A stretch of DNA of 64,000 nucleotides from Bacteroidota bacterium. GTDB lineage: Bacteria; Bacteroidota; Bacteroidia; Chitinophagales; LD1. The translations under genes and the position numbers were made by a program. The stretch is taken from contig CANJZE010000004.1 of NCBI GenBank assembly GCA_947479455.1, positions 124,001 through 188,000 of the forward strand, given 5' to 3'. The notes below the pieces were generated by a model that ran no database searches, had not been told where the DNA came from, and saw nothing but the letters and a program-made list of their open reading frames with translations. Positions within the stretch are counted from its first letter, which is position 1. Every line of letters begins with the position of its first letter. Positions 1 to 64,000 of the stretch are shown one piece after another.

Positions 1-951
1 ATCCACACCATCAGCAAAACCTGATAACGAAGGATGCTGTGCTGTACCGAAATTATTTTTGGAAACAATACACTGAATTTTTTCTTCGTTCTGTTTTAAA
101 TGCGTGTTCAATACTTTTTCATCGTGCCAAAACTCGTAATGAATGGTAGCAATGGGCGAAGCAATGGAAGCGTGTTCACGCAACATTACAAAATCGTTCG
201 AAAGATGTTGAACACTGTTCATGAGCAACAGAGTTCGCTGATAATCGTAATTGTTCATGTACTTGTTATGCGTGTGCAGCCATTTATAACTTTCAAAAGC
301 TGGAAAGAGATGCTCAAAATTGTAACCAACAGGAACATACAATTTTGAAACATTGCGACAGCCAAAACCGAAGTAGAGAAAAATATCATCGGCTAATTTC
401 ACCAAATCTTCCTTTGTTTCTTCTCCATTAAGTATAGCTACAGAATTTCTGTTCTTTCTAAGTATCTTAGGATAGTCGTTGAAATAATATTCGAAGTAAC
501 GATTAGTATTATCACTTCCTGTTGCGATAACGGCATCGTAGTTTTTAAGTGTATCAACTATTTCAACTTTTTCATTTACCTCTACATCAATTTCAGAAAG
601 TGTTCTAATGACAAACAAAAACAACGCATCATCTTTCGAAGAAAGTTTGATTTTCATTTTGCAACCCGCTACATAGCAACACATAAAATCATGAAAACCC
701 ACCAAAGGAATATTACCAGCAAAAATTAATCCGATGGTTTTGTTGACTGCTCTTAACTCATAGGGCTTCAACCATTCTTTCAGCTTCTGTTCATCGAGCA
801 TTTCATTTATTACAGCATCAACAGCATGTTGCACAAACGGCTCAATAAACCATGGATTTTTTCCAACAGCATTTTTGATTTCTTCCTTTAAGTTGTCTGA
901 TGTGCTTAACTGTTTTCCTAACGTTACTAAGTTTCTGATTGCCTTTTCCAT
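1..951 (-). CDS. Acyl-CoA reductase, LuxC-like (3' end outside window)
   Basis: Partial gene: the ATG is at 951 and the reading frame stays open through base 1, giving 317 residues without the C-terminus. The translation fits the LuxC/acyl-CoA reductase family of the aldehyde dehydrogenase superfamily, which reduces activated fatty acyl groups to aldehydes with NADPH. I see the early family segment with GLIFAGNIPLVGFHD, then ATGSDNTNRYFEYYF, and GFGCRNVSKLYVP around residue 200, where the Cys is the expected acyl-accepting nucleophile. It is transcribed away from ddl with about 100 bp between the starts. Such genes are common in Bacteroidota without luciferase, so bioluminescence is not implied. 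The family call is from motif recognition; physiological substrate unknown. Confidence 0.8.
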   Translation of the reverse strand, partial: MEKAIRNLVTLGKQLSTSDNLKEEIKNAVGKNPWFIEPFVQHAVDAVINEMLDEQKLKEWLKPYELRAVNKTIGLIFAGNIPLVGFHDFMCCYVAGCKMKIKLSSKDDALFLFVIRTLSEIDVEVNEKVEIVDTLKNYDAVIATGSDNTNRYFEYYFNDYPKILRKNRNSVAILNGEETKEDLVKLADDIFLYFGFGCRNVSKLYVPVGYNFEHLFPAFESYKWLHTHNKYMNNYDYQRTLLLMNSVQHLSNDFVMLREHASIASPIATIHYEFWHDEKVLNTHLKQNEEKIQCIVSKNNFGTAQHPSLSGFADGVD

Positions 952-1054
952 TGTCTAAATTTCGATGCAAGGAAAACACATTTCTTCGGTTTGTTGAAAA
1001 GAAATCGTTTCAGCAGATGAAATAAAGCGACTCCTTAGCGTTAGAAAATAAGCT

Positions 1055-2020
1055 ATGAAAAAAAACATTGCAGTAATTACCGGGGGGGAAGCAAGCGAAC
1101 GCGGCATTTCATTAAAGAGTGCCGATGTGGTTTGCACACACCTCAACAAAGACAAATACAACGTTTTCAAAATTGTAATTGAAGGAAACGATTGGGTTGT
1201 AGAGCGCAACAACCCCGTGAAACTTTTCATTGATAAAAATGATTTCACTTTCACTATTGAAGAGCACAAAATAAATTTCGATGCCGTGTTTATTGCCATT
1301 CACGGCACACCTGCTGAAGACGGAAAATTGCAGGGTTATTTTGAACTGCTAAAAATTCCTTTCAACGCCTGCGGTGTTTTACAAGCTGCGCTCACCTTCG
1401 ATAAACTTCGTTGCAAAGAATACCTCGCACCGCTTGGTATAAAAACAGCTAATGCAGAACTACTACGTAAATCAGCATTCAGCATTCCTAATTCAGCAAT
1501 CGCCTTACCTGTTTTTGTAAAGCCAAATAAAAACGGTTCCAGTTACGGTGCATCAAAAGTTTCTAAGCAGGAAGATTTAGTTCCTGCTATTGAAGAAGCT
1601 TTCAAATACGATGACGAAATTTTGGTGGAAGAATTTATTGAAGGAACTGAAGTAACCTGTGGCGTAATTACTATAGATGGAAAGATAACCGCACTTCCAC
1701 TTACCGAAATAAGAAGCAAAGGCGAGTTCTTTGATTACAAAGCAAAATACGAAGGCAATTCGCAGGAAGTAACACCTGCCGAAATCAATGTTGCACTCAC
1801 AAAAAAAATTCAGGCGACATCCGAATTCATTTATTCTAAACTCAATTTTAAAGGGATGTGCCGCATTGATTATATCATAAAGGGCAACGACTATTATATG
1901 CTTGAAGTAAACTCCATTCCAGGCTTAAGCGAAGAAAGCATTGTGCCACAACAGGCACGTGCAATGGGAATTTCATTAGAAAGACTTTTCGAAATTTCGA
2001 TTGAGGAAAGTTTGAAGTAA
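1055..2020 (+). CDS. ddl: D-alanine--D-alanine ligase
   Basis: A 321-residue ATP-grasp ligase that joins two D-alanines for the peptidoglycan stem peptide in the cytoplasm. Visible signatures: the N-terminal GGEASERGISLKSA loop (about residues 9-22), the ATP-grasp lysine segment VKPNKNGSSYGASKV (about 152-166), and the C-terminal metal and substrate region LEVNSIPGLSEESIVPQQA (about 281-300). Length is normal for Ddl. The ATG follows about 100 bp of A/T-rich sequence and is divergent from the acyl-CoA reductase gene. A strong hairpin with a T run follows within 35 bp of the stop, so it looks monocistronic. Nothing in it is unusual. Confidence 0.95.
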   Translation: MKKNIAVITGGEASERGISLKSADVVCTHLNKDKYNVFKIVIEGNDWVVERNNPVKLFIDKNDFTFTIEEHKINFDAVFIAIHGTPAEDGKLQGYFELLKIPFNACGVLQAALTFDKLRCKEYLAPLGIKTANAELLRKSAFSIPNSAIALPVFVKPNKNGSSYGASKVSKQEDLVPAIEEAFKYDDEILVEEFIEGTEVTCGVITIDGKITALPLTEIRSKGEFFDYKAKYEGNSQEVTPAEINVALTKKIQATSEFIYSKLNFKGMCRIDYIIKGNDYYMLEVNSIPGLSEESIVPQQARAMGISLERLFEISIEESLK

Positions 2021-2053
2021 AGCGATCGTTTACTTTTCATCAATTACACAAAT

Positions 2054-2086
2054 AAAAAACCTCCGAAAAAATTCCGGAGGTTTTTT
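2054..2086. terminator. Bidirectional intrinsic terminator
   Basis: A 12-bp perfect stem (AAAAAACCTCCG pairing with CGGAGGTTTTTT) around a 9-base loop, flanked by A and T runs. It lies between the converging ddl stop and the stop of the glycine-rich protein gene and can serve both. Confidence 0.9.
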
Positions 2087-2109
2087 GTTTTAAAAACTAA
2101 CTGCTAAGA

Positions 2110-4617
2110 TTATTCTTTTACCAATTTGATATAGCTTACTGCTTTAGCAGTGCCTTGTATTTTTACCATGTAAACACCAGCAGCTTGTTGAGTTAAATCA
2201 ACTCGTTGTGACAAACCAGTTGTGTTAGTTTGGAAAACTACTTTACCCAGAGCGTCATAAACAGTAACTAATCCTAACTCTTTCTTAGCTGTAATAGTTA
2301 CTACACCTTTCGATGGATTTGGAATCAATTGTATTCCGCTTGCGCTGCTAGATAATGAACTAACGCCTGCACAAACCTCAGCATAAACGTCAATAGTTGT
2401 TGTATTAACACAATTGTTTGCATCTGTTCCTGTTACAGTATACGTACCATCTGCATTTAATGCAAATGCAGTTGCGTTTGCAACGCTGCCTGACCAAGCG
2501 TAAGTAGAAGCACCGCCACCGGTTAAAGTGATGTTATCGCCAACACAAACTGTATCGTTTGGAGACACGCTTGCAGTTACAACGGGCAAGGTGTTCACAG
2601 TTACGGTCACTGTAGCTGTATTTACGCAATTGTTTGCATCGGTTCCTGTTACCGAATAAGTATTGGTAGCACCTGGTGCAAAAGCGGCACCGTCAGTTAC
2701 GCTATTATCCCATGCATATGTAGATGCGCCTCCTCCTGCTAATGTAACGTTGTCACCTGCGCATAACGCAGTGTTTGGCGTTGCTGCAGCGGTAACCGTT
2801 GGTAAAGTATTTACGATTACTGAAACTGAAGAGGTATTCGTGCAATTGTTTGCATCCGTACCTGTTACAGAGTAAGTAGCACTTCCTACCGGGGTATAAG
2901 CTACTCCATCAGACACGCTGTTATCCCATACATAAGTAGAAGCTCCTCCACCTGTAAAAGTAACCTGGTCGCCATCGCAAACTGCGGCTGCAGAAGCATT
3001 AGCAGTTACAGTGGGCGCAGTATTTACAGTAACTGAAACACTGGCTGTATTTGAACAGTTATTTGCATCAGTTCCTAATACAGTATAGGTATTCGTAGTT
3101 CCCGGAGTGAAAGGCACTCCATCTGCCACGCTGTTATTCCAAAAATAAGTAGCTGCGCCTCCACCGGTAAAGGTAACTGATTCACCCGCACAAACTGCTG
3201 AAGAGGTTACGCTGGCAGTAACGGTAGGTAAAGCATTTACAGCAACAGAAACAGATGCTATATTCTGACAACCGTTTCCATCTGTACCAATAACACCATA
3301 ATTGTTTGAAGATGTCGGAGTAAAAGAAACACCATCCGTAACACCGTTATTCCATAAATAACTAACTGCACCGCCACCGGTAAAGGTTACCGATTCTCCA
3401 TCGCATATAACTCCGTTAGTTACAGAAGCCGTAACCGTAGGTTGTGAATTAACATTGAAGTTTGTAGTTACAAGAGAACTACTTCCGCAGTTGTTATCGG
3501 CTGTTACAGACAAGGTACCCGATGCACTTGTAGTAATTACGGTTACCGAATTTATTCCTTGACCACTTTGAATTGTTGCGCCACTTACTGTCCAAGTAAA
3601 ACTGGTAGTAAGAGCGGGAGTAGTTACAGTAAATGTTGTGGGTGTATTTGAGCAAATTGCCGTTGGCGGTGCTATGAATGTTGGAGCTGTTGGATTTCCC
3701 GGAGTATAAGTAATGTTCACCATACCATTTCCTAACCAGATTCCATTATTAGTAACTCCTGAAGTAACTCCACCTGTGTAGTTGCTACCACCACCGCCTC
3801 CACCACCAGCACCTTTCGAGTTGCCTGAACATCCGGTAGTTCCAGCTGAACCGCCTCCACCTCCACCTCCACCTAATTGACCACCTCCACCTCCACCTCC
3901 ACCTGGAATGGAGTTTGACGAGATGCAACAACAAGATTGCCCAGCACCACCTGCTGCACCAGTACCGGTAGATGATACAGAACCATCTGAACCGCTAAAA
4001 CCGGCACAGCCAACTCCCTTAGGTCCAAAAGCACCCTGTACACTTCCAAAGTTGCCTCCCTTTCCACCGCCAGCAACGCCACCATTTGTAGGAGAGTCAT
4101 TTCCATTAACACCAACGCCACCACCTCCTGCTCCTCCTCCTCCTCCTATACCACCCGTTGAAGCAGATCCTTCATCACATCCTCCTCTACCACCACCTCC
4201 ACCGCCTCCAGCTGTAATCGCACGATCCACTTCACTGGTTCCACCAACGCGCACATCTGAAGCACCTCCACCGCCACCGGCATTTTGAGTACCTCCGTTG
4301 CCCCCACCGTTAAATCCACCAGTTGGTGTAGCTCCTTGGCCTCCTACAAATACGTTTAAAACTTGCCCGGGAGTAACTCCAAGCACGCCTTCTGCATATC
4401 CTCCCAAACCTCCGGCTCCTCCGCCTACGCTTGCTCCACCAACTGCTCCGGATCCGCCTTGCGCTCCCCATGTTTGAATAAAAACAGAGTTAACCCCGCA
4501 TGGAACAGTCCACATTTGGATACCTCCGGTAAAGTTGAATTGATCTGTTAATTGTCCCGGCACTCCGGCTAAGGCTAAGAGTGGCAAAAAGAACAATGCG
4601 AGTAATTGTTTCTTCAT
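2110..4617 (-). CDS. Glycine-rich, Ig-repeat T9SS cargo protein
   Basis: Secreted surface protein of 835 residues from the ATG at 4617; an in-frame ATG 48 bp upstream exists, but this one begins the signal peptide (MKKQLLALFFLPLLALAG). Next comes a region of roughly 290 residues extremely rich in Gly, resembling the glycine-rich domain family found in ALK/LTK receptors (PF12810-like), ending in a GNGMVNITY strand. Then one Ig/PKD-like domain and five tandem repeats of about 71 residues (cores such as VTFTGGGA and GTDANNC). The last 75 residues (IQLIPNPSKGVVTI to YIKLVKE) are a T9SS type A sorting domain. The product should be exported and anchored or released by T9SS. Ligand and function unknown. 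Confidence 0.85.
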   Translation of the reverse strand: MKKQLLALFFLPLLALAGVPGQLTDQFNFTGGIQMWTVPCGVNSVFIQTWGAQGGSGAVGGASVGGGAGGLGGYAEGVLGVTPGQVLNVFVGGQGATPTGGFNGGGNGGTQNAGGGGGASDVRVGGTSEVDRAITAGGGGGGGRGGCDEGSASTGGIGGGGGAGGGGVGVNGNDSPTNGGVAGGGKGGNFGSVQGAFGPKGVGCAGFSGSDGSVSSTGTGAAGGAGQSCCCISSNSIPGGGGGGGGQLGGGGGGGGSAGTTGCSGNSKGAGGGGGGGSNYTGGVTSGVTNNGIWLGNGMVNITYTPGNPTAPTFIAPPTAICSNTPTTFTVTTPALTTSFTWTVSGATIQSGQGINSVTVITTSASGTLSVTADNNCGSSSLVTTNFNVNSQPTVTASVTNGVICDGESVTFTGGGAVSYLWNNGVTDGVSFTPTSSNNYGVIGTDGNGCQNIASVSVAVNALPTVTASVTSSAVCAGESVTFTGGGAATYFWNNSVADGVPFTPGTTNTYTVLGTDANNCSNTASVSVTVNTAPTVTANASAAAVCDGDQVTFTGGGASTYVWDNSVSDGVAYTPVGSATYSVTGTDANNCTNTSSVSVIVNTLPTVTAAATPNTALCAGDNVTLAGGGASTYAWDNSVTDGAAFAPGATNTYSVTGTDANNCVNTATVTVTVNTLPVVTASVSPNDTVCVGDNITLTGGGASTYAWSGSVANATAFALNADGTYTVTGTDANNCVNTTTIDVYAEVCAGVSSLSSSASGIQLIPNPSKGVVTITAKKELGLVTVYDALGKVVFQTNTTGLSQRVDLTQQAAGVYMVKIQGTAKAVSYIKLVKE
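2390..3450 (-). repeat. Five in-gene tandem repeats of about 213 bp
   Basis: The DNA encoding the five 71-residue Ig-like repeats keeps recognisable similarity between units, for example the recurring gcaattgtttgcatc block for DANNC. Such repeats can expand or contract by recombination. Confidence 0.75.
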
Positions 4618-4801
4618 AATGTTTTTTTTTTGTGAAGTGCTAATGTAAGTTATAAATGGAAACATTAAAAAAATAAATGTTTATAAACTGACAGATGTGG
4701 AATTTATTTTGCACATGTGTTGTTCACAAAAATATATAAGCAAAATTGACGTTAGTGTTCTGTAAATTTATTACTCTAACTTAGCGCCACAAATTCCTTT
4801 G

Positions 4802-5908
4802 ATGTCTGCCACCATAAAATTCTCAAATAAAAACAAAACCGATTTTCATAAAGTAGTTACACAACGTGTAGAGAAATACTTTGCCGAAAAAGGTATTTCA
4901 AAAAATGCCGACTACCGAATGGTTTTTAAAACCATCGTCATGTTTTCGCTTTACTTTATTCCGTATGCATTTATTCTTTCGGGAACGCTATCGCTTGCTT
5001 CAATGTGGTTAAGCACCGTGGTAATGGGTTTAGGCTTAGCAGGAATAGGAATGAGTGTGATGCACGATGCTAATCACGGAGCATACAGCAATAAGAGTTG
5101 GCTGAATCAGGTGCTTGGTTATTCATTGAACATTGTAGGGGGTGATGCATTTAACTGGAAGATTCAACACAACCAACTGCATCATACATACACAAACATT
5201 CACGGGTTTGACCAGGATATTCGCCCGCGAATGAATTTGCGATTAACACCTGCAGTAAAAAGAAATTGGTTTCATCGGTTTCAACTCGTGTATGCTTTTT
5301 TCCTTTATAGTCTTCAAACTTTTTTTTGGGTAATTGTGAAAGACTTTATGCAGTTTGATTTGTATCTGCAATTTTATTCTTCAGAAAATAACAAGAAACA
5401 AAAGACCATTCGCTTGCTCAATATCGTTTTGTTTAAAGCCATTTATTTTTTCTACATCCTTGTAATTCCCGCCATCGTGTTACACTTAGCTTGGTGGCAA
5501 TTGCTCATTGGTTTTATGACCATACACATGGTAGGCGGCTTAGTGCTTACTACTATTTTTCAGTTGGCACATATTGTAGAAGGGACAGAATATCCCGAAC
5601 CGGTTAACGGAACTATTGATGCCGAGTGGGCTATTCATCAAATGCAAACGACTGCCAACTTTGCTCCACGTAATAAACTACTTACGTTTTATGTGGGCGG
5701 ATTAAATTATCAGGTAGAGCATCATTTGTTTCAACGAATATGTCATGTGCACTATCCTGCTATTGCTCCTATTGTAGAACAAACCGCGAAAGAATACGGA
5801 GTACCTTATTTGAAGAATGAAACCTTCGGTTCGGCAGTAGCTTCACATGTTAGCTTACTCAGGAAATTGGGTTTGCAGGAAACACTGCACATGGCAACTG
5901 ATTTTTAG
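4802..5908 (+). CDS. Membrane fatty acid (acyl-CoA/acyl-lipid) desaturase
   Basis: A 368-residue integral membrane desaturase. The three histidine boxes that bind the di-iron centre are all present: HDANHG (about residue 88), HNQLHH (about 123) and QVEHHLF (about 310). Hydrophobic segments surround residues 40-85 and 205-255. The variant QxxHH third box is typical of front-end (delta-5/delta-6 type) and linoleoyl-CoA-like desaturases, which are common in Bacteroidota, but no cytochrome b5 domain is fused and regiospecificity cannot be read from sequence. A TTG codon directly precedes the ATG; I use the ATG. Probably acts in membrane fluidity control. It is followed after 40 bp by a symporter gene on the same strand. 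Confidence 0.9.
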   Translation: MSATIKFSNKNKTDFHKVVTQRVEKYFAEKGISKNADYRMVFKTIVMFSLYFIPYAFILSGTLSLASMWLSTVVMGLGLAGIGMSVMHDANHGAYSNKSWLNQVLGYSLNIVGGDAFNWKIQHNQLHHTYTNIHGFDQDIRPRMNLRLTPAVKRNWFHRFQLVYAFFLYSLQTFFWVIVKDFMQFDLYLQFYSSENNKKQKTIRLLNIVLFKAIYFFYILVIPAIVLHLAWWQLLIGFMTIHMVGGLVLTTIFQLAHIVEGTEYPEPVNGTIDAEWAIHQMQTTANFAPRNKLLTFYVGGLNYQVEHHLFQRICHVHYPAIAPIVEQTAKEYGVPYLKNETFGSAVASHVSLLRKLGLQETLHMATDF

Positions 5909-5948
5909 TTACTTCAAAACGCTCCACACAATTTTCTACATTTAAGCC

Positions 5949-7496
5949 ATGACAAAAAAGTGGCTCTCTGTATTATCTGCACCTCTTGTTTCGCTCGTAC
6001 TTTATTTATTTCTATCTCATCATAACATTCCGCAGCAAGCTGCTTTAATGGCTGTGGTTGTAAGTTGGGTAGCTATATGGTGGTTGACTGAAGCATTGCA
6101 TTTAGGGGTTACTTCGCTGCTTCCGTTTATACTAATGCCACTGTTCGGTATTATGAAAACCGAAGAAGTAGCCATGCAGTACATGGACCAGATTATCTTC
6201 CTTTTTATGGGCGGATTTTTTCTGGCTTATGCCATGGAAAAATGGGGACTGCATAAACGCCTTGCCTTTCGCATTATTATGGTTATGGGTAACACGCCTT
6301 CAAAAGTTTTGTTAGGTGTAATGCTCACTTCGTATACCATTTCCATGTGGGTAAGTAATACGGCAACAGTCATGATGCTGATAGCTGCAGTGATGGCAAT
6401 TATTTCGCAGAAAGAGCTTTATAATGAAGAGAGCAGAAAAAGTATTTCAACCGCTATTCTTATAGGGCTTTCGTTCAGCGCTACTATTGGCGGAATGGCA
6501 ACGCTGGTAGGCACTCCGCCCAATATGATTTTTGCCGGCATGTATGCCAAATCATTTCCAAACGGACAGCCCGTTACCTTTCTTAACTGGATGGCTTTTG
6601 GTGTGCCATTTTCGTTTACGTTATTGGTAGTAGCTTATTTCATTCTTAAAAAAATGTTTATACCTGCTCATCGCAATATTCATTTTGATATGAGCTATAT
6701 TCAACAGCAGCATAAAAATTTAGGTGCTATTCGTTATGAAGAAAAAGTGGTGCTCTCCATTTTTGTTACTACCGTTTTGCTTTGGTTCTTTCGCGAAAAC
6801 ATTCCGTTGGGAGTTGTAACTATTCCCGGATGGAGTCATTTGTTTGGAAGCGTTGCTCCTTACATTAAAGACAGCACCGTTGTCATTTTCACTTCTTTCT
6901 TTTTGTTTTTGATTCCGAGCCGAAGTGTTGTACCTGCTGCTGTTTCGGTAACTGCCCACGAAGCCGACCCGGATAATTTAAATGTGGAAAGCAATGAGCC
7001 TGAAAATCTTTTGGAATGGAAAGATGTAGCTAAACTTCCGCTCAACATTATTCTGCTTTTTGGTTGCGGTTTTGCTATGGCTAAAGGATTTGAATCTTCG
7101 GGTTTAAGCACGGCTATTGCAGTTCGATTAAATGTTTTGCACGGTATGCCTATAGTTTTTATTCTGCTGGGGGTTGCAGTTTTTGTAACTGTTTTAAGTG
7201 AGTTTGCTTCTAACACAGCCAGCATTCAATTGGTTCTTCCCATTGTTATTCCGCTGGCGGCAAGTTTGGGAGTAAATCCATTGCTCTTAATGCTAACGGC
7301 TACTTTTAGTGCATCGCTTGGTTATATGTTACCTGTGGCAACGGCTGCCAACACGATAGTATATGGCAGTGGCGATATAAACGCCCGAGACATGATGCGC
7401 GCAGGAATAGTTTTAGACCTTGCAGGAATTATTCTGCTGCTGCTTTATATGGTTACACTCGGTAACTGGATTTTCGGATTTAAAATATTCGGATAG
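5949..7496 (+). CDS. DASS-family (SLC13) sodium:anion symporter
   Basis: A 515-residue inner-membrane carrier with about eleven or twelve hydrophobic segments. The two family hallmarks are visible: WVSNTATVMML in the first half (about residues 136-146) and the paired SEFASNTASIQLVLP in the second half (about 417-431). These SNT loops bind sodium and the carboxylate or other anion in this family. GGMATLVGTPPN (about 193-204) is a further conserved loop. Substrates in the family include dicarboxylates, citrate, sulfate and phosphate; the sequence does not decide. The region around residues 325-350 is a hydrophilic insert between the two halves. The gene starts 40 bp after the desaturase stop and could be cotranscribed. 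Confidence 0.88.
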   Translation: MTKKWLSVLSAPLVSLVLYLFLSHHNIPQQAALMAVVVSWVAIWWLTEALHLGVTSLLPFILMPLFGIMKTEEVAMQYMDQIIFLFMGGFFLAYAMEKWGLHKRLAFRIIMVMGNTPSKVLLGVMLTSYTISMWVSNTATVMMLIAAVMAIISQKELYNEESRKSISTAILIGLSFSATIGGMATLVGTPPNMIFAGMYAKSFPNGQPVTFLNWMAFGVPFSFTLLVVAYFILKKMFIPAHRNIHFDMSYIQQQHKNLGAIRYEEKVVLSIFVTTVLLWFFRENIPLGVVTIPGWSHLFGSVAPYIKDSTVVIFTSFFLFLIPSRSVVPAAVSVTAHEADPDNLNVESNEPENLLEWKDVAKLPLNIILLFGCGFAMAKGFESSGLSTAIAVRLNVLHGMPIVFILLGVAVFVTVLSEFASNTASIQLVLPIVIPLAASLGVNPLLLMLTATFSASLGYMLPVATAANTIVYGSGDINARDMMRAGIVLDLAGIILLLLYMVTLGNWIFGFKIFG

Positions 7497-7581
7497 AAGA
7501 GCGTTCCATAGTTGCAAGAAGCTTTACCGATGATTATTTAGTTAGGGATAATCAATTTCTTTTCAATTAATTTTCGACTTT

Positions 7582-7609
7582 TTGGAGTAAAATCAAACAC
7601 ACTATTTTG
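7582..7609 (+). promoter_or_regulatory. Possible Bacteroidota -33/-7 promoter
   Basis: TTTTTG (TTG at 7582-7584), 18 bp, then TATTTTG (7603-7609), one base short of TAnnTTTG. It lies about 115 bp before the likely start of the T9SS repeat protein. Weak call by eye. Confidence 0.3.
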
Positions 7610-7724
7610 TTACTTTACCAGGTTAAACCATATACTATTTAATTTCAATTGGGCGAGTTTCCCACACTGTTACTTGGCGGTTTCATATTGTTGCGTATTT
7701 TTCGCGCCAATTAAAACCATCGAC

Positions 7725-10700
7725 ATGAAACAAATAATATTTCCGTTCCTTCTTGCTATATTTTGCCTAATCACAGCTTCTGCTCAAACAGTAATTACTA
7801 ATGGTAATATGGAAGGTTGGGACAATCCTACTCAAAACACTGCCGAGCCTTCCAATTGGAATTCTACCAAGAGTGCAGGAGGTTCTTGCGGTGTTTGTGT
7901 TACTTTTTCTCCCCAAACTTGTTGGCGCGATGCCAGCACATTAAGTGGAGGAAGTTATTGTGCAAAACTGGTAACCGGCAATGCATTGGGCACGAATGTG
8001 AACGGAGGACTTACTACGGGTCAAATCACCATTCCATCTACTACAGCGGCTGAAGGATATATACAAACAGTTACCACCGACCCTAATTTTAGAATGAATT
8101 TTTCAGGCCAACCAGATAGCTTGGTGTTTTGGTATAAATCAAGTCCGGTGGGTGCCGATTATCCATCGGTAGAGGCAAGAATACATGTGAACACGTGCCA
8201 GGCTCCTGAGTTACCGGTAAATGGTAATCATGCGCTCGATACTGCCAATATTGTGGCGCGTGCTAAATGGCAAGGAACTAATGCTGCAGTTTCTACATGG
8301 ACACGTGTAGCGGTGCCTTTTGTTTACAGAAATAGCAACACACCGCAATACATTCTAATTACCTGCACCTCTTCTGCAACCACAGCCGGAGCGCAGCAAA
8401 ACAGCACGCTTTGGCTCGATGAGTTTTCGGCCATTTACAATCCAACTATTGCCACTGGAACAATAAATCCAACTACGTATTATGTTTCTGCCAGTACCGG
8501 TGCAAGCGTTTCTGTTCCTTATACGTTGTCAGGCACTTTTAACGGAGCCAATGTGGTTACGGCAGAACTTTCAGATGCCAGCGGAGGATTTGCTTTTCCT
8601 ACTACAATAGGCTCGGTAAGTTCCGGTGTTTCAGGAACTATAAATGCCACTATACCTGCCGGAAACCCAAGCGGAACAGGTTACAGAATAAGAGTTAGAA
8701 GTAACAACCCCGCGTTAACCGCAGCTACTAACGGTTCAGACATAACAGTGGTTTTAGCAGGTAATTCTGTAGCACCAAACACTACACAAAATATTGCAGC
8801 AAATACAAATGGAACAACACTAACGGTTACCGAAAACGGAACAGCCAGCTCACGCGAGTGGAAATACTCATCAACTAGCGGAATTGGTTATGTAAGTTTC
8901 GGGGCGGTACAAACGGGAATTAGTTATGCTCCAAATTTTGCCAGCGCAGGAACGTACTACGTGGTTTGTGTTTCAACATTTCCGGGAGGTTTAAACGTAA
9001 CTAGCAATGAGGTAGTGGTAACTGTAGTAGAAAATAGTATTGCCCCTACCGCTTCGCAAAGTATTTTGGTAGGCGTAAACGGAACTCTGCTAACCGTTAC
9101 TGAAACTCCTTCTGCTTCATCGCGCGAATGGTACTACGCAACCGTTTCGGGTGGCCCTTATTCGATGGTATCACCCATGCAAATGGGAACTACCTACACG
9201 CCAAATTTTGCCAGCGCAGGAACTTACTATGTGGTTTGCGAAAGCATTATTAACGGTGTAACTGCTATAAGCAACGAAGTATTAATAAATGTAGGAAATG
9301 CAACTATAAGCACCGGAATTGTAAACGGGTCGCCATTTTTATTCAGCCCTAACCATGCCGATGCCAACATTACTGTACCCTATACTACAAGTGGCACATT
9401 CAACAACGGTAACGTTTTTACCGCACAATTATCTGATGCCAATGGTTCATTTGCTGCAGCTACTAACATAGGAACGGTAACGGCTACTACATCGGGAAAT
9501 GTTTCTGTTACTATTTTGCATACAACAGCTGCAGGCACAGGTTACCGCATTCGTGTAGTTTCGAACAATCCTGTAATTTCAGGAAGTGATAACGGAACTG
9601 ATTTAATTGTTGACCAGTTCAATAATTCAATTTCGCCTACTACTACACAAAGTATTATGCACGGTGTAAACGGTTCGGCTATTTTCGTTACAGCTTCGCA
9701 ACCCGCTACACACGAATGGAAATATTCTATGACAAGCGGCAGCGGTTATGTGCCGTTCAATCCTGCAGAAACAGGAAATTCTTACACACCTAATTTTGCC
9801 TTACCAGGTACCTACTATGTGGTTTGTGTTTCAACGAACTTGAACCCTGGCGATGCGGTTACGAGCAACGAAGTGCAAATAGATGTGCAGAACGGTACGA
9901 CTATTACTACTTCGGCTGTGAGTGGCTCACCATTTTTTGTTTCCCCCAATATGAGTGCAGCAGTGAGTGTGAATTTTACTTCGGACGTAGTGTTTGACGC
10001 TAACAATATTTTTACGGCTGAACTTTCTGATTACACCGGAAGTTTTGCTTCACCTTTGCCAATTGGAACTTTGAACGGTAGCGCTGTAGGAACTATTTCG
10101 GCAACTATACCTGGCATAACTACAGGTTCTGCTAATTATCGTATTCGTGTAACTTCAAGCAGCCCGGCATTAACGGGTAGCGATAATGGAACTAATTTGG
10201 AAATAATTCCTTTCTCTAGTTCAATTGCGCCTGCCGATACCCAACATTTGATTCAAAATCAAAACGGCAATGCCATAACAGTTTCAGAAACTCAACCGGC
10301 AACGCATCTTTGGAAATATTCTCAAGTTTCGGGTTTTGGTTATTCCAACTTTAGCCCGAGTGAAACGGGAGCAAGCTTAGTTCCTCATTTCAATTTAGTT
10401 AGTCCGTTTTATATTGTTTGTGAATCTACCAACAGCGCTACTGATAAAGTAACCACACAAGAAGTAGTAGTTATTGTAACTACCGCAATTGGAATAGGTG
10501 AGCAAACGAACGAAATATTGAAAGCGTACTGGAGCGGAAATGATTTTGTGGTTGACCTGAGTACAACAAAACTGATTTCGCCAACTATTGAATTAGTAAA
10601 TGTGCAAGGACAAATAGTTGTGCGAGAAAAACTAAATACTTCTTCGCTCAATCTTGTACCTACTCAACTAGCACCGGGTGTTTATCTTTTCCGAATTATT

Positions 10701-10742
10701 GAAAACGGAAAAGTTTATGAAGGTAAAACGAATAAGAACTAA
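7725..10742 (+). CDS. Large T9SS cargo with alternating Ig-like repeats
   Basis: A secreted protein of about 1005 residues. I use the ATG at 7725, which begins a clean signal peptide (MKQIIFPFLLAIFCLITASAQ); an in-frame ATG-like start 51 bp upstream adds a hydrophilic leader. Residues about 20-240 form a beta-rich domain resembling the PCMD/carbohydrate-binding type. The middle is built from two alternating modules of about 90-95 residues: one ending in GYRIRVxSNNP, and one with a core SREWKYS and NFASAGTYYVVC. The C-terminal 80 residues (VQGQIVV, LAPGVYLFRI) are a T9SS type A sorting domain. It is likely a surface or secreted adhesin or binding protein; no catalytic motif seen. A terminator follows at 10852. 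Confidence 0.8.
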   Translation: MKQIIFPFLLAIFCLITASAQTVITNGNMEGWDNPTQNTAEPSNWNSTKSAGGSCGVCVTFSPQTCWRDASTLSGGSYCAKLVTGNALGTNVNGGLTTGQITIPSTTAAEGYIQTVTTDPNFRMNFSGQPDSLVFWYKSSPVGADYPSVEARIHVNTCQAPELPVNGNHALDTANIVARAKWQGTNAAVSTWTRVAVPFVYRNSNTPQYILITCTSSATTAGAQQNSTLWLDEFSAIYNPTIATGTINPTTYYVSASTGASVSVPYTLSGTFNGANVVTAELSDASGGFAFPTTIGSVSSGVSGTINATIPAGNPSGTGYRIRVRSNNPALTAATNGSDITVVLAGNSVAPNTTQNIAANTNGTTLTVTENGTASSREWKYSSTSGIGYVSFGAVQTGISYAPNFASAGTYYVVCVSTFPGGLNVTSNEVVVTVVENSIAPTASQSILVGVNGTLLTVTETPSASSREWYYATVSGGPYSMVSPMQMGTTYTPNFASAGTYYVVCESIINGVTAISNEVLINVGNATISTGIVNGSPFLFSPNHADANITVPYTTSGTFNNGNVFTAQLSDANGSFAAATNIGTVTATTSGNVSVTILHTTAAGTGYRIRVVSNNPVISGSDNGTDLIVDQFNNSISPTTTQSIMHGVNGSAIFVTASQPATHEWKYSMTSGSGYVPFNPAETGNSYTPNFALPGTYYVVCVSTNLNPGDAVTSNEVQIDVQNGTTITTSAVSGSPFFVSPNMSAAVSVNFTSDVVFDANNIFTAELSDYTGSFASPLPIGTLNGSAVGTISATIPGITTGSANYRIRVTSSSPALTGSDNGTNLEIIPFSSSIAPADTQHLIQNQNGNAITVSETQPATHLWKYSQVSGFGYSNFSPSETGASLVPHFNLVSPFYIVCESTNSATDKVTTQEVVVIVTTAIGIGEQTNEILKAYWSGNDFVVDLSTTKLISPTIELVNVQGQIVVREKLNTSSLNLVPTQLAPGVYLFRIIENGKVYEGKTNKN

Positions 10743-10783
10743 AACAAAAAGGAGCGGTCTCAAATGCGTATAATTTCCACTTA

Positions 10784-10805
10784 GGTCAGATGGAAGCATC
10801 TGACC
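10784..10805. repeat. Perfect 9-bp palindromic hairpin
   Basis: GGTCAGATG and CATCTGACC around a GAAG tetraloop, in the 3' region of the T9SS protein gene. The preceding CACTTAGGTCAGA matches the left arm of the hairpin at 62829-62898, suggesting one dispersed repeat family. Confidence 0.6.
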
Positions 10806-10851
10806 GCACAACGTGGTGTCGGATGCTTCCATACTACACAAGATACCTTTG

Positions 10852-10885
10852 AAAAAAACCTCTCGAATTTTCGGGAGGGTTTTTT
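10852..10885 (+). terminator. Intrinsic terminator after T9SS repeat protein
   Basis: Stem CCTCTCG/CGGGAGG (one G-U pair) extended by A and T runs, followed by TTTTTTG. It lies between converging genes and may act in both directions. Confidence 0.8.
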
Positions 10886-10962
10886 GTTTTCATTTTTTTT
10901 ATTCTGGAAGTTTCCATTTCAAGAAATACGGAAACCAAAAATCGAATAGGTTAAAGAACCTC

Positions 10963-11712
10963 TTATTCCTTCACCCTTGCCACCACAAAAATAGAAGTGC
11001 TTAAAAAAGGAGTGGTGGTGGTTTCGGTATTGAAAATGGTTTTGAGTAAAAAGCGTTTGAGTGCGCCTTCTTTTAAAACATCCATAGGCGCGGTTATGTA
11101 TTTCATTTCTAAAACTTCAAAGCCGTTTTGCTCGAGCAGGTTTTTAATGCGTGGTTTGGTATAAATGCGTGCATTGGCAAAACGCTCGTGTATAGCGCGC
11201 GGCAGCCAGCTAAAAAACGGAACGCGGTTCCAGGGCAGCAATGGCAGGCGGGCACCGTGTGTTTCAAACACCCACCATTTGTTAGGCACCGAGATAGCGC
11301 AGAGCGCACCGGGTTTTAACCAGCGCGTAAAACGCTGCACCGTTTTATCATCGTTAAAATGTTCAATTACTTCAAAACAAATAAGGCGGTCAAATTTTTC
11401 GTTTAAGTCTTCCTGCTCTATGTTTTTCAACAGCACTTCGCAGTTGGTAATTCCTTTTTCTGCTTTTGTTTTTTTGAATTCGGCTGTGTGGTCAAACACA
11501 TCCACACCCGTGCAGGTTTTCATTTCATCGCTCATCAGTATAAGCGTGGCTCCGTTGCCGCAGCCAATTTCGAGCAGGCTCAAATCTTTATTGCAAAAAC
11601 CCGGAATTGCTTTCGTCAACTCTACCCTTCGCGTAATAATTTTATCGGTGCTGTCGGCAGGTCTGCCGAGGTAATGTTCGCCCTCAAAAAGTGTTTCATC
11701 TACTCTCGCCAT
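10963..11712 (-). CDS. Class I SAM-dependent methyltransferase
   Basis: A 249-residue Rossmann-fold methyltransferase. Motif I, LLEIGCGNGATLIL (about residues 45-58), binds S-adenosylmethionine; FDRLICFEVIEHF (about 108-120) is the motif IV region of the UbiG/Methyltransf_23 type. The C-terminal part (PRAIHERFANARIYTKPRIKNLLEQNGFEV) is the usual cap preceding the last strands. Substrate unknown. I use the ATG at 11712; a TTG three codons upstream is an alternative. It begins 9 bp after the stop of the CDF transporter gene on the same strand, so the two probably form an operon. Confidence 0.8.
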   Translation of the reverse strand: MARVDETLFEGEHYLGRPADSTDKIITRRVELTKAIPGFCNKDLSLLEIGCGNGATLILMSDEMKTCTGVDVFDHTAEFKKTKAEKGITNCEVLLKNIEQEDLNEKFDRLICFEVIEHFNDDKTVQRFTRWLKPGALCAISVPNKWWVFETHGARLPLLPWNRVPFFSWLPRAIHERFANARIYTKPRIKNLLEQNGFEVLEMKYITAPMDVLKEGALKRFLLKTIFNTETTTTPFLSTSIFVVARVKE

Positions 11713-11721
11713 AGCGCGCAA

Positions 11722-12720
11722 TTATAAACCATGTTTTTTATTCTGAATCACATTCACCAGATTCCATTCAATCTTTTCTTTGAAAACTTCTTTGCGCACG
11801 GGGCAATTTTCTACCGAACATATTTTGCACGAAGTAGGCACACAAGGGTCTTCGTGAATAAAAAATTCCACCTGTGTAGAATGCTGCTGATTAATCACCG
11901 CTGCAATTTCTTCAATTTCATTATGCGCCTGTTCAAGTGTAAAATACCAGGGCAAAGTAACGTGACAGTCCACATGCAGTTTGTTGCCGTATTGTATAAT
12001 GCGGAGGTTGTGCACGTCTATCCATTGCGCTTTGCGGTGTTCACTGAGGTGCTTGATTACGGGCAGAATTATTTGTTCATCGGCTTCGTCCATAATACCC
12101 GCAATAGATTTGCGAACGAGTTTTACTCCCGTGTAAATAATGAGGAAGCCGAAAAGAATAGCGACTACATTATCTAAATAATTCAAGCCCGTAAAAATGA
12201 TAAGCACTAAGCCAGCTAAAATTCCGAACGAAGAATAAGCATCGCTTTTTAAATGCTCACCTCCAGCTTCTAAAACGAGCGAGTTGTTTTTCTCCCCCAT
12301 TTTTTGTAACGCAAATCCAATAAAATAATTGATGATTCCCGAACCTACCACAATGCCAATACCAATGTCGAGATGTTCAAGCGTGCGCGGATTGAAAAAA
12401 GCGATGATTGATTTACCAATAATTAAAACACCCGCCAGTGCAATTAAAATTCCTTCGAAGCCCGCAGAAATAAATTCCACTTTACCGTGACCATAAGGAT
12501 GGTCAAAGTCTTTTGGTTTAGACGAGAGATACAAACTGTAAAGCGCAAATACCCCTGCTACAACATTGATGATAGATTCGAGTGCATCGGTGAGTATGGT
12601 GTTGGAATGTGTTAACCAATACGCAGCAAACTTGGCAAGCAAAAGCAAAACACCTAAGCCCACTGCTACAAATTGAATGCGTAAAATTTCTTTGTTGGTT
12701 GATTCCTGTTTCACGTTCAT
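11722..12720 (-). CDS. Cation diffusion facilitator (metal exporter)
   Basis: A 332-residue CDF transporter exporting divalent metals (zinc, iron, manganese or cobalt in the family) from the cytoplasm by proton antiport. Six hydrophobic segments occupy about residues 12-205; the loop signature DHPYGHGKVEFISAGFEG (about 72-89) is visible, with TDALESI in helix II supplying site residues. The C-terminal dimerisation domain (about 210-290) ends in a Cys-rich tail, HEDPCVPTSCKICSVENCPV, with four cysteines, which may bind metal or regulate. The DALES variant of helix II makes metal prediction unsafe. First gene of a probable two-gene operon with the methyltransferase. Confidence 0.85.
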   Translation of the reverse strand: MNVKQESTNKEILRIQFVAVGLGVLLLLAKFAAYWLTHSNTILTDALESIINVVAGVFALYSLYLSSKPKDFDHPYGHGKVEFISAGFEGILIALAGVLIIGKSIIAFFNPRTLEHLDIGIGIVVGSGIINYFIGFALQKMGEKNNSLVLEAGGEHLKSDAYSSFGILAGLVLIIFTGLNYLDNVVAILFGFLIIYTGVKLVRKSIAGIMDEADEQIILPVIKHLSEHRKAQWIDVHNLRIIQYGNKLHVDCHVTLPWYFTLEQAHNEIEEIAAVINQQHSTQVEFFIHEDPCVPTSCKICSVENCPVRKEVFKEKIEWNLVNVIQNKKHGL

Positions 12721-12782
12721 CCGTTCTTAGTTCTTTACTTCACAAATAAAAGGGAAAACTGTTCCTCCGAATAAATTTTACG

Positions 12783-12870
12783 TTGGAATATTGGAACGAG
12801 GGAATAATGCAGTGAATGATTGAATTTGTTTTCCAACTATCCACTTTTCCATTATTCCATTTGTTGGAAC
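12783..12870. repeat. Degenerate TGGAAT-type simple repeat
   Basis: The gap after the CDF start contains multiple variants of GGAATA/TATTCC and TGGAA. The 16-mer TCCATTATTCCATTTG (12848-12863) recurs exactly, inverted, at 42471-42486. No gene seen here. Confidence 0.5.
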
Positions 12871-12903
12871 AAAAAGGAGATTCGATGATTACTCTTTCTG
12901 TCA

Positions 12904-13518
12904 TTACAATTCGCTGCAGATTGGGCAGGTGGTTTCATTATGTCCGCGCGCGGGGCAATACTCTCTTCCGAAAAAAATAATTTGCAAATGCAGTTTGTTC
13001 CAAAGTGCTTGCGGAAATAACCGCTTGGCATCGCGCTCGGTTCGTTCTACATTTTTTCCGATGCTTAATTTCCAGCGGTGCATTAATCGGTGAATATGAG
13101 TATCCACCGGAAAAGCAGGCACTTCAAAAATCTGCGACATAATTACAGAAGCCGTTTTATGTCCCACACCCGGCAGGTATTCTAAATCTTCATAAGTGTT
13201 CGGCACTTCCCCTTTATGTTTCTCCAATAAAATTTCAGACAGGCGATGAATAGCTTTCGATTTAGCAGGAGCTAAACCGCAGGGGCGAATGATGTCTTCA
13301 ATTTCTTCAACTTCCAGTTTCACCATCTTTTTCGGTGTATCGGCTTTTGCAAATAAGGATGGTGTAGTAAGATTCACCCGCTTATCGGTGCATTGTGCCG
13401 AAAGCAAAACCGAAATAAGCATGGTGTAAGCATCTTTATGGTCGAGCGGAATTTGTGGATTAGGATAGAGGCGTTCGAGGGTTTCAATAATAAAATCAAC
13501 GCGCTCCTTTTTTGTCAT
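12904..13518 (-). CDS. nth: Endonuclease III with reduced Fe-S loop
   Basis: A 204-residue DNA glycosylase/AP lyase of base excision repair, removing oxidised pyrimidines. The helix-hairpin-helix LEYLPGVGHKTASVI carries the catalytic Lys, and FPVDTHIHRL carries the catalytic Asp. MLISVLLSAQCTDKRVN near residue 40 is family-typical. The C-terminal iron-sulfur loop is abnormal: REYCPARGHNETTCPICSEL has three Cys with spacing 9 and 2 and then ends, whereas the classic loop has four Cys spaced 6, 2 and 5. The cluster is probably missing or altered, as in some other members. I choose the ATG at 13518 because the upstream in-frame ATG at 13539 lies inside a palindromic repeat. Confidence 0.9.
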   Translation of the reverse strand: MTKKERVDFIIETLERLYPNPQIPLDHKDAYTMLISVLLSAQCTDKRVNLTTPSLFAKADTPKKMVKLEVEEIEDIIRPCGLAPAKSKAIHRLSEILLEKHKGEVPNTYEDLEYLPGVGHKTASVIMSQIFEVPAFPVDTHIHRLMHRWKLSIGKNVERTERDAKRLFPQALWNKLHLQIIFFGREYCPARGHNETTCPICSEL

Positions 13519-13539
13519 GGGGTGAAAATAAAAAGTCAT

Positions 13540-13596
13540 TGGGCTAAAGCCCAGATTTTCTTTTTAATCACTAGCCCCATGCTTAAGCATGGGGCT
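13540..13596. repeat. Paired palindromes, REP-like
   Basis: Two inverted repeats in tandem. The first is TGGGCT-AA-AGCCCA (13540-13553). The second is a perfect 24-bp palindrome with half-site AGCCCCATGCTT (13573-13596). They sit upstream of nth and are not followed by a T run, so they look like a dispersed palindromic element rather than a terminator. Confidence 0.7.
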
Positions 13597-13605
13597 ACTT
13601 AAAAC

Positions 13606-13637
13606 AAAAAGTCTCCCCGATAATCAGGGAGACTTTT
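13606..13637. terminator. Intrinsic terminator
   Basis: Stem GTCTCCC/GGGAGAC with flanking A and T runs, 22 bp beyond the stop of the minus-strand T9SS cargo gene, which it should terminate. Confidence 0.75.
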
Positions 13638-13658
13638 ACGTGTCAATTAAAAAAACAA

Positions 13659-14468
13659 TTAACGCATTTGCACTAACTGACGACTGTAAACGGCTCCGTT
13701 CACCGTCATCTTTACAATAAAAATTCCATCGAAGGAGCTATAATTTTTATTAGCAAAATTCAGATTGTAGTTACCCGCTTTCTGATTTCCGTCAAATAAA
13801 ATCGTTACTAATTTTCCACTGATGTCATATACTTCTGTTTTCACTTTTGCATCTTCAGTCAAATTGTAACTGATGTTTGCGTTATCAATAAAAGGATTCG
13901 GGAAAACAGAAATGTTGAATTTTTCTTCGGCACCAACTTTTGAAGCCGACATGGTAGTAAGCGTAGTCAGGTTCATACTGTTATCCACTTTCACTAAATC
14001 TGTTTCACCACCCGAGCATGGGTAGTTATACGTTTCCATATAGCTTGGTGTAGCACCAACTAATTTCAGATTGTCGCCATCTTTCGAAAAATAAAGTTCC
14101 CCGCTTTTAAAGCACCATACTTTTCCTTCGGCACGAATCGCATTCTTTATTTCCTTTTCGGCAAAATGAAGTTTGTTGCCGATCAAAACGCCTTCAAGTT
14201 TCATATCGGCATATTCACCATTGCTGCTGATGATAGTAGAAGTTCCCGTTACAATATCGCCTTCTTGTTTTAGTTCAAACTCGTATTGAAAACTTTCGAT
14301 GAAAGTTTTTTTATCGAGCGAATACTGGTTTCGTTTGCCTGTCCATTTGCCACTCACATCCAATTTGGAAACCTGTGTAGCGTTAAGAATGATTTTAGAA
14401 TCTTGTGCGTTAAGTGCGCCAGTTGCAGTAAGCAGAAGTGCGAGAAGAATAGTTGAAATGCGTTTCAT
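13659..14468 (-). CDS. Small T9SS type A cargo protein
   Basis: A secreted protein of 269 residues from the ATG at 14468, which begins the signal peptide MKRISTILLALLLTATGALNAQ; an upstream in-frame start adds an unlikely hydrophilic leader. Residues about 25-165 alternate beta strands in a way that resembles a small lipocalin-like barrel (VSGKWTGKRNQY, GDIVTGTSTI, GVLIGNKLHF, KVWCFKSGELYF). After a linker with threonines, residues about 190-269 (FNISVFPNPFIDNANISYNL to RQLVQMR) are a T9SS type A sorting domain. Lipocalin-like is my inference from strand pattern; ligand unknown. Terminator at 13606. Confidence 0.75.
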   Translation of the reverse strand: MKRISTILLALLLTATGALNAQDSKIILNATQVSKLDVSGKWTGKRNQYSLDKKTFIESFQYEFELKQEGDIVTGTSTIISSNGEYADMKLEGVLIGNKLHFAEKEIKNAIRAEGKVWCFKSGELYFSKDGDNLKLVGATPSYMETYNYPCSGGETDLVKVDNSMNLTTLTTMSASKVGAEEKFNISVFPNPFIDNANISYNLTEDAKVKTEVYDISGKLVTILFDGNQKAGNYNLNFANKNYSSFDGIFIVKMTVNGAVYSRQLVQMR

Positions 14469-14598
14469 AGAAATTGGTTTTAGTGATGAATTAATTCTAA
14501 GATGCCTGTTAGAAAGAATTTCCATACGGAAAGTAGAACTAATTTTTTTGAGCAGCAAGTAAGAAGCGTTAAAATTTTTGAAGCTAATTGTAAAGCTA

Positions 14599-14657
14599 TG
14601 TCATGTTGATCTTGTCGAAGCATCATTCGCCACCCCTTCGACAAGTTCAGTATGACA
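14599..14657. repeat. Dispersed inverted repeat (TGTCAT...GTCGAAG family)
   Basis: Left arm 14599-14620 and right arm 14636-14657 are near-perfect inverted copies (3 mismatches over 22) beginning TGTCAT and ending CTTGTCGAAG. The same unit occurs at 26993-27042, 27051-27072 and, degenerate, at 42380. It lies in the 313-bp divergent gap between the T9SS cargo and the LysM/TPR gene; I see no gene in this gap. Confidence 0.8.
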
Positions 14658-14781
14658 TTCCTCTTTGGATACTTCCATTCATTCGCCCAATTTCCTTTAC
14701 AGTGAACATTTGAAATGAAGAAAGAACTTTAAGAAGCGTATAGCTGTATAAATGGTAAAACATAACTTGCACACACAAGTC

Positions 14782-16989
14782 ATGAAAAAATTCTGTTTCA
14801 TATTTTTCTTTTTAGGAATGCTTTTTCTAACAAATAACATTGTTGCACAGAAAGCAATTGCCGATAGTATACCCTATAAAGTAGGCAAGTATGATGTCAA
14901 GAAACAAGAAAAGGTTTTTGTAACTGCTGAGCGTTTGGGAGTTAATCCTGACATCATTGTTAAGCTCAATAAACTTCGAAACGTAAATCAGGATTTGGTG
15001 GTAGGGCAGCGAATTAAAATTCCGGTTTACCCGAAGGGATATATATATGAAGAGGAGAAAGTAGTTATTCATCGCGAGGCAGATTTGGACAGCGCAAAAA
15101 TGGCCTTGCTGTATGCCGATGATGCTACTGAATTCAATTCTCCTATACCGGGGCAGTTCTTTGACCCTGATGAAGATAAAACGCGATTGTTGATGATTGA
15201 TGCTTCACTTGAACTCAACGAAGCGATGATGGAGGGATTACGGGCAAGTTTCGACACGCTCAATGTAATAGATGATGCGGTGATGGATGAGAAAAACATA
15301 CCCGCCATGCTGCGCAAAATGAAACGCTCGCGCGATAAAGTATTGTTGACTCCTTATCTCGAAAATATTCGAGATAGCTTAACGCGTGAGATAGTTGTAT
15401 TGAAAGAAGAAAAGAATGCGATTGAAACACGTTTGAATCCCGCAGCTCCACCTTTAATGAAAGTAGATACAGTGGTTTCTGGTGGCGATACTATTGTTTA
15501 CGCTACAAAAATTTATGCCGACAACCGACCTGCAGAAAAAACAATTGCAGCAGTGATAGTGAAAGATGATGTGGCTGCAAAAACCACTATGACAAAAGTA
15601 GAATTGAAGAAAAATGAAAAGCGCAAAAAGAAATTTGCTGAGCGCGATAATAAAGACAAGAAAAACACAGAACATTTTACCCGAGATACCATTATCATTT
15701 ACGATTTGCCTTCTACCGTTAAACCGTTGAAGCCAGCACCGGAAAAAAACCCCCATCGCTTTCAGCAAACTACTGCTCGTTTGGATACCACTGCGCTCAT
15801 TGAATCGCCTAAACCAACAAAAGGACAATGGGATACGGCACGTGCTATTGACCCTCTAAAACCAAAACGAAATTTTTGGGATACAGCTCATGCGGTAAAT
15901 CCGGTAGATACAGTTGTATTGAAAAAGAAAGATGCCCCAGTTTCTATCAAGGTTAAAATTCCAAACACAAACGATTCGATTGTGATAAAACCCATTGTTA
16001 AACCTAAACCAGTTACAGATATAAAGCCTGCTAAAGATACTCTTGTTGTTGCACAAAAAACGGTGGTTTTAGAGAATGAAAAGCTAAAAGAGGAAGTTGC
16101 CCTAATTGCAAAAGATACCATTCTTGTCAAAATAGATTCTGTTTCCATAGCTGCAAAACCTAGAGAACAGGAAAAAGTTAAGACGGATTCATTCGTCATC
16201 GTAAAAAACAATTTAGTAGAAAAAGATACAGCGGTAAAGTTAAAATCTAAAGAAGCTGTACAGAAACAGGATGTAAAAAAAGAGAATGCTCGACTTTCTA
16301 CAATTGAAGCAGCCGAAGCATTGGATTCGGTGAGAAGAATAAAAGCAGAATTCTTTTTAAAGCGTTCACAAAAGGCAATGCGTGAAAAGAATTTTCACAA
16401 TGCCGAAGAGTATCTAAAAAAATCAATTGAATTGTATCCGAAATATTTTGATGCCTGGTTTGCGTTGGCCGAAATGGATGATTATTATGGTTCACAACAA
16501 CAGGCATTAAAAGAATATGCTACCTGCATTTCTATTGACAGCACCAAACCGCAGTTATATATCAACCTCGGAAATCTTTTCACAAAGATGAAACGAAAGT
16601 CAGATGCGTACAATGCGTTTAATCGAGTTATCAAATTGGATAAAAACAATATTGCCGCTTTAATGGCGCGTGCTTCTATTCTTTACGATTGGAAAAAATA
16701 CAGCGAAGCTATTGCCGATTACGACCACGTGGTGCAGGTTGACCGCTCTTATCATTTTGCTTACAAAGCAAGAGGACAGGTGTTATTGCTCAACAGAAAT
16801 TTTAAAGCCGCTATTGATGATTTCACTCGCTTTTTAATTTTTGAAGAAACCGACCCATCAGCTTATTACTATCGTGGTCTTGCCAAGTTAGGTAACAACG
16901 AATTGCTTGATGGCTGCTTAGACCTTTCTACTTCTGCCAGCATGGGTTATACCGCGGCTGAAAAAGCGATAAAGAAGAGTTGCCAGTAG
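14782..16989 (+). CDS. LysM-like and TPR envelope protein
   Basis: Exported protein of about 735 residues; start at 14782 gives the signal peptide MKKFCFIFFFLGMLFLTNNIVAQ. Residues about 30-75 resemble a LysM module (YKVGKYDVKKQEKVFVTAERLG to VVGQRIKIP), which in other proteins binds peptidoglycan. Residues about 80-510 are a long, charged, low-complexity region rich in Lys, Val, Thr and Pro, with recurring DTA motifs. Residues about 520-735 contain four or five TPR units (YFDAWFALAEMDDYYG, PQLYINLGNLF, NIAALMARASILYDW, HFAYKARGQVLLL). It is probably a periplasmic or outer-membrane-linked scaffold. No close family recognised. Confidence 0.7.
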   Translation: MKKFCFIFFFLGMLFLTNNIVAQKAIADSIPYKVGKYDVKKQEKVFVTAERLGVNPDIIVKLNKLRNVNQDLVVGQRIKIPVYPKGYIYEEEKVVIHREADLDSAKMALLYADDATEFNSPIPGQFFDPDEDKTRLLMIDASLELNEAMMEGLRASFDTLNVIDDAVMDEKNIPAMLRKMKRSRDKVLLTPYLENIRDSLTREIVVLKEEKNAIETRLNPAAPPLMKVDTVVSGGDTIVYATKIYADNRPAEKTIAAVIVKDDVAAKTTMTKVELKKNEKRKKKFAERDNKDKKNTEHFTRDTIIIYDLPSTVKPLKPAPEKNPHRFQQTTARLDTTALIESPKPTKGQWDTARAIDPLKPKRNFWDTAHAVNPVDTVVLKKKDAPVSIKVKIPNTNDSIVIKPIVKPKPVTDIKPAKDTLVVAQKTVVLENEKLKEEVALIAKDTILVKIDSVSIAAKPREQEKVKTDSFVIVKNNLVEKDTAVKLKSKEAVQKQDVKKENARLSTIEAAEALDSVRRIKAEFFLKRSQKAMREKNFHNAEEYLKKSIELYPKYFDAWFALAEMDDYYGSQQQALKEYATCISIDSTKPQLYINLGNLFTKMKRKSDAYNAFNRVIKLDKNNIAALMARASILYDWKKYSEAIADYDHVVQVDRSYHFAYKARGQVLLLNRNFKAAIDDFTRFLIFEETDPSAYYYRGLAKLGNNELLDGCLDLSTSASMGYTAAEKAIKKSCQ

Positions 16990-16993
16990 AAAT

Positions 16994-17024
16994 AAAAATG
17001 GTCAGTGAAACACCGACCATTTTT
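16994..17024. terminator. Bidirectional intrinsic terminator
   Basis: Stem AAAAATGGTC/GACCATTTTT with an 11-base loop, between the converging stops of the LysM/TPR gene and the AAA+ gene. Confidence 0.85.
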
Positions 17025-17061
17025 TATTTCCGAATCCATATTTCAGCATTCCGAATTCTTT

Positions 17062-19650
17062 CTAGTATTTAAACCCAAGCCCGCCACGTTTGCCTTCGGC
17101 AATTTTAAATTCCTTGAGGTCTTCCATAGTCATTGTGTCGAGCATTTCTTTCGTGCGTTGGTCTTTGGACATGGATGCTAATCGCAGGTTTTGATTTTGA
17201 ATAGCATCAATAATCAGCTTGCGAATTTCGCGGGCATTACCAAAGTTCTTCTCGCGGTATTCGTAAATTGAAGTGATGTATTTTTGTAAGTAATCATATC
17301 CTTCATCATCCAGGCGAAGACCTTCTGTTTTCAACAACGCAATGGCAATGCGGAAAAGTTCATTCTCGTTGTAATCGCTAAACATAAACGTGCGGTCGAA
17401 GCGTGAACGAATACCAGGATTTGATTCGAGAAAACGATTCATTGGGTCGGTATATCCCGCCACAATAACCGCAAATTCGCCACGGTTATCTTCCATGCGT
17501 TTCAGCAAAGTTTCAATGGCTTCTCTTCCAAAATCGTTCGACTCGCCAAGCGCATACGCTTCGTCAATAAATAAAACTCCGCCTTTTGCTTCTTTGATTC
17601 GTTCATCGGTTTTGATTGCAGTTTGACCAACGAAACCCGCTACCAATCCTTGTTTATCTAACTCCACCATATGCCCGCGTTCGAGCAAGCCGAGGGCCTT
17701 AAATATTTTTCCCATAATACGTGCAACCGTTGTTTTTCCTGTTCCCGGATTTCCTAAAAAAACCGTGTGGAGCGAAAACTTGTTCAACACATCTTTGCCA
17801 ATGTCGTGGTAGAAGCGAACGAGTTTCACCAACTCATTAACTTCGTTCTTGATATTTGAAATTCCTACGAGGGCATTCAATTCATCCATGGCACTTTGCA
17901 ATAAACGCTCGTTAATACTGATATTGAATTTACGTTTGCCACGTTGCTTGAAAACGAGTTCTACATCTTCTTTTTCAATGGTAGAAAGTGCATCGCCATC
18001 TAATTCGCGAAGGTCGGCACGTTTCATTAAACGCAAACCGAGGTTCATTTTTGCTTCATCAATAATAGAAAGTGCATAACGCGCATTTCCAAAACTCTTA
18101 TCGCGGTTGCGGAAACCTTCCATTAACTGCTCGTTCAAAAAATTGTTGGCGTCTTCGGTTAAGCGCACATTTTTTTGCAACGTATATCGCACGGCAATAG
18201 AATGGAGTTCATCCGGCAAATAATCTTCGAAATGGAAGTAGTTGGCAAAACGCGAACGCATACCTGGATTCGATTTCAAAAACACTTCCATCTCATGCGG
18301 ATAACCCGCTACCATTATGGCCAGGTCTTTTGAACCATCACTCATTTCTTTAATCAAAACTTCGATTGCTTCTTTACCAAAATCTTTTGAATCATCGGCT
18401 TCGCGGGCGAGTGAATATGCTTCGTCAATAAAAAGAATTCCACCTTTGGCTTCTTCAATAGCCTTCTTCACTTTAGGTGCAGTTTGCCCTATGTATTCCC
18501 CAATCAATTGCGAGCGATCAACTTCTTTCACATGCCCTTTACTGAGCAAGCCCATTGATTTATAAATCTGCCCCAACAGTTTTACCACCGTGGTTTTTCC
18601 GGTTCCCGGGTTGCCGGTAAACACCGAATGTAAATTGATTCTTTCCGAATCCTGAAAGCCTCTTTCCTGACGAAGCTTTAAGAAGTTCAAGTAATCAATG
18701 TGGTTCTTCACTTCCTTTTTCAATTCTTCCAAACCAATTAACTCATCCAGTTTTTTCACGTTTGTTTCAAGCGATTCATCGGCCGATGCAATTGGTTCCG
18801 AAATTGCAGTGGCAACATTGCCCGCTACCTTTGATATTTCTACTTCCCCTTCTTCATCCTCTTCACCTGTGTCGAGGTGTACGACAGCAATAACTGTATC
18901 CATAAAAATCACTTCAAGGCGATAGTGATTGTCTTTCCACGTTCCCGGAATATCATTTCCCCAACCTTCATTGAAGGTGATAATTTCATTTTCTTTTCCT
19001 GCTTCAATTTTGCGGAAACGCTCAATGCGCGCTTTGAGCAAGCCCGATGCATTATACCAGTTGAAATAAATTTCGCAGTTCCACTCAGCAGGAATTTTGT
19101 TTTTGAATTTTAATTCAATGTACAAATACTGCGTATCGTTTCGGCTGATGACTTTGAGATAACTTTTGTTTTCATCGTTAACGGCATTGTAATCGCCAGT
19201 GTAAAAACGTAGCGATTCAATATCGAAAAACGGATTTACCTCCGTGCTTACCTTGCCTACATCTTCTACATAAAAACGTTTGGTGCCAATCAGTTCGCCA
19301 TCAATGTATGCCTCCCAACTGTATTCGCCTTTGTTCCAGAAGGCAGCGGGTGTTGCCATGCCCCAACCTTTGTTAATATAAACCACGTTTTCATCTAAAC
19401 GAATTTTTCTTTTTTCGTCCTGACTGGAGAGTTCTTTTTTCTTGCCGTCAACATGGCTGAACGCCTTGAGGTTAACGGTAGTTTCCCAATCCTGCTCATC
19501 GAACATTTTATTGTAGAAAGCAATTTCGGCACTTATGTAAGTGGTTTCGGCACGGTCAAAAACGGTGCGGTATTCACGGGTTCGGTTTGCGAGCCATTCA
19601 TCGCTAGCAAAAACACGCAGGGTCTTGAATTTATAATTTTTGTAAGCCAT
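17062..19650 (-). CDS. Double AAA+ ATPase (CbbX/SpoVK-like) with duplicated N-terminal beta domain
   Basis: An 862-residue cytoplasmic protein. Two AAA+ modules of the CbbX/SpoVK type are clear: Walker A GNPGTGKT at 346-353 and 633-640, Walker [11 protein letters not shown] at 403-412 and [10 protein letters not shown] at 690-699, and arginine-containing NPGMRSRF and NPGIRSRF segments. Each module has its own linker helix ([30 protein letters not shown]). Residues 1-255 carry two copies of a beta-rich domain, recognised by the shared pattern GWG, then P, W and a Y-x-E strand (96-128 and 229-259). CbbX-type enzymes remodel partner proteins with ATP; the partner here is unknown. Neighbours give no functional clue. 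Confidence 0.85.
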
Positions 19651-19871
19651 GTGTTGCGGTTTTCAGTTTGTATTTACCATTGAAAACAGTGCCATGTTTT
19701 GCACTCATCTTCTCTTATACGTGGCAAAATAGAAATCTCATAAGTGTATAAACGTAAAAATATTCACATTGATGTGGATGGTTGTAAGTAATTAACCAAT
19801 CTTTATTTGTAAGACGAGAAAATGAGGAGGAAGATTGCATGGAAACGAGAGAATTCATAAAGGAATCAATC

Positions 19872-20399
19872 TCACCTCTCCAACACAAAAACAATATTAT
19901 TTGCGTTCTTTGTATCTACCCGTTCGGTTTGCTTAAAATTATTTTTTTGAAGCAGGCGGATAGAGCCAAGATTATCGCGGTGGGTGTATGCTTCTAATTT
20001 TTGCAAGCCTAGCTTTTCAAAAGCATATTGAATTAGAGGTTGAACGGCTTCGTGTATTAATCCTTTGCGGTGATAAGAAGGATGAAGTTCGTAACCCATT
20101 TCCGCAGTACTGTTATCAGGAGAAAAACTCCACATGCAGCAAGTTCCTATAAACGCAGCAGAATCTTTTAAGCAAATAGCCCAGTAGAGATTTTGGTTGC
20201 GCTTAAAGCCTACGTTCATTTTATGAATAAAGTCTAGCGCTTCTTCCACACTCTTTCCCTTTGCACGGTCAATGTATTGGTTCACAATGTCGTTTGATCG
20301 CAACACTGCAATAGCTTCTGCATCGCTTTCGTGGAGTTGTCGTAAAGTGAGTCGCTCGGTTGTAAAGCTTGGGAATGGCGAAAAATTCAGTTCATTCAT
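19872..20399 (-). CDS. GNAT N-acetyltransferase, RimJ/RimL-like
   Basis: A 175-residue GNAT-fold acetyltransferase using acetyl-CoA. The N-terminal TERLTLRQL is the usual first strand of RimJ/RimL-type enzymes; the acetyl-CoA loop region corresponds to LHPSYHRKGLIHEAVQPLIQYAF (about 105-127, with a reduced Q/RxxGxG/A motif HRKGLI); YTHRDNLGSIRLLQKNNF (about 138-155) is the conserved motif B. The family acetylates ribosomal-protein N-termini, antibiotics or small molecules; substrate not predictable. Three consecutive ATG codons are possible starts; I take the last, before NELNF. Confidence 0.85.
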   Translation of the reverse strand: MNELNFSPFPSFTTERLTLRQLHESDAEAIAVLRSNDIVNQYIDRAKGKSVEEALDFIHKMNVGFKRNQNLYWAICLKDSAAFIGTCCMWSFSPDNSTAEMGYELHPSYHRKGLIHEAVQPLIQYAFEKLGLQKLEAYTHRDNLGSIRLLQKNNFKQTERVDTKNANNIVFVLER

Positions 20400-20483
20400 C
20401 ATCATTTTTTTTGTTCTTAAGATTAATCTTGTTTTCTCATCTCCTTCACCATCTAATACATTTCTTCCTTCATCCCCCTCCAG

Positions 20484-20505
20484 TTGTCATAGAATTGTCA
20501 TAATT
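20484..20505. repeat. 22-bp tandem-octamer motif, copy 1
   Basis: Two TTGTCATA octamers 11 bp apart, within a 22-bp block repeated identically at 26943-26964. Both copies lie upstream of minus-strand gene starts. One helical-turn spacing suggests a possible protein-binding site; this is inference. Confidence 0.5.
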
Positions 20506-20572
20506 CTAAAAAAAACTAAATAAACACACTATCGAACTAAACCCTGCGTTATCTGTTTACGTCAGAGAATAT

Positions 20573-20953
20573 ATGAACACCGTTAAAACAGACAAAGTAG
20601 TATTTGAAAAACTTCACAACGAATGGTTAGCAGGTTTGTACGCCACCGAGGAAGAGTTGATGCTGCTAGATACTGTAACCAAACAATTGCAAAACACTGT
20701 TAACGATTTACATTATCAGCAACATCTTCATCACCTTCGCAATCAAATCTTGTTGCACCTTGGTTTGATTCGTGCTTTGAGTAGTGAAATAATGGAGTGG
20801 CGTAAAACGTTTATAGAAAGGCAGGATAAAAAAATGATTACACTTCAAGAACTTATACAGAACAATGCCGTGCGCGACAGAGTTAGAAAAAGCGAGCAGG
20901 CTGCGTTTCTTTTAAAATATCAGGTCAATAAACTTCTCTCCTTAGCCTCATAA
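20573..20953 (+). CDS. Small all-helical protein of unknown function
   Basis: A 126-residue soluble protein with no signal peptide and no recognised family. The sequence alternates charged and hydrophobic residues in long helices (EKLHNEWLAGLYATEEEL; LHHLRNQILLHLGLIRALSS; RVRKSEQAAFLLKYQVNKLL), suggesting a helical bundle. It stands alone, divergent from the GNAT gene and followed by a strong terminator 22 bp after the stop, so it has its own transcript. Coding potential is supported by the clear start, codon usage like its neighbours and the dedicated terminator. Confidence 0.7.
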   Translation: MNTVKTDKVVFEKLHNEWLAGLYATEEELMLLDTVTKQLQNTVNDLHYQQHLHHLRNQILLHLGLIRALSSEIMEWRKTFIERQDKKMITLQELIQNNAVRDRVRKSEQAAFLLKYQVNKLLSLAS

Positions 20954-20974
20954 GGCTGTCTTAGTTAGTGTGTC

Positions 20975-21003
20975 AAAAATCCGCGCGTTCTGCGCGGATT
21001 TTT
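20975..21003. terminator. Strong bidirectional terminator
   Basis: A 12-bp perfect stem AAAAATCCGCGC/GCGCGGATTTTT with a 5-base loop, between the helical-protein gene and mltG, which converge here. Confidence 0.9.
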
Positions 21004-21005
21004 AT

Positions 21006-22019
21006 TTAATGCACGTTTAGCTTATTTAATTTTCTTCTGTATGCAGCCGCTACTTTCATTTGCTGCGCATAGGTTTTTGAAAAAAGTGAATAACCATTCA
21101 ATTCAGGATTAGCACAGAAATACAAATACTCATGCTCCTCATAATTCAACACCGCATCAATTGATTTTTTGTGTGGCATACAGATTGGTCCGGGCGGTAA
21201 ACCCGCATACTTGTAAGTGTTATAAGGAGTATCAAAACTCTTATGGTAGCCGGTAACTCTTCGAGCAGTAAAATCATGCAGCGCAAAAACGAGTGTTGGG
21301 TCAGCTTGCAATGGCATTCCTATCCGTAGTCTATTGAGATAAACTCCGGCTACGGTTGGAAGTTCTTTATCGCGTATTACTTCTTTTTCTACAATAGAAG
21401 CAAGTGTAGTTACTTGGGAAAGCGAAAGATGAAGTGCCGCTGCTTTTGCTTTACGCTCTTCGTTCCAGAATTTTTTGTAAACGGTGTTTAGCTTGTCTAT
21501 CAACTTATCTATGGAAATATTCCAATAGCATTGGTAGTTATCTACAATAAAGCGAGTGAGAATAGTTGCCGTGTCTAAATCAATTGAATGGCAAAACGCT
21601 GTATCGTTCAGTTTGGAAATTATTTGTTCAGAATCTAATTCCAGTGTTCTTCCAACAAGCGAAGCAAATTCTTCTTTAGTGCGAATATTATAAATGACCA
21701 ATGTAACCGGTGTTTGCCAACCCAAACGCAAGATGTTTACGATTTGACGATTGTTCATGTTACCTGTAAAAACATAATAACCGCTCTTTACATTTTCGGG
21801 ATAGTGTTTGAAGTGACTCACTACATCAAAACTTAATTCGCTTTTTAAAACATGATTTTGTTTCAAAATTTGTAGCACATCTTCGTAGCTTGAACCTGTT
21901 GGAATTTTAATTGAAATACTTTTAGAGCTATTGATGTTTGGCTCTATAAAAACATAATAACCTCCAATAATTGAAGCTAAAGCAACGAGAAGAAGAAAAA
22001 AGAAAATCTTTTTGAGCAT
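21006..22019 (-). CDS. mltG: Endolytic murein transglycosylase MltG
   Basis: A 337-residue inner-membrane protein that cleaves nascent glycan strands in the periplasm and so sets their length. One N-terminal membrane helix (about 3-25), then a LysM-like segment (ISIKIPTGSSYEDVLQIL), then the YceG domain. The catalytic glutamate lies in LASIVEKEVIRDKELPTVAGVYLNRL, and PLQADPTLVFAL, YKYAGLPPGPICMP and the final LYFCANPELNGYSLFSKTYAQ are characteristic. I start at the ATG at 22019, immediately before the membrane helix, rather than at the upstream in-frame ATG. It lies 40 bp downstream of the NUDIX gene, probably in one operon. Confidence 0.92.
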   Translation of the reverse strand: MLKKIFFFLLLVALASIIGGYYVFIEPNINSSKSISIKIPTGSSYEDVLQILKQNHVLKSELSFDVVSHFKHYPENVKSGYYVFTGNMNNRQIVNILRLGWQTPVTLVIYNIRTKEEFASLVGRTLELDSEQIISKLNDTAFCHSIDLDTATILTRFIVDNYQCYWNISIDKLIDKLNTVYKKFWNEERKAKAAALHLSLSQVTTLASIVEKEVIRDKELPTVAGVYLNRLRIGMPLQADPTLVFALHDFTARRVTGYHKSFDTPYNTYKYAGLPPGPICMPHKKSIDAVLNYEEHEYLYFCANPELNGYSLFSKTYAQQMKVAAAYRRKLNKLNVH

Positions 22020-22059
22020 GAACGATTTAATTATCGGGATGCAAAATATCAACTGACTG

Positions 22060-22680
22060 TTACAATTGAAATCCCTTTATCAAATCCCAAATAAGCGGAT
22101 AGCAAGCACGCTCATAATTTTTGAGTTCCGTTCTTTTCACCCAACGCACTTCCTCAATGTCCTCTTCCGTTTGCGGCACTAATTTCTTTTGACCCGATAG
22201 GGCTTTCATTTCATACCAGCTAGTTTCTTTTAAACTGTTTTTACCTTTCAGTTTGTATGCATGGTAAGTGTGTATAGGTTCAGCATCTACCTGTTCAATT
22301 TTTACTCCTGTTTCTTCTTCCACTTCGCGCACTGCACCATCAACAATGTTTTCGTTTAACTCAATTTTACCTTTAGCCAAATCCCATTTACCTCTTCTGT
22401 AAATCATGAGAAGTTCGTTGTTTTCGTTCCACACAATACCACCACCTGCTCTCACTAGCTGTAAATTTTTCATCAGGCGCTTGAGTAGTTCCTCGGGTTG
22501 GTAGCAAATGACGAGTATATCCAAATTGGTTTTTCCATCAAACAGCGCAGCAGGATTGCTGAAGAACTCTTTAGTTTCTTCTTCGCTGGTAAACACCTTA
22601 CCAAAATTTTTGTTCATTTGCGCGCTGTCGCTCGTGAGCAAAATGCGCGAATCGTTATAGTAAATTTTATAATCCCCCAT
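22060..22680 (-). CDS. NUDIX hydrolase
   Basis: A 206-residue NUDIX pyrophosphohydrolase. The Nudix box is complete: G, five residues, E, seven residues, then REVEEETG (within GKIELNENIVDGAVREVEEE, about 120-142). The first 90 residues are a family-specific N-terminal domain (MGDYKIYYNDSRILL). Substrate unknown; nucleoside diphosphate derivatives are usual. I set the start at the ATG at 22680 because upstream in-frame codons lie antisense inside pyrE. Its start codon and that of pyrE point away from each other with only 7 bp between them, so their promoters must overlap the coding regions. Confidence 0.88.
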   Translation of the reverse strand: MGDYKIYYNDSRILLTSDSAQMNKNFGKVFTSEEETKEFFSNPAALFDGKTNLDILVICYQPEELLKRLMKNLQLVRAGGGIVWNENNELLMIYRRGKWDLAKGKIELNENIVDGAVREVEEETGVKIEQVDAEPIHTYHAYKLKGKNSLKETSWYEMKALSGQKKLVPQTEEDIEEVRWVKRTELKNYERACYPLIWDLIKGFQL

Positions 22681-22687
22681 TTTCTTT

Positions 22688-23338
22688 ATGATATACAATA
22701 ATGTAATTGCCCGTGAAGTTGCAGAATACCTGCTTGAAATAAAAGCGGTTGTGCTTAATGCCAAAGAACCTTTCACCTGGGCAAGCGGATTAAAGAGCCC
22801 TATTTACTGTGATAATCGCAAAACACTTTCGCATGCGAAGGTGCGCGCGTTTCTAAAATCTTCTTTTGCCGATGTGATAGCCGAGGACTTTAAAAACTGC
22901 GATGTAATTGCTGGTGTAGCTACTGCCGGAATTCCTCATGGTGTTTTGGTAGCAGACGTATTGAACAAACCGTTTGTTTATGTGCGCGATAAGGCAAAAG
23001 GACACGGCCTGGAAAATATGATTGAAGGTAAATTAGAAGCCGGACAAAAAGTGGTAGTGATTGAAGATTTAATTTCTACAGGAGGAAGTTCACTAAAAGC
23101 AGTGGAAGCTTTACGTGTTGCTGGTGCTGAAGTGCTGGGACTAGGCGCCATATTTACTTATGGATTTCAAAAAAGTATAACCGCGTTTGAAGAAGCGCAG
23201 TGCAAATTTTTCACGCTCTCTGACTATCCTACACTTCTTGAAATTGCTTTGAAACACGATTACATAAAACCCGAAGACAAAGCAACTTTGTTACTGTGGT
23301 ATCAAAATCCTGAACAATGGAAGAGTGTTTCTGCTTAA
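22688..23338 (+). CDS. pyrE: Orotate phosphoribosyltransferase
   Basis: A 216-residue type I phosphoribosyltransferase converting orotate and PRPP to orotidine monophosphate in pyrimidine synthesis. Visible: FTWASGLKSPIYCDNRKTL near residues 29-47 (substrate loop), VYVRDKAKGHGLENMIEG (flexible loop, about 98-115) and the PRPP-binding motif VVVIEDLISTGGSSLKAV (about 121-138). Length is normal. The ATG at 22688 matches the usual N-terminus of the family (IYNN, then a helix). Single gene, divergent from the NUDIX gene. Confidence 0.95.
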   Translation: MIYNNVIAREVAEYLLEIKAVVLNAKEPFTWASGLKSPIYCDNRKTLSHAKVRAFLKSSFADVIAEDFKNCDVIAGVATAGIPHGVLVADVLNKPFVYVRDKAKGHGLENMIEGKLEAGQKVVVIEDLISTGGSSLKAVEALRVAGAEVLGLGAIFTYGFQKSITAFEEAQCKFFTLSDYPTLLEIALKHDYIKPEDKATLLLWYQNPEQWKSVSA

Positions 23339-23475
23339 CCATCTTCAACCAATTTCGCTTTCTATTTCTACTTAGAAATTAGTTTCATTTCTGAAACAAG
23401 ATATCGTACTAAATAAATCTAAGTTATCTTTTCTCTTACTACTTTCTTCTGTAATAGCTTAGGAAACCTGGTAAT

Positions 23476-24531
23476 CTACAATCGAAAATATTCAAACAAT
23501 GGATAGCCATTATCGCCAGTTCCATTTTTTAAAAATTCAATAAAGCGGAGTTTGTAGTATTTATCTTCACCGGTTTTTACAAAATAGGTATAGTTTCTAT
23601 TTGGAGTATAGTTTCCGCCAGTACCTTGAGTACTGTATCGTTTCCATTCATATCCCACCGCATCTCTCCGTGTTTGCAATCTGCCTACGGTAAAATCTGC
23701 AATCTTAATGCTATCGAAATTTACAGTCGAATCCATGTAAGCACTCACGCGCGATGGGTTATGCAACACACCGGTTACGAGATACGGCAAATAATAAGGC
23801 TCATAAAAAATGATGGAGTAACGAGTAAAACAAAAATCCCACAAATCTTTTGGTGGTTCAATATTGCTCATCACGGCTTTAGAAATCAAACTATAATATT
23901 TGTAGTTGCGGGTATCGTCTTTAGTAATAACAGCGTTGGTAATTACTGTGTCGTTGATACTTGCAAAGCTGATAGAGTAAGCGTTGACAAAATCGTTGAT
24001 TTTCATTTTTATAAAACCAAGTGGGTTTCCGGCTTCATCTACTCCTAAATCAACGATGTAAACTTTGCCTCTTGTAACAGGTTGTGTTGAAAGAGAATCG
24101 CTCCACCATTTACCAAATGAATTAGAATCCACATTATACTCTCCTAACTCATAATGAAAATCATTGCCGATGGTATCATTAATAGTTACTGTTTTCAAAT
24201 CCGTTTTATTAGTGCGCACCAAACTCATTTTTTTTGCGGTGTTCAGCCACAAATTAAAATTGTTAGTGCCGCAATCGAACATTAAATCATAAACGAAAAG
24301 CGAGTTTTGACTGATAACAGAATTAGCATTAAGCGAATAAAAAAACTGGTCGTGATACTCAGGACCCATTTCAATTAAAGCAGTTTGTCCTATGCCTGCG
24401 CTGTTTGGCAGAGCAATTGGTTTTTCTTTAAAGCAAGAAGAAAGACAAAACGCCAAAGCAACGAACAACAATAGTTGACGGTTCGCAGTTCGCAGTTCAC
24501 AGTTAGCTATTCCTTTCTTTCTCATAATCAT
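23476..24531 (-). CDS. HmuY-like haem-binding lipoprotein
   Basis: A 351-residue predicted lipoprotein similar in layout to HmuY-family proteins, which take haem at the cell surface and hand it to a TonB-dependent receptor. The lipobox is CLSSC (about residue 33). The mature part is beta-rich (WWSDSLSTQPVTRGKVYIVDLG; DLWDFCFTRYSIIFYEP; YFVKTGEDKYYKLRF near the end, the usual HmuY C-terminal strand pattern). The start overlaps the stop of the receptor gene as ATGA, indicating translational coupling; a second ATG two codons on is possible. The signal peptide carries five imperfect GTT-headed heptamers (24474-24508), encoding ANCELRTANRQ. The haem role is inferred from family and context. Confidence 0.75.
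   Translation of the reverse strand: MIMRKKGIANCELRTANRQLLLFVALAFCLSSCFKEKPIALPNSAGIGQTALIEMGPEYHDQFFYSLNANSVISQNSLFVYDLMFDCGTNNFNLWLNTAKKMSLVRTNKTDLKTVTINDTIGNDFHYELGEYNVDSNSFGKWWSDSLSTQPVTRGKVYIVDLGVDEAGNPLGFIKMKINDFVNAYSISFASINDTVITNAVITKDDTRNYKYYSLISKAVMSNIEPPKDLWDFCFTRYSIIFYEPYYLPYLVTGVLHNPSRVSAYMDSTVNFDSIKIADFTVGRLQTRRDAVGYEWKRYSTQGTGGNYTPNRNYTYFVKTGEDKYYKLRFIEFLKNGTGDNGYPLFEYFRL
24474..24508. repeat. Heptanucleotide repeat inside signal-peptide coding region
   Basis: Five consecutive 7-bp units starting GTT (GTTGACG, GTTCGCA, GTTCGCA, GTTCACA, GTTAGCT on the plus strand), in frame within the lipoprotein leader. Confidence 0.75.
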
Positions 24532-26888
24532 TTACCAAAATGCAAAACCAAAGTTGAAAAAAAAGTTCTTCCCCATCCTATATTCATTGAATTAACTTCA
24601 TTGCCATGACCAATGGTTGTTACTCCAGCGGTAGCTACATTCACCACGCCAACTAAATTTTTTGCTCCCACAATCAATTGAATTCTGTTCTTCCAAAAAT
24701 TTTTAGAAAAAGAAATATCCAGCCAATGATAAGCCGCACGCGTACCTGATTGAACAGAATTGTTTACACTGAACAATGGTTTCTGCCCGTTGTATTTGTA
24801 AAACAGGTTCACTCCTATTTCTGCTTTCGGAATTAAATACGATGCACTTGCAGTAAAATCTGGACTAAACATTTTTGCTTTGTCACTACCCGAAACAGTG
24901 TTGCTCATATTATAACAAGTCAATTGATACGCACTCTTAATTTCAAAACGCTTGCGCTGATAACCAAGAGAAACATTGCCGCCATACGTGATATAGCTCT
25001 TCACGTTAGCGTATTCATAAGCATTTATTCCAATCAGCTTCAAGTCAATTTTGTTTTTCTGATTGTTGTAAAAACCTGAAATACCAAAATTAAGCGAACC
25101 ACCCTTTTTAATTTCAGCATTGTAACTCAACGAGCCGTTCACGCAATGTCCATCTTCGGGTCGCAAATCAGCATTGCCTTTAATGTTGTGGTTACTGTCG
25201 AAGAAGGTGAGGTAAAGTTCTTTAAGCGATGGCGCGCGATAACCTCTGCCATACGAAATACGGAAAATCAATTTGTCCTTATAGTTATAGCGCAGATTAA
25301 CCGAAGGAATCAATGGCACTGCAAATCTTGTATTGTAACTGAAACGGATAGCAGGCATCACATCCAATCCGGGTACCAGCGAAACGCGCACACTGCCGAA
25401 AGCCGCATAATCGCCTAACTTTTGCAGCTCACCATTTTGCACGCGTTGCTGCGTCAGGTATTCCTGATTTACATCAACTCCTAATTGAAAATTGATTCTG
25501 TTTTTCCAGGCGGGCATGCTATAAGTAGAACGAAAAACAATCTGATGATGTACGGCAGTATCCTGTTGCGAAGCATCGGCTAAAGTTTCATTCAGCGTAA
25601 TTAAATTTTTCGAATACAGATTTCGGAAACGGATAAAACCCGAGTAAGCAAGCAAGGCATCGAACTGATAATTATCCTTGAACCGATACATAAGCGAAGC
25701 TGCTGCGCGCGGACGGTAAGTAAGCGAATGATAATCGGCACCAACATAAGTCCAGCTAGTGTCGCCATTGTCGTATTGCAGGGTTTGCTTGGGCGCACTG
25801 CGGTCTAAAAGCATTTCACGGAAGAAAGAACCCGACAACGAAACACGAACACGGTTACCGTTGTAAATATATTTTGCATCAGCAAAATATTGCTCCTTTG
25901 GTTTCCAATCCTGAAAACGTTCGATAGATTTATTTGAAGCAAAACCATTGAAAAAATTTCTTCCTCCACTCAGGTAAATCTGATTTTTCTTAAAAGCAAA
26001 ACCACCGTTTAGTTCTAAATTGTATTGCCCTACGCTTTCGTAATATCCTTTCAGATTCAGATTTACTTTTTCGGTTTGGAAAGTTTTGGTGATAATATTC
26101 ACTACACCGCCCATGGCATCGGTTCCGTAAATAACCGATAGCGGTCCTTCCACAATTTCAATGCGCTCAATATTGTTGATGTTGATTTGACTCAAATCCA
26201 GCTTACCATCTAAGCGTCCCACAATCGGCACACCATCCACCATAATCTTCACGCCTTCACCGGCAATACCGTTAATGCTCATCGTACTTCCGAACACCTG
26301 GTCATTTCCCAAGTCAATTTTCAATTCGCTTTGCAAAGCCTCGCGCAAATTATTCGCGCCTTTGGCTTTCAGCGTTTCGCTCGTAATCACCTTTACTTCA
26401 TACAAAGAATTCTTCGCGCTGCCCTCAGCATATTGCCCTGTCACCACCACATCATTTATATTTTTCGAAACCGGAGCAATGAAATACGTTTTGGTTTCGG
26501 GCAAACGCAGCGTGTCAATCACCGTAGAAAAACCAATATGCGAAACCAGAATCACGCATGGTTCTGTATAAGCAAAAGCAAATACGCCATCCTTGTTGGT
26601 AAGTCCAACCGTTTCTAAAGGTTTGCGGTGCTGCTCGTTGAGCGGAACAATTTTTACAACCGCATCAGGCAAAGCCGAATTATTATCTGTTCGAATCACC
26701 GAAATAGAATCGGGAATTTCTGCAACCTGGTTCGAAGAAATTAAAATGGCATTCGTTGCTGAACTCCGAAACGGTAAAACACCTGCTGAAAACAGCAATA
26801 GAATTGCTAGTAAACGGTGCGCTGAAATAAAACGCTTAAACCGTTCGGTGCATAGGGTAAGGCTTACACAGCTACAGTCAAATTGCAT
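24528..26888 (-). CDS. TonB-dependent receptor, HmuR/haem-receptor type
   Basis: A 786-residue outer-membrane receptor. A hydrophobic export segment (about 24-40) is followed by a carboxypeptidase-regulatory-like domain (about 55-140), a plug (NDVVVTGQYAEG at about 144-155; NIERIEIVEGPLSVIYGTDAMGGVVNIIT at 239-267) and the beta barrel ending in LVLHFGK with an aromatic near the end. The haem-receptor landmark is present in variant form: YRAP at 550-553, a His at about 566 and NADL at 572-575, in place of FRAP and NPDL. With the coupled HmuY-like gene this is a likely haem-import operon. The first 20 residues are unusually polar and Cys-rich for a leader; no better ATG exists. Confidence 0.88.
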   Translation of the reverse strand: MQFDCSCVSLTLCTERFKRFISAHRLLAILLLFSAGVLPFRSSATNAILISSNQVAEIPDSISVIRTDNNSALPDAVVKIVPLNEQHRKPLETVGLTNKDGVFAFAYTEPCVILVSHIGFSTVIDTLRLPETKTYFIAPVSKNINDVVVTGQYAEGSAKNSLYEVKVITSETLKAKGANNLREALQSELKIDLGNDQVFGSTMSINGIAGEGVKIMVDGVPIVGRLDGKLDLSQININNIERIEIVEGPLSVIYGTDAMGGVVNIITKTFQTEKVNLNLKGYYESVGQYNLELNGGFAFKKNQIYLSGGRNFFNGFASNKSIERFQDWKPKEQYFADAKYIYNGNRVRVSLSGSFFREMLLDRSAPKQTLQYDNGDTSWTYVGADYHSLTYRPRAAASLMYRFKDNYQFDALLAYSGFIRFRNLYSKNLITLNETLADASQQDTAVHHQIVFRSTYSMPAWKNRINFQLGVDVNQEYLTQQRVQNGELQKLGDYAAFGSVRVSLVPGLDVMPAIRFSYNTRFAVPLIPSVNLRYNYKDKLIFRISYGRGYRAPSLKELYLTFFDSNHNIKGNADLRPEDGHCVNGSLSYNAEIKKGGSLNFGISGFYNNQKNKIDLKLIGINAYEYANVKSYITYGGNVSLGYQRKRFEIKSAYQLTCYNMSNTVSGSDKAKMFSPDFTASASYLIPKAEIGVNLFYKYNGQKPLFSVNNSVQSGTRAAYHWLDISFSKNFWKNRIQLIVGAKNLVGVVNVATAGVTTIGHGNEVNSMNIGWGRTFFSTLVLHFGK

Positions 26889-26942
26889 TGGGGCGTAAAT
26901 GTATTGGAATCAAGATTCCGAAAAAGGGGTTTTACAAATCAA

Positions 26943-26964
26943 TTGTCATAGAATTGTCATAATT
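26943..26964. repeat. 22-bp tandem-octamer motif, copy 2
   Basis: Identical to the block at 20484-20505, here about 55 bp upstream of the haem-receptor start. Candidate operator or dispersed repeat. Confidence 0.5.
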
Positions 26965-26992
26965 TGAAGAAAGTTTTGCTCAGAGGCTGTCC

Positions 26993-27072
26993 TGTCACGT
27001 TGAGCCTGTCGAAGCGCATCCTTCGACAGGCTCAGAATGACAGACTGATTTGTCATGCTGAGCTTGTCGAAG
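26993..27072. repeat. Dispersed inverted repeat plus a third half copy
   Basis: Arms 26993-27014 and 27021-27042 are inverted copies of the TGTCA...CTGTCGAAG unit, followed by a further direct half unit at 27051-27072. Located between the haem receptor and rarA starts. Confidence 0.8.
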
Positions 27073-27109
27073 CATCTTTCAATAAAAATTACACCTTTGA
27101 AACGGAATT

Positions 27110-28438
27110 ATGATGAACACACTCGCTCCTCTCCCCGAACGTTTACGCCCTAAAACCATTATCGAATTTGTTGGTCAGCAACATTTAATTGGCGAAGGAA
27201 AAGTGCTGCGCAAAATTATTGAAGGGGGCAACGTTCCTTCCATGATTTTCTGGGGACCACCGGGCGTTGGCAAAACTTCACTCGCGCGTTTTATTGCCGA
27301 GCAAATTCATCTTCCCTTTTTTCAACTCAGTGCTATTGACTCGGGAGTAAAAGAAGTGCGCGCGGTAATTCAGGAAGCTACCGAAAAAGGAAAAGCTGTT
27401 CTGTTCATTGACGAAATTCACCGCTTCAACAAAGCACAGCAGGATGCCCTGCTGGGTGCGGTTGAAAAAGGAATCATCATTCTCTTCGGTGCCACCACCG
27501 AAAACCCTTCGTTCGAAGTTATCTCCGCTTTGCTTTCGCGCTGTCAGGTTTATGTGCTCAAATCTTTAGAGCGCGAAGATTTAGAAAAACTGCTTCAGCA
27601 CGCTTTGAAAAACGATGAACAGCTTTCGCAAAAAAATATTGAACTCAAAGAAACCGAAGCTCTGCTCAAATACAGCGGTGGAGATGCAAGGAAGTTGTTG
27701 AATGTTTTGGAATTAGTTGTTGGAGCAAAGTCCGAAGCCGGAAGTCCGAAGACCGAAGCAATACTAGAAGAGTCCGATGTCCGAAGACCGATGTCCGAAG
27801 TAATACAAGTTACCAATGAGTTGGTCGAAAACACCATTCAGCAAAAAATGGCGGTGTATGATAAAAGTGGCGAACAGCATTACGATATTATTTCTGCCTT
27901 CATCAAATCTATTCGCGGCAGCGACCCTAACGCGGCTTTGTATTACCTCGCGCGCATGATTAAAGGGGGCGAAGACCCCAAGTTTATTGCGCGCAGACTA
28001 TTGATTTTATCGAGCGAAGATATAGGCAATGCAAATCCTAACGCCCTGCTGCTGGCTACCAGTTGCTTTCAGGCGGTTACTATGATTGGTTACCCCGAAT
28101 GCAGTTTAATTCTTTCGCAAACCACCATCTACCTCGCTACCTCTTCCAAAAGCAATGCTGCCACTACCGCCATTGGTGCCGCCATCAACGCAGTCAACGA
28201 AACCGGAGATTTACCCGTGCCCCTGCACATTCGCAACGCGCCCACCAAACTGATGAAAGATTTAAACTACGGTAAAGATTATAAATACGCCCACAGCTAC
28301 GAAGGCAACTTTGCCGACCTCGAATTTATGCCCGATAAAATTAAAGGCACTAAATTTTTTGACCCCGGCAACAACGCCCGCGAAATTGAAATACGAAACA
28401 GCTTAAAGAAGTGGTGGAAGGAGAAGTATGGTTACTGA
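27110..28438 (+). CDS. rarA: Replication-associated recombination protein A (AAA+), with heptamer-repeat insert
   Basis: A 442-residue RarA/MgsA ATPase of the clamp-loader group, acting at stalled replication forks. Walker [14 protein letters not shown] (about 45-57), Walker [11 protein letters not shown] (about 99-108), sensor [11 protein letters not shown] (about 127-137), and the C-terminal tetramerisation region ([45 protein letters not shown]) are all present. Residues about 207-230 ([20 protein letters not shown]) are encoded by a 70-bp block of 7-bp repeats not expected in the family; the frame stays open through it. The last 7 bp overlap the convergent flippase gene. Start may be either of two adjacent ATGs. 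Confidence 0.93.
27730..27799. repeat. Heptanucleotide repeat block within rarA
   Basis: Ten 7-bp units, of which eight fit G(T/A/C)C(C/G)GA(A/T): 27730-27757 (four), a degenerate 14-bp spacer of two units, then 27772-27799 (four). Translated in frame as a polar insert. Confidence 0.85.
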
Positions 28439-29643
28439 GTTTTAAACCTCACCTTCTGCTCTACTACAAAAAACAGCAAAAGCAAAACCGAAGCCACCGC
28501 AAACGAAACCGAAGCAGCTAAACCCGCACCGCTCATTACATATTTAGGAATCAGCAAAAAACTGAGGGCAACAAGCGTTACCGTTCCTGCAAAACTCGAA
28601 ACAAGCATAGGCAAATACCTGCCTATACCCGTGTAGAAACTGCTGATAACAATAAAGATATTGTAAATGAAAATTCCCGGAAACAGAAAACGGATACTGT
28701 GTTTCACATCTCTGAATCCTTCACCAAAAACAAAAGTGTAAACCGAAACAGGAACAAAATAAATCACCAGCAACAGCGCCCCGCAACTGAGTAAACTCAG
28801 TTTAAGCAAACGCACCGTGCGCTGCAATTCCTGTTTCACTTCCTTACTGTTTGAGGTAGAAACATAATGCACTGTTGAAATACTGCGCGGTATAATCCAC
28901 ACCGCTTCAAGTATCGAAATACCAATAGAATAGATACCGAGATATTGAGGTCCCTGCTGCAAACCGAGTTGAAAGAAATAATAACGCAGGTTAAAGAGCT
29001 GAAGAATTTCAGCAAGTTGATAGAGAAAGCCATAACGAAAAGATTCTTTCAATTCTTCTACAGAAAAATGGTTGCCGAAATCTTTAAAGCTTACCAAATG
29101 CCAAATCATAAAAAAGCTGATACCCGCAGCAATAACATATGCCGCCAATGACGACCAGATGTATGCATAAACATCGTGTATGTTGAAGAAGTAAAAACAA
29201 CAAAGCACACCAGTCAATTGAATAAGCACCGCCAAAACCGAAACAATGTTCGCGGTATTAATTCTCTTTTTAGCAAGCAGAATAGTTTGATGGATATAAA
29301 TAAGCGAAGACAGAAAACTAAGAACCGTTATAGCCGGAATATGAGTAGCATGAATCAACAAAGTGCTTTTCAAAAAAACAAAACCGACAGCAGAAACCAG
29401 CAAACTCCAACAGTAAGCCGGCACCACCAATAACTCAACCTTATTTCGTGGAATCAAATACACCAATGCCTGTCCGCCCAAAATATTACTGAAGAAAATA
29501 AAGAAGTAGAGAATGGTAATAAGCAGGGTAACATCACCCTTCACCGCAGGCCCTGCGTGACGGGCAATCAACAGCGCAATCAAAAAATTAAGTGCCGTAC
29601 TTGCCCCGCGAATAATTACCGTGCTTACGATTTCTTTTTGCAC
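28432..29643 (-). CDS. Polysaccharide flippase-like membrane protein (MOP superfamily)
   Basis: A 403-residue polytopic protein with about twelve hydrophobic segments, beginning IIRGASTALNFLIALLIARHAGPAVKGDVTLL, the typical first helices and loop of Wzx-like oligosaccharide flippases. The family moves lipid-linked glycans across the inner membrane. The only in-frame start near the N-terminus is GTG at 29643, just after a stop codon. It converges with rarA, sharing 7 bp, and is divergent from another polytopic protein 62 bp away that may belong to the same surface-polysaccharide pathway. No glycosyltransferases lie nearby, so the substrate is unclear. Confidence 0.75.
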   Translation of the reverse strand: MQKEIVSTVIIRGASTALNFLIALLIARHAGPAVKGDVTLLITILYFFIFFSNILGGQALVYLIPRNKVELLVVPAYCWSLLVSAVGFVFLKSTLLIHATHIPAITVLSFLSSLIYIHQTILLAKKRINTANIVSVLAVLIQLTGVLCCFYFFNIHDVYAYIWSSLAAYVIAAGISFFMIWHLVSFKDFGNHFSVEELKESFRYGFLYQLAEILQLFNLRYYFFQLGLQQGPQYLGIYSIGISILEAVWIIPRSISTVHYVSTSNSKEVKQELQRTVRLLKLSLLSCGALLLVIYFVPVSVYTFVFGEGFRDVKHSIRFLFPGIFIYNIFIVISSFYTGIGRYLPMLVSSFAGTVTLVALSFLLIPKYVMSGAGLAASVSFAVASVLLLLFFVVEQKVRFKTQ

Positions 29644-29705
29644 TCAAAAAATATTTTGCGCAAAATAAGAAGTCTCGTTCAAAAATAATTTCTGATTTTG
29701 GCTCA

Positions 29706-31001
29706 ATGAACCTGTTTATTCATGTAGTGCTTTATACTTTTTATCTCTTGCTTTTTCTATGGTTAATTTTCAAATGGAAATTCTTTGAGGCAGAAAACAT
29801 AAGTAGCAAACACTTTGCTTTTTTCTTTCTGCTCAAAGTCGCAGCAGGTATTTGCCTCACCCTCATTTATACTTATTACTACACCGACCCAAGCAAATCC
29901 GATATCTATCGATACTTCAACGACAGCAAAATTATTTCGCAGGTTTTGTTTCAAGACGCGCATTGCTGGTTAAAGATTATGAGTGGCTATGGCGCTTACG
30001 ATGCCGATGCGTTCAGCTACTTAGTCCACACACAATACTTCAGTCACACCTCTGCCGATGCAGCTACTGACAACACCTTCATCATTCGATTGAACGTTTT
30101 ACTCAACTACCTTTCGTTCAGCAATATTTTCATCAACACCCTCTTCTTCAATTTCTTTTGTTTCATAGGCTTAACGGGTTTGTTCAAATCACTTGTCAAA
30201 TATTTCAGTACAACTCCTCTCCTTCTTTGCATTCCTGTCTATCTTCTTCCTTCGGTTGTTTTCTGGAGTTCGGGTTTATTAAAAGAATCATTGCTCTTCA
30301 CCTGTTTAGGTTTGGGAATTTATTTCCTGAATACTTTCAATACAATTCTACCGCGTATTATTTCGCTCGCTTTCTTTTCTCTTCTCCTATTTATAAAGCC
30401 CGTAGTTTTCCTTTGCCTTATTGCTTCCACTGGAATCTACTTAACTTTCCGTTTGTTTTTGGTTAAAGATGCTTCATCAACTAAGCGAAGAATACAGGCA
30501 GTTGTCATTTGCTTTTGGTTCATAGCTGTCTTCATTCTCACTTTCAAATCATCTTCACTTTGCGAAAAAATAATTGACAAAAGAAACGAGTTTACTTCTC
30601 TGGCCTTGCAGGAAAATGCAGGTAGTCTAATTGATGCACAAATTCTTTCTTCCGATTGCAACAGCACAATTTCAGTTCTACCAACTGCACTAATCAATAG
30701 TATTCTTCGCCCTTTCATTTGGGAAAAGAACAATGCCTTTCAATATCTATTTGCTTTTGAAAACTTTGCTTTCATCGTTCTACTCCTCTATTTAACGATT
30801 CGGTATTTCAGACTTCCTAAAAAAGAAAAATTGTTGCCCGCTGTTTTCTTCCTTACCTTTTCGTTAATCAATTATCTCGTCATCGGCTTTACTGTTCCAG
30901 TAATGGGAGCTATCGTTCATTACCGTGTTATTGCTTCTCCTTTTCTATTAATAGGGTTGCTTTTCTTTATCAGTTTAAAAAAAAAGATATCTAACAGATA
31001 A
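29706..31001 (+). CDS. Polytopic membrane protein, possible glycan polymerase-like
   Basis: A 431-residue integral membrane protein with about ten hydrophobic segments and no recognised family. A periplasmic-looking loop follows helix 2 (YYTDPSKSDIYRYFNDSKII), and SSGLLKESLLF occurs mid-protein; Asp/Tyr loops and a KES motif of this sort are seen in EpsG/Wzy-like polymerases, but that assignment is only an inference. The head-to-head flippase gene is compatible with a surface-glycan role. The ATG at 29706 is preceded by TGATTTTG, one base from the -7 consensus. Composition is more A/T-rich than the neighbours, as expected for a membrane protein. Confidence 0.6.
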   Translation: MNLFIHVVLYTFYLLLFLWLIFKWKFFEAENISSKHFAFFFLLKVAAGICLTLIYTYYYTDPSKSDIYRYFNDSKIISQVLFQDAHCWLKIMSGYGAYDADAFSYLVHTQYFSHTSADAATDNTFIIRLNVLLNYLSFSNIFINTLFFNFFCFIGLTGLFKSLVKYFSTTPLLLCIPVYLLPSVVFWSSGLLKESLLFTCLGLGIYFLNTFNTILPRIISLAFFSLLLFIKPVVFLCLIASTGIYLTFRLFLVKDASSTKRRIQAVVICFWFIAVFILTFKSSSLCEKIIDKRNEFTSLALQENAGSLIDAQILSSDCNSTISVLPTALINSILRPFIWEKNNAFQYLFAFENFAFIVLLLYLTIRYFRLPKKEKLLPAVFFLTFSLINYLVIGFTVPVMGAIVHYRVIASPFLLIGLLFFISLKKKISNR

Positions 31002-31117
31002 TTGAGGTTCTACCTTGTTTTTTCAAAAAAATGATTGGCGACAATTCATTTATACCTGAACATTCCTTTCATTTTCCACTTTTTTAGGAAATTTTGTTTA
31101 TAAAATCATGAAAACGG

Positions 31118-31149
31118 TTGTAGCCGTTTAAGGTATAAAGTTACTTTTG
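31118..31149 (+). promoter_or_regulatory. Bacteroidota -33/-7 promoter for glnN
   Basis: TTG at 31118-31120 and a perfect TAnnTTTG box, TACTTTTG, at 31142-31149, with 21 bp between. The glnN ATG is 27 bp downstream. Confidence 0.55.
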
Positions 31150-31176
31150 CGGCCGCTAACCAAAACCAAAAACTAT

Positions 31177-33369
31177 ATGTCTACAGCCCGTAAAAATGCC
31201 GTTCAAACGGTGGTAAACCGCGAAGTAGTTCCGCCACGCATAGCAGGAACGAAGGTTTCCGATTATTATGCCTCTAATGTATTTAACGACAGCGCCATGC
31301 GCGAGTTCCTTTCAGAAGATGCCTACAAAGCAGTGAAAGGCGCTATTAAAGCAGGCACAAAAATCAGTCGCGAAATTGCTGATGCAGTAGCCGCAGGAAT
31401 GAAAAGTTGGGCAATGAAAAAAGGCGCAACTTCATATACACACTGGTTTCAACCACTCACCGGTTTAACTGCTGAAAAGCACGACATGTTCTTTATGCCA
31501 AAGGGCGATGGAGCAGTTGAAGTTTTCAGTGGAGATGCGTTAGTTCAACAAGAACCGGATGCTTCTTCTTTTCCAAGTGGAGGAATTCGTGCAACTTTTG
31601 AAGCGCGTGGTTACACCGCTTGGGACCCGGGTTCTCCGGCTTTCATTATGGAAATTGGTGATGGTAAAACACTTTGCATTCCTACTATTTTTATCTCATA
31701 CACAGGTGAATCATTAGATTATAAAGCGCCTCTTTTAAAATCATCGCACTTCTTAGAGCAAGCTGCTTTGCCTGTGGTAAACATGTTTGATAAAGAAGCA
31801 ACTCGCGTGGTTGCTACTCTCGGTTGGGAGCAGGAATATTTTTTGATTGATGAAGCGTTGTTTTATCAACGTCAGGATTTGATGTTTGCAGGCAGAACAG
31901 TGGTTGGTGCTGCTCCACAAAAAGGTCAGCAGTTCGAAGACCATTATTTCGGTTCTATTCCTGAGCGTGTATATGCCTATATGCTTGATTTCGAAACAGA
32001 GTGTCACAAACTTGGCATTCCTGTTCGCACCCGTCACAATGAAGTGGCTCCTGCGCAGTTTGAATGTGCACCAATGTTTGAAGAAGTGAACGTGGCGGTT
32101 GACCATAATTCTTTATTAATGGATTTAATGGAGCGTATTGCCCGCAGACATAAACTGCGTGTGCTTCTCCACGAAAAACCTTTTGCAGGAATAAACGGAA
32201 GCGGTAAGCACAATAACTGGAGTATGAGTACCGATACCGGAACGAATCTCCTTTCTCCGGGAAAAACTCCGAAAAACAATTTGCTGTTCCTTACTTTTTT
32301 TGTGAACGTAATTAAAGCGGTAAACGAATACAGCGATTTGCTTCGCGCATCCATTGCTTCGGCAAACAACGACCACCGTCTTGGTGCTAACGAAGCTCCA
32401 CCGGCTATCATTTCTGTTTTCACAGGTTCTTATATGAGCGATGTGTTGAACGAAATTGAAAAGCGTGTATCGAAAGGAAAATATGATGAGCAGTCAAACG
32501 CAAATTTGAAACTCGACATTCACAATAAGATTCCGGATGTAATGTTGGATAACACCGACCGCAACAGAACTTCTCCTTTTGCTTTCACAGGAAATAAATT
32601 TGAGTTCCGTGCGGTTGGTTCTTCTGCAAACTGTGCTTTGCCAATGACTATTATGAATGCCATTGTTGGTAAACAACTTTTAGATTTTAAAGCAGAAGTT
32701 GATAAACTGGTAAAAGGTGGCGAAGTAAAAGAAGGAGCAATTATGCGTGTGCTTCGTCAATACATTACTGACAGCAAACGTGTTTTGTTTGAAGGCGATG
32801 GATACAGCGATGCATGGGAAAAAGAAGCTAAGAAACGCGGATTGAGCAATGTAAAGACAACTCCTTACGCTTTAGATTTCTACAATTCTAAGAAAGCGAA
32901 AGAAGTTTTAGTAAGCACCGGAATTTATACCGATAGAGAATTGGAAGCGCGTGTTGAAATTCTTCATCACAGTTACACGCTGAAGATTGATGCTGAAGCA
33001 AGAATTCTTGCCGACATAGCAACGAATCAAATTATGCCTGCCGCCTTAACTTACATGAACAATCTACTACTGAATATTAAAGGATTAAAAGAAGCTGGCG
33101 TTGCAGCTTCTTCTTCAAAAGCGCAGAAAGAAATTGTAACCGAAATTGCCTTGCGCGTAAACGCAATTAAAACTGCTGTAGATAAAATGAGTGTGGCTAC
33201 CGATAAAGCACACCACGCAAAATCTACCAGCGATGCATCGAAAGCATACTGCGATAAAGTAATACCATTGTTTGGCGAAATCAGAAGCAACGTTGATGCT
33301 CTTGAATCAATCATTGACGATAACATTTGGCCAATGCCTAAGTATCGTGAGATGTTGTTCATCAGATAA
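31177..33369 (+). CDS. glnN: Glutamine synthetase type III
   Basis: A 730-residue GSIII enzyme making glutamine from glutamate, ammonia and ATP in the cytoplasm; length is normal for this class. Signatures: MKSWAMKKGATSYTHWFQPL (about residues 78-97), the active-site segment FAGINGSGKHNNWSMSTDTG (about 338-357) and NDHRLGANEAPPAIIS (about 399-414). A GSIII-specific C-terminal helical region extends to residue 730. I use the ATG at 31177; the open frame extends upstream from a TTG that would overlap the -7 box. A consensus promoter precedes it and a strong terminator follows, so it is monocistronic. Nitrogen control is likely but no operator is visible. Confidence 0.95.
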   Translation: MSTARKNAVQTVVNREVVPPRIAGTKVSDYYASNVFNDSAMREFLSEDAYKAVKGAIKAGTKISREIADAVAAGMKSWAMKKGATSYTHWFQPLTGLTAEKHDMFFMPKGDGAVEVFSGDALVQQEPDASSFPSGGIRATFEARGYTAWDPGSPAFIMEIGDGKTLCIPTIFISYTGESLDYKAPLLKSSHFLEQAALPVVNMFDKEATRVVATLGWEQEYFLIDEALFYQRQDLMFAGRTVVGAAPQKGQQFEDHYFGSIPERVYAYMLDFETECHKLGIPVRTRHNEVAPAQFECAPMFEEVNVAVDHNSLLMDLMERIARRHKLRVLLHEKPFAGINGSGKHNNWSMSTDTGTNLLSPGKTPKNNLLFLTFFVNVIKAVNEYSDLLRASIASANNDHRLGANEAPPAIISVFTGSYMSDVLNEIEKRVSKGKYDEQSNANLKLDIHNKIPDVMLDNTDRNRTSPFAFTGNKFEFRAVGSSANCALPMTIMNAIVGKQLLDFKAEVDKLVKGGEVKEGAIMRVLRQYITDSKRVLFEGDGYSDAWEKEAKKRGLSNVKTTPYALDFYNSKKAKEVLVSTGIYTDRELEARVEILHHSYTLKIDAEARILADIATNQIMPAALTYMNNLLLNIKGLKEAGVAASSSKAQKEIVTEIALRVNAIKTAVDKMSVATDKAHHAKSTSDASKAYCDKVIPLFGEIRSNVDALESIIDDNIWPMPKYREMLFIR

Positions 33370-33388
33370 GATGTAGATGACAGAAAAT

Positions 33389-33426
33389 AAAAACAGCGTC
33401 CCGCAGAATTGCGGGACGCTGTTTTT
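33389..33426. terminator. Strong bidirectional terminator
   Basis: A 16-bp perfect stem, arms 33389-33404 and 33411-33426 (core CAGCGTCCCGC), loop of 6, with terminal A and T runs. Between the converging glnN and coiled-coil genes. Confidence 0.95.
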
Positions 33427-33446
33427 ATTTTAAAAAGGGTTGCAGT

Positions 33447-34559
33447 TTATTCTCCAGCTGAAGGATTAGGAGCATCGCCCGGCTCAGCAGATTGAGCAAT
33501 TGATTCTTCTTTAGCAGTTTCTTCCTTAACTTCTTTTTTCTTGCCCTTACCAGTTTGCTTTAAAAGATGCTCGAGCGTTGCGCGAATGTCTTTCAACTTT
33601 TCTTCCTTAGAAGACATGGTTTCATTCAACATATTCTGCTTCACTTTTATCAATTGCATTTCAAGCGAAGAAATTTTATTGCTGGTAAGTTTTTGATTCA
33701 TGTACTCCAAGTCCTTTTTATCGCGACTAAGTGACAATTCCATTTTGTCAATTACTTCGTTCAATCCCTTTATGCGGTTCGCATTAAGGTCGTTGAAGAA
33801 AAGATTGCGCTGCTCATTGATATATTGAAAAACAGAATCCAGATTCTTACGAACTAAAGCGTCATCTGATTTGGAATAACGATTCCTTCTGCTTTCGTTT
33901 TGAACATTTTTATGCTCTTCCTGCAAAGCTTTAAAATTTGCTTTCTCATTTACTCGGCTGCGAAGTGTTTCCAACTTTGCAATTACTTCATCGCGTAGTT
34001 TTGCTGAACTTGCTTCAAATTCTGCGTTCTCTGTTTTACGGAAAGTCTTTAGCTTTTCGAAAACGGAATTGACATCATCTTTTATTTTATCCAAACTCTC
34101 CTGCGAAATATCGCGCTCTTTACGGTGCTCAAGCACACGCTCCCAAAAAGATTTAGAATCGTCAAAAAGCTGGCGGTCGTAATGTGTAAGCTCCGCTCCT
34201 TTCTTTTTTAATTCTTCCAATTCCAACAAATAACTTTCCCACAATTTTGCAGTAAGTAACGTATAAGCCCATTCATTTTGCTTAGTCCGTATTTTGCCCG
34301 ATTCCTCTGAGCGAATATCAGCAGGAAGAATTGATTCTTCGCCCTGTAATTTCGGAGCCACCTCTTTTGTTCCTTTTGGAAATTCAAATGCTTCACCTTC
34401 TACCCAATTTTTTTCGAGCAGTAGAAGCGCATCGCCTTTCAACGATTTTTTAGGAATGATGAAGAGGTTAACTTTAAATTCTTCTGCTTTTAATTCATAA
34501 GCAAGAAGAACTTCCTTGTCGTCAGCAGTTACGCCTGTAGCAGTAAATCGCGATAGCAT
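33447..34559 (-). CDS. Coiled-coil protein of unknown function
   Basis: A 370-residue soluble protein without signal peptide. Residues 1-65 form a compact beta-rich start (MLSRFTATGVTADDKEVLLA; VNLFIIPKKSLKGDALL), followed by about 260 residues of charged heptad-like helices (SLDKIKDDVNSVFEKLKTFRKT; DLEYMNQKLTSNKISSLEMQLIKVKQNML), reminiscent of DUF349-type helical proteins but not securely so. The tail is low-complexity Lys/Glu then Ala/Pro. Stands alone, divergent from the CoA-type NUDIX gene. Function unknown. Confidence 0.75.
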   Translation of the reverse strand: MLSRFTATGVTADDKEVLLAYELKAEEFKVNLFIIPKKSLKGDALLLLEKNWVEGEAFEFPKGTKEVAPKLQGEESILPADIRSEESGKIRTKQNEWAYTLLTAKLWESYLLELEELKKKGAELTHYDRQLFDDSKSFWERVLEHRKERDISQESLDKIKDDVNSVFEKLKTFRKTENAEFEASSAKLRDEVIAKLETLRSRVNEKANFKALQEEHKNVQNESRRNRYSKSDDALVRKNLDSVFQYINEQRNLFFNDLNANRIKGLNEVIDKMELSLSRDKKDLEYMNQKLTSNKISSLEMQLIKVKQNMLNETMSSKEEKLKDIRATLEHLLKQTGKGKKKEVKEETAKEESIAQSAEPGDAPNPSAGE

Positions 34560-34685
34560 GTGTAGTAGTTTAAAATCAGTTGTGTGTAAAAGGTTGTCAA
34601 AGATAATTCTTCACAGGTAAAATTGTAATCTAAATGAAAGAGAAAAAAATGCAGTCATTGAAAAATGAAAAACTAAAATTGCCGC

Positions 34686-35333
34686 ATGAAGTTCGACAAG
34701 AAATTTATCGAAAAATTAAAACACGAATTACAGAAGCCATTGCCGGGTGAAGAAGCACAATATCGCATGGCTCCTTCTTATCGTCCACGATTAACAAAAG
34801 AAGAAATACTCGCTAATCATCCGCGCTTAAGCGGAGTGATGTTATTACTCTTCGGAAAAAATAACGAACTGCATATTGCATTTACGCAACGAAAAAAATA
34901 CGAAGGGGTTCATAGCGGACAGATGAGTTTCCCCGGTGGCAAAAAAGATCTTACCGATGTTGATTTACGTGAAACCGCATTACGCGAAACTTTTGAAGAA
35001 ATAGGAATTGAAAGAAATAAAATTGATGTGATAGGAAGTTTAAGCGAACTCTATATTCCCCCCAGTAATTTTCTCGTTTATCCTTCTGTTAGTTTTGCTT
35101 CTGGTTTTAAAGAATTTATTCCACAACAAAACGAAGTAGAAAAAGTTGTTGAAATACCGGTTTCATTTTTTCTTGACAATAAAAATGTAAACCTGCGAAC
35201 TGAAATAAAACTCTTCGATGGCAGTGTAGTAAAAGTGCCCGCTTATATTTTTAACGAGCATATCATTTGGGGTGCCACCGCTATTATGCTTAGCGAGTTT
35301 ATTTTTATAGCAGAGCGAATTACTGCTTCTTGA
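34686..35333 (+). CDS. NUDIX hydrolase, CoA diphosphatase type
   Basis: A 215-residue NUDIX enzyme. The box is in the CoA-pyrophosphatase form: MSFPGGKKDLTDVDLRETAL followed directly by RETFEEIGI (about 79-107), which differs from the plain box by an Asp in the first acidic position and the upstream FPGG. SGVMLLLFGKNNELHIAFTQR (about 43-63) is the preceding strand. Family members split CoA into phosphopantetheine and adenosine bisphosphate. The last 14 bp overlap the convergent msrB gene. No operon partner on this strand. Confidence 0.88.
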   Translation: MKFDKKFIEKLKHELQKPLPGEEAQYRMAPSYRPRLTKEEILANHPRLSGVMLLLFGKNNELHIAFTQRKKYEGVHSGQMSFPGGKKDLTDVDLRETALRETFEEIGIERNKIDVIGSLSELYIPPSNFLVYPSVSFASGFKEFIPQQNEVEKVVEIPVSFFLDNKNVNLRTEIKLFDGSVVKVPAYIFNEHIIWGATAIMLSEFIFIAERITAS

Positions 35334-35829
35334 AATCAAGCGAAAGCGAATTCACGCAATAACGTTGTCCTGTTTCAGTAGGTCCGTCATCAAACAAATG
35401 ACCGAGGTGACCGCCACATTTAGCACACATAATTTCTGTACGCACCATTCCAAAAGTAGTATCAATATGAGTTTTGATTTTGCCGCCTTCAATTTCTTTA
35501 TCGAAACTAGGCCAGCCGCAATGCGAATCGAATTTCATATCAGAAGTGAAGAGTTCATTGCCGCAGGCACCACATACATATACACCCATTTCTTTGTTTA
35601 AATAATACTTGCCGGTGAATGCACGCTCTGTTCCTTTTTCGCGAAGCACTTCGTATTGCTCTGGTGTAAGAAATTTTTTCCATTCTTCTTCTGTCTTTAC
35701 TATTGGCGTTGTGTCGTTCGGATTGCTCATAGTGGTTTGTTTGGATTGATTTTTAATGGTTGTGGTTTTTTGCGCGCATGATGTAAGCATCAATACCGCA
35801 CTGCATAAAACTAAAAATGATTTTTTCAT
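35320..35829 (-). CDS. msrB: Peptide-methionine (R)-S-oxide reductase, lipoprotein
   Basis: A 169-residue MsrB. The ATG at 35829 gives a lipoprotein signal (MKKSFLVLCSAVLMLTSC), so this repair enzyme works outside the cytoplasm, probably anchored in the envelope; upstream in-frame starts would bury the signal. Zinc-binding cysteine pairs CGAC and CAKC are present, HCGWPSF is the substrate loop, and the catalytic Cys lies in GQRYCVNSLSL close to the C-terminus. It reduces methionine-R-sulfoxide in damaged exported proteins. It follows a thioredoxin-like gene by 95 bp; that exported thioredoxin could supply electrons. Overlaps the convergent NUDIX gene by 14 bp. Confidence 0.93.
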   Translation of the reverse strand: MKKSFLVLCSAVLMLTSCAQKTTTIKNQSKQTTMSNPNDTTPIVKTEEEWKKFLTPEQYEVLREKGTERAFTGKYYLNKEMGVYVCGACGNELFTSDMKFDSHCGWPSFDKEIEGGKIKTHIDTTFGMVRTEIMCAKCGGHLGHLFDDGPTETGQRYCVNSLSLDFKKQ

Positions 35830-35923
35830 GTTTCTCGTTTCAGGTTTTGACGAAAGGCGGATTGAATCCTTACAAAGAGTTGGCAAGTTACTTTTGAAAA
35901 AGCAAATTATAGAGCGCCAAGGT

Positions 35924-36517
35924 TTATTCCTGAATCTTTCCGATGAACTCATCATCGAAATCTTCGAGTTTCATTTGTTTGTACGAATTGCTGCCGTAGT
36001 AGTTGAGCACCAATTCCAGATAACCAGATTCAGTATAACCGTTTCTGACACTCACTACATTTGCAGACTCATCAAGAATTACTGCACCAGGATAACTCAT
36101 TTTACCATTGAGCAAAAAAGGAGTTAGTTCGTTTACAAAGTAGTTTTCGTCCTTAATAAAATTGTATTGCTTGCCTTTATAAGTAACCGTGCTCCTGGTT
36201 TCCGCATTAAATTTTACCGGATAGAAATTGCTGTTGATGTAATTAACTATCTCTGAGTTTTTGAAAGCCAAAGAGTCCTCCAACTTGCACCATCTGCACC
36301 AAGAGGCATAAATATTCATGAAGATTTTTTTCGGATTTTTCTTTTGCGCTTCCTGTGCCTGCTCAAGCGTCATCCAGTTGATGCCCGCATCGGCATAGGT
36401 TTTCGTTGAGTTGTTTTTTGCTTGGATGGTATCAACATTAGTTGTTGAATTACCAGCGGCACTGCTGCTTAAACAAAAAACCATTATACAAATTACAAGC
36501 GCACAAATTTTCTTCAT
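35924..36517 (-). CDS. Exported thioredoxin-like protein
   Basis: A 197-residue protein with signal peptide MKKICALVICIMVFCLSSSAAG from the ATG at 36517. The thioredoxin-fold motif is IYASWCRWCKLED, with redox Cys pair CRWC, followed by ILDES and a cis-Pro-like SYPGAVILDE. This matches the Thioredoxin_7/DUF255-like group. A periplasmic reductant role is likely, and the next gene downstream, 95 bp away on the same strand, is the lipoprotein MsrB, a plausible client. The in-frame extension upstream to 36631 has no signal features and is rejected. Confidence 0.82.
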   Translation of the reverse strand: MKKICALVICIMVFCLSSSAAGNSTTNVDTIQAKNNSTKTYADAGINWMTLEQAQEAQKKNPKKIFMNIYASWCRWCKLEDSLAFKNSEIVNYINSNFYPVKFNAETRSTVTYKGKQYNFIKDENYFVNELTPFLLNGKMSYPGAVILDESANVVSVRNGYTESGYLELVLNYYGSNSYKQMKLEDFDDEFIGKIQE

Positions 36518-36638
36518 CAGGTTAAATTCTGCGACCAAGATGGCAGAACATAAACTGAAATAAAACGCTGATGTGTAGTTGTCAATAAAATGAAATGAGA
36601 AATCCTGTAGATTAGATACAAGATTTCTCACTTCGTAA

Positions 36639-36656
36639 CCCGGATAGCTATCGGGG
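36639..36656. repeat. Short palindrome (GATAGCTATC core)
   Basis: CCC, G, a perfect GATAGCTATC core, then GGGG: an 18-bp near-palindrome with one central mismatch pair and no T run. Resembles a dispersed palindromic element. Confidence 0.45.
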
Positions 36657-36681
36657 TCGCTCGCAACGAAAGGACTATTAC

Positions 36682-38226
36682 TTACGGAATGAAATAAACT
36701 TCATACCCGTACGTCAACACTTTCTTTTCGTTGGCGTTGAGTTTCACTTCCCATTTAATATTTGAGCTCGGGTTAATGTAATTGTAAGAATTAACCTTGG
36801 TAACTTTGCTATCGTTGCCTGAAGTAAGAACTGTTCCGCTCAATGTTTTAGTAACCGAAACAGTTACTTCCTTGTTTTGAAAATTATCTACGTTAACGGT
36901 TCCTTTTAAAATCACTTTGCTGTAACTTGTCTTACCTATCTTCTTCGCATTGTCTTCACGATTTTTTTCTTCTTCCGAATTTTTCATGATAATGTCAATT
37001 GCTTTTGACAAACGAATACAATTTGTAGAACCAATGGGTGTATACTTCAATTCATCTTGAGCAATGAACTGGTCTTTTTCGTTGACTACCATTACAGATG
37101 CTGTAGTTAGCGGAACAGCAGAAGTATTTTTGACTTCGAGTGAGTGAAAAATATCGAACGGTTTATCATCCTGAGGAACGTAACGCGTGTTATAGTAATT
37201 GGTGATGTCGTAAATACTGCCTTCGTATTTGTCTTTGTATTCCACGTTACCCGCTGAAATAGGGAATGAACCTTTGCTTTGATTCGGCAGCGAAATTTTA
37301 CCAAGTTTGTAGATATACATATCACCCGTTTTTTCTCCGCTTGTGGAAAATTCATTTTCAAAATAAGCACCATCTGCTGCGGCTTCAGCCGTAGCAGTTA
37401 AGGCATTCATTTGCATGTAACCTCCCTTTGCCCGGTAATCGTTATTGGCAAAATGATTTCCATCGGAAGTAATGTAGTCGTAAATCATAGGGTCGAACTT
37501 ATTGCTGTAGATCATTTGTGGTGCGCCTACTACCAATTCCACTTCAGCATCGTTGAAGTCTTCAGCATAATTTTCAACTATGGCTTTCATTTCGAGGCGC
37601 GCGGTTTTATCGTCTTTCAATTTCAAATAGTAAGAAGGAATCCAGTTGATGCCACCCGTCATATAAATTTCCTGCAACGATATATTGTCGGTTGCTTTTT
37701 CTGATTTGAGAACCATCATTCGTTTCACACTGTCAGCCATATAAAATGCAGAAGGATCTTCTTTAAACACGGCATCGTAAATTTGCCCCACGTGCATAAT
37801 CATGGTTTTACCACCATCATCTTTAAATTTCATAAAGCCCGTGTACAAATCGTAATCGAGCACAGTTCCTGAAACCGATTTATCAATACCAGTTGTTGGT
37901 GTATAGTGAAGCGTAACTTGTTTATTCAAATTGCCCGCCAGGTATTGCCAAACGGAACTGCTATTTGTTTTCTTTTTAAGCGTGTCGCTTTTAAACACAA
38001 TATTTTTTACCGAGTTATCTTTTGAGGCACCAATAAAAAAAGTGCCGAATAAAGTTTGCTGCGGAATAGGAAGCGAAACACTGCCGTTTTTCAACGGAGC
38101 AGTTCCTTCTTTTACCAGCATGGCGGTGGCGTTTTTAAATACAGTTACTTTTTTTGTAGGAAGAGTTGTTTGTGCGTTCAGTAAGAGAGTTGAAGAGGCA
38201 AACAAAAGCGCGAAGTAGTTTTTCAT
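36682..38226 (-). CDS. DUF4139 domain envelope protein
   Basis: A 514-residue exported protein: signal peptide MKNYFALLFASSTLLLNAQ, then an N-terminal DUF4140-like part beginning KKVTVFKNATAMLVKEGTAP, and a C-terminal DUF4139 region whose typical segment is GGINWIPSYYLKLKDDKTARLEMKAIVENYAEDFNDAEVELV described here by its parts ISLQEIYMTGGINW and DFNDAEVELVVGAPQM (about 195-245). The family is beta-rich and widespread in Bacteroidota; its biochemical role is not established. It is the first gene on the minus strand after mtnN, and the start codon fits the signal peptide exactly. Confidence 0.8.
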   Translation of the reverse strand: MKNYFALLFASSTLLLNAQTTLPTKKVTVFKNATAMLVKEGTAPLKNGSVSLPIPQQTLFGTFFIGASKDNSVKNIVFKSDTLKKKTNSSSVWQYLAGNLNKQVTLHYTPTTGIDKSVSGTVLDYDLYTGFMKFKDDGGKTMIMHVGQIYDAVFKEDPSAFYMADSVKRMMVLKSEKATDNISLQEIYMTGGINWIPSYYLKLKDDKTARLEMKAIVENYAEDFNDAEVELVVGAPQMIYSNKFDPMIYDYITSDGNHFANNDYRAKGGYMQMNALTATAEAAADGAYFENEFSTSGEKTGDMYIYKLGKISLPNQSKGSFPISAGNVEYKDKYEGSIYDITNYYNTRYVPQDDKPFDIFHSLEVKNTSAVPLTTASVMVVNEKDQFIAQDELKYTPIGSTNCIRLSKAIDIIMKNSEEEKNREDNAKKIGKTSYSKVILKGTVNVDNFQNKEVTVSVTKTLSGTVLTSGNDSKVTKVNSYNYINPSSNIKWEVKLNANEKKVLTYGYEVYFIP

Positions 38227-38316
38227 GTTTCTAAATTTAAATCAAAGATGAATGTTTGAGGGATATTCCATAAACACAACTTTCAACAGAAGAGTGCTTT
38301 AACAGCCAATAACATT

Positions 38317-38344
38317 TTGCCGATGGAAAGTTTTATTACGTTTA
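38317..38344 (+). promoter_or_regulatory. Possible promoter giving a leaderless mtnN mRNA
   Basis: TTTTG (TTG 38317-38319), 17 bp, TACGTTTA (38337-38344; last base differs from TAnnTTTG). The box ends 4 bp before the mtnN ATG, so transcription would start at or very near the start codon. Confidence 0.3.
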
Positions 38345-38348
38345 TCAA

Positions 38349-39116
38349 ATGACAGAAAGAATTATAGGCATTATGGGTGCCATGCACGAAGAGATTAACG
38401 GTGTGGTGCAACTGCTGAGCGATGTAAAAGAATTTACACGCGGTATGCGTACTTACTACAGTGGTACGCTCAACGGTATTAAAACCGTGGTGGTGTTTTC
38501 ACGCTGGGGAAAGGTAGCAGCGGCAACTACTGTTGCAAATCTTATTCTTGAATTCAATATCACTGAATTGATTTTTACCGGTGTGGCGGGCGCGGTGAAT
38601 GAAGATTTGAAGATAGGCGATATAGTAATTGCAAAGCGTTTGATACAGCACGATATGGATGCACAACCTTTAATGCCGCGTTTTGAAATTCCGCTGTTGG
38701 GTAAAACTTATTTTGAATGCGGTCATGAACAATTAATTACAGCTACTAAAGCTGTGAACGCTTTGCTTGAAACCAAACAACTGCACGAAGTTATCAGCGA
38801 TGAAGAATTAAAAGCGTTCAATATTACGTCACCTAAATTAGTGGTTGGTGATATTGCGAGTGGCGATAAATTTTTTTCGAATGCCGCTGATAAACATGCG
38901 TTGCTCGGAGCCCTTCCTTCGGTGTTGTGTGTAGAAATGGAAGGCGCGGCAGTGGCGCAGGTTTGTTATGAATATGGTTTGCCTTTTACAATTATCCGTA
39001 CCATATCCGATGCTGCCGATGAGCAATCGCACATTGATTTTCCGGTGTTTATCAAAAAAATATCGAGTCGCTATTCCGTAGAAGTAGTGAAAAATATTTT
39101 TGAGAGTTGGAATTAA
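38349..39116 (+). CDS. mtnN: 5'-methylthioadenosine/S-adenosylhomocysteine nucleosidase
   Basis: A 255-residue purine nucleosidase that recycles methylthioadenosine and S-adenosylhomocysteine, feeding methionine salvage and methyl-cycle clearance. Visible: IGIMGAMHEEINGV at the N-terminus with its catalytic Glu, FTGVAGAVNEDLKIGDIVIAK (about 76-96), the substrate Glu in VEMEGAAVAQVC (about 196-207), and the catalytic Asp in TIRTISDAADE (about 217-227). It is somewhat longer than E. coli MtnN because of an insert around residues 135-160. Its stop interlocks (TTAA) with the stop of the SIMPL gene. Confidence 0.93.
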   Translation: MTERIIGIMGAMHEEINGVVQLLSDVKEFTRGMRTYYSGTLNGIKTVVVFSRWGKVAAATTVANLILEFNITELIFTGVAGAVNEDLKIGDIVIAKRLIQHDMDAQPLMPRFEIPLLGKTYFECGHEQLITATKAVNALLETKQLHEVISDEELKAFNITSPKLVVGDIASGDKFFSNAADKHALLGALPSVLCVEMEGAAVAQVCYEYGLPFTIIRTISDAADEQSHIDFPVFIKKISSRYSVEVVKNIFESWN

Positions 39117-39871
39117 TCGATAGCGTACTCAACCGATATAACCACTCTTATTTTTTTATACAAATCGGAAGTGCCGCTGGCATAATAGCCGCCTTCGCCA
39201 CCACCGGCCAGCGATTCATCGCGGTCGAGTATAGAAAACAAACCCTGACTGGCTTTGCGCATTTTGCCTAAATGCGTTTGACTCTCTTTAGTAAATTCTT
39301 CAGCCGCAGTGCGTGCGTTCTTAGTGGCTTCTGAAAGCATGGCGGGTTTAACATCGTTGAGTTTGGTAAAAATAAAACGCAGCCCTGTGCCGGTGTAATC
39401 GGCTCCGGTGGAAAGCGCAACTCCTGCACTAAGCAGTTCGCTGGTCATGCGGCTTACGCGCTGCACCGCATCTACATTTGCCGAGCGCACTTCAATCGTT
39501 TGTTGTATGATATAACGGTAGCGTTCGTTACCGTTTTGCCCGCCATATTCATTAGCTTGCTTATCGGTTACGGCTAAACTTTGCTGGGTTATCTCTTTGG
39601 TATTGATTCCGTTTTTAATTAAAAAGTCGTTCACTTTTTTAACAGCGGTTTCGAGCGAGGTATTGCCCTCTTGTAAATCGTTTGTGGTAATGCGAATTTT
39701 AAACGACCAAATTACGAGGTCGGCTTTTACTTCGCGCTCAGCAAAACCTTTTACCGAAATAAAGCGGTCATCGGTTCTGAACCGTTCAAACGATTTGCCC
39801 AGTAAATAAGCACCAAGCGTTAAGCCAAAAAATATTGCGAATGCTGTTATGGTGGTTCCTCTTTTTTCCAT
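39113..39871 (-). CDS. SIMPL (DUF541) domain protein
   Basis: A 252-residue protein with one N-terminal membrane helix (about 8-25, TAFAIFFGLTLGAYLLG) followed by a SIMPL/DUF541 domain in the periplasm: ISVKGFAEREVKADLVIW (about 38-55), then the alternating strands and helices ending VVISVEYAID. Family members (for example BP26) form oligomeric channel-like assemblies, but the role is not settled. Single gene; its stop codon overlaps that of the convergent mtnN. Confidence 0.82.
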   Translation of the reverse strand: MEKRGTTITAFAIFFGLTLGAYLLGKSFERFRTDDRFISVKGFAEREVKADLVIWSFKIRITTNDLQEGNTSLETAVKKVNDFLIKNGINTKEITQQSLAVTDKQANEYGGQNGNERYRYIIQQTIEVRSANVDAVQRVSRMTSELLSAGVALSTGADYTGTGLRFIFTKLNDVKPAMLSEATKNARTAAEEFTKESQTHLGKMRKASQGLFSILDRDESLAGGGEGGYYASGTSDLYKKIRVVISVEYAID

Positions 39872-40008
39872 TGTTGTGTATTGGTTTGTAAATCTGCTTT
39901 GTCAAATATAAACGGAAGGCGAGAATTTATCTTGTTTTCAAGAGGTCTGCGTGATGTCTTTTCTAATACTTTTATTTCCACATCTTCGTTTAATTTAAAA
40001 CCAAAGCC

Positions 40009-40368
40009 ATGCAAAAATTAATCCTCCTCGTTGTTTCGGTTATGCTCCTCTCCTCTTGCAACGAGGAAAAGAATGATGCCGTGGTGAGTAACTCACCAAA
40101 CGGGGCAATCAAAATTTCAATTTCGGGTAAACGCGATGCTTCGGTTTCGCCATGGGTAACCGATATAAAAGCCGAAGGCAAAGGACTGAAAGGAAACATC
40201 AGCTTTGAATTTTACGGCAGCGACCTCAGCGATAAAACCATCAGCTTTGTATGGGACGGAAACGATAAATGCACGCTAACCTTTTTACAAAAAGATGATA
40301 CCAAACGCGTGTTTGAATTTACACCTAACAGCATGGATGGTATGTGGAAGGATGTTTCGGAGAAGTAA
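40009..40368 (+). CDS. Small lipoprotein of unknown function
   Basis: A 119-residue lipoprotein: MQKLILLVVSVMLLSSC ends in an LSSC lipobox. The mature part has beta-strand character (AIKISISGKRDASVSPWVT; ISFEFYGSD; CTLTFLQKDD). No family recognised. Its last 21 codons plus stop (40303-40366) are duplicated with one mismatch at 41058-41121, bracketing the toxin-antitoxin-like pair. The intact reading frame in this copy suggests that whatever produced the duplication restored the gene. Confidence 0.75.
   Translation: MQKLILLVVSVMLLSSCNEEKNDAVVSNSPNGAIKISISGKRDASVSPWVTDIKAEGKGLKGNISFEFYGSDLSDKTISFVWDGNDKCTLTFLQKDDTKRVFEFTPNSMDGMWKDVSEK
40303..40366 (+). repeat. 64-bp direct repeat, left copy (3' end of lipoprotein gene)
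   Basis: Matches 41058-41121 at 63 of 64 positions. After the repeat the copies continue as TAAGTGG and TGAGATT; both give a stop codon in the lipoprotein frame. Confidence 0.92.
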
Positions 40369-40422
40369 GTGGGAAAACAACCTTGTCATAAAAACATTTT
40401 ATCTTCGTAAAAAATATTTGAG

Positions 40423-40635
40423 ATGGTTACTACTTCAGATAAACTCACACAAATACAATTGGAACTCCTTAAGAGTTTTCGCTTTATTGCTGATGAAAAG
40501 CAGCTAAGCGAAGTAAAGTCATTACTCAATTTTTATTTCCGATGTAAATTGGACGAAGCTATCACACGCGAAGAAAACAGTCGCGATTATACGGCTGCTG
40601 TTTATCAGCAGTGGCTTAAAAGTTCAAAAAAATAA
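40423..40635 (+). CDS. Putative antitoxin of a PIN-toxin pair
   Basis: A 70-residue protein, acidic and basic in turn, helix-rich (QLELLKSFRFIADEKQLSEVKSLLNFYFRCKLDEA). It ends 12 bp before the GTG of a PIN-domain gene. Small helical proteins in this position with tails like DYTAAVYQQWLKSSKK are usual antitoxins for COG1569-type PIN toxins. Assignment rests on position, size and that resemblance; no DNA-binding motif is certain. It lies within the segment bounded by the 64-bp direct repeats. The frame is intact while the downstream toxin frame is broken. Confidence 0.6.
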   Translation: MVTTSDKLTQIQLELLKSFRFIADEKQLSEVKSLLNFYFRCKLDEAITREENSRDYTAAVYQQWLKSSKK

Positions 40636-40647
40636 AACTGTAGCGCG

Positions 40648-41058
40648 GTGAAAATTGTTCTTGACACCAACAGCTTTATCAGTTGCATAGGCAAAGTATC
40701 TCCTTACCGAAATGTATTTGATGCCTTTCTAAATCAGCAATACACGCTTTGTGTTTCTACCGAAATTCTATTGGAATATGAAGAAAAGTTCGACCAGTTT
40801 TGGGGTGAGGAAGTAAGCCACAATCTGCTCGGCACTATTCTAACCGCTCAAAACACTTCGCTTAACGACATCTTTTATTTTTTCCATCTCGTAGATGGCG
40901 ATGTTGACGACAATTAATTTGCCGACACCTACCTCTCCTCTAATTCAGACATTCTCGTTTCTAACGACAGAAAATTACTTGCACTCAACAAGAATGAGTT
41001 TCCACTTATACGGGTAATTTCTTTAGAAGAGTTTTCAAAACAACTTGCTTCAAAATAA
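40648..41058 (+). pseudogene. PIN-domain toxin gene with in-frame stop codon
   Basis: The frame opens with GTG and IVLDTNSFISCI (first catalytic Asp), continues through a conserved Glu (STEILLEYEEKF), and reaches DGDVDDN, where the PIN motif DDNKF would have Lys: the codon is TAA at 40915-40917 instead of AAA. Translation then continues in the same frame as FADTYLSSNSDILVSNDRKLLAL (third and fourth acidic positions) to a stop at 41056. So a single substitution splits an otherwise complete 136-codon PIN ribonuclease. The truncated 89-residue product lacks the last acidic residues and should be inactive. A sequencing error is possible. Confidence 0.82.
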
Positions 41059-41121
41059 AACGCGTGTTTGAATTTACACCTAATAGCATGGATGGTATGT
41101 GGAAGGATGTTTCGGAGAAGT
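41058..41121 (+). repeat. 64-bp direct repeat, right copy
   Basis: Duplicate of the lipoprotein gene 3' end (40303-40366), one mismatch. It begins at the last base of the PIN frame stop codon. No gene follows in the 67 bp to the nuclease stop. Confidence 0.92.
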
Positions 41122-41188
41122 GAGATTATTGAGATGTCTCCGTAGGGTCTTTCGTCTTTGCGAAGACCTTGGCAAGGTATGCTAAATC

Positions 41189-41701
41189 TTATGCATGATA
41201 CCGAAGCGGAGAATCTACGGGAACGGAAATTTGATTGGTATAGAAATCAAAATCGAAGTAATGTCTTTTATTTTTTACGAAAATTTTCCCGATTTCTCCT
41301 TTCTGACACTTGTCAATTGGAATCGCATTTCCTCTCTTTAATTCCAGTAAAGAACCGAAATAAATAGAAAATAAATTTTTATCAAACTGTATTGCCATCC
41401 AACATGCTGTAGCACCATATTTTTTTTCTGCAAAGGCTGCTTTTTCATAAGCATTAGAACCAAGATTATACCTTTTATTTTCAGTTCCGTTTTTTTGAAA
41501 CTTGTTCCTTGCTTTTACGCTGACTATGTATGTTTCACCATCTTTCTTGCAAAGTAAATCTGCAAACGCCTCATTCATTTTATCATCATTTAAGTTCCTT
41601 ATTTCGTCAAACTCCTCATCTACTAACGCCTTAATTGCAAATAGTTCTCCTAATTCACCAAGCGATTTTTTCCTTGCTGCTTCTTTTTTAGATGCTTCCA
41701 A
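41189..41701 (-). CDS. Orphan PD-(D/E)XK-like nuclease
   Basis: A 170-residue protein I do not assign to a named family. Its layout resembles small PD-(D/E)XK nucleases such as YraN or resolvase-like folds: GELGELFAIKAL helix with Glu, then FADLLCKKDGETYIVSVKAR, giving Asp, a beta hairpin and a V-K-x-R strand. The usual acidic residue two before the Lys is Ser here, so the active site is variant or degenerate. The only conventional start is TTG at 41701; a stop codon lies a few codons upstream. It neighbours the broken toxin module and may belong to the same accessory patch. Confidence 0.6.
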   Translation of the reverse strand: MEASKKEAARKKSLGELGELFAIKALVDEEFDEIRNLNDDKMNEAFADLLCKKDGETYIVSVKARNKFQKNGTENKRYNLGSNAYEKAAFAEKKYGATACWMAIQFDKNLFSIYFGSLLELKRGNAIPIDKCQKGEIGKIFVKNKRHYFDFDFYTNQISVPVDSPLRYHA

Positions 41702-41730
41702 AGCGATATTTTTTTAGTGTGCAGTGTAAT

Positions 41731-42321
41731 CTACTTCCTCTTATTCAACTCATCGCGAATGCGTGCGGCAAGTTCATAGTCTTCATTATCTAAAGCAGCT
41801 TTCAAATGAATCTGTAATTCGGCAGGAGTCATTTGTGTGTAGGTAGTGGCGGGAGTAGTTAACTCGGCAATTTCTTTTTCTTCTTCGGCAGTAACTGCGT
41901 GCTCTTCGTTAGGATCGGCTTCTACACCTGCTTCGTTCAATACGCCTTCTTCTACATAAATAGGGCAATCGAAACGAACAGCCAGTGCCAGTGCATCGCT
42001 GGTGCGCGAATCAATTTCAAAAAAATCTGCATCGCGTTTACACACCAGGTTCGAATAAAAAACTCCGTCTATCAATTTCGAAATGTAGATGTATTCAATT
42101 TCGATACCGAAGGTATCGCACATGGTTTTCATTAAGTCGTGTGTAAGCGGGCGCGATGGTTTCATATTGTCGAGCGCAACAGCTATTGCCTGCGCTTCGA
42201 AACCACCAATCACTATCGGCAATCTGCGTGTGCCTCCCACTTCGCCCAGCACCACTGCAAACGAATGGTTCTGTGTTACGCTGTGTGAAAGCTGCAAAAT
42301 GTCGAGTTCAATTTTTTTCAT
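41731..42321 (-). CDS. Bifunctional nuclease (DUF151) with UVR motif
   Basis: A 196-residue protein. Residues 1-135 are a bifunctional nuclease (BFN/DUF151) domain: VVLGEVGGTRRLPIVIGGFEA (about 23-43), SRPLTHDLMKTMCDTFG (about 56-72) and IDSRTSDALALAVRFDCPIYV (about 101-121). Residues about 160-194 are a UvrB/UvrC-type UVR motif (LQIHLKAALDNEDYELAARI followed by RDEL), a helical hairpin used for protein contacts. This fusion is common in Bacteroidota. Plant BFN proteins have nuclease activity on RNA and DNA; the bacterial role is unproven. Single gene on this strand. Confidence 0.88.
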   Translation of the reverse strand: MKKIELDILQLSHSVTQNHSFAVVLGEVGGTRRLPIVIGGFEAQAIAVALDNMKPSRPLTHDLMKTMCDTFGIEIEYIYISKLIDGVFYSNLVCKRDADFFEIDSRTSDALALAVRFDCPIYVEEGVLNEAGVEADPNEEHAVTAEEEKEIAELTTPATTYTQMTPAELQIHLKAALDNEDYELAARIRDELNKRK

Positions 42322-42379
42322 TCCTGCTTAATGTATTGTAATGCTAACGAAATGTAAAGCGATTTTCGAAAATAAAAAA

Positions 42380-42560
42380 TGTCATGCCGAACAGAATCGA
42401 AGCATGATGGGAATCAGCCATTAAATACGTTATTCATTTTTTAGCTCCTCCTTTGCTGTTCTGTAATTCGCAAATGGAATAATGGATGGATGGATGGATG
42501 CAACGAGTTCTGTCTTTCGTTTTCCAATATTCCATTCTTCCATTTATCCAAATAGAAATT
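42380..42560. repeat. Repeat-rich gap: TGTCATG unit, (ATGG)n and TGGAAT-type repeats
   Basis: This 294-bp gap between the nuclease and etfA holds no gene. It contains a degenerate half unit of the TGTCATG...TCGAAG family (42380-42401), a 16-mer shared with 12848-12863 (42471-42486), an ATGG tetramer run (42482-42500) and inverted TTCCAATATTCC-type sequence (about 42525-42550). Confidence 0.6.
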
Positions 42561-42615
42561 GAAGAGCAAAAACGAATTGTAAAATGAAATTGTTTTTCAA
42601 AAGAAGAACCCGATG

Positions 42616-43593
42616 TTAATGAGCTGCCTTTAATTTTTTAATCTCGGCAATCAACTGCGGCACTACCACAAAAGCATCGCCCACAATACCGTAGTCGGCT
42701 GCTTTAAAGAAAGGTGCTTCAGGGTCGGTGTTTATCACCACAATAACTTTAGAACCGTTTACTCCTGCTAAGTGCTGAATAGCTCCTGAAATTCCCACCG
42801 CTATGTAAAGATTAGGACGAATAGTTAAACCCGTTTGTCCTACGTGCTCGTGGTGAGGTCTCCAATCCACATCGGCTACTGCGCGCGAACAGGCAGTTGC
42901 TGCACCCAATAATTTTGCAAGTTCCTCAATCATTCCCCAGTTCTCTGGTCCTTTCAAACCACGGCCTGCAGATACCACAAGTTCTGCTTCGCTCAATGGA
43001 ATTTCGCCAACAATTAAATCGGCTCCTTTTACTACGGTTGAAAAATCGGCATCAGTTAATGTAGTAGCAAATGCTTCTACCACTGCTGTCCCTGTTCCTC
43101 TTACCGGTGAAAGCGAATTCGGATTAACCGCAATTACTTTCTTCTCGGTGTTCAATTGATAATGCGCTGTTGCTTTACCCGAGAAAACATTTTTCTTGGC
43201 TGTAGCTGTTGCTCCGTTAAATTCCGGCAACTCTACAGCACCCGGCACATAACCCGCTTTCAAACGAACGCTCAAACGCGGTGCTAACAATTTTCCGTTT
43301 TGGTTAAACGAAAGCACCAGCACATTTGCTCCTGCTGCGTTTACTGCTTCACCCACTGCTTTTGAAAATGCTTTTGAATCGAAGTTGTTGAAACGCGCAT
43401 CGCTAGCGTGAAGAACCTTCTTCACTCCTACTGTTCCCAGTGTTGCCAATTCTTCGGCACTTGCAGCACCCAGAACAACAGCCACTGAATCAGTGCCTAA
43501 TTGCTCCGCTACTTTAGAACCATAGTAAGCCGCTTCAACTGATGCCTTCTTTATTTTTCCTTCCGATATTTCTACAAAACTTAGAACTGCCAT
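42616..43593 (-). CDS. etfA: Electron transfer flavoprotein alpha subunit
   Basis: A 325-residue EtfA that binds FAD and, with EtfB, carries electrons from acyl-CoA dehydrogenases to the respiratory chain. The C-terminal FAD domain is clear: VSAGRGLKGPENWGMIEEL (about 207-225), ACSRAVADVDWRPHHEHVGQTG (about 234-255 in two overlapping motifs), AVGISGAIQHLAGV (about 264-277) and NTDPEAPFFKAADYGIVGD. It follows etfB by 107 bp on the same strand; that spacer is built largely of two heptanucleotide repeat arrays. Confidence 0.95.
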   Translation of the reverse strand: MAVLSFVEISEGKIKKASVEAAYYGSKVAEQLGTDSVAVVLGAASAEELATLGTVGVKKVLHASDARFNNFDSKAFSKAVGEAVNAAGANVLVLSFNQNGKLLAPRLSVRLKAGYVPGAVELPEFNGATATAKKNVFSGKATAHYQLNTEKKVIAVNPNSLSPVRGTGTAVVEAFATTLTDADFSTVVKGADLIVGEIPLSEAELVVSAGRGLKGPENWGMIEELAKLLGAATACSRAVADVDWRPHHEHVGQTGLTIRPNLYIAVGISGAIQHLAGVNGSKVIVVINTDPEAPFFKAADYGIVGDAFVVVPQLIAEIKKLKAAH

Positions 43594-43597
43594 TGTA

Positions 43598-43625
43598 ATT
43601 GATTATTGATGATTGATAATTGATT
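43598..43625. repeat. Heptanucleotide repeat ATTGATN
   Basis: Four consecutive 7-bp units, ATTGATT, ATTGATG, ATTGATA, ATTGATT, just upstream of the etfA start. Confidence 0.8.
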
Positions 43626-43670
43626 ATTAAACTACTTGTTTCCGTTTATGCTTTTTCCGTTCGGCTGTTA

Positions 43671-43698
43671 TTTCGTATTTCTACTTTCGTATTTCGTA
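43671..43698. repeat. Heptanucleotide repeat TTTCGTA
   Basis: Four consecutive 7-bp units, TTTCGTA, TTTCTAC, TTTCGTA, TTTCGTA, directly after the etfB stop. Confidence 0.8.
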
Positions 43699-43700
43699 AT

Positions 43701-44441
43701 TTATATTGCCTTCGCTTCTTCGTGAAGTAATCTTACAAGCTCTGCTACATTATCAGGCTGAACATATTTGCACTCCTTCGCTTTTTCAGGAAGCGAGTAG
43801 TTAACTACAGTTGTCAGCTTTTCAGTTGCATCAGCAGGAACAATCGTTAAAGGTTTTGTTCTTGCACCCATAATTCCTTTCATGTTTGGAATGCGTGCTT
43901 CGGCTAATTCTTTTTGTGCGCAAATTACCAATGGCAATTTTGCTTCAACTGTTTCAGTACCGCCTTCAATTTCGCGCTTGATAGTAGCTACTCCGTTTTC
44001 AATCTCCAATTTCTGAACGAGCGCTACACATGGTAAGTCAAGCAATTCAGCAATCATACCACCTACTTCATACGAGTTGTAATCAATGGTTTCTTTTCCT
44101 GCAATAATCAAATCGTAGTTTTCTGTTTTTGCATGCGCTGCAATTTGTGCGGCTACGAAATAAGCATCGGTTGGGTCAGCATCCACGCGCACTGCTTTAT
44201 CAGCGCCTATCGCCAATGCCTTGCGAATAATCTGTTCGCTATCGGCAAGACCCACGTGAATCACCACTACTTCGCCACCTTGTTTTTCTTTCAATTCAAT
44301 AGCGCGAACGAGTGCATACCACTCATCGGTAGGGTTCATAATAAAAGTAACACCATCGGGACTGAACTTAGTGTTGTTTTCGGTGAAAGCGATTTTAGAA
44401 GTTGTATCGGGAACTTTAGCTATGGGAACGAGTATCTTCAT
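43701..44441 (-). CDS. etfB: Electron transfer flavoprotein beta subunit
   Basis: A 246-residue EtfB, starting at the ATG at 44441 (MKILVPIAKVPDTTSKI, the normal family N-terminus; the in-frame upstream extension is rejected). It holds AMP and forms the heterodimer with EtfA. Visible: NPTDEWYALVRAIELKE (about 37-53), GADKAVRVDADPTDAYFVA (about 79-97), DLIIAGKETIDYNSYEVGGM (about 110-129) and the recognition-loop region. First gene of the etfBA operon, preceded by a reasonable promoter. Confidence 0.94.
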   Translation of the reverse strand: MKILVPIAKVPDTTSKIAFTENNTKFSPDGVTFIMNPTDEWYALVRAIELKEKQGGEVVVIHVGLADSEQIIRKALAIGADKAVRVDADPTDAYFVAAQIAAHAKTENYDLIIAGKETIDYNSYEVGGMIAELLDLPCVALVQKLEIENGVATIKREIEGGTETVEAKLPLVICAQKELAEARIPNMKGIMGARTKPLTIVPADATEKLTTVVNYSLPEKAKECKYVQPDNVAELVRLLHEEAKAI

Positions 44442-44466
44442 GTATGTTGTTTTAAAAATTGCGGTG

Positions 44467-44497
44467 CGAAAATATCGAACAAAGCGAACTTTCAAAA
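44467..44497 (-). promoter_or_regulatory. Bacteroidota promoter for etfBA
   Basis: On the minus strand TTTTG (TTG at 44495-44493), 18 bp, TATTTTCG (44474-44467), one mismatch to TAnnTTTG. The box ends 25 bp before the etfB ATG. Confidence 0.5.
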
Positions 44498-44614
44498 TGA
44501 TTTTTCCCTAACAGCGGTCGGCTAAAACAGCAGAGTCAACAAAAGCAGAAATCTACCGGCATAGTGTAAATTACGAAGCAGGTTTTTACTTTCCGTTTTA
44601 CTTAACCATAAGCA

Positions 44615-45478
44615 ATGATTCGTTTTAAGGTGCTAAAATTTTCGGGCAGAAGAATAGCGGTGATAATCGCCTTCGCTATTGCCTTTGCATCGGGCATCTG
44701 GCTCATTAATAATGTGCTACCTTACCACAACATCTGGAACAGCTTCGACACTTCAAGCGATATCAATACCTTCTTTTGCGAGCATACCGATATGTCGAAA
44801 ACGATTCGTCAGCCGATAAACACGTTCAGCAATTTCATTTACTGGTTTGTGGGCGTGGCAATTTTGCGCAGAGGTTGGAAAGACCAAAACAAGCGCAACA
44901 AATACAATATCATTTCTGCCAATCCTTTTTACAGCATCATGCTTGGCTGTATTATGCTTTATATTTTTTGCGCCAGCACTTTATTTCATTCGTCCTTGAT
45001 TGAGTTTGCGAGTCGTTTAGATTTTTCTTCAGTGTATTCGCTCTCGCTTTTCCCGCTGATGTATTTCACACACCGTGTTTGGTTATTGAGCATTGGTGTG
45101 CCTTCGAATGTAAAACATACCAAGAGCACTACTACCGTTATCATTGCGTTTTCAATTCTCTATTTGCTTTTCACTTTCTTTCTTCCTCATGGTTACGAAA
45201 ACTATTCGGTGCTAAGTATCATCTTCACGATTATCGTCTTCGGCATTGTGGTGGAAAAGAAAGACCCGGGAAAAACAAACGGCTATTACCTGATTGCTTC
45301 TATCGCTTCCATCTTGTTTGCGGTGATGTGGTTTGGCTTTGATGTTTACAAACTGCTGTGCAACGAAAACAGTTTTATTCAGCCGCATTCGCTTTGGCAT
45401 TTGTTTGCGGGTGTTTCTACTTTCTATTTCTACATGTATATACGCAGCGAGATGATGCGTGAAATTCCGAAATCTTAA
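44615..45478 (+). CDS. Ceramidase-like (CREST superfamily) membrane hydrolase
   Basis: A 287-residue protein with seven or eight hydrophobic segments, resembling alkaline ceramidases (PF05875-like). Family landmarks in order: FCEHTDMSKTIRQPINTFSNFIYW (Glu and the NT-SN signature, about 54-77), STLFHSSLIEFASRLDFSSV (Ser, His and Asp, about 128-147), and PHSLWHLFAGVSTFYFYMY (the two His, about 257-275). The conserved Ser, His and Asp build a zinc amidase site inside the membrane in the superfamily. Many Bacteroidota make sphingolipids, so ceramide-like amides are plausible substrates, but this is inference. Single gene, divergent from etfB. Confidence 0.75.
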   Translation: MIRFKVLKFSGRRIAVIIAFAIAFASGIWLINNVLPYHNIWNSFDTSSDINTFFCEHTDMSKTIRQPINTFSNFIYWFVGVAILRRGWKDQNKRNKYNIISANPFYSIMLGCIMLYIFCASTLFHSSLIEFASRLDFSSVYSLSLFPLMYFTHRVWLLSIGVPSNVKHTKSTTTVIIAFSILYLLFTFFLPHGYENYSVLSIIFTIIVFGIVVEKKDPGKTNGYYLIASIASILFAVMWFGFDVYKLLCNENSFIQPHSLWHLFAGVSTFYFYMYIRSEMMREIPKS

Positions 45479-45489
45479 TTAAGCTGCGC

Positions 45490-45564
45490 GATGATTACAC
45501 CGATAACAGCCTAGGATTATAAAGATGTAATCCCAAAATCAATGTATTTATCTGCGTAATCATC
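45490..45564. repeat. 75-bp palindromic repeat, left copy
   Basis: Begins GATGATTACACCGATAA and ends TTATCTGCGTAATCATC, so its ends are inverted. It is nearly identical over 75 bp to 46132-46206. The inner flank AACGAAGTTGTAT is mirrored by ATACAACTTCGTT beside the other copy. Confidence 0.88.
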
Positions 45565-45616
45565 AACGAAGTTGTATGCATTAAGAAGGTTAAAAAAAAT
45601 CATTTTGATTTGCAGC

Positions 45617-46072
45617 ATGAGTAATACCATAAGCGAAGAACAGAAACAGCAATTTGCTGCGCGCCTCGATAAACTTACCCCTGATTCAAAAGCTACCTGG
45701 GGCACCATGAACGTAACGCAAATGCTTACCCATATGAACGATGCGTTTCGTATTTGCTTAGGCATGAAACCAGCTATAGACAAATCGAATTTCTTGTGGA
45801 ACAAAATTATTTTCCCTGCGGCTGTGTATGTGTTGCCGGGTTTTCCTAAAGGTGCAGCTACTGCCAAGGAACTCAATCAAAATAAAGAAGGCAGCAAGCC
45901 GAGAGATTTTAATACCGAACTCGAATTTTTAAAGAAGATGCTCGATGTGTTTAACGAACGCGAAGCAGAAAAAGTAAAACCGCATCCTATGTTCGGAACA
46001 TTATCGAAAGAACAATGGCGGGACTTATTGGTAAAACATTTGAATCATCATTTGAAACAATTTGGTGTTTGA
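45617..46072 (+). CDS. DUF1569/DinB-like protein
   Basis: A 151-residue protein of the DinB-like helical metal-binding superfamily, DUF1569 type: WGTMNVTQMLTHMNDAFRICLG (about 26-47) and the C-terminal HPMFGTLSKEQWRDLLVKH plus LNHHLKQFGV, whose His residues are the likely metal ligands. Activity unknown. I use the ATG at 45617; the frame extends 45 bp upstream. The gene sits between two 75-bp palindromic repeats with inverted inner flanks, as if it were a captured cassette, though the codon usage looks like its neighbours. Confidence 0.8.
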   Translation: MSNTISEEQKQQFAARLDKLTPDSKATWGTMNVTQMLTHMNDAFRICLGMKPAIDKSNFLWNKIIFPAAVYVLPGFPKGAATAKELNQNKEGSKPRDFNTELEFLKKMLDVFNEREAEKVKPHPMFGTLSKEQWRDLLVKHLNHHLKQFGV

Positions 46073-46131
46073 GTAGGTGTAGATTTAAAAATTACAGAAC
46101 CAAGAAAAAAATAGATCCATACAACTTCGTT

Positions 46132-46206
46132 GATGATTACACCGATAACAGCCAAGGATTTTAAAGATGGAATCCTAAAATCAATGTATTTATCTGCGTA
46201 ATCATC
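46132..46206. repeat. 75-bp palindromic repeat, right copy
   Basis: Partner of 45490-45564, with only a handful of substitutions (for example CTAGGATTAT versus CAAGGATTTT). It lies between the DUF1569 gene and bshB1. Confidence 0.88.
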
Positions 46207-46267
46207 CGTAAGGAAATGGTTTTGTATTTATGCCATTAATCCGGATAGATTAAAATAGGAGTTATCG

Positions 46268-46295
46268 TTTTCAATATTAAATTTTCAATATTAAA
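46268..46295 (+). repeat. Perfect tandem 14-mer before bshB1
   Basis: Two exact copies of TTTTCAATATTAAA, ending 5 bp before the bshB1 ATG, so the repeat occupies the ribosome-binding region. The period is twice seven. Confidence 0.85.
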
Positions 46296-46300
46296 TCACC

Positions 46301-47017
46301 ATGCAATTAGATATACTCGCCTTTGCCGCTCACCCCGATGATGTTGAACTCAGTTGTTCAGGAACTATTATGAAACAGATTGCAATCGGCAATAAGGTTG
46401 GTATAGTGGATTTAACCAGAGGCGAATTAGGCACAAGAGGCTCTGCAAAGATTCGTGCTAAAGAAGTGGAAGCGTCTACTAAAATTATGGGTGTTCATGC
46501 ACGCGAAAATCTTGGTTTGCGCGATGGTTATATCATAAACGATGAAGAACATCAATTGGCTATCATCAAAATGATTCGCAAGTATCGTCCGGCAATTGTT
46601 TTAGCTAATGCCAAATACGACCGGCACCCCGACCACGGCAAAACAGCTGAGTTGGTTCGCGATGCCTGTTTTCTTTCGGGCTTGGCAAAAATTGAAACCA
46701 AATTGAAAGGAAAGAAGCAAGAGGCGTTCAGACCAAAAGGTGTTTACCACTATCAACAAGCATTGCATCAGCAAGCCGACTTTGCGGTAGATATTTCTGA
46801 TTACTTCGACAAAAAAATGGAATGTATTCGAGCGTTCAAATCACAGTTTCATAACCCTGCTTCAAAAGAGAAAAGCACTTTTATTTCCTCACCCGAATTT
46901 CTGGAGTTTGTAAAATCGCGCGATATTTATTACGGAGTTCCAATAGGAGTAAAGTATGCAGAAGCATTCAGCGTGAACAGAATGACAGGAGTTACTGATT
47001 TAACTCAGTTGTTATAA
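46301..47017 (+). CDS. bshB1: Bacillithiol biosynthesis deacetylase BshB1
   Basis: A 238-residue zinc-dependent LmbE/PIG-L deacetylase that removes the acetyl group from GlcNAc-malate in bacillithiol synthesis. Zinc motif AHPDDVELSCSGTI (about residues 10-23) and YDRHPDHGKTAELVRDA (about 107-123) are clear, and DLTRGELGTRGSAKIRAKE (about 43-61), ENLGLRDGYI and the C-terminal FYGVPIG-like YYGVPIGVKYAEAF match the BshB1 subgroup. bshA and bshC are not in the window. A tandem 14-mer fills the leader just before the start. Confidence 0.9.
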   Translation: MQLDILAFAAHPDDVELSCSGTIMKQIAIGNKVGIVDLTRGELGTRGSAKIRAKEVEASTKIMGVHARENLGLRDGYIINDEEHQLAIIKMIRKYRPAIVLANAKYDRHPDHGKTAELVRDACFLSGLAKIETKLKGKKQEAFRPKGVYHYQQALHQQADFAVDISDYFDKKMECIRAFKSQFHNPASKEKSTFISSPEFLEFVKSRDIYYGVPIGVKYAEAFSVNRMTGVTDLTQLL

Positions 47018-47032
47018 TGATCAATAACTTTA

Positions 47033-48088
47033 TTAGAACATAACCGGGCAATGTCCCGGACGAGGTTTTTTACGCGCGCAACCCTGATACATCAATGAAA
47101 TTTCTGGCGCTCCAACGGATTTAGAAGCAGGCAATAACTTGGAAACGTTTATATCGTAACTCAATCCGCAGCTAAAGCCTTTTACATCCACTCGGGCCAG
47201 AATAATTACAGCGTCTAACAAACCACGATATTGTGCACCCAAATGCAACGCAGTTTTACTCGTTGCCGGGTGATTGCCCAAAGCCGTTTTGAAATTACAG
47301 CCTACATTAAACTCATACGAAGGTCCTTGTTTCAAAAACAAAACATTTGGCATTACTGTTAATCTAGCACCAATTGGTATAGCTGCACCTCCGTGCAAAG
47401 TAATCTTCATAGCCAAGCGTTCGTTAGCTGTTGAGCTCGCATTTTGCCCGTTTGGATAAAAAGAAACTTTGGGCTGATTAATGTGATTTAACGCAAACCC
47501 GAAATAAAAATTTGTTCCTCCCTTTACAATAGCACTGTATAGCAAACCTAAACCAGCATCACCAAACATCACTTTCGTTCTGCCGAAACTTTCCCGCGTA
47601 CCCGCAGGATCCGGAATTCCCGTATTCGGGTCATATTGTGAATCGAAAGTTGCTCTTGATGGGTCAATACTTCTATGATTAAATGCACCTTGAAGTCCGG
47701 CCGAAATTTGCATAGTCCCCTTTCGGTTCAACATAAAATGATACGCAAACGAAACGTCAACTCGGTTCGAGTTAAAATTAATGGCACCCGCCTGGTCACT
47801 AAAAAACGAAATGCCTACTCCTGCAAAACTGTTGTACTTGGTCACCTTGCCTATACTCATATCAGCACCGCCTGCAAATGTTCGGTATGTATTTCCGTCT
47901 GACACGGTAAGCCATTGCGTTCTAAAATTTAAATACACGCGGTAATCGCATTGGTTCATTCCTGCTAGTGCAGGGTTAAGCGCCATTGGCGATGAATTGT
48001 ATTGTGAAAAGTGAATGTCTTGCGCGTTAAGCGCTGTTGTAAAAAATACAAGCATCGCAACAAGAAACTGGGCTAAGTGTTTTTTCAT
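47033..48088 (-). CDS. PorP/SprF-family T9SS outer-membrane protein
   Basis: A 351-residue outer-membrane beta-barrel protein with signal peptide MKKHLAQFLVAMLVFFTTALNAQ and the family start DIHFSQYNSSPMALNPALAG, followed by NFRTQW and repeated amphipathic strands with GVGISFFSDQAG, FAYHFML and FYFGFALNHINQP. PorP/SprF proteins help export and attach large type B cargo at the cell surface. It begins 5 bp after the stop of the giant adhesin gene, so the two are cotranscribed, and this protein is most likely dedicated to that adhesin. Confidence 0.92.
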   Translation of the reverse strand: MKKHLAQFLVAMLVFFTTALNAQDIHFSQYNSSPMALNPALAGMNQCDYRVYLNFRTQWLTVSDGNTYRTFAGGADMSIGKVTKYNSFAGVGISFFSDQAGAINFNSNRVDVSFAYHFMLNRKGTMQISAGLQGAFNHRSIDPSRATFDSQYDPNTGIPDPAGTRESFGRTKVMFGDAGLGLLYSAIVKGGTNFYFGFALNHINQPKVSFYPNGQNASSTANERLAMKITLHGGAAIPIGARLTVMPNVLFLKQGPSYEFNVGCNFKTALGNHPATSKTALHLGAQYRGLLDAVIILARVDVKGFSCGLSYDINVSKLLPASKSVGAPEISLMYQGCARKKPRPGHCPVMF

Positions 48089-48093
48089 AGTGT

Positions 48094-51000
48094 TTATCTT
48101 ACAAGGGTTACATTACCGTGACCTGAAAAAATATCGTGATTTACACATTCTATTTCATACGTATAAACGAACACCGCAGGATTTAGTTTCCCGCCTTGCA
48201 TATCGTTACCATCCCATGCCCAACGTGGATTGTTTCCCTCCCCATCTGTAGTTTCAAAGATCAATTTTCCCCAACGGTCAAAGACTCGGAAGTAGTTTAT
48301 TTTGGCTATAGGAATACCGCGAATCATAAATACATCGTTCAATCCGTCACCGTTTGGTGTAAAGGTATTAGGAACATAAATTGTTCTGCCATCACAAGTG
48401 CCCAACACTGTGATAGTTGCAAAGCCATCGGTAGTACAAGTCACACCATTGGTGCTGTAATAAATAGTCGCTTGGTAAGTGGTGGTTGCATAAGGTGTTG
48501 CAATAGGGTTTGGACATGTACGGCAATCCAACGTTTCATCAGGAACCCAAACAATGCTATCTACACGACCCGGATAACTGGCGCTAAGATTCGAACTGGA
48601 GCCCAAAACAATCTGGTCAGGAATTGCTTCTACCATTAGTGGTATTTGTTGTATGGTTTGAATAGTAAACGTATCATTCGCTGAATTGCAAACACCATTC
48701 ACCGCACTTACTATATAACTTATATCTCCTAATGGGCTTACCGTAACAGTTGCAGAATGAGCATCACTCAACCATAAATTGGGCGACCAGGTTATGTTAT
48801 CAAACACTCCGCTAACTGTATAATCAAGTGAAACGCCAAGGCATATAGTGGTATCGCCAGGGTATATCACCAAACGCGATAAGGAATCGGTCAATACAGT
48901 TTGAATCAAAGTATCTGAACAACCATTCAAATCAATAACCACTAATTGCACATCGTGTGATCCCGGAGGGAAATGAAACGATATATTACAGTTGCTGTCA
49001 ATAGTAGGAGGTGTTGCTCCTAACCAAAGTGTCCATTCGCAAATTGCAATAGGTGCATCTCCCTGAATTGAGGTACTCGACAAAGGCATATCTTCATTTT
49101 CGCAAGAAGTAGTCCATGCAAAATTTGCATTAGGCAATTCATTTACTGTAACTACAATTACTGCGGTATCATGACAACCGTTTTGGTCGGTAATAGCAAC
49201 TGAAACATCAAAAGTAGGGAAGAATGGTGGAGTGAAAATGTGACAAGGAGGATTTGTTCCGTTAAATCCACCCTGATTAAATCCAAAGTTCCAGTCAGTA
49301 TTTACAATAGGTGAGGCACTCGTAGATAAATTGGTTAAGCATATCTGTTGGTTAGCACAAATTACTGTATCGTTCAAAGAAAAGGCAGCTTGTGGGCTTG
49401 GCAATACGGTTATCGGTCGCGTGGTATCATCAAAACATCCGTGTTCATTAATGACGGTTTCTATGATATTGTAGTTACCTGGGTTGGTATAGTAATGACA
49501 AATGTAATTTCCCATTAAAGTATCTCCATCGCCATAATCAAAAAGCCAGGTGGTTAACTGACCATTAAAACTACTCGAATTATCAGTTACACAAACGCTG
49601 TCGTCAGTACAGAAAGTGGTACCAACACTGAATGAGGCATCAACATACGAAATGGATAATTGCACGGTATCTGTATCGGCACACAAATATTGGTCAGTAA
49701 CAATTAAAACAATCAATGTATCGTTGTACAACGTAATTGAAGGATTACAAATATTCGGATTCGATACCAATCCCGTTGGCTCCCAATGGCAGGCTAAACC
49801 ACCTGAACCATTTAGTGTAGTAGTGTATCCTCTGCAAATTTCCTGGTCGCCACCTGCATTGGCAATTGGATTATCAATTACACGAATCACCGTTGAAGAA
49901 TCACAATCCGGACATCCTATGCTATCATACACGCACATAGTCACTCGGTAATAACCACCGGTTGTGTAGGTGTGACAAACATCAGGTGTGTTAGTAGTAT
50001 CAATATGCCCGTCACCAAAATCCCATACCCAATAATCGGCACCGGTTAAAGGATAAATCCAGCTCGTATCATGAAAACAAATTGGGCTTTCGGCACACAC
50101 GAGTGAATCATCCGCGTAGTACCCTGCAATAGGGAACTCAGGCACTACAACCACGTTGCTTACTATCGAATCGAAACAACCTAAATTACTCCAGATATAA
50201 AGCTTTGCGTTATAGCCTCCCGGTCCTGCATAGTAATGGCATGGATTTGCAGCGGTATCAAAATTCAATGGTCCCGAAGCGGGATCACCAAAGTCCCAAA
50301 GACGTTGAACGGTGAATGAATGATTGGACGGTAGGGTGTAGGTTGTATTGTCAAAGAAACAAACAATGCCATCTACACAAACACCGTAATTATCAAATCT
50401 GAATTTTACAACAGGAGAGTCAATCGACAAAAATGGTTTGTCTAAAACTACCTGGCACCCACTGGCATCTTGAAACAACACTTGAGGTTGGCAGGTATCG
50501 GTCACACAGAAGGTGTAGTCAAAAGCAAAATTAGTTGGATTGGTTTCCGTACCTATAGGAACGATTGGGCATTCGGTAAATACATCTGCCTGACAGCCGG
50601 TGAAAAGTTTAACGCAGTTCGCATTATAAGTAGTGACCGTATAGTGAATAGAATCTTTGCACGCACACATACCCAACGGTGCTACGTTCAAAGATCCGTA
50701 TGGACCTAAAACTACAATTACTTCGATTGTATCCATATCTGAACAACCATCGGCAGTGGTAACAGTTAAGGTAACAATGTATCGGCCGGGTTTGTTATAA
50801 ATGTGGTTAGCCGGGTTAGTATACGCATATGATGAATCTCCAAAATCCCAAATTCTTGTTCCCAGTGGATCGGGATCTGTATAAAGAGAAGTATCGTAGA
50901 ATGCAATCAATTGTGGAGGATTAGGACAAATAATAGTATCCTGACTTGCATACCCTGCAGCAATAGGGTTATGCACATGAATGGTTCTGTAATCATCAAC

Positions 51001-53949
51001 CGTACATAATCCAAAAGCTGAAATATTCAAATGCAAATCGTAATCACCTGCACCAGCCGGGAAATTAAAACATGGAGTATACAAGGTAGATTGTGGTGGA
51101 GTTGCACCTCCGGAAATTTGCCAATTGAATTGTAGATTACTTTGCGAACTGTTGGTTGCGCACGCATTTGAACCTTCGCATAGCAAGGAATCAATATCGT
51201 AACTAATTAAAATTGGAGTAGAGGCAATAATATCATGACTTACCGTTCGGGTACAACCTGCACTATTGGTTACAGCCAAGGTTACGGTATAGGTGTTTTG
51301 TAAAGCGTAAACATGGCAAGGGTTCTGAACCGTGTCAGTAGTTCCATCACCAAAATCCCAAAGCCAGGAAGTGATTGAACAATATTGATCAACCGTAGAG
51401 TCAATAAAACAAATTGGCAAAGGTAAACAGACTGAATACGGTCCAAATTCAGGAATTAAATCACAAACCGTAGCCGTGCCATATGCCGTATCAATGCATC
51501 CCGATGATGATTTATTTCTCATCGCTATGGTATATACTCCAGGAGAAGTATAAGCATGAGTGATCACATCACCACCCGATGTTCCGGCTCCAAAAAAATT
51601 GAACCCTAAACCAGTGATACTAGAAGTATCCCAATCCCAACGCGTAAAACCAATAGTTTTTGTGCTCGAAACATTATAATACTTCACGCTAAATGGTGTA
51701 CAACCCGTGGTATCAGAAGGGGAAAAGGCTACACTATCGCAGGCGGTTGATATAACCGTTGTTTTTTGATGGGCACATCCCGTAATGCTACTCTGGGTTT
51801 CTAACTTAATACTACAAGTATCGCAAGGAGGAAGCACAACATGCGGGTCTTTCAATGTTGATGTTGTTCCATTGCAAAAAGTCCATAAATAACTAGTTGC
51901 ACCAACCGATTTGTTATAAAGAAAAACAGTATCGCCCATACCGCAAAACGTAGAATCCAAAAATTTGGTGATAGGTGCAAAAATGTTGATCGTAAATTTA
52001 AAGGAGTCTGAGGCACAACTATCGTTATAGGCTATGCAAGTAGAATGTATTGCACCTGTATCTTGATAAGTATGGAAAAAATTGGAGGTGTAGAAGTCTG
52101 CTGCTACTCCATCTCCAAAATCGCAATAAATTCTATCAAAAGAATTAGTACAGTTCAACACAAAGTTTACCGAATCATCTTCAAAACACATAGAAGTAGG
52201 AGTAGCTGTCATATTGCAATTGGGTTTGGCGCTTACACAAATGGTGTCCACCAAAATTACCGTATCTGTACATCCCGAAACCGTGGTTACAGCCAATTGA
52301 ACCGTGTAACAACCCGTATCAACAAAACATCGCTTAATAGTATCCTTACAAGCACCGGGTATAACCGGTACACTTACCGGCCCGGTAAAACTCCAGCAGG
52401 CCGTAGCTATGGTTGTGTGTAACAAAGTTACATTGGTTAAATCATCAAAAGTTGCACATAGGGGAGTACAGCCTTTTGATTTATTAAATCCGATAGTGCC
52501 AATTACAGGTCTGGTTCTAACCAATTGTCGCGAAACAGTTGAGGAACATCCGTTAGGATCAACAGCTGTAAGCGTAGCTGTAAAAATATTATTAGTGGAA
52601 TAGGTTGCATTGAAATTAGCCCCGCTACCAGTTTGGGCTGGGGAACCGCCACTTTGCCAAGTATAGGCACAGCTTGGGCAACCGGAAGCAGTGTAATTAA
52701 CCAAGTACGGCAATTTACAACTGAAGGTATCTGAAGTATTAAAGGTTACATTAGGTTTGGCACTTATAACAATCACTTGTTGTGCCGGTAGATTAGTGGT
52801 ACAACCTGCCCCGAAAGTACCACTTGCCGTAGCAAAATAAGTACCCGGTGTACTAAGGTTCCAACTTGCTGAACCGCCTGTTTGTGGTGAAGGTAGAACA
52901 AGCGGTCCTCCATTACCGGGTCCATTCAAATTCCAAGTAAGATTTGCAGGAGCACCCGATGTATTCGTTAAAATAAGTGTGAAAGGATCACCGGGAGCGT
53001 AGCACCCCGAATCGGCATTAGAAGTGTAACTAATCACAGGGAAATTTCGAACACAAATATAGCCTAACCGAGTGCTTGAATCGCTGCAACCCGTGCAATG
53101 TGTAACCACTAGTTTAATGTCGTAGCAATAAGGATCAACAGGAAAAGTGTACTGAAAAATATTAGAAAGCGAATCGGAATAAGTCAACGAATCATTCACG
53201 TACCAATGATAAGTAGTGCAGGTTAATCCAGTAGGGTCTGCAGTAAACGTTACAGGCAAAGGGGTGCTGGTGCAGTTAACTGTTGTAATATTGGCTGTAA
53301 AAAAAACATGTGGCTTAGGAATTATGCAAATCTTATTTAGGTAAGATGTATCGGAGTAACAACCAAAAGTATTTCGCACAACCGTAGTTACTTTGTAACA
53401 ACCCGGTGGGCAGTTGTAGGAATGAGGAATGGGATTTGCACTACAACCCGTGCTGATGTACGGAATTCCACAACCCCAATCAATGACAACTGAATCTATG
53501 TTGCCGCTACCTGCTGAAGAGTTACAAACTGCCTGAACGTTCAACGGTGCGCATCCCAATGTAGGAGAGAAACTAAAATCGAGATATGGAAGTGCCGCGG
53601 CATAAATTCCACACTTTTGAATAGTGCAAACATTACCTGAGGCACTGGTACTGCGCAAGGTAAGACAGTAGGTGCCTGAGTCGCCAATCAAATAATCGAA
53701 TTGAGGAGTGTTAGTTCCAGGCGTGCTGGCAAATACAATTCCGCTCGGTCCGGTGAGTGTCCAAATTCGTTGCACCACCGTTGCACTATCAGATTCTTGA
53801 GCTTTAGCTGCCAAATAAAGATCTACACAACCTACAGTATTTTGAGTAAACACAAAATTACATTGTGCCGTAACGTAAGTTGAATAAAAGGAGATCAGTG
53901 CTAATACAAAACAACGCATGAAAGCGGCCGGGGTCAATCTCATATTCAT
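48094..53949 (-). CDS. Giant PKD-repeat adhesin with T9SS type B sorting domain
   Basis: A 1951-residue secreted surface protein. Signal peptide lies within the first 28 residues; alternative starts are at 53949, 53943 and 53919, and the promoter position favours 53919, giving MRCFVLALISFYSTYVTAQ. The body is a long series of Cys-containing PKD/Ig-like domains, recognised by WDFGDG-type motifs (for example WLWDFGDGTTD, RIWDFGDSSYAY, WVWDFGDGHID, WLFDYGDGDTL) with HxY partners; I count about nine. The C-terminus (IYVPNTFTPNGDGLNDVFMI, YFRVFDRWGKLIFET, WAWDGNDMQGGKLNPAVFVY) is the gliding-motility/CHU_C type B sorting domain. SprB-like in design; likely adhesion or gliding, partner protein immediately downstream. 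Confidence 0.9.
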   Translation of the reverse strand: MNMRLTPAAFMRCFVLALISFYSTYVTAQCNFVFTQNTVGCVDLYLAAKAQESDSATVVQRIWTLTGPSGIVFASTPGTNTPQFDYLIGDSGTYCLTLRSTSASGNVCTIQKCGIYAAALPYLDFSFSPTLGCAPLNVQAVCNSSAGSGNIDSVVIDWGCGIPYISTGCSANPIPHSYNCPPGCYKVTTVVRNTFGCYSDTSYLNKICIIPKPHVFFTANITTVNCTSTPLPVTFTADPTGLTCTTYHWYVNDSLTYSDSLSNIFQYTFPVDPYCYDIKLVVTHCTGCSDSSTRLGYICVRNFPVISYTSNADSGCYAPGDPFTLILTNTSGAPANLTWNLNGPGNGGPLVLPSPQTGGSASWNLSTPGTYFATASGTFGAGCTTNLPAQQVIVISAKPNVTFNTSDTFSCKLPYLVNYTASGCPSCAYTWQSGGSPAQTGSGANFNATYSTNNIFTATLTAVDPNGCSSTVSRQLVRTRPVIGTIGFNKSKGCTPLCATFDDLTNVTLLHTTIATACWSFTGPVSVPVIPGACKDTIKRCFVDTGCYTVQLAVTTVSGCTDTVILVDTICVSAKPNCNMTATPTSMCFEDDSVNFVLNCTNSFDRIYCDFGDGVAADFYTSNFFHTYQDTGAIHSTCIAYNDSCASDSFKFTINIFAPITKFLDSTFCGMGDTVFLYNKSVGATSYLWTFCNGTTSTLKDPHVVLPPCDTCSIKLETQSSITGCAHQKTTVISTACDSVAFSPSDTTGCTPFSVKYYNVSSTKTIGFTRWDWDTSSITGLGFNFFGAGTSGGDVITHAYTSPGVYTIAMRNKSSSGCIDTAYGTATVCDLIPEFGPYSVCLPLPICFIDSTVDQYCSITSWLWDFGDGTTDTVQNPCHVYALQNTYTVTLAVTNSAGCTRTVSHDIIASTPILISYDIDSLLCEGSNACATNSSQSNLQFNWQISGGATPPQSTLYTPCFNFPAGAGDYDLHLNISAFGLCTVDDYRTIHVHNPIAAGYASQDTIICPNPPQLIAFYDTSLYTDPDPLGTRIWDFGDSSYAYTNPANHIYNKPGRYIVTLTVTTADGCSDMDTIEVIVVLGPYGSLNVAPLGMCACKDSIHYTVTTYNANCVKLFTGCQADVFTECPIVPIGTETNPTNFAFDYTFCVTDTCQPQVLFQDASGCQVVLDKPFLSIDSPVVKFRFDNYGVCVDGIVCFFDNTTYTLPSNHSFTVQRLWDFGDPASGPLNFDTAANPCHYYAGPGGYNAKLYIWSNLGCFDSIVSNVVVVPEFPIAGYYADDSLVCAESPICFHDTSWIYPLTGADYWVWDFGDGHIDTTNTPDVCHTYTTGGYYRVTMCVYDSIGCPDCDSSTVIRVIDNPIANAGGDQEICRGYTTTLNGSGGLACHWEPTGLVSNPNICNPSITLYNDTLIVLIVTDQYLCADTDTVQLSISYVDASFSVGTTFCTDDSVCVTDNSSSFNGQLTTWLFDYGDGDTLMGNYICHYYTNPGNYNIIETVINEHGCFDDTTRPITVLPSPQAAFSLNDTVICANQQICLTNLSTSASPIVNTDWNFGFNQGGFNGTNPPCHIFTPPFFPTFDVSVAITDQNGCHDTAVIVVTVNELPNANFAWTTSCENEDMPLSSTSIQGDAPIAICEWTLWLGATPPTIDSNCNISFHFPPGSHDVQLVVIDLNGCSDTLIQTVLTDSLSRLVIYPGDTTICLGVSLDYTVSGVFDNITWSPNLWLSDAHSATVTVSPLGDISYIVSAVNGVCNSANDTFTIQTIQQIPLMVEAIPDQIVLGSSSNLSASYPGRVDSIVWVPDETLDCRTCPNPIATPYATTTYQATIYYSTNGVTCTTDGFATITVLGTCDGRTIYVPNTFTPNGDGLNDVFMIRGIPIAKINYFRVFDRWGKLIFETTDGEGNNPRWAWDGNDMQGGKLNPAVFVYTYEIECVNHDIFSGHGNVTLVR

Positions 53950-53955
53950 CAGGGT

Positions 53956-53984
53956 AAAAATTAGTTCATTGATTTATATAACAA
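53956..53984 (-). promoter_or_regulatory. Likely promoter of adhesin-porP/sprF operon
   Basis: Minus strand TTTTG (TTG 53984-53982), 18 bp, TAATTTTT (53963-53956; last base differs from consensus). Transcription would begin near 53950, so the first ATG would be leaderless and the third (53919) would have a leader of about 30 bases. Confidence 0.45.
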
Positions 53985-54145
53985 AAGAGCGTTAAAACAT
54001 TTATTCCGTTGCAAACTATTGGGCTTCGGTTTTCCAATATTTACAAACATAAAAAAATACACTTTCGAAATACCCACAAAAAAGTGTAGATACATAAAAG
54101 TAATCAGATAAATGAAACAGGGAAATGCTTCTACCTTCGGTGTAT

Positions 54146-54916
54146 ATGAAATATGGTATAAGTCATTTGAGTATCATTCCGCTCCGAATCGAAGCATCGC
54201 ATAAAAGCGAAATGGTTTCGCAACTATTATTTGGTGAAACATTTTCGGTTATTAAAGAACAGAAAGACTGGTTGCAAATTGAATGTAGTTTCGATAACTA
54301 CCAAGGGTGGATGGATGCCGCACAATTTCATGAACTAACCGAAAAGGATTACCAAACCATTACTGAAAACAATTGTGGTGTGGCCATGGACTTATCAGGC
54401 ACGGCTGCCTCCGGTTCCGATTCGGTGCCAATAGTAGCGGGAAGTTCTCTTCCTTTCTTTGATGGTATGAATCTTAAAATAGGGAAAGAGAAATTTATTT
54501 ACAACGGTCAATCGGTAACAGCCGATGGAAAAACAAACGCTTTGCTAGAACGAGTGGCCATGCGTTATCTCAACGCTCCTTACCTTTGGGGTGGCAGATC
54601 GCCCTTTGGAATTGATTGCTCGGGGTTTACGCAATTGGTATTTAAGTTTATGAATTTGAAATTGAAGCGAGATGCTTATTTACAAGCTGAGCAAGGTGTA
54701 ATTGTCAATTTTATTGAAGAAGCGGTGCCAGGCGATTTGGCTTTCTTTAATAATGAAGAAGGAAAAATAATTCATGTAGGAATTATCCTGAAAGACAATA
54801 AAATCATTCATGCTTCCGGCAAAGTGCGATTAGATAAACTCGACCACTTCGGCATTCATAATACTTCTACCAAAAAGTATACACACCAATTGAAGATTAT
54901 AAAGAGATTGCTGTAA
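54146..54916 (+). CDS. C40 (NlpC/P60) cell-wall peptidase with SH3-like domains
   Basis: A 256-residue peptidase. N-terminal SH3b-like segment (MKYGISHLSIIPLRIEASHKSEM, starting at 54146; a start 21 bp upstream is possible), a second SH3-like part around residues 50-110, then an NlpC/P60 domain: YLWGGRSPFGIDCSGFTQLV with catalytic Cys, IIHVGIIL with catalytic His, and a polar third residue near HASGKVRLD. The family cleaves peptidoglycan peptides (gamma-D-Glu-diamino acid bonds). There is no visible signal peptide, so it may act on imported murein peptides in the cytoplasm or be exported by another route. Confidence 0.88.
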   Translation: MKYGISHLSIIPLRIEASHKSEMVSQLLFGETFSVIKEQKDWLQIECSFDNYQGWMDAAQFHELTEKDYQTITENNCGVAMDLSGTAASGSDSVPIVAGSSLPFFDGMNLKIGKEKFIYNGQSVTADGKTNALLERVAMRYLNAPYLWGGRSPFGIDCSGFTQLVFKFMNLKLKRDAYLQAEQGVIVNFIEEAVPGDLAFFNNEEGKIIHVGIILKDNKIIHASGKVRLDKLDHFGIHNTSTKKYTHQLKIIKRLL

Positions 54917-54922
54917 CCAAAC

Positions 54923-55125
54923 AAAAAAAACCCACACAGATGCTGACGTTAAGACGCATCTCAAGTCAGGATTTGGGCTTAGCAACATTGCTGTAATTCG
55001 CTGTTAACTTGTTTTTTGGACGAAGATCACCATTGCTGATGATTGCGACCCGCCATTAACGTTGCAACTTAAGCCCGGTTCTGTAATAATTATCCATCTA
55101 ACGCATCGGTCTGTGTGGGCGTATC
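54923..55125 (-). ncRNA. ssrS: Structured RNA, candidate 6S RNA (6S-Flavo type)
   Basis: This 329-bp gap has no credible gene but folds well as a minus-strand RNA. Closing stem: 55112-55119 with 54931-54938 (8 bp), 55103-55107 with 54939-54943 (5 bp), 55097-55102 with 54948-54954 (6 bp, one bulge). A large, weakly paired central region follows (55077-55096 opposite 54955-54974). The apical arm has 55070-55076 with 54975-54981 (7 bp) and 55058-55065 with 54982-54989 (8 bp, one G-U), capped by a small hairpin (55026-55043). The transcript would end in GUGUGGG and eight U. About 190-200 nt, long closing stem, open centre and apical arm are the 6S RNA plan, which mimics an open promoter to bind RNA polymerase. 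Identity is inferred from structure only. Confidence 0.6.
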
Positions 55126-55245
55126 TTAAGAATAAAGAATTATAGAATTCAAAATTCGGAAGTATCAAAGAACTAATTGTGAATGTAAAAACCGAATCGG
55201 AATTTGGAAGCAGCAATACGAATTTTATTTCTCCACATCCGCTGA

Positions 55246-56328
55246 CTATTCTTTCCAGTCTGCTATAAAAATATTGGTTTCGCGCGTGCCGCCATTGTTT
55301 CGGTTGCTACACCAAACTAATTTTTTACCATCGTTTGAAAACATAGCAAAAGCGTCAAACACTTTGTCGTTTGTCAATTGTTCCAACCTAGTTCCATCGG
55401 TATTGATGTAGTAAAGATTAAATGGAATTGCTTTGGTTTTATGATTCGAACTGAAAATTACTTTTTTGCCATCGTGCGAAAAATTTGGCGCCCAGTTAGC
55501 ACCGCCCAAATTCGTTAACTGTCTGCGGTTTGTGCCATCGCTGTTAGCCATAAACAATTCCATTTTCATGGGCGAAACCAAATGCTTTTTCAAATTCTCT
55601 TTGTATTCCACTCGCTCTGAGTCTGTATCAAAATGCGATGCGCGCCAAATAATTTGCGTGCCATCAGGAGAAAAGTTGGCACCGCCATCGTAACCCAATT
55701 CATTGGTAATTTGTTTCACTTGGCTTCCATCGAGGTTCATGGTGTAAAGTTCCAGGTCTCCACTTCTATCGCTGGTAAAAAGAATTTTATCGCCCTTAGG
55801 TGACACCACCGCTTCAGCGTCATAAAATTTATTGCTGGTGAGTTGCTTTACAATTTTTCCGTTCAAATCGGCAATAAAAATTTCGTAATCGGCATAAATA
55901 GGCCAAAGATATTTCCCATGCACATGAGCAGGCACAGCGGGACATGATTCTGAATGCAAATGAGTTGAAGCGTAAAGAATCTGTGTATCGCCCGGCAAGA
56001 AAAACGAACAAGTAGTTCGTCCATTTCCAGTACTAATTAAATGTTTGGAAGTATCAGAAAGATTCAAACAAAAGATTTGATCGCACGGAACGCCATTTGG
56101 TTTATCGGTATGTTGAAACGTCAACTTGGTATCATCGAAACTGAAATAAGCTTCGGCATTTTCACCACCAAAACTTAATTGCTTTACATTTTTCAAATGC
56201 TTTTCATTGGCAAAATGAATAGCGGAAGTGTCATTGGTAGAAATTGTTGCTTCCATTTTTTTGCCTGAACTATTGCATGCGTTCAACAAAAAAACAATTG
56301 TTATTACAGGAAAAAATGCTTTTCTCAT
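55246..56328 (-). CDS. PD40 beta-propeller lipoprotein (TolB-like)
   Basis: A 360-residue lipoprotein; start at 56328 gives MRKAFFPVITIVFLLNAC, with the Cys as lipid site. The mature protein consists of WD40-like/PD40 blades as in TolB: YFSFDDTKLTFQHT, VVSPKGDKILFTSDRSGDLELY, NFSPDGTQIIWRAS, NFSHDGKKVIFSSNHKTK, MFSNDGKKLVWCSNRN. Each ends with a tract like NLDGSQVKQIT. Some relatives are secreted peptidase-associated propellers; no catalytic domain is present here. Located downstream of the candidate 6S RNA's promoter side, on the same strand. Confidence 0.82.
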   Translation of the reverse strand: MRKAFFPVITIVFLLNACNSSGKKMEATISTNDTSAIHFANEKHLKNVKQLSFGGENAEAYFSFDDTKLTFQHTDKPNGVPCDQIFCLNLSDTSKHLISTGNGRTTCSFFLPGDTQILYASTHLHSESCPAVPAHVHGKYLWPIYADYEIFIADLNGKIVKQLTSNKFYDAEAVVSPKGDKILFTSDRSGDLELYTMNLDGSQVKQITNELGYDGGANFSPDGTQIIWRASHFDTDSERVEYKENLKKHLVSPMKMELFMANSDGTNRRQLTNLGGANWAPNFSHDGKKVIFSSNHKTKAIPFNLYYINTDGTRLEQLTNDKVFDAFAMFSNDGKKLVWCSNRNNGGTRETNIFIADWKE

Positions 56329-56519
56329 CTTAAAATTTTGCACAAATGAAATAAAGAAGCGCTAAACAAATGTACGGCTCAGAACAAGTTCTGCTAGGCT
56401 GCGTAAAAACAACCTGCGGCTGGTGTAGGTTATTATGGATGGATAACAATAACGTGACGAAAACAGCGAAGGTTATTTCTTCCCGAGCATCTATCTTCGG
56501 TGCAATAAAATACAGACTT

Positions 56520-56912
56520 ATGAAAAAGTATTATCTACTTCTTGTGTTTTTTCTTCTTGCCAAATTAGGTGGCGCACAATACTCTTTGGTGTTTTGTGAA
56601 GACGTTAATAGCGAAGGAAAACCCGAAATGGTTTCCAACTCTTTTATGGTAGATGGCGATGGAGGTGTGCTTAAATTTTTATTGAAAACGGAAGAATACT
56701 TTAACACCGACAAACTCGATTTCAGAATTTTTTATTTAAGTGGTGAAGGTACGGAGGAAGAAATTTCGCGCTTGCCGCAACGCGTTTTGCCTACCTGGAA
56801 TTTTGCTTGGAAAGAAATGGTGATGTTTGACCCGGGCAATTACCGAGTAAAAGTTTTTACAGGAAGCGGAACTTATCTAACCTCTGCAAATTTGAATGTG
56901 AAGTCGCGGTAA
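56520..56912 (+). CDS. Small exported protein of unknown function
   Basis: A 130-residue exported protein: the ATG at 56520 starts the signal peptide MKKYYLLLVFFLLAKLGGAQ; 150 bp of upstream open frame is ignored. The mature part is beta-rich (YSLVFCEDVNSEGKPEMVSN; DFRIFYLSGEGTEEEI; FDPGNYRVKVFTGSGTYL), ending in strands like an Ig- or C2-type sandwich. No family recognised. It precedes the sirtuin gene by 45 bp on the same strand. Confidence 0.7.
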   Translation: MKKYYLLLVFFLLAKLGGAQYSLVFCEDVNSEGKPEMVSNSFMVDGDGGVLKFLLKTEEYFNTDKLDFRIFYLSGEGTEEEISRLPQRVLPTWNFAWKEMVMFDPGNYRVKVFTGSGTYLTSANLNVKSR

Positions 56913-56957
56913 ACGCGTGCGCTGCTTTCGTTCATTTATTTCTATCAAATTTATTTT

Positions 56958-57647
56958 GTGAAACAAAAAATTGTGGTGCTTACTGGCGCAGGTATTAGTG
57001 CCGAAAGCGGTATTAAAACCTTTCGCGATTCTGGTGGCTTGTGGGAAAATCATCGGGTAGAAGATGTGGCTTCGCCTGAAGGATGGCACCATGACCAACA
57101 GTTAGTTTTGAACTTTTATAACGAACGCAGAAAACAATTGCTTGAATGCAAACCCAACCGTGCACACTTTGCACTGGCAGAACTCGAAAACAAATTTGAC
57201 GTAACCATCATCACTCAAAACGTGGATGATTTGCACGAACGGGGCGGTTCCACAAATATCATTCACTTACACGGTGAACTTTTAAAAGCGCGAAGCAGTG
57301 TAGATGAAAATTTAATTTACGATTGCTCGCAAGATATTTTGGAAGGAGATAAATGTGAGAAAGGCTCGCAACTACGCCCTCACATTGTTTGGTTTGGAGA
57401 AGCAGTGCCTTTGATGGAAACTGCTGTACCAATTGTTCAATGTGCTGAGATTTTTATTGTGGTGGGAACTTCGCTTGTTGTTTATCCTGCAGCCGGTTTA
57501 GTCAATTACACGCGCTACGAAATTCCTAAATGGCTTGTTGACCCAAATGATATGCCGCTGCCACGGGTGCCCCATCTTAAATTCATCAATGAAAAAGCTA
57601 CGATTGGAGTTGATTACTTAGTGAATCTATTGTTGAAAGAATCTTAA
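56958..57647 (+). CDS. Sir2-family NAD-dependent protein deacylase
   Basis: A 229-residue sirtuin with GTG start. NAD-binding GAGISAESGIKTFRDSGGLW (about residues 9-28), TQNVDDLHERGGS (about 92-104), the catalytic His in IHLHGE (about 108-113), and VVGTSLVVYPAAGLV (about 171-185) are present. The zinc Cys pairs are missing or reduced: only CSQDILEGDKCEKG is seen, so it belongs with small zinc-poor bacterial sirtuins. The family removes acetyl, succinyl or related groups from lysines using NAD. Its TAA interlocks (TTAA) with the stop of the PorE-like gene. Confidence 0.9.
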   Translation: MKQKIVVLTGAGISAESGIKTFRDSGGLWENHRVEDVASPEGWHHDQQLVLNFYNERRKQLLECKPNRAHFALAELENKFDVTIITQNVDDLHERGGSTNIIHLHGELLKARSSVDENLIYDCSQDILEGDKCEKGSQLRPHIVWFGEAVPLMETAVPIVQCAEIFIVVGTSLVVYPAAGLVNYTRYEIPKWLVDPNDMPLPRVPHLKFINEKATIGVDYLVNLLLKES

Positions 57648-59560
57648 ATCGCCAGCACAACAAACTCTGTCCTTCTGTTTTTCGATTTGCCCTCGGCAGT
57701 GTTATTGGCTGCTACGGGTTTTGAAGCCGCGTAACCTTTGTAGCTTAATCTTTCGGCCGTAACACCATTACTTACTAAATATTCGTAAACACTCTTCGCC
57801 CTGTTTTCTGATAGCGCTTTATTTTTTTCTTCGCTGCCACTGTTGTCGGTATGTCCACCAATTTCAATTTTCATAGAAGGATTTTTTTCGAGCATCTTCA
57901 TTACAATTGAAAGTTCCGAAGCCGATTCTTTTTTCAATTCAAATTTTTCAGAGTCGAAAAAAATATTGTTAAGCACCACCTTCTCTCCTACTTTTATTTT
58001 GTTGAGCGCTATATCAATTTCGAAAGGTGTTCCTTCTTTCACATCCTTCAACGAAATATTTTTTGAAAAGAAAAGATAACCATCGCGCATTACTTCCACG
58101 GCATAATTTCTACCGGCTGGTAGCGTGGAAAGAAAATTCCCATTGACTCTATCAGCCGAAAAAGTGCTGAATAGTTTTCCTGTTTCCAAATCATACACCT
58201 GCACATTCGCACTAATGGGTTCGCGGCTTTCATTATCAAAAACATTTCCTTTTACATAGGTGGTATAGCCTGGGCGCAAATGCGCGGGCATATCAAACGT
58301 GTAAATATCCATTTGACCTCTGCTGTCTTTTTGTTCGCCTGCAAAAAACGCATGTTCGCCATCCGCAGTTACATAAATTCCCAGTTCATCACCCGCAGTA
58401 TTAATAGGATAACCGAGGTTTTCGGGCTTGCCCCATTTACCGTTTGTATTTTTGTGGCTTACATAAATATCGTAGTTGCCTAATCCAGGCAAACCGTTCG
58501 AAGAAAAATAAAGTGTGTTGCCATCGGGGTGAAGGTATGGTCGCATTTCATCGAAAGGAGTGTTAATGCTATCACCTAAATTTTCGGGTTGATTCCAAGT
58601 TCCATCAGCATTTAAGTAACTCACCCAAATATCGCAGCCTCCTTTTCCGGTAGCTCGAATAGCCGAATAAAATAGTTGCTTGCCATCGGCACTTATACTT
58701 GGCTGCGTTTCATAACCCGGAGTATTGATGGGCGAACCCATATTGTTTGGTCGCTCCCAAACATCACCAACTTTTCTACTGATATAAATATCTGCTCTAC
58801 CTAAACCATCAGGTCTATCGGACGAAGTGAAGAACAAATACTTTCCACTTGGCGAAATGTTTTGTGCGCCTTCAATAAAGCGTTCGGTATTTATCATTTC
58901 GCCCACGCTTATTGCAGGAGCAAAACCGGCACTGGTATGCAGCGACATAAAAATATCTTCATCTTGAAAAGCCCCTAGACCAAAGTGGCGCGTGAAATAC
59001 AAATACTTACCATCGGCAGTTAAAGAAGGCATGCTTTCATCGGCTGAAGTATTTACGTTTCCGCCTAAGTTCATGGGTTTAAAATCTACCGGATGTGTTA
59101 CCGCTTGGGTTGAAAAATCGCAATCGGTCAAATATTTTTCTGCTTGAATTCTTTCAGTAGCTACTAATTTTTGTTGCTGCAAAAAAGCAGTGAGTAAAGT
59201 TTTTGCCTGCGAATAATTTGCCAAGTTCATGTTGCAGCGCGCCAATTGAAAATCTGCATCGCTTAAATAATTGGCTTGCAACAATTTTACTTTTTCGTAA
59301 GCCTTTTTGGCTTCCTCAAAATTTTTGAGATACTCTAAATTGATTTGCCCGAGCAGCATCCAAGCATCTATAAAATTGTCTTTCTCTTTTACGGCATCGT
59401 GCAATAATGAATCGGCCAAAAACAATTTGCCAAAAGCAAAACTATTGTCGGCTTTATCAAATAATTCTTTGGCTTTTCCTTTTGCGGTTTCTTTAGTTAG
59501 AACCTGTGAAAAAGCAAAAAGAGGGAAAAGCAACACAACAATAACGAGAGACTTATTCAT
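57644..59560 (-). CDS. PorE-like TPR / PD40 propeller / CRD / OmpA protein
   Basis: A 638-residue exported envelope protein: signal peptide MNKSLVIVVLLFPLFAFSQ; TPR units at about 25-150 (FIDAWMLLGQINLEYLKNFEEA); a PD40-type propeller at about 175-415 (SLTADGKYLYFTRHFG, ISPSGKYLFFTSSDRPDG, ISADGKQLFYSAIR, LHPDGNTLYFSSNG); a carboxypeptidase-regulatory-like domain at about 425-505; and an OmpA peptidoglycan-binding domain at about 520-638 (IFFDSEKFELKKES, IEIGGHTDNSGSEEKNKALS, SENRAKSVYEYL). This is the architecture of the T9SS protein PorE. OmpA-type Asp and Arg for diaminopimelate contact are present. Assignment to T9SS is by architecture, not by synteny. Confidence 0.85.
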   Translation of the reverse strand: MNKSLVIVVLLFPLFAFSQVLTKETAKGKAKELFDKADNSFAFGKLFLADSLLHDAVKEKDNFIDAWMLLGQINLEYLKNFEEAKKAYEKVKLLQANYLSDADFQLARCNMNLANYSQAKTLLTAFLQQQKLVATERIQAEKYLTDCDFSTQAVTHPVDFKPMNLGGNVNTSADESMPSLTADGKYLYFTRHFGLGAFQDEDIFMSLHTSAGFAPAISVGEMINTERFIEGAQNISPSGKYLFFTSSDRPDGLGRADIYISRKVGDVWERPNNMGSPINTPGYETQPSISADGKQLFYSAIRATGKGGCDIWVSYLNADGTWNQPENLGDSINTPFDEMRPYLHPDGNTLYFSSNGLPGLGNYDIYVSHKNTNGKWGKPENLGYPINTAGDELGIYVTADGEHAFFAGEQKDSRGQMDIYTFDMPAHLRPGYTTYVKGNVFDNESREPISANVQVYDLETGKLFSTFSADRVNGNFLSTLPAGRNYAVEVMRDGYLFFSKNISLKDVKEGTPFEIDIALNKIKVGEKVVLNNIFFDSEKFELKKESASELSIVMKMLEKNPSMKIEIGGHTDNSGSEEKNKALSENRAKSVYEYLVSNGVTAERLSYKGYAASKPVAANNTAEGKSKNRRTEFVVLAI

Positions 59561-59823
59561 GATTGATTCTTTATGCTACAAATGGAAAATAAAATGGCAG
59601 AGTGTGTTCCCATCAATATCAACAACTAACGTGCAATGATTTTTATTAGATACAACTTATGCAGTGAAAATGTTTACTAAAAAGATGAGCTGCATGCAAC
59701 TTAACGGTTCTGCTTGACAACAAAGATTCATTGCTCAAGCAAACAACAAACCGAATGTAAAGAGTTAAGCTTTTTTAACTGCTTACCTACCGTAGAAGGT
59801 ACAGTACTTGTAAGTAATTCGGA

Positions 59824-59831
59824 TATTTTTG
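59824..59831 (+). promoter_or_regulatory. Consensus -7 box before TlpA-like gene
   Basis: TATTTTTG is a perfect TAnnTTTG, 20 bp before the ATG at 59852. The best upstream TTG is only 13 bp away, so the -33 element is uncertain. The remainder of the 291-bp gap before it shows nothing else. Confidence 0.4.
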
Positions 59832-59851
59832 GCAGCGTTTAAAATCAAATT

Positions 59852-61339
59852 ATGAAGAAAATAATTACCTCTACAATTCTTGCCGTTTTAGCTGTGTCTT
59901 TATCTTATGGGACTAATTCTAAACCCATGAATATTAAACTCACGGTTAAAGGACTAGAAAATTCAAAAATGATTCTTGCCAATTATTATGGCGATAAACA
60001 GTATGTAAAAGACACTTTTGAATTCGACAAAAAAGGAACGCTTGTTCTCAAAGCAGATACTACTTTACCAGGCGGAGTGTATCTTGCTGTTTTTCCGGCT
60101 CTCAACAATCGCTACTTCGAGTTTATTATCAGCGAGTCTGCTTTTACAATTGAAACCGATACCAACGATTTAACTGGACATATTAAAGTGACCGGCTCAG
60201 TAGAAAATTCGTTGTTCTACGATGACATGAAATACTTAGGTAAAATGAAACAGACTTCTGACTCGCTCAACAATCTTTACAAAGCGGCAAAAGAAGCGAA
60301 GGATAAAGAAGTGTTCAGACAGCAATTAGTTCAAATTGATAAAGATGTAAAAGCAGAACGCAATTCTGTAATGACGAAAAACCCTGACTTATTCTACGGG
60401 AAGTTACTCAAGGCTATGAAAGATGTAGAAGTTCCTGATGCCCCAAGAGATGCGACCGGAAAAATTATTGATTCGGCTTGGCAATGGCGTTTTTACAAAG
60501 CACACTATTGGGATAATGTTGATTTAAAGGATGAGCGCCTTTTGCGTTGTCCCGTGTTTCATAACAAATTGAAAACCTTTTTCACACAAACTGTAGTTCA
60601 AGTTCCCGATTCAATTATAACAGCGGGCGATGATTTGATTAACAAAACGGATAAGAAAAATGAATTGTATCGCTATGTACTCACGTATATCTTCAACGAT
60701 ATGGCTAATTCAAAAATCATGGGGTTTGATGCCGCTTACGTTCACTTCGGAAGAAAATATTTTTGCAATCAAGAGTTTACTCCTTGGATTGATACCGCAA
60801 AACGTTTTAAAATTTGCGACCGAGCTACGCGCTTAGACCCTGTATTGGTTGGTAAAAAAGCACAGCGTTTAATTCTTCCTACCGATTCAACCGAAACGCA
60901 ATGGAAATCATTACAGGACATAAAAGCAAAGTATACCATTCTTGCTTTCTGGGACCCGGATTGCGGTCACTGCAAAAAGGAACTTCCTGTACTCATAGAA
61001 GCATATCACAATTTAAAAAAGAAGGGAATTGATGTGGGAGGTTATTCTCCTGCCATTATGGAAATTGAAAACTACAAAGACTGGATTGAGTTTATTCAAA
61101 AAAACAATTTGGACTGGACAAACGTTTGCGATTCAAAACGCCACAGCAATTTCCGATATGAGTGGGATATTCAAAGCACTCCACAGATTTACATTCTCGA
61201 TTCTGAAAAAGTAATTAAGGCAAGAAGAATAGGTGCAGACCAGGTAGAAGATTATATTCTTCATTTGGAAAACCCTAGCTACAAACCTAAGTCGCTCTTG
61301 AAAGTGAACGATGAAGATAAACAGGAAGGGGCAGAATAA
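59852..61339 (+). CDS. TlpA-like exported thiol-disulfide protein with DUF4369/DUF5106 domains
   Basis: A 495-residue exported protein: signal peptide MKKIITSTILAVLAVSLSYG, a DUF4369-like N-terminal beta domain (about 25-120), a helical DUF5106-like middle (about 125-330), and a thioredoxin/AhpC-TSA domain (about 345-475) with redox motif FWDPDCGHCKKELP and STPQIYILD (cis-Pro). Such proteins are common in Bacteroidota and are thought to act in periplasmic thiol exchange. It is followed by its own terminator at 61388. Partner protein unknown. Confidence 0.87.
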   Translation: MKKIITSTILAVLAVSLSYGTNSKPMNIKLTVKGLENSKMILANYYGDKQYVKDTFEFDKKGTLVLKADTTLPGGVYLAVFPALNNRYFEFIISESAFTIETDTNDLTGHIKVTGSVENSLFYDDMKYLGKMKQTSDSLNNLYKAAKEAKDKEVFRQQLVQIDKDVKAERNSVMTKNPDLFYGKLLKAMKDVEVPDAPRDATGKIIDSAWQWRFYKAHYWDNVDLKDERLLRCPVFHNKLKTFFTQTVVQVPDSIITAGDDLINKTDKKNELYRYVLTYIFNDMANSKIMGFDAAYVHFGRKYFCNQEFTPWIDTAKRFKICDRATRLDPVLVGKKAQRLILPTDSTETQWKSLQDIKAKYTILAFWDPDCGHCKKELPVLIEAYHNLKKKGIDVGGYSPAIMEIENYKDWIEFIQKNNLDWTNVCDSKRHSNFRYEWDIQSTPQIYILDSEKVIKARRIGADQVEDYILHLENPSYKPKSLLKVNDEDKQEGAE

Positions 61340-61387
61340 TTTTTTGCCTCAACCCGATTTTCTAATCAGGAGAGTTCAGAACGCAGC

Positions 61388-61424
61388 ATGCTGAAGTGAA
61401 TACAATCACTTCAGCATTTTTTTT
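61388..61424 (+). terminator. Intrinsic terminator
   Basis: Perfect 11-bp stem ATGCTGAAGTG/CACTTCAGCAT with an 8-base loop, followed by eight T. Ends the TlpA-like transcript. Confidence 0.92.
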
Positions 61425-61595
61425 GTCGCTATTCATCGTTGTGCTTTAATCTCCGTTCCGATTTGCGCCTTCAGCATTACCTTGACTGTCCTTTTTTAAC
61501 GTTATACCTCCCCTTTTCAACACTTGCAGTTTTATAAGTGCAAAGACTGCCATGCAATGGTGGAATTACATTTGGTTTCAACCAAAACTAGTAAC

Positions 61596-62087
61596 ATGAT
61601 GTCTGTTATACGCACCCAACCCTACCGTTTATTTTTAGTGGAAGATAATCCTGCTGAGGTTCGGTTAATTCAAGAAGCCATAAAGGAAGCAGAACTCACC
61701 GACAGTATTGAATTGGAATATGCTTACGATGGCGAAGAGGCTTGTGAAATGCTCGACACTTCAAAAATTATTGATAAGAAATTTGATTTAGTGCTGCTTG
61801 ATTTAAATATGCCCAAGGTGAGTGGTAAGGAAGTTTTGGAAAAAATAAAGACTGATTTGGATTTAGAAATGACTCCCGTAATTATTGTAACCAATAGCGA
61901 CTACAAAAAAGATATGATTGAGTGTTATCGCCTGGGTGCAGATGGATACATGCAGAAACCGGCCGACTTTAAAAAGCTGGTTGATTTTTTTGTTTCCATC
62001 AAAAAGTCAATTGAAGTAAAAAACAAACTATCCATTTACTTCATCGAAAAAATGTATGATGAACTTGCTTACCAGAAGGTAGGCTAA
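61596..62087 (+). CDS. Single-domain response regulator, Rcp1-like
   Basis: A 163-residue receiver domain without output domain. I start at 61596 (MMSVIRTQPYRLFLVEDN); the open frame goes 72 bp further upstream with Cys-rich sequence unlike the family. Acidic pair in FLVEDNPAEV, phospho-acceptor Asp in LVLLDLNMPKVSG, Thr in IIVTNSDYKKDM and Lys in YMQKPADF are all present. It resembles Rcp1-type regulators phosphorylated by bacteriophytochrome-like kinases, though no kinase is nearby. Its stop interlocks (CTAA) with the ABC ATPase gene. Confidence 0.88.
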   Translation: MMSVIRTQPYRLFLVEDNPAEVRLIQEAIKEAELTDSIELEYAYDGEEACEMLDTSKIIDKKFDLVLLDLNMPKVSGKEVLEKIKTDLDLEMTPVIIVTNSDYKKDMIECYRLGADGYMQKPADFKKLVDFFVSIKKSIEVKNKLSIYFIEKMYDELAYQKVG

Positions 62088-62818
62088 GAATGCCGGTTTG
62101 ACTCCATCAATAGCTGATTCATTACTTCGTTTCTGAAATTTGCTGTTCGAACTATTTCTACAAATTTTTTCTCTTCGGTCATTAACCAACATTTGCTGCA
62201 ATGCGCCAATGACGCTTCAATATCATGCGTAGAAAGAATGATAATCTTTTTCATGCTTCGCGAAATCGAGGATAGCAAATCCAAAATTTCCTTTTTGTTT
62301 CTGAAATCAAGAAAGGCAGTAGGTTCATCTAAAATGATTACCGGTGTTTGCTGACATAGCGCTCGGGCAATTAAAACTTTTTGTTTTTCTCCATCGCTGA
62401 TTTGATTAAAGAGTTTATCCTGTAACTTCTCCATTTTCATTACTGAAATTACTTTCTCCACTTCTTGCACATCCTCCTCAGCCAAATTTCCAAACCATCC
62501 GGTGTATGGCATTCTACCAAGCGAAATAAACTCACGAACAGAAATATTGTCAACAAAAATCTTTTCAGTCAAAACAATACTGATGAGTTTTGCTCTTTCC
62601 TGAACGGTCACACTTTCAAATTGCTTTCCTTCTATTGAAATTATTCCGCTCACACTTTTCTGCAAACCTGAAATAGTTCTTAGCAAAGTAGATTTGCCAA
62701 TGCCGTTTACTCCAAGCAAAGCAATGAACTCTCCTTCGCTTACGGCAAAAGAAATGTTCGGAAAAACAATTTTGCTTTTCTCATAACCGATTGAAAGATT
62801 TTCTGCTTGCAGTTTCAT
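62084..62818 (-). CDS. ABC transporter ATPase, iron/siderophore/cobalamin type
   Basis: A 244-residue FecE/BtuD-type ATPase driving import. Walker A GVNGIGKSTLLRTI (about 37-50), signature ISDGEKQKVLIARAL (about 139-153), Walker B PVIILDEPTAFLD (about 157-169) and H-loop STHDIEA are intact; the signature has ISDGE in place of LSGGE. Third gene of an operon with the permease and a substrate-binding protein. An 89-bp spacer with a two-tier hairpin separates it from the permease. Confidence 0.88.
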   Translation of the reverse strand: MKLQAENLSIGYEKSKIVFPNISFAVSEGEFIALLGVNGIGKSTLLRTISGLQKSVSGIISIEGKQFESVTVQERAKLISIVLTEKIFVDNISVREFISLGRMPYTGWFGNLAEEDVQEVEKVISVMKMEKLQDKLFNQISDGEKQKVLIARALCQQTPVIILDEPTAFLDFRNKKEILDLLSSISRSMKKIIILSTHDIEASLAHCSKCWLMTEEKKFVEIVRTANFRNEVMNQLLMESNRHS

Positions 62819-62828
62819 TTTTTATGCA

Positions 62829-62898
62829 GTCTGCACTTAAGGTCAGACTTTTTGTTTTTCAGTTTTAACTAATTACTGGTCTGACCTACGGTGCAGAC
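62829..62898. repeat. Two-tier hairpin in the ABC operon spacer
   Basis: Nested perfect arms: GTCTGCAC (62829-62836) with GTGCAGAC (62891-62898), then AGGTCAGAC (62840-62848) with GTCTGACCT (62879-62887), separated by symmetric 3-nt internal loops; apical loop 30 nt. Could be a dispersed repeat, mRNA-processing site or attenuator reducing ATPase expression. Confidence 0.8.
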
Positions 62899-62907
62899 CC
62901 AGGTTAC

Positions 62908-63927
62908 TTACATTTTTCGTTGACGAAGAATTATCCAAATAACTACCGGTGCTCCAAGTAAGGACGTAATTGCATTTACGGGCAATATATTATCGGAACC
63001 GGGAGTAGATGCGATGACATTACACAAGCCGCAAGTGAAGGCACCTAGCAATACACACGCTGGAGTAAGAATTTTATGGTCTGACGTTTTAAAAACCGCG
63101 CGCGCAATGTGCGGTACCGCCAAACCGACAAAACCAATTGGTCCACAGAAGGCGGTAATACTTCCGGCAAGAAGACTGGTACACAACACAATTAAAATTT
63201 TGGCGGTGCGAATGTTTAAGCCTGCGCTGGTTGCATACGTGTCACCAAGCAAAAGCAGGTTGAGTGGCTTCGATAGAAAAAACGAAAACACCACCCCAAA
63301 AATTACGGCAAAAGCGAGAAAAATAATTTGTGAAGTATCAACGTACCTAAAACTACCGAATGTCCAAAGCATATAATTTTTCAGAGCTTCGTTGCTCGAA
63401 AACGATTGTAAAATTTCGATGAGCGCACTAATTCCCCCGCCAATCATTAAACCAATAATAAGGATAGAGACCACATCATTTAGCCGGAATGAAATAAGAA
63501 AGTTGATGACGAAAATGAGTACCGCACCAAGGGCAGCTGCGATGATAATACTCCAACTACTTAGCAAGTGCATGTGACCTACGCCAAATGCACTTGCGGC
63601 AAGAATAAAAACCGCTACACCAAAACTTGCTCCTGCGCTTATTCCTAAAACATAAGGACCCGCCACCGGATTTCGAAACATGGTTTGCATTTGCAATCCA
63701 CTTACTGATAATCCAGCTCCTGCCAGTAAAGCTGCAAGCGCAGCAGGCAAACGCGACTCAAGAACAATGTTTTTCCACGCTTCACTACTTGATGTGTTAT
63801 GGATTAAAATAGAAACGATATCTGAAAACGGAATCGAAACGGAGCCCAGTATGAGTTGCAGAAAAAAAACTGCGACCACACTAAATGCGAAAATGATGAA
63901 CAACAAAATATTTTTACGCTGCCTCAT
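62908..63927 (-). CDS. FecCD-family ABC permease
   Basis: A 339-residue inner-membrane permease with about ten hydrophobic segments, of the FecCD/BtuC/HmuU family. LESRLPAALAALLAGAGLSVSG (about 54-75), QTMFRNPVAGPYVLGISAGA (about 80-99) and GPIGFVGLAVPHIARAVF (about 262-279) are characteristic; the last precedes the ATPase-contact helix. Substrates in the family are iron-siderophores, haem or cobalamin. Its ATG overlaps the stop of the upstream substrate-binding gene as ATGA, implying translational coupling. Confidence 0.9.
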   Translation of the reverse strand: MRQRKNILLFIIFAFSVVAVFFLQLILGSVSIPFSDIVSILIHNTSSSEAWKNIVLESRLPAALAALLAGAGLSVSGLQMQTMFRNPVAGPYVLGISAGASFGVAVFILAASAFGVGHMHLLSSWSIIIAAALGAVLIFVINFLISFRLNDVVSILIIGLMIGGGISALIEILQSFSSNEALKNYMLWTFGSFRYVDTSQIIFLAFAVIFGVVFSFFLSKPLNLLLLGDTYATSAGLNIRTAKILIVLCTSLLAGSITAFCGPIGFVGLAVPHIARAVFKTSDHKILTPACVLLGAFTCGLCNVIASTPGSDNILPVNAITSLLGAPVVIWIILRQRKM

Positions 63928-64000
63928 TGTAGTTTGCGGTAGTAATACAATTCGTGTTCGGGTAACAACTCAGGATGAAAAATAAAAATCAAATCGGTTA
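63924..64000 (-). CDS. ABC substrate-binding protein, C-terminal end only
   Basis: The frame is open from the right edge of the window to TGA at 63924, encoding DLIFIFHPELLPEHELYYYR and three more residues. That ending resembles the last strand and helix of BtuF/FepB-type periplasmic binding proteins, and the position upstream of an FecCD permease supports it. Most of the gene is outside the window. Confidence 0.6.
   Translation of the reverse strand, partial: TDLIFIFHPELLPEHELYYYRKLQ

Follow-up and report, generated by a model that had tools for sequence, protein, structure and literature searches.

A probable 6S-type RNA in a Bacteroidota genome, related to Bacteroidales-1 and 6S-Flavo and preceded by a boxA-like leader element

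The window, the whole stretch of 64,000 nucleotides of Bacteroidota DNA that was analysed, carries an RNA gene of ~190 nt on its minus strand (55119-54923), with a body at 54931-55119 of about 189 nt. Two protein genes converge on this locus, an NlpC/P60 gene that ends at 54916 on the plus strand and a PD40 beta-propeller gene that ends at 55246 on the minus strand. Pfam places a Sir2-family protein (56958-57647, plus strand) and a PD40-OmpA protein (57644-59560, minus strand) nearby, and beyond the NlpC/P60 gene the minus strand at 48094-53949 encodes a cysteine-rich protein of 1951 aa that looks secreted and repeats WDFGDG-type motifs (PKD-like by eye). Small ORFs cross the RNA locus. Its copies in 25 genomes of the same family, however, are 192-207 nt long including the tail and differ in length by single bases; the locus is therefore non-coding, and a protein-coding reading is ruled out. 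The features of the locus, all on the minus strand, are the following.

55179-55187, minus strand: -7 type promoter box TACATTCAC, TAnnTTTG-like
55163-55174, minus strand: boxA-like element AGTTCTTTGATA
55120-55162, minus strand: leader from the boxA-like element to the RNA, able to form a hairpin (z -1.9)
54931-55119, minus strand: body of the RNA, probably 6S-type, CCCACACAG ... CTGTGTGGG, with homologues in the family, covariation, an RF01693 match at 54924-55112 and matches to covariance models R1 and R2 at 54923-55119
55110-55119, minus strand: outer closing stem, 5' arm CCCACACAGA, 10 bp with 54931-54940 in the RNAalifold consensus
55095-55104, minus strand: inner closing stem, 5' arm, an interrupted 10-bp run with 54946-54956 (consensus and covariation)
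55077-55094, minus strand: open centre, 5' strand, AU-rich and variable
54975-55076, minus strand: apical arm, with a stem, conserved AAUGGCGGG and AUUACA strands and two hairpins, one variable (55043-55026) and one conserved (55025-55008), from the alignment and RNAalifold
54957-54974, minus strand: open centre, 3' strand, conserved CCAAAUCCUGAC, in which CAAAUCuUG is shared with the Bacteroidales-1 consensus
54946-54956, minus strand: inner closing stem, 3' arm, pairing with 55095-55104 (consensus and covariation)
54931-54940, minus strand: outer closing stem, 3' arm UCUGUGUGGG (RNAalifold consensus and covariation)
54923-54930, minus strand: U8 run, intrinsic terminator, with a T-rich run after the closing stem in 25 of 25 family sequences

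The true 5' end of the RNA may lie a few bases upstream of 55119, at TTAAGATACG. Loci of the 6S-Flavo type have AAGATACTG immediately 5' of the RNA, and its similarity to TTAAGATACG suggests a slightly earlier start of the RNA, or of a processing site, here as well.

A preliminary description of this locus had drawn a structured minus-strand RNA with an interrupted closing stem of 19 bp, an open central region, a two-part apical arm and a U8 tail directly after the closing stem, and this architecture was borne out in each part. The outer stem of 10 bp and the interrupted 10-bp inner run together give about 19 pairs, 55094-55077 and 54974-54957 are unpaired in the consensus bar one weak pair, the apical arm divides into two hairpins, and eight Ts occupy 54930-54923. 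The minus strand folds with a minimum free energy of -64.3 kcal/mol and a z score of -3.97, which none of 200 dinucleotide shuffles equalled, versus a z score of -1.88 on the plus strand, where 6 of 200 shuffles were equally good. An RNA on the plus strand is ruled out by that score and by Rfam matches there at chance level (E 4.1 or worse).

A DNA similarity search of 60 genomes, the organism's own and 30 of the same family among them, found a homologue in 25 of the 30 family genomes. The search found no copy in the other five; four of these are at most 80% complete, but the fifth is 96% complete. A 26th match, in genome G049, is a 20-base piece. Covariation in related genomes, which the preliminary description had named as a check on its fold, proved abundant. 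RNAalifold, applied to the 25 family members aligned with MAFFT, recovers the same architecture, from closing stem through open centre to branched arm, and for 23 of its 49 pairs at least one sequence carries changes in both partners. Once the one weak pair in the open centre (RNAalifold columns 29-174) is dropped, the remaining 48-pair structure is paired in 97.7% of cells across the 25 sequences, compared with 86.5% in shuffled alignments and 31-46% when the partner is slid, and both sides change in 140 cells, compared with 39.7 after shuffling. Within the family the outer closing stem hardly varies (8 of its 10 pairs are constant), and it is the more distant relatives that support it: in an alignment of 69 superfamily sequences, two-sided changes occur at every one of the 10 pairs and 98.1% of cells are paired, and in a set of 95 sequences, whose loci are partly those of the 69, the value is 96.0%. 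Overall, 89.2% of cells are paired in the 95-sequence alignment, with weak single pairs of the apical arm at 47% and 59%; both larger alignments were fitted to a covariance model and are biased in its favour. In a further MAFFT alignment, to which four distant homologues had been added, the apical arm was misaligned, and no counts were taken from it.

The whole window contains no Rfam match at gathering level. The preliminary description had looked to Rfam to place the RNA, and the answer was mixed, since there is a significant match below the threshold. In a permissive search of 54600-55400, the single meaningful match is to RF01693, Bacteroidales-1 (model positions 1-179, 36.2 bits against a cut-off of 60, E 2.8e-4), and the next best match has an E value of 4.1. 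Over the whole genome, the RNA locus is the top place for RF01693 (E 3.2e-4), followed by one at 1.43. RF01685, 6S-Flavo (gathering score 85), has no match in the window or in the organism's own genome at E 1, and RF00013, 6S/SsrS (gathering score 46.4), likewise has none in its own genome at E 1; classical 6S and 6S-Flavo are accordingly rejected as the direct family of this RNA. Among 30 relatives, RF00013 gave two matches near E 0.8 and none over its cut-off. In the 60 genomes of the relatives search, its own included, the RF01693 cut-off was reached by none. RF01693 nevertheless independently picks out, in the 25 family genomes positive by DNA similarity, the loci found by that search (E 4.7e-6 to 0.09), and it adds places outside the family in four genomes (G036, G049, G054 and G056), making 29 of 60 at E 0.1. 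In a control genome, that of Bacteroides ihuae, RF01693 scores above its cut-off, and neither RF01685 nor RF00013 matches. By the Rfam cut-offs, then, the RNA is a member of neither RF01693 nor RF01685.

The relation between these families was examined across the class. A covariance model, R1, was built from the 25 family sequences only, and scans were made over 296 genomes of the same class, presumably Bacteroidia, that are at least 90% complete. R1 gave 16 matches including its own locus, RF01685 gave 21, of which 4 are over the cut-off, and RF01693 gave 29, of which 10 are over the cut-off. R1 and RF01693 overlap at seven places, the locus described here among them, and four of these are over the RF01693 cut-off; the other six above-cut-off RF01693 places are absent from the 16 R1 matches. 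R1 and RF01685 overlap at 3 of the 16 R1 places, all of them sub-threshold, and at none of the four above-threshold 6S-Flavo places. RF01693 and RF01685 overlap with each other at four places, one of which is over the 6S-Flavo cut-off. On fetched loci only, R1 detects six of eight 6S-Flavo loci.

A second model, R2, was built from 69 superfamily rows and found 125 places in 124 of the 296 genomes, one per genome save for a single genome with two. R2 recovers 20 of the 21 RF01685 places and 28 of the 29 RF01693 places, and 81 of its 125 places were reached by neither Rfam model. Its training included 41 of the 125 places, whose recovery is thus by construction; this does not apply to the other 84. 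Above 14 bits, R2 found nothing in 134.5 kb of unrelated loci. It had no match in 172 of the 296 genomes, which implies either that the sequence has in many cases diverged beyond the reach of the model or that the RNA is not universal. Bacteroidales-1 and 6S-Flavo, split by Rfam, are parts of one superfamily. In the genome with two R2 loci, the boxA-like element is present at one and absent at the other.

Within this superfamily, the RNA resembles Bacteroidales-1 in aligning over its full length, in size and layout, and in the AAUGGCGGG, AUUACA and CAAAUCyUG strands. It differs in its score (36 bits rather than the required 60) and in its closing stem, which the Rfam model as printed with the match lacks; both this RNA and the above-threshold members matched by R1 clearly have a closing stem that covaries. 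With 6S-Flavo it shares overlapping model matches and an equally placed closing stem (CCTACATTAG/CTAATGTAGG in 6S-Flavo), although its own genome has no RF01685 match. Classical 6S RNA (SsrS) is alike in size and in having a closing stem, an open centre and an apical arm; its Rfam model has no match in the genome, and the likeness is one of layout. The 6S reading of the preliminary description stands at the level of the superfamily, and the nearest Rfam family is Bacteroidales-1, at a sub-threshold score, rather than 6S-Flavo, the Bacteroidota form that it mentioned.

The locus is thus a conserved RNA gene that stands alone and is related to both Rfam families; covariation supports its architecture, in which an open centre lies between the closing stem and the apical arm. 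It has the layout of the 6S class, namely a closing stem, an open central region and an apical arm within about 180-200 nt. Very probably, it is the organism's 6S-type RNA and forms a divergent branch of a Bacteroidota 6S superfamily that includes Bacteroidales-1 and 6S-Flavo. The strongest competitor is a structured RNA of Bacteroidota-wide distribution with a different job, for example sequestering a protein or acting at the ribosome, to which the 6S label would have been given from shape alone. The AAUGGCGGG...AUUACA and CCAAAUCCUG strands appear more conserved than a pure promoter mimic would require, which would suit such a role. Against it stand the single R2 place in 123 of 124 positive genomes, the 6S size and layout together with the overlap with 6S-Flavo, and the finding that RF00013 and RF01685 match nowhere else in the genome, and we consider this competitor improbable. 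Still less probable is that the fold is a cis element, either the terminator region or 3' UTR of the upstream PD40 gene or a double terminator between convergent genes. The position between convergent genes and the terminator at the end of the RNA are as that reading would have them, but the neighbours vary while the RNA stays (of 24 other family loci, just 6 have PD40 upstream and 2 have NlpC/P60), and an RNA of ~190 nt with a promoter-like box and a leader is retained across family loci. A chance fold in AT-rich spacer DNA, for which the missing gathering-level match might speak, is refuted by the homologues, their compensatory changes and the z score, and is hardly credible.

Upstream of the probable 6S-type RNA lies a conserved leader. 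The -7 box consensus for Bacteroidota is given as TAnnTTTG in the account of PMC7366714, and in most family loci a TAnnTTYRC box is followed shortly by AGTTCTTTGA or a close variant, as TACATTCAC is followed by AGTTCTTTGATA here. A -33 promoter box, sought by eye, is not clearly kept. Every family locus with sufficient sequence, 24 in all, has GTTCTT[TC] at most 110 nt upstream (0.7 expected; one locus at a contig end was left out), as do 16 of the 44 loci from elsewhere in the superfamily (1.3 expected); the loci are related, so that P values for these counts are only a guide. It also accompanies 66 of the 125 R2 places (about 3.7 expected from the background rate) and occurs in 20 of 34 families, in 17 of them in the majority of members; at crudely called ORF starts, it is found in 5 of 433 windows. 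A likeness to 6S-Flavo is seen in family f73, home of the four above-threshold 6S-Flavo genomes, where 5 of 10 places have GTTCTT[TC]. The boxA-like leader also sets the RNA apart from Bacteroidales-1: none of the ten above-cut-off RF01693 places has the element (five in family f53, three in f76 and one each in f85 and f87, presumably Bacteroidales). It is likewise absent from families f36 (0 of 8) and f72 (0 of 7), and family f30 mostly has CGTTCTTTC before the 6S-type RNA.

The stretch between the element and the RNA can also form a hairpin across the family. The family leaders that reach 25 nt, 20 in number, all fold with z scores below -1 (mean -3.2) despite their differing sequences; four leaders shorter than 25 nt were left out of this comparison. 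In four loci of one genus (L027-L030), the hairpin is followed by TTTTT in a terminator-like arrangement, which makes an attenuator possible there. The genome contains just one further exact copy of AGTTCTTTGATA (G000:C18:95086), and its 3-kb locus has no Rfam or tRNA match; nor was any such match found in the 11 loci that were scanned among 47 places with one-mismatch variants of the 12-mer.

The same element occurs in ribosomal RNA operons. In the organism's own genome there is no 16S match. In all seven loci of the order that include a 16S start (rRNA fragments lacking a 16S start were outside the comparison), GTTCTTTGA precedes the 16S rRNA by 85-158 nt; five of these loci are from the same genus. 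In 4 of the 7, GTTCTTTGA is found again 274-513 nt past the 16S end, presumably in the 16S-23S spacer. Four rRNA loci have GTTCTTTGA(C/A)AT both in the rRNA leader and past the 16S end, and by eye GTTCTTT also follows their upstream TATATTTG promoter boxes. In E. coli, boxA is TGCTCTTTAACA and sits in the rRNA leader and in the 16S-23S spacer. The element is termed boxA-like because it is placed as in E. coli, and GTTCTTTGA, besides matching the rRNA leaders of the family, resembles E. coli boxA. Unlike the rRNA boxA, the element described here precedes a 6S-type RNA, with a hairpin following; acting as a boxA, it would bind NusB-S10 and change elongation. A search of titles found none on boxA in connection with 6S RNA or on boxA in Bacteroidota.

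The element is also present at tmRNA genes of the order, where GTTCTTTG lies upstream of 13 of 21 genes; the count omits three of 24 above-cut-off places, which ARAGORN did not find. In 12 of the 13 positive genes, the element is 12 nt from a TAnnTTTG-type box, and in the remaining one it is at 34 nt. Such regular spacing raises the question of whether AGTTCTTTGA is, instead of an RNA boxA, a motif of the start site or of a transcription factor. This is a serious possibility, though on balance a doubtful one. Its main attraction is that the distance to the -7 box is often fixed, not only in the tmRNA genes but also in many family 6S genes, where it is 13-14 nt (14 in the window). The element is, however, found at varying distances from the RNA (15 to 106 nt), a -7-like box lies farther away elsewhere (about 20 nt at many places of family f30), and the element recurs in rRNA leaders and, at four of seven loci, beyond the end of 16S, where a start site would be unexpected. 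As a conserved element, the ribosomal-style leader is well supported; its function as a boxA, which the resemblance to rRNA leaders would suggest, is not proven. The broader proposal, that the 6S gene is transcribed behind an rRNA-style boxA and hairpin leader across much of Bacteroidota outside, presumably, the Bacteroidales, and that the Nus antitermination/chaperone machinery, which builds ribosomal RNA, would also make the 6S-type RNA and tie it to growth, we rate as an even call.

Classical 6S RNA (SsrS) has a closing stem, an open centre and an apical arm, and in both E. coli and B. subtilis the template for the short product RNA (pRNA) is in the 5' strand of the open centre. By analogy, 55077-55094 on the minus strand is a candidate pRNA template, and the RNA would regulate the housekeeping polymerase. 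The folded molecule would mimic an open promoter, with the closing stem standing for downstream DNA, the open centre for melted DNA and the apical arm for upstream DNA. It would bind the polymerase carrying the primary sigma factor and retain the enzyme when nucleotides are scarce; release would follow once the 5' strand of the open centre has been copied into a pRNA and this pRNA invades the closing stem. The RNA itself would be transcribed from a -7-box promoter as a precursor, with a short leader containing the boxA-like element and the hairpin.

Published work on related bacteria is consistent with such a role. Rfam's description of RF01693 reads "6S-Bacteroidales RNA suggested". Weinberg et al. 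(2010, PMC2864571) give 6S-Flavo as one instance of an RNA that fulfils the function of a validated class. In Bacteroides thetaiotaomicron, dRNA-seq detected a 6S RNA and gave evidence for its pRNAs (Ryan et al. 2020, PMC7366714), in an account that names no Rfam family; that the Bacteroides 6S RNA corresponds to Bacteroidales-1 follows from the Rfam description and from the matches in Bacteroides ihuae. In Flavobacterium psychrophilum, a 6S RNA is listed among the known RNAs detected (PMC9723704). The sections on 6S RNA structure in PMC7657543 mention neither Bacteroidales-1 nor 6S-Flavo.

An uncultured Bacteroidota lineage thereby gains its presumed 6S RNA. At the level of the superfamily, R2 reaches 124 of 296 genomes of the class, as against the 4 places that pass the cut-off for 6S-Flavo and the 10 that pass it for Bacteroidales-1. 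If the boxA-like leader works as a boxA, synthesis of an RNA that restrains the polymerase would be wired to the machinery for ribosomal RNA elongation.
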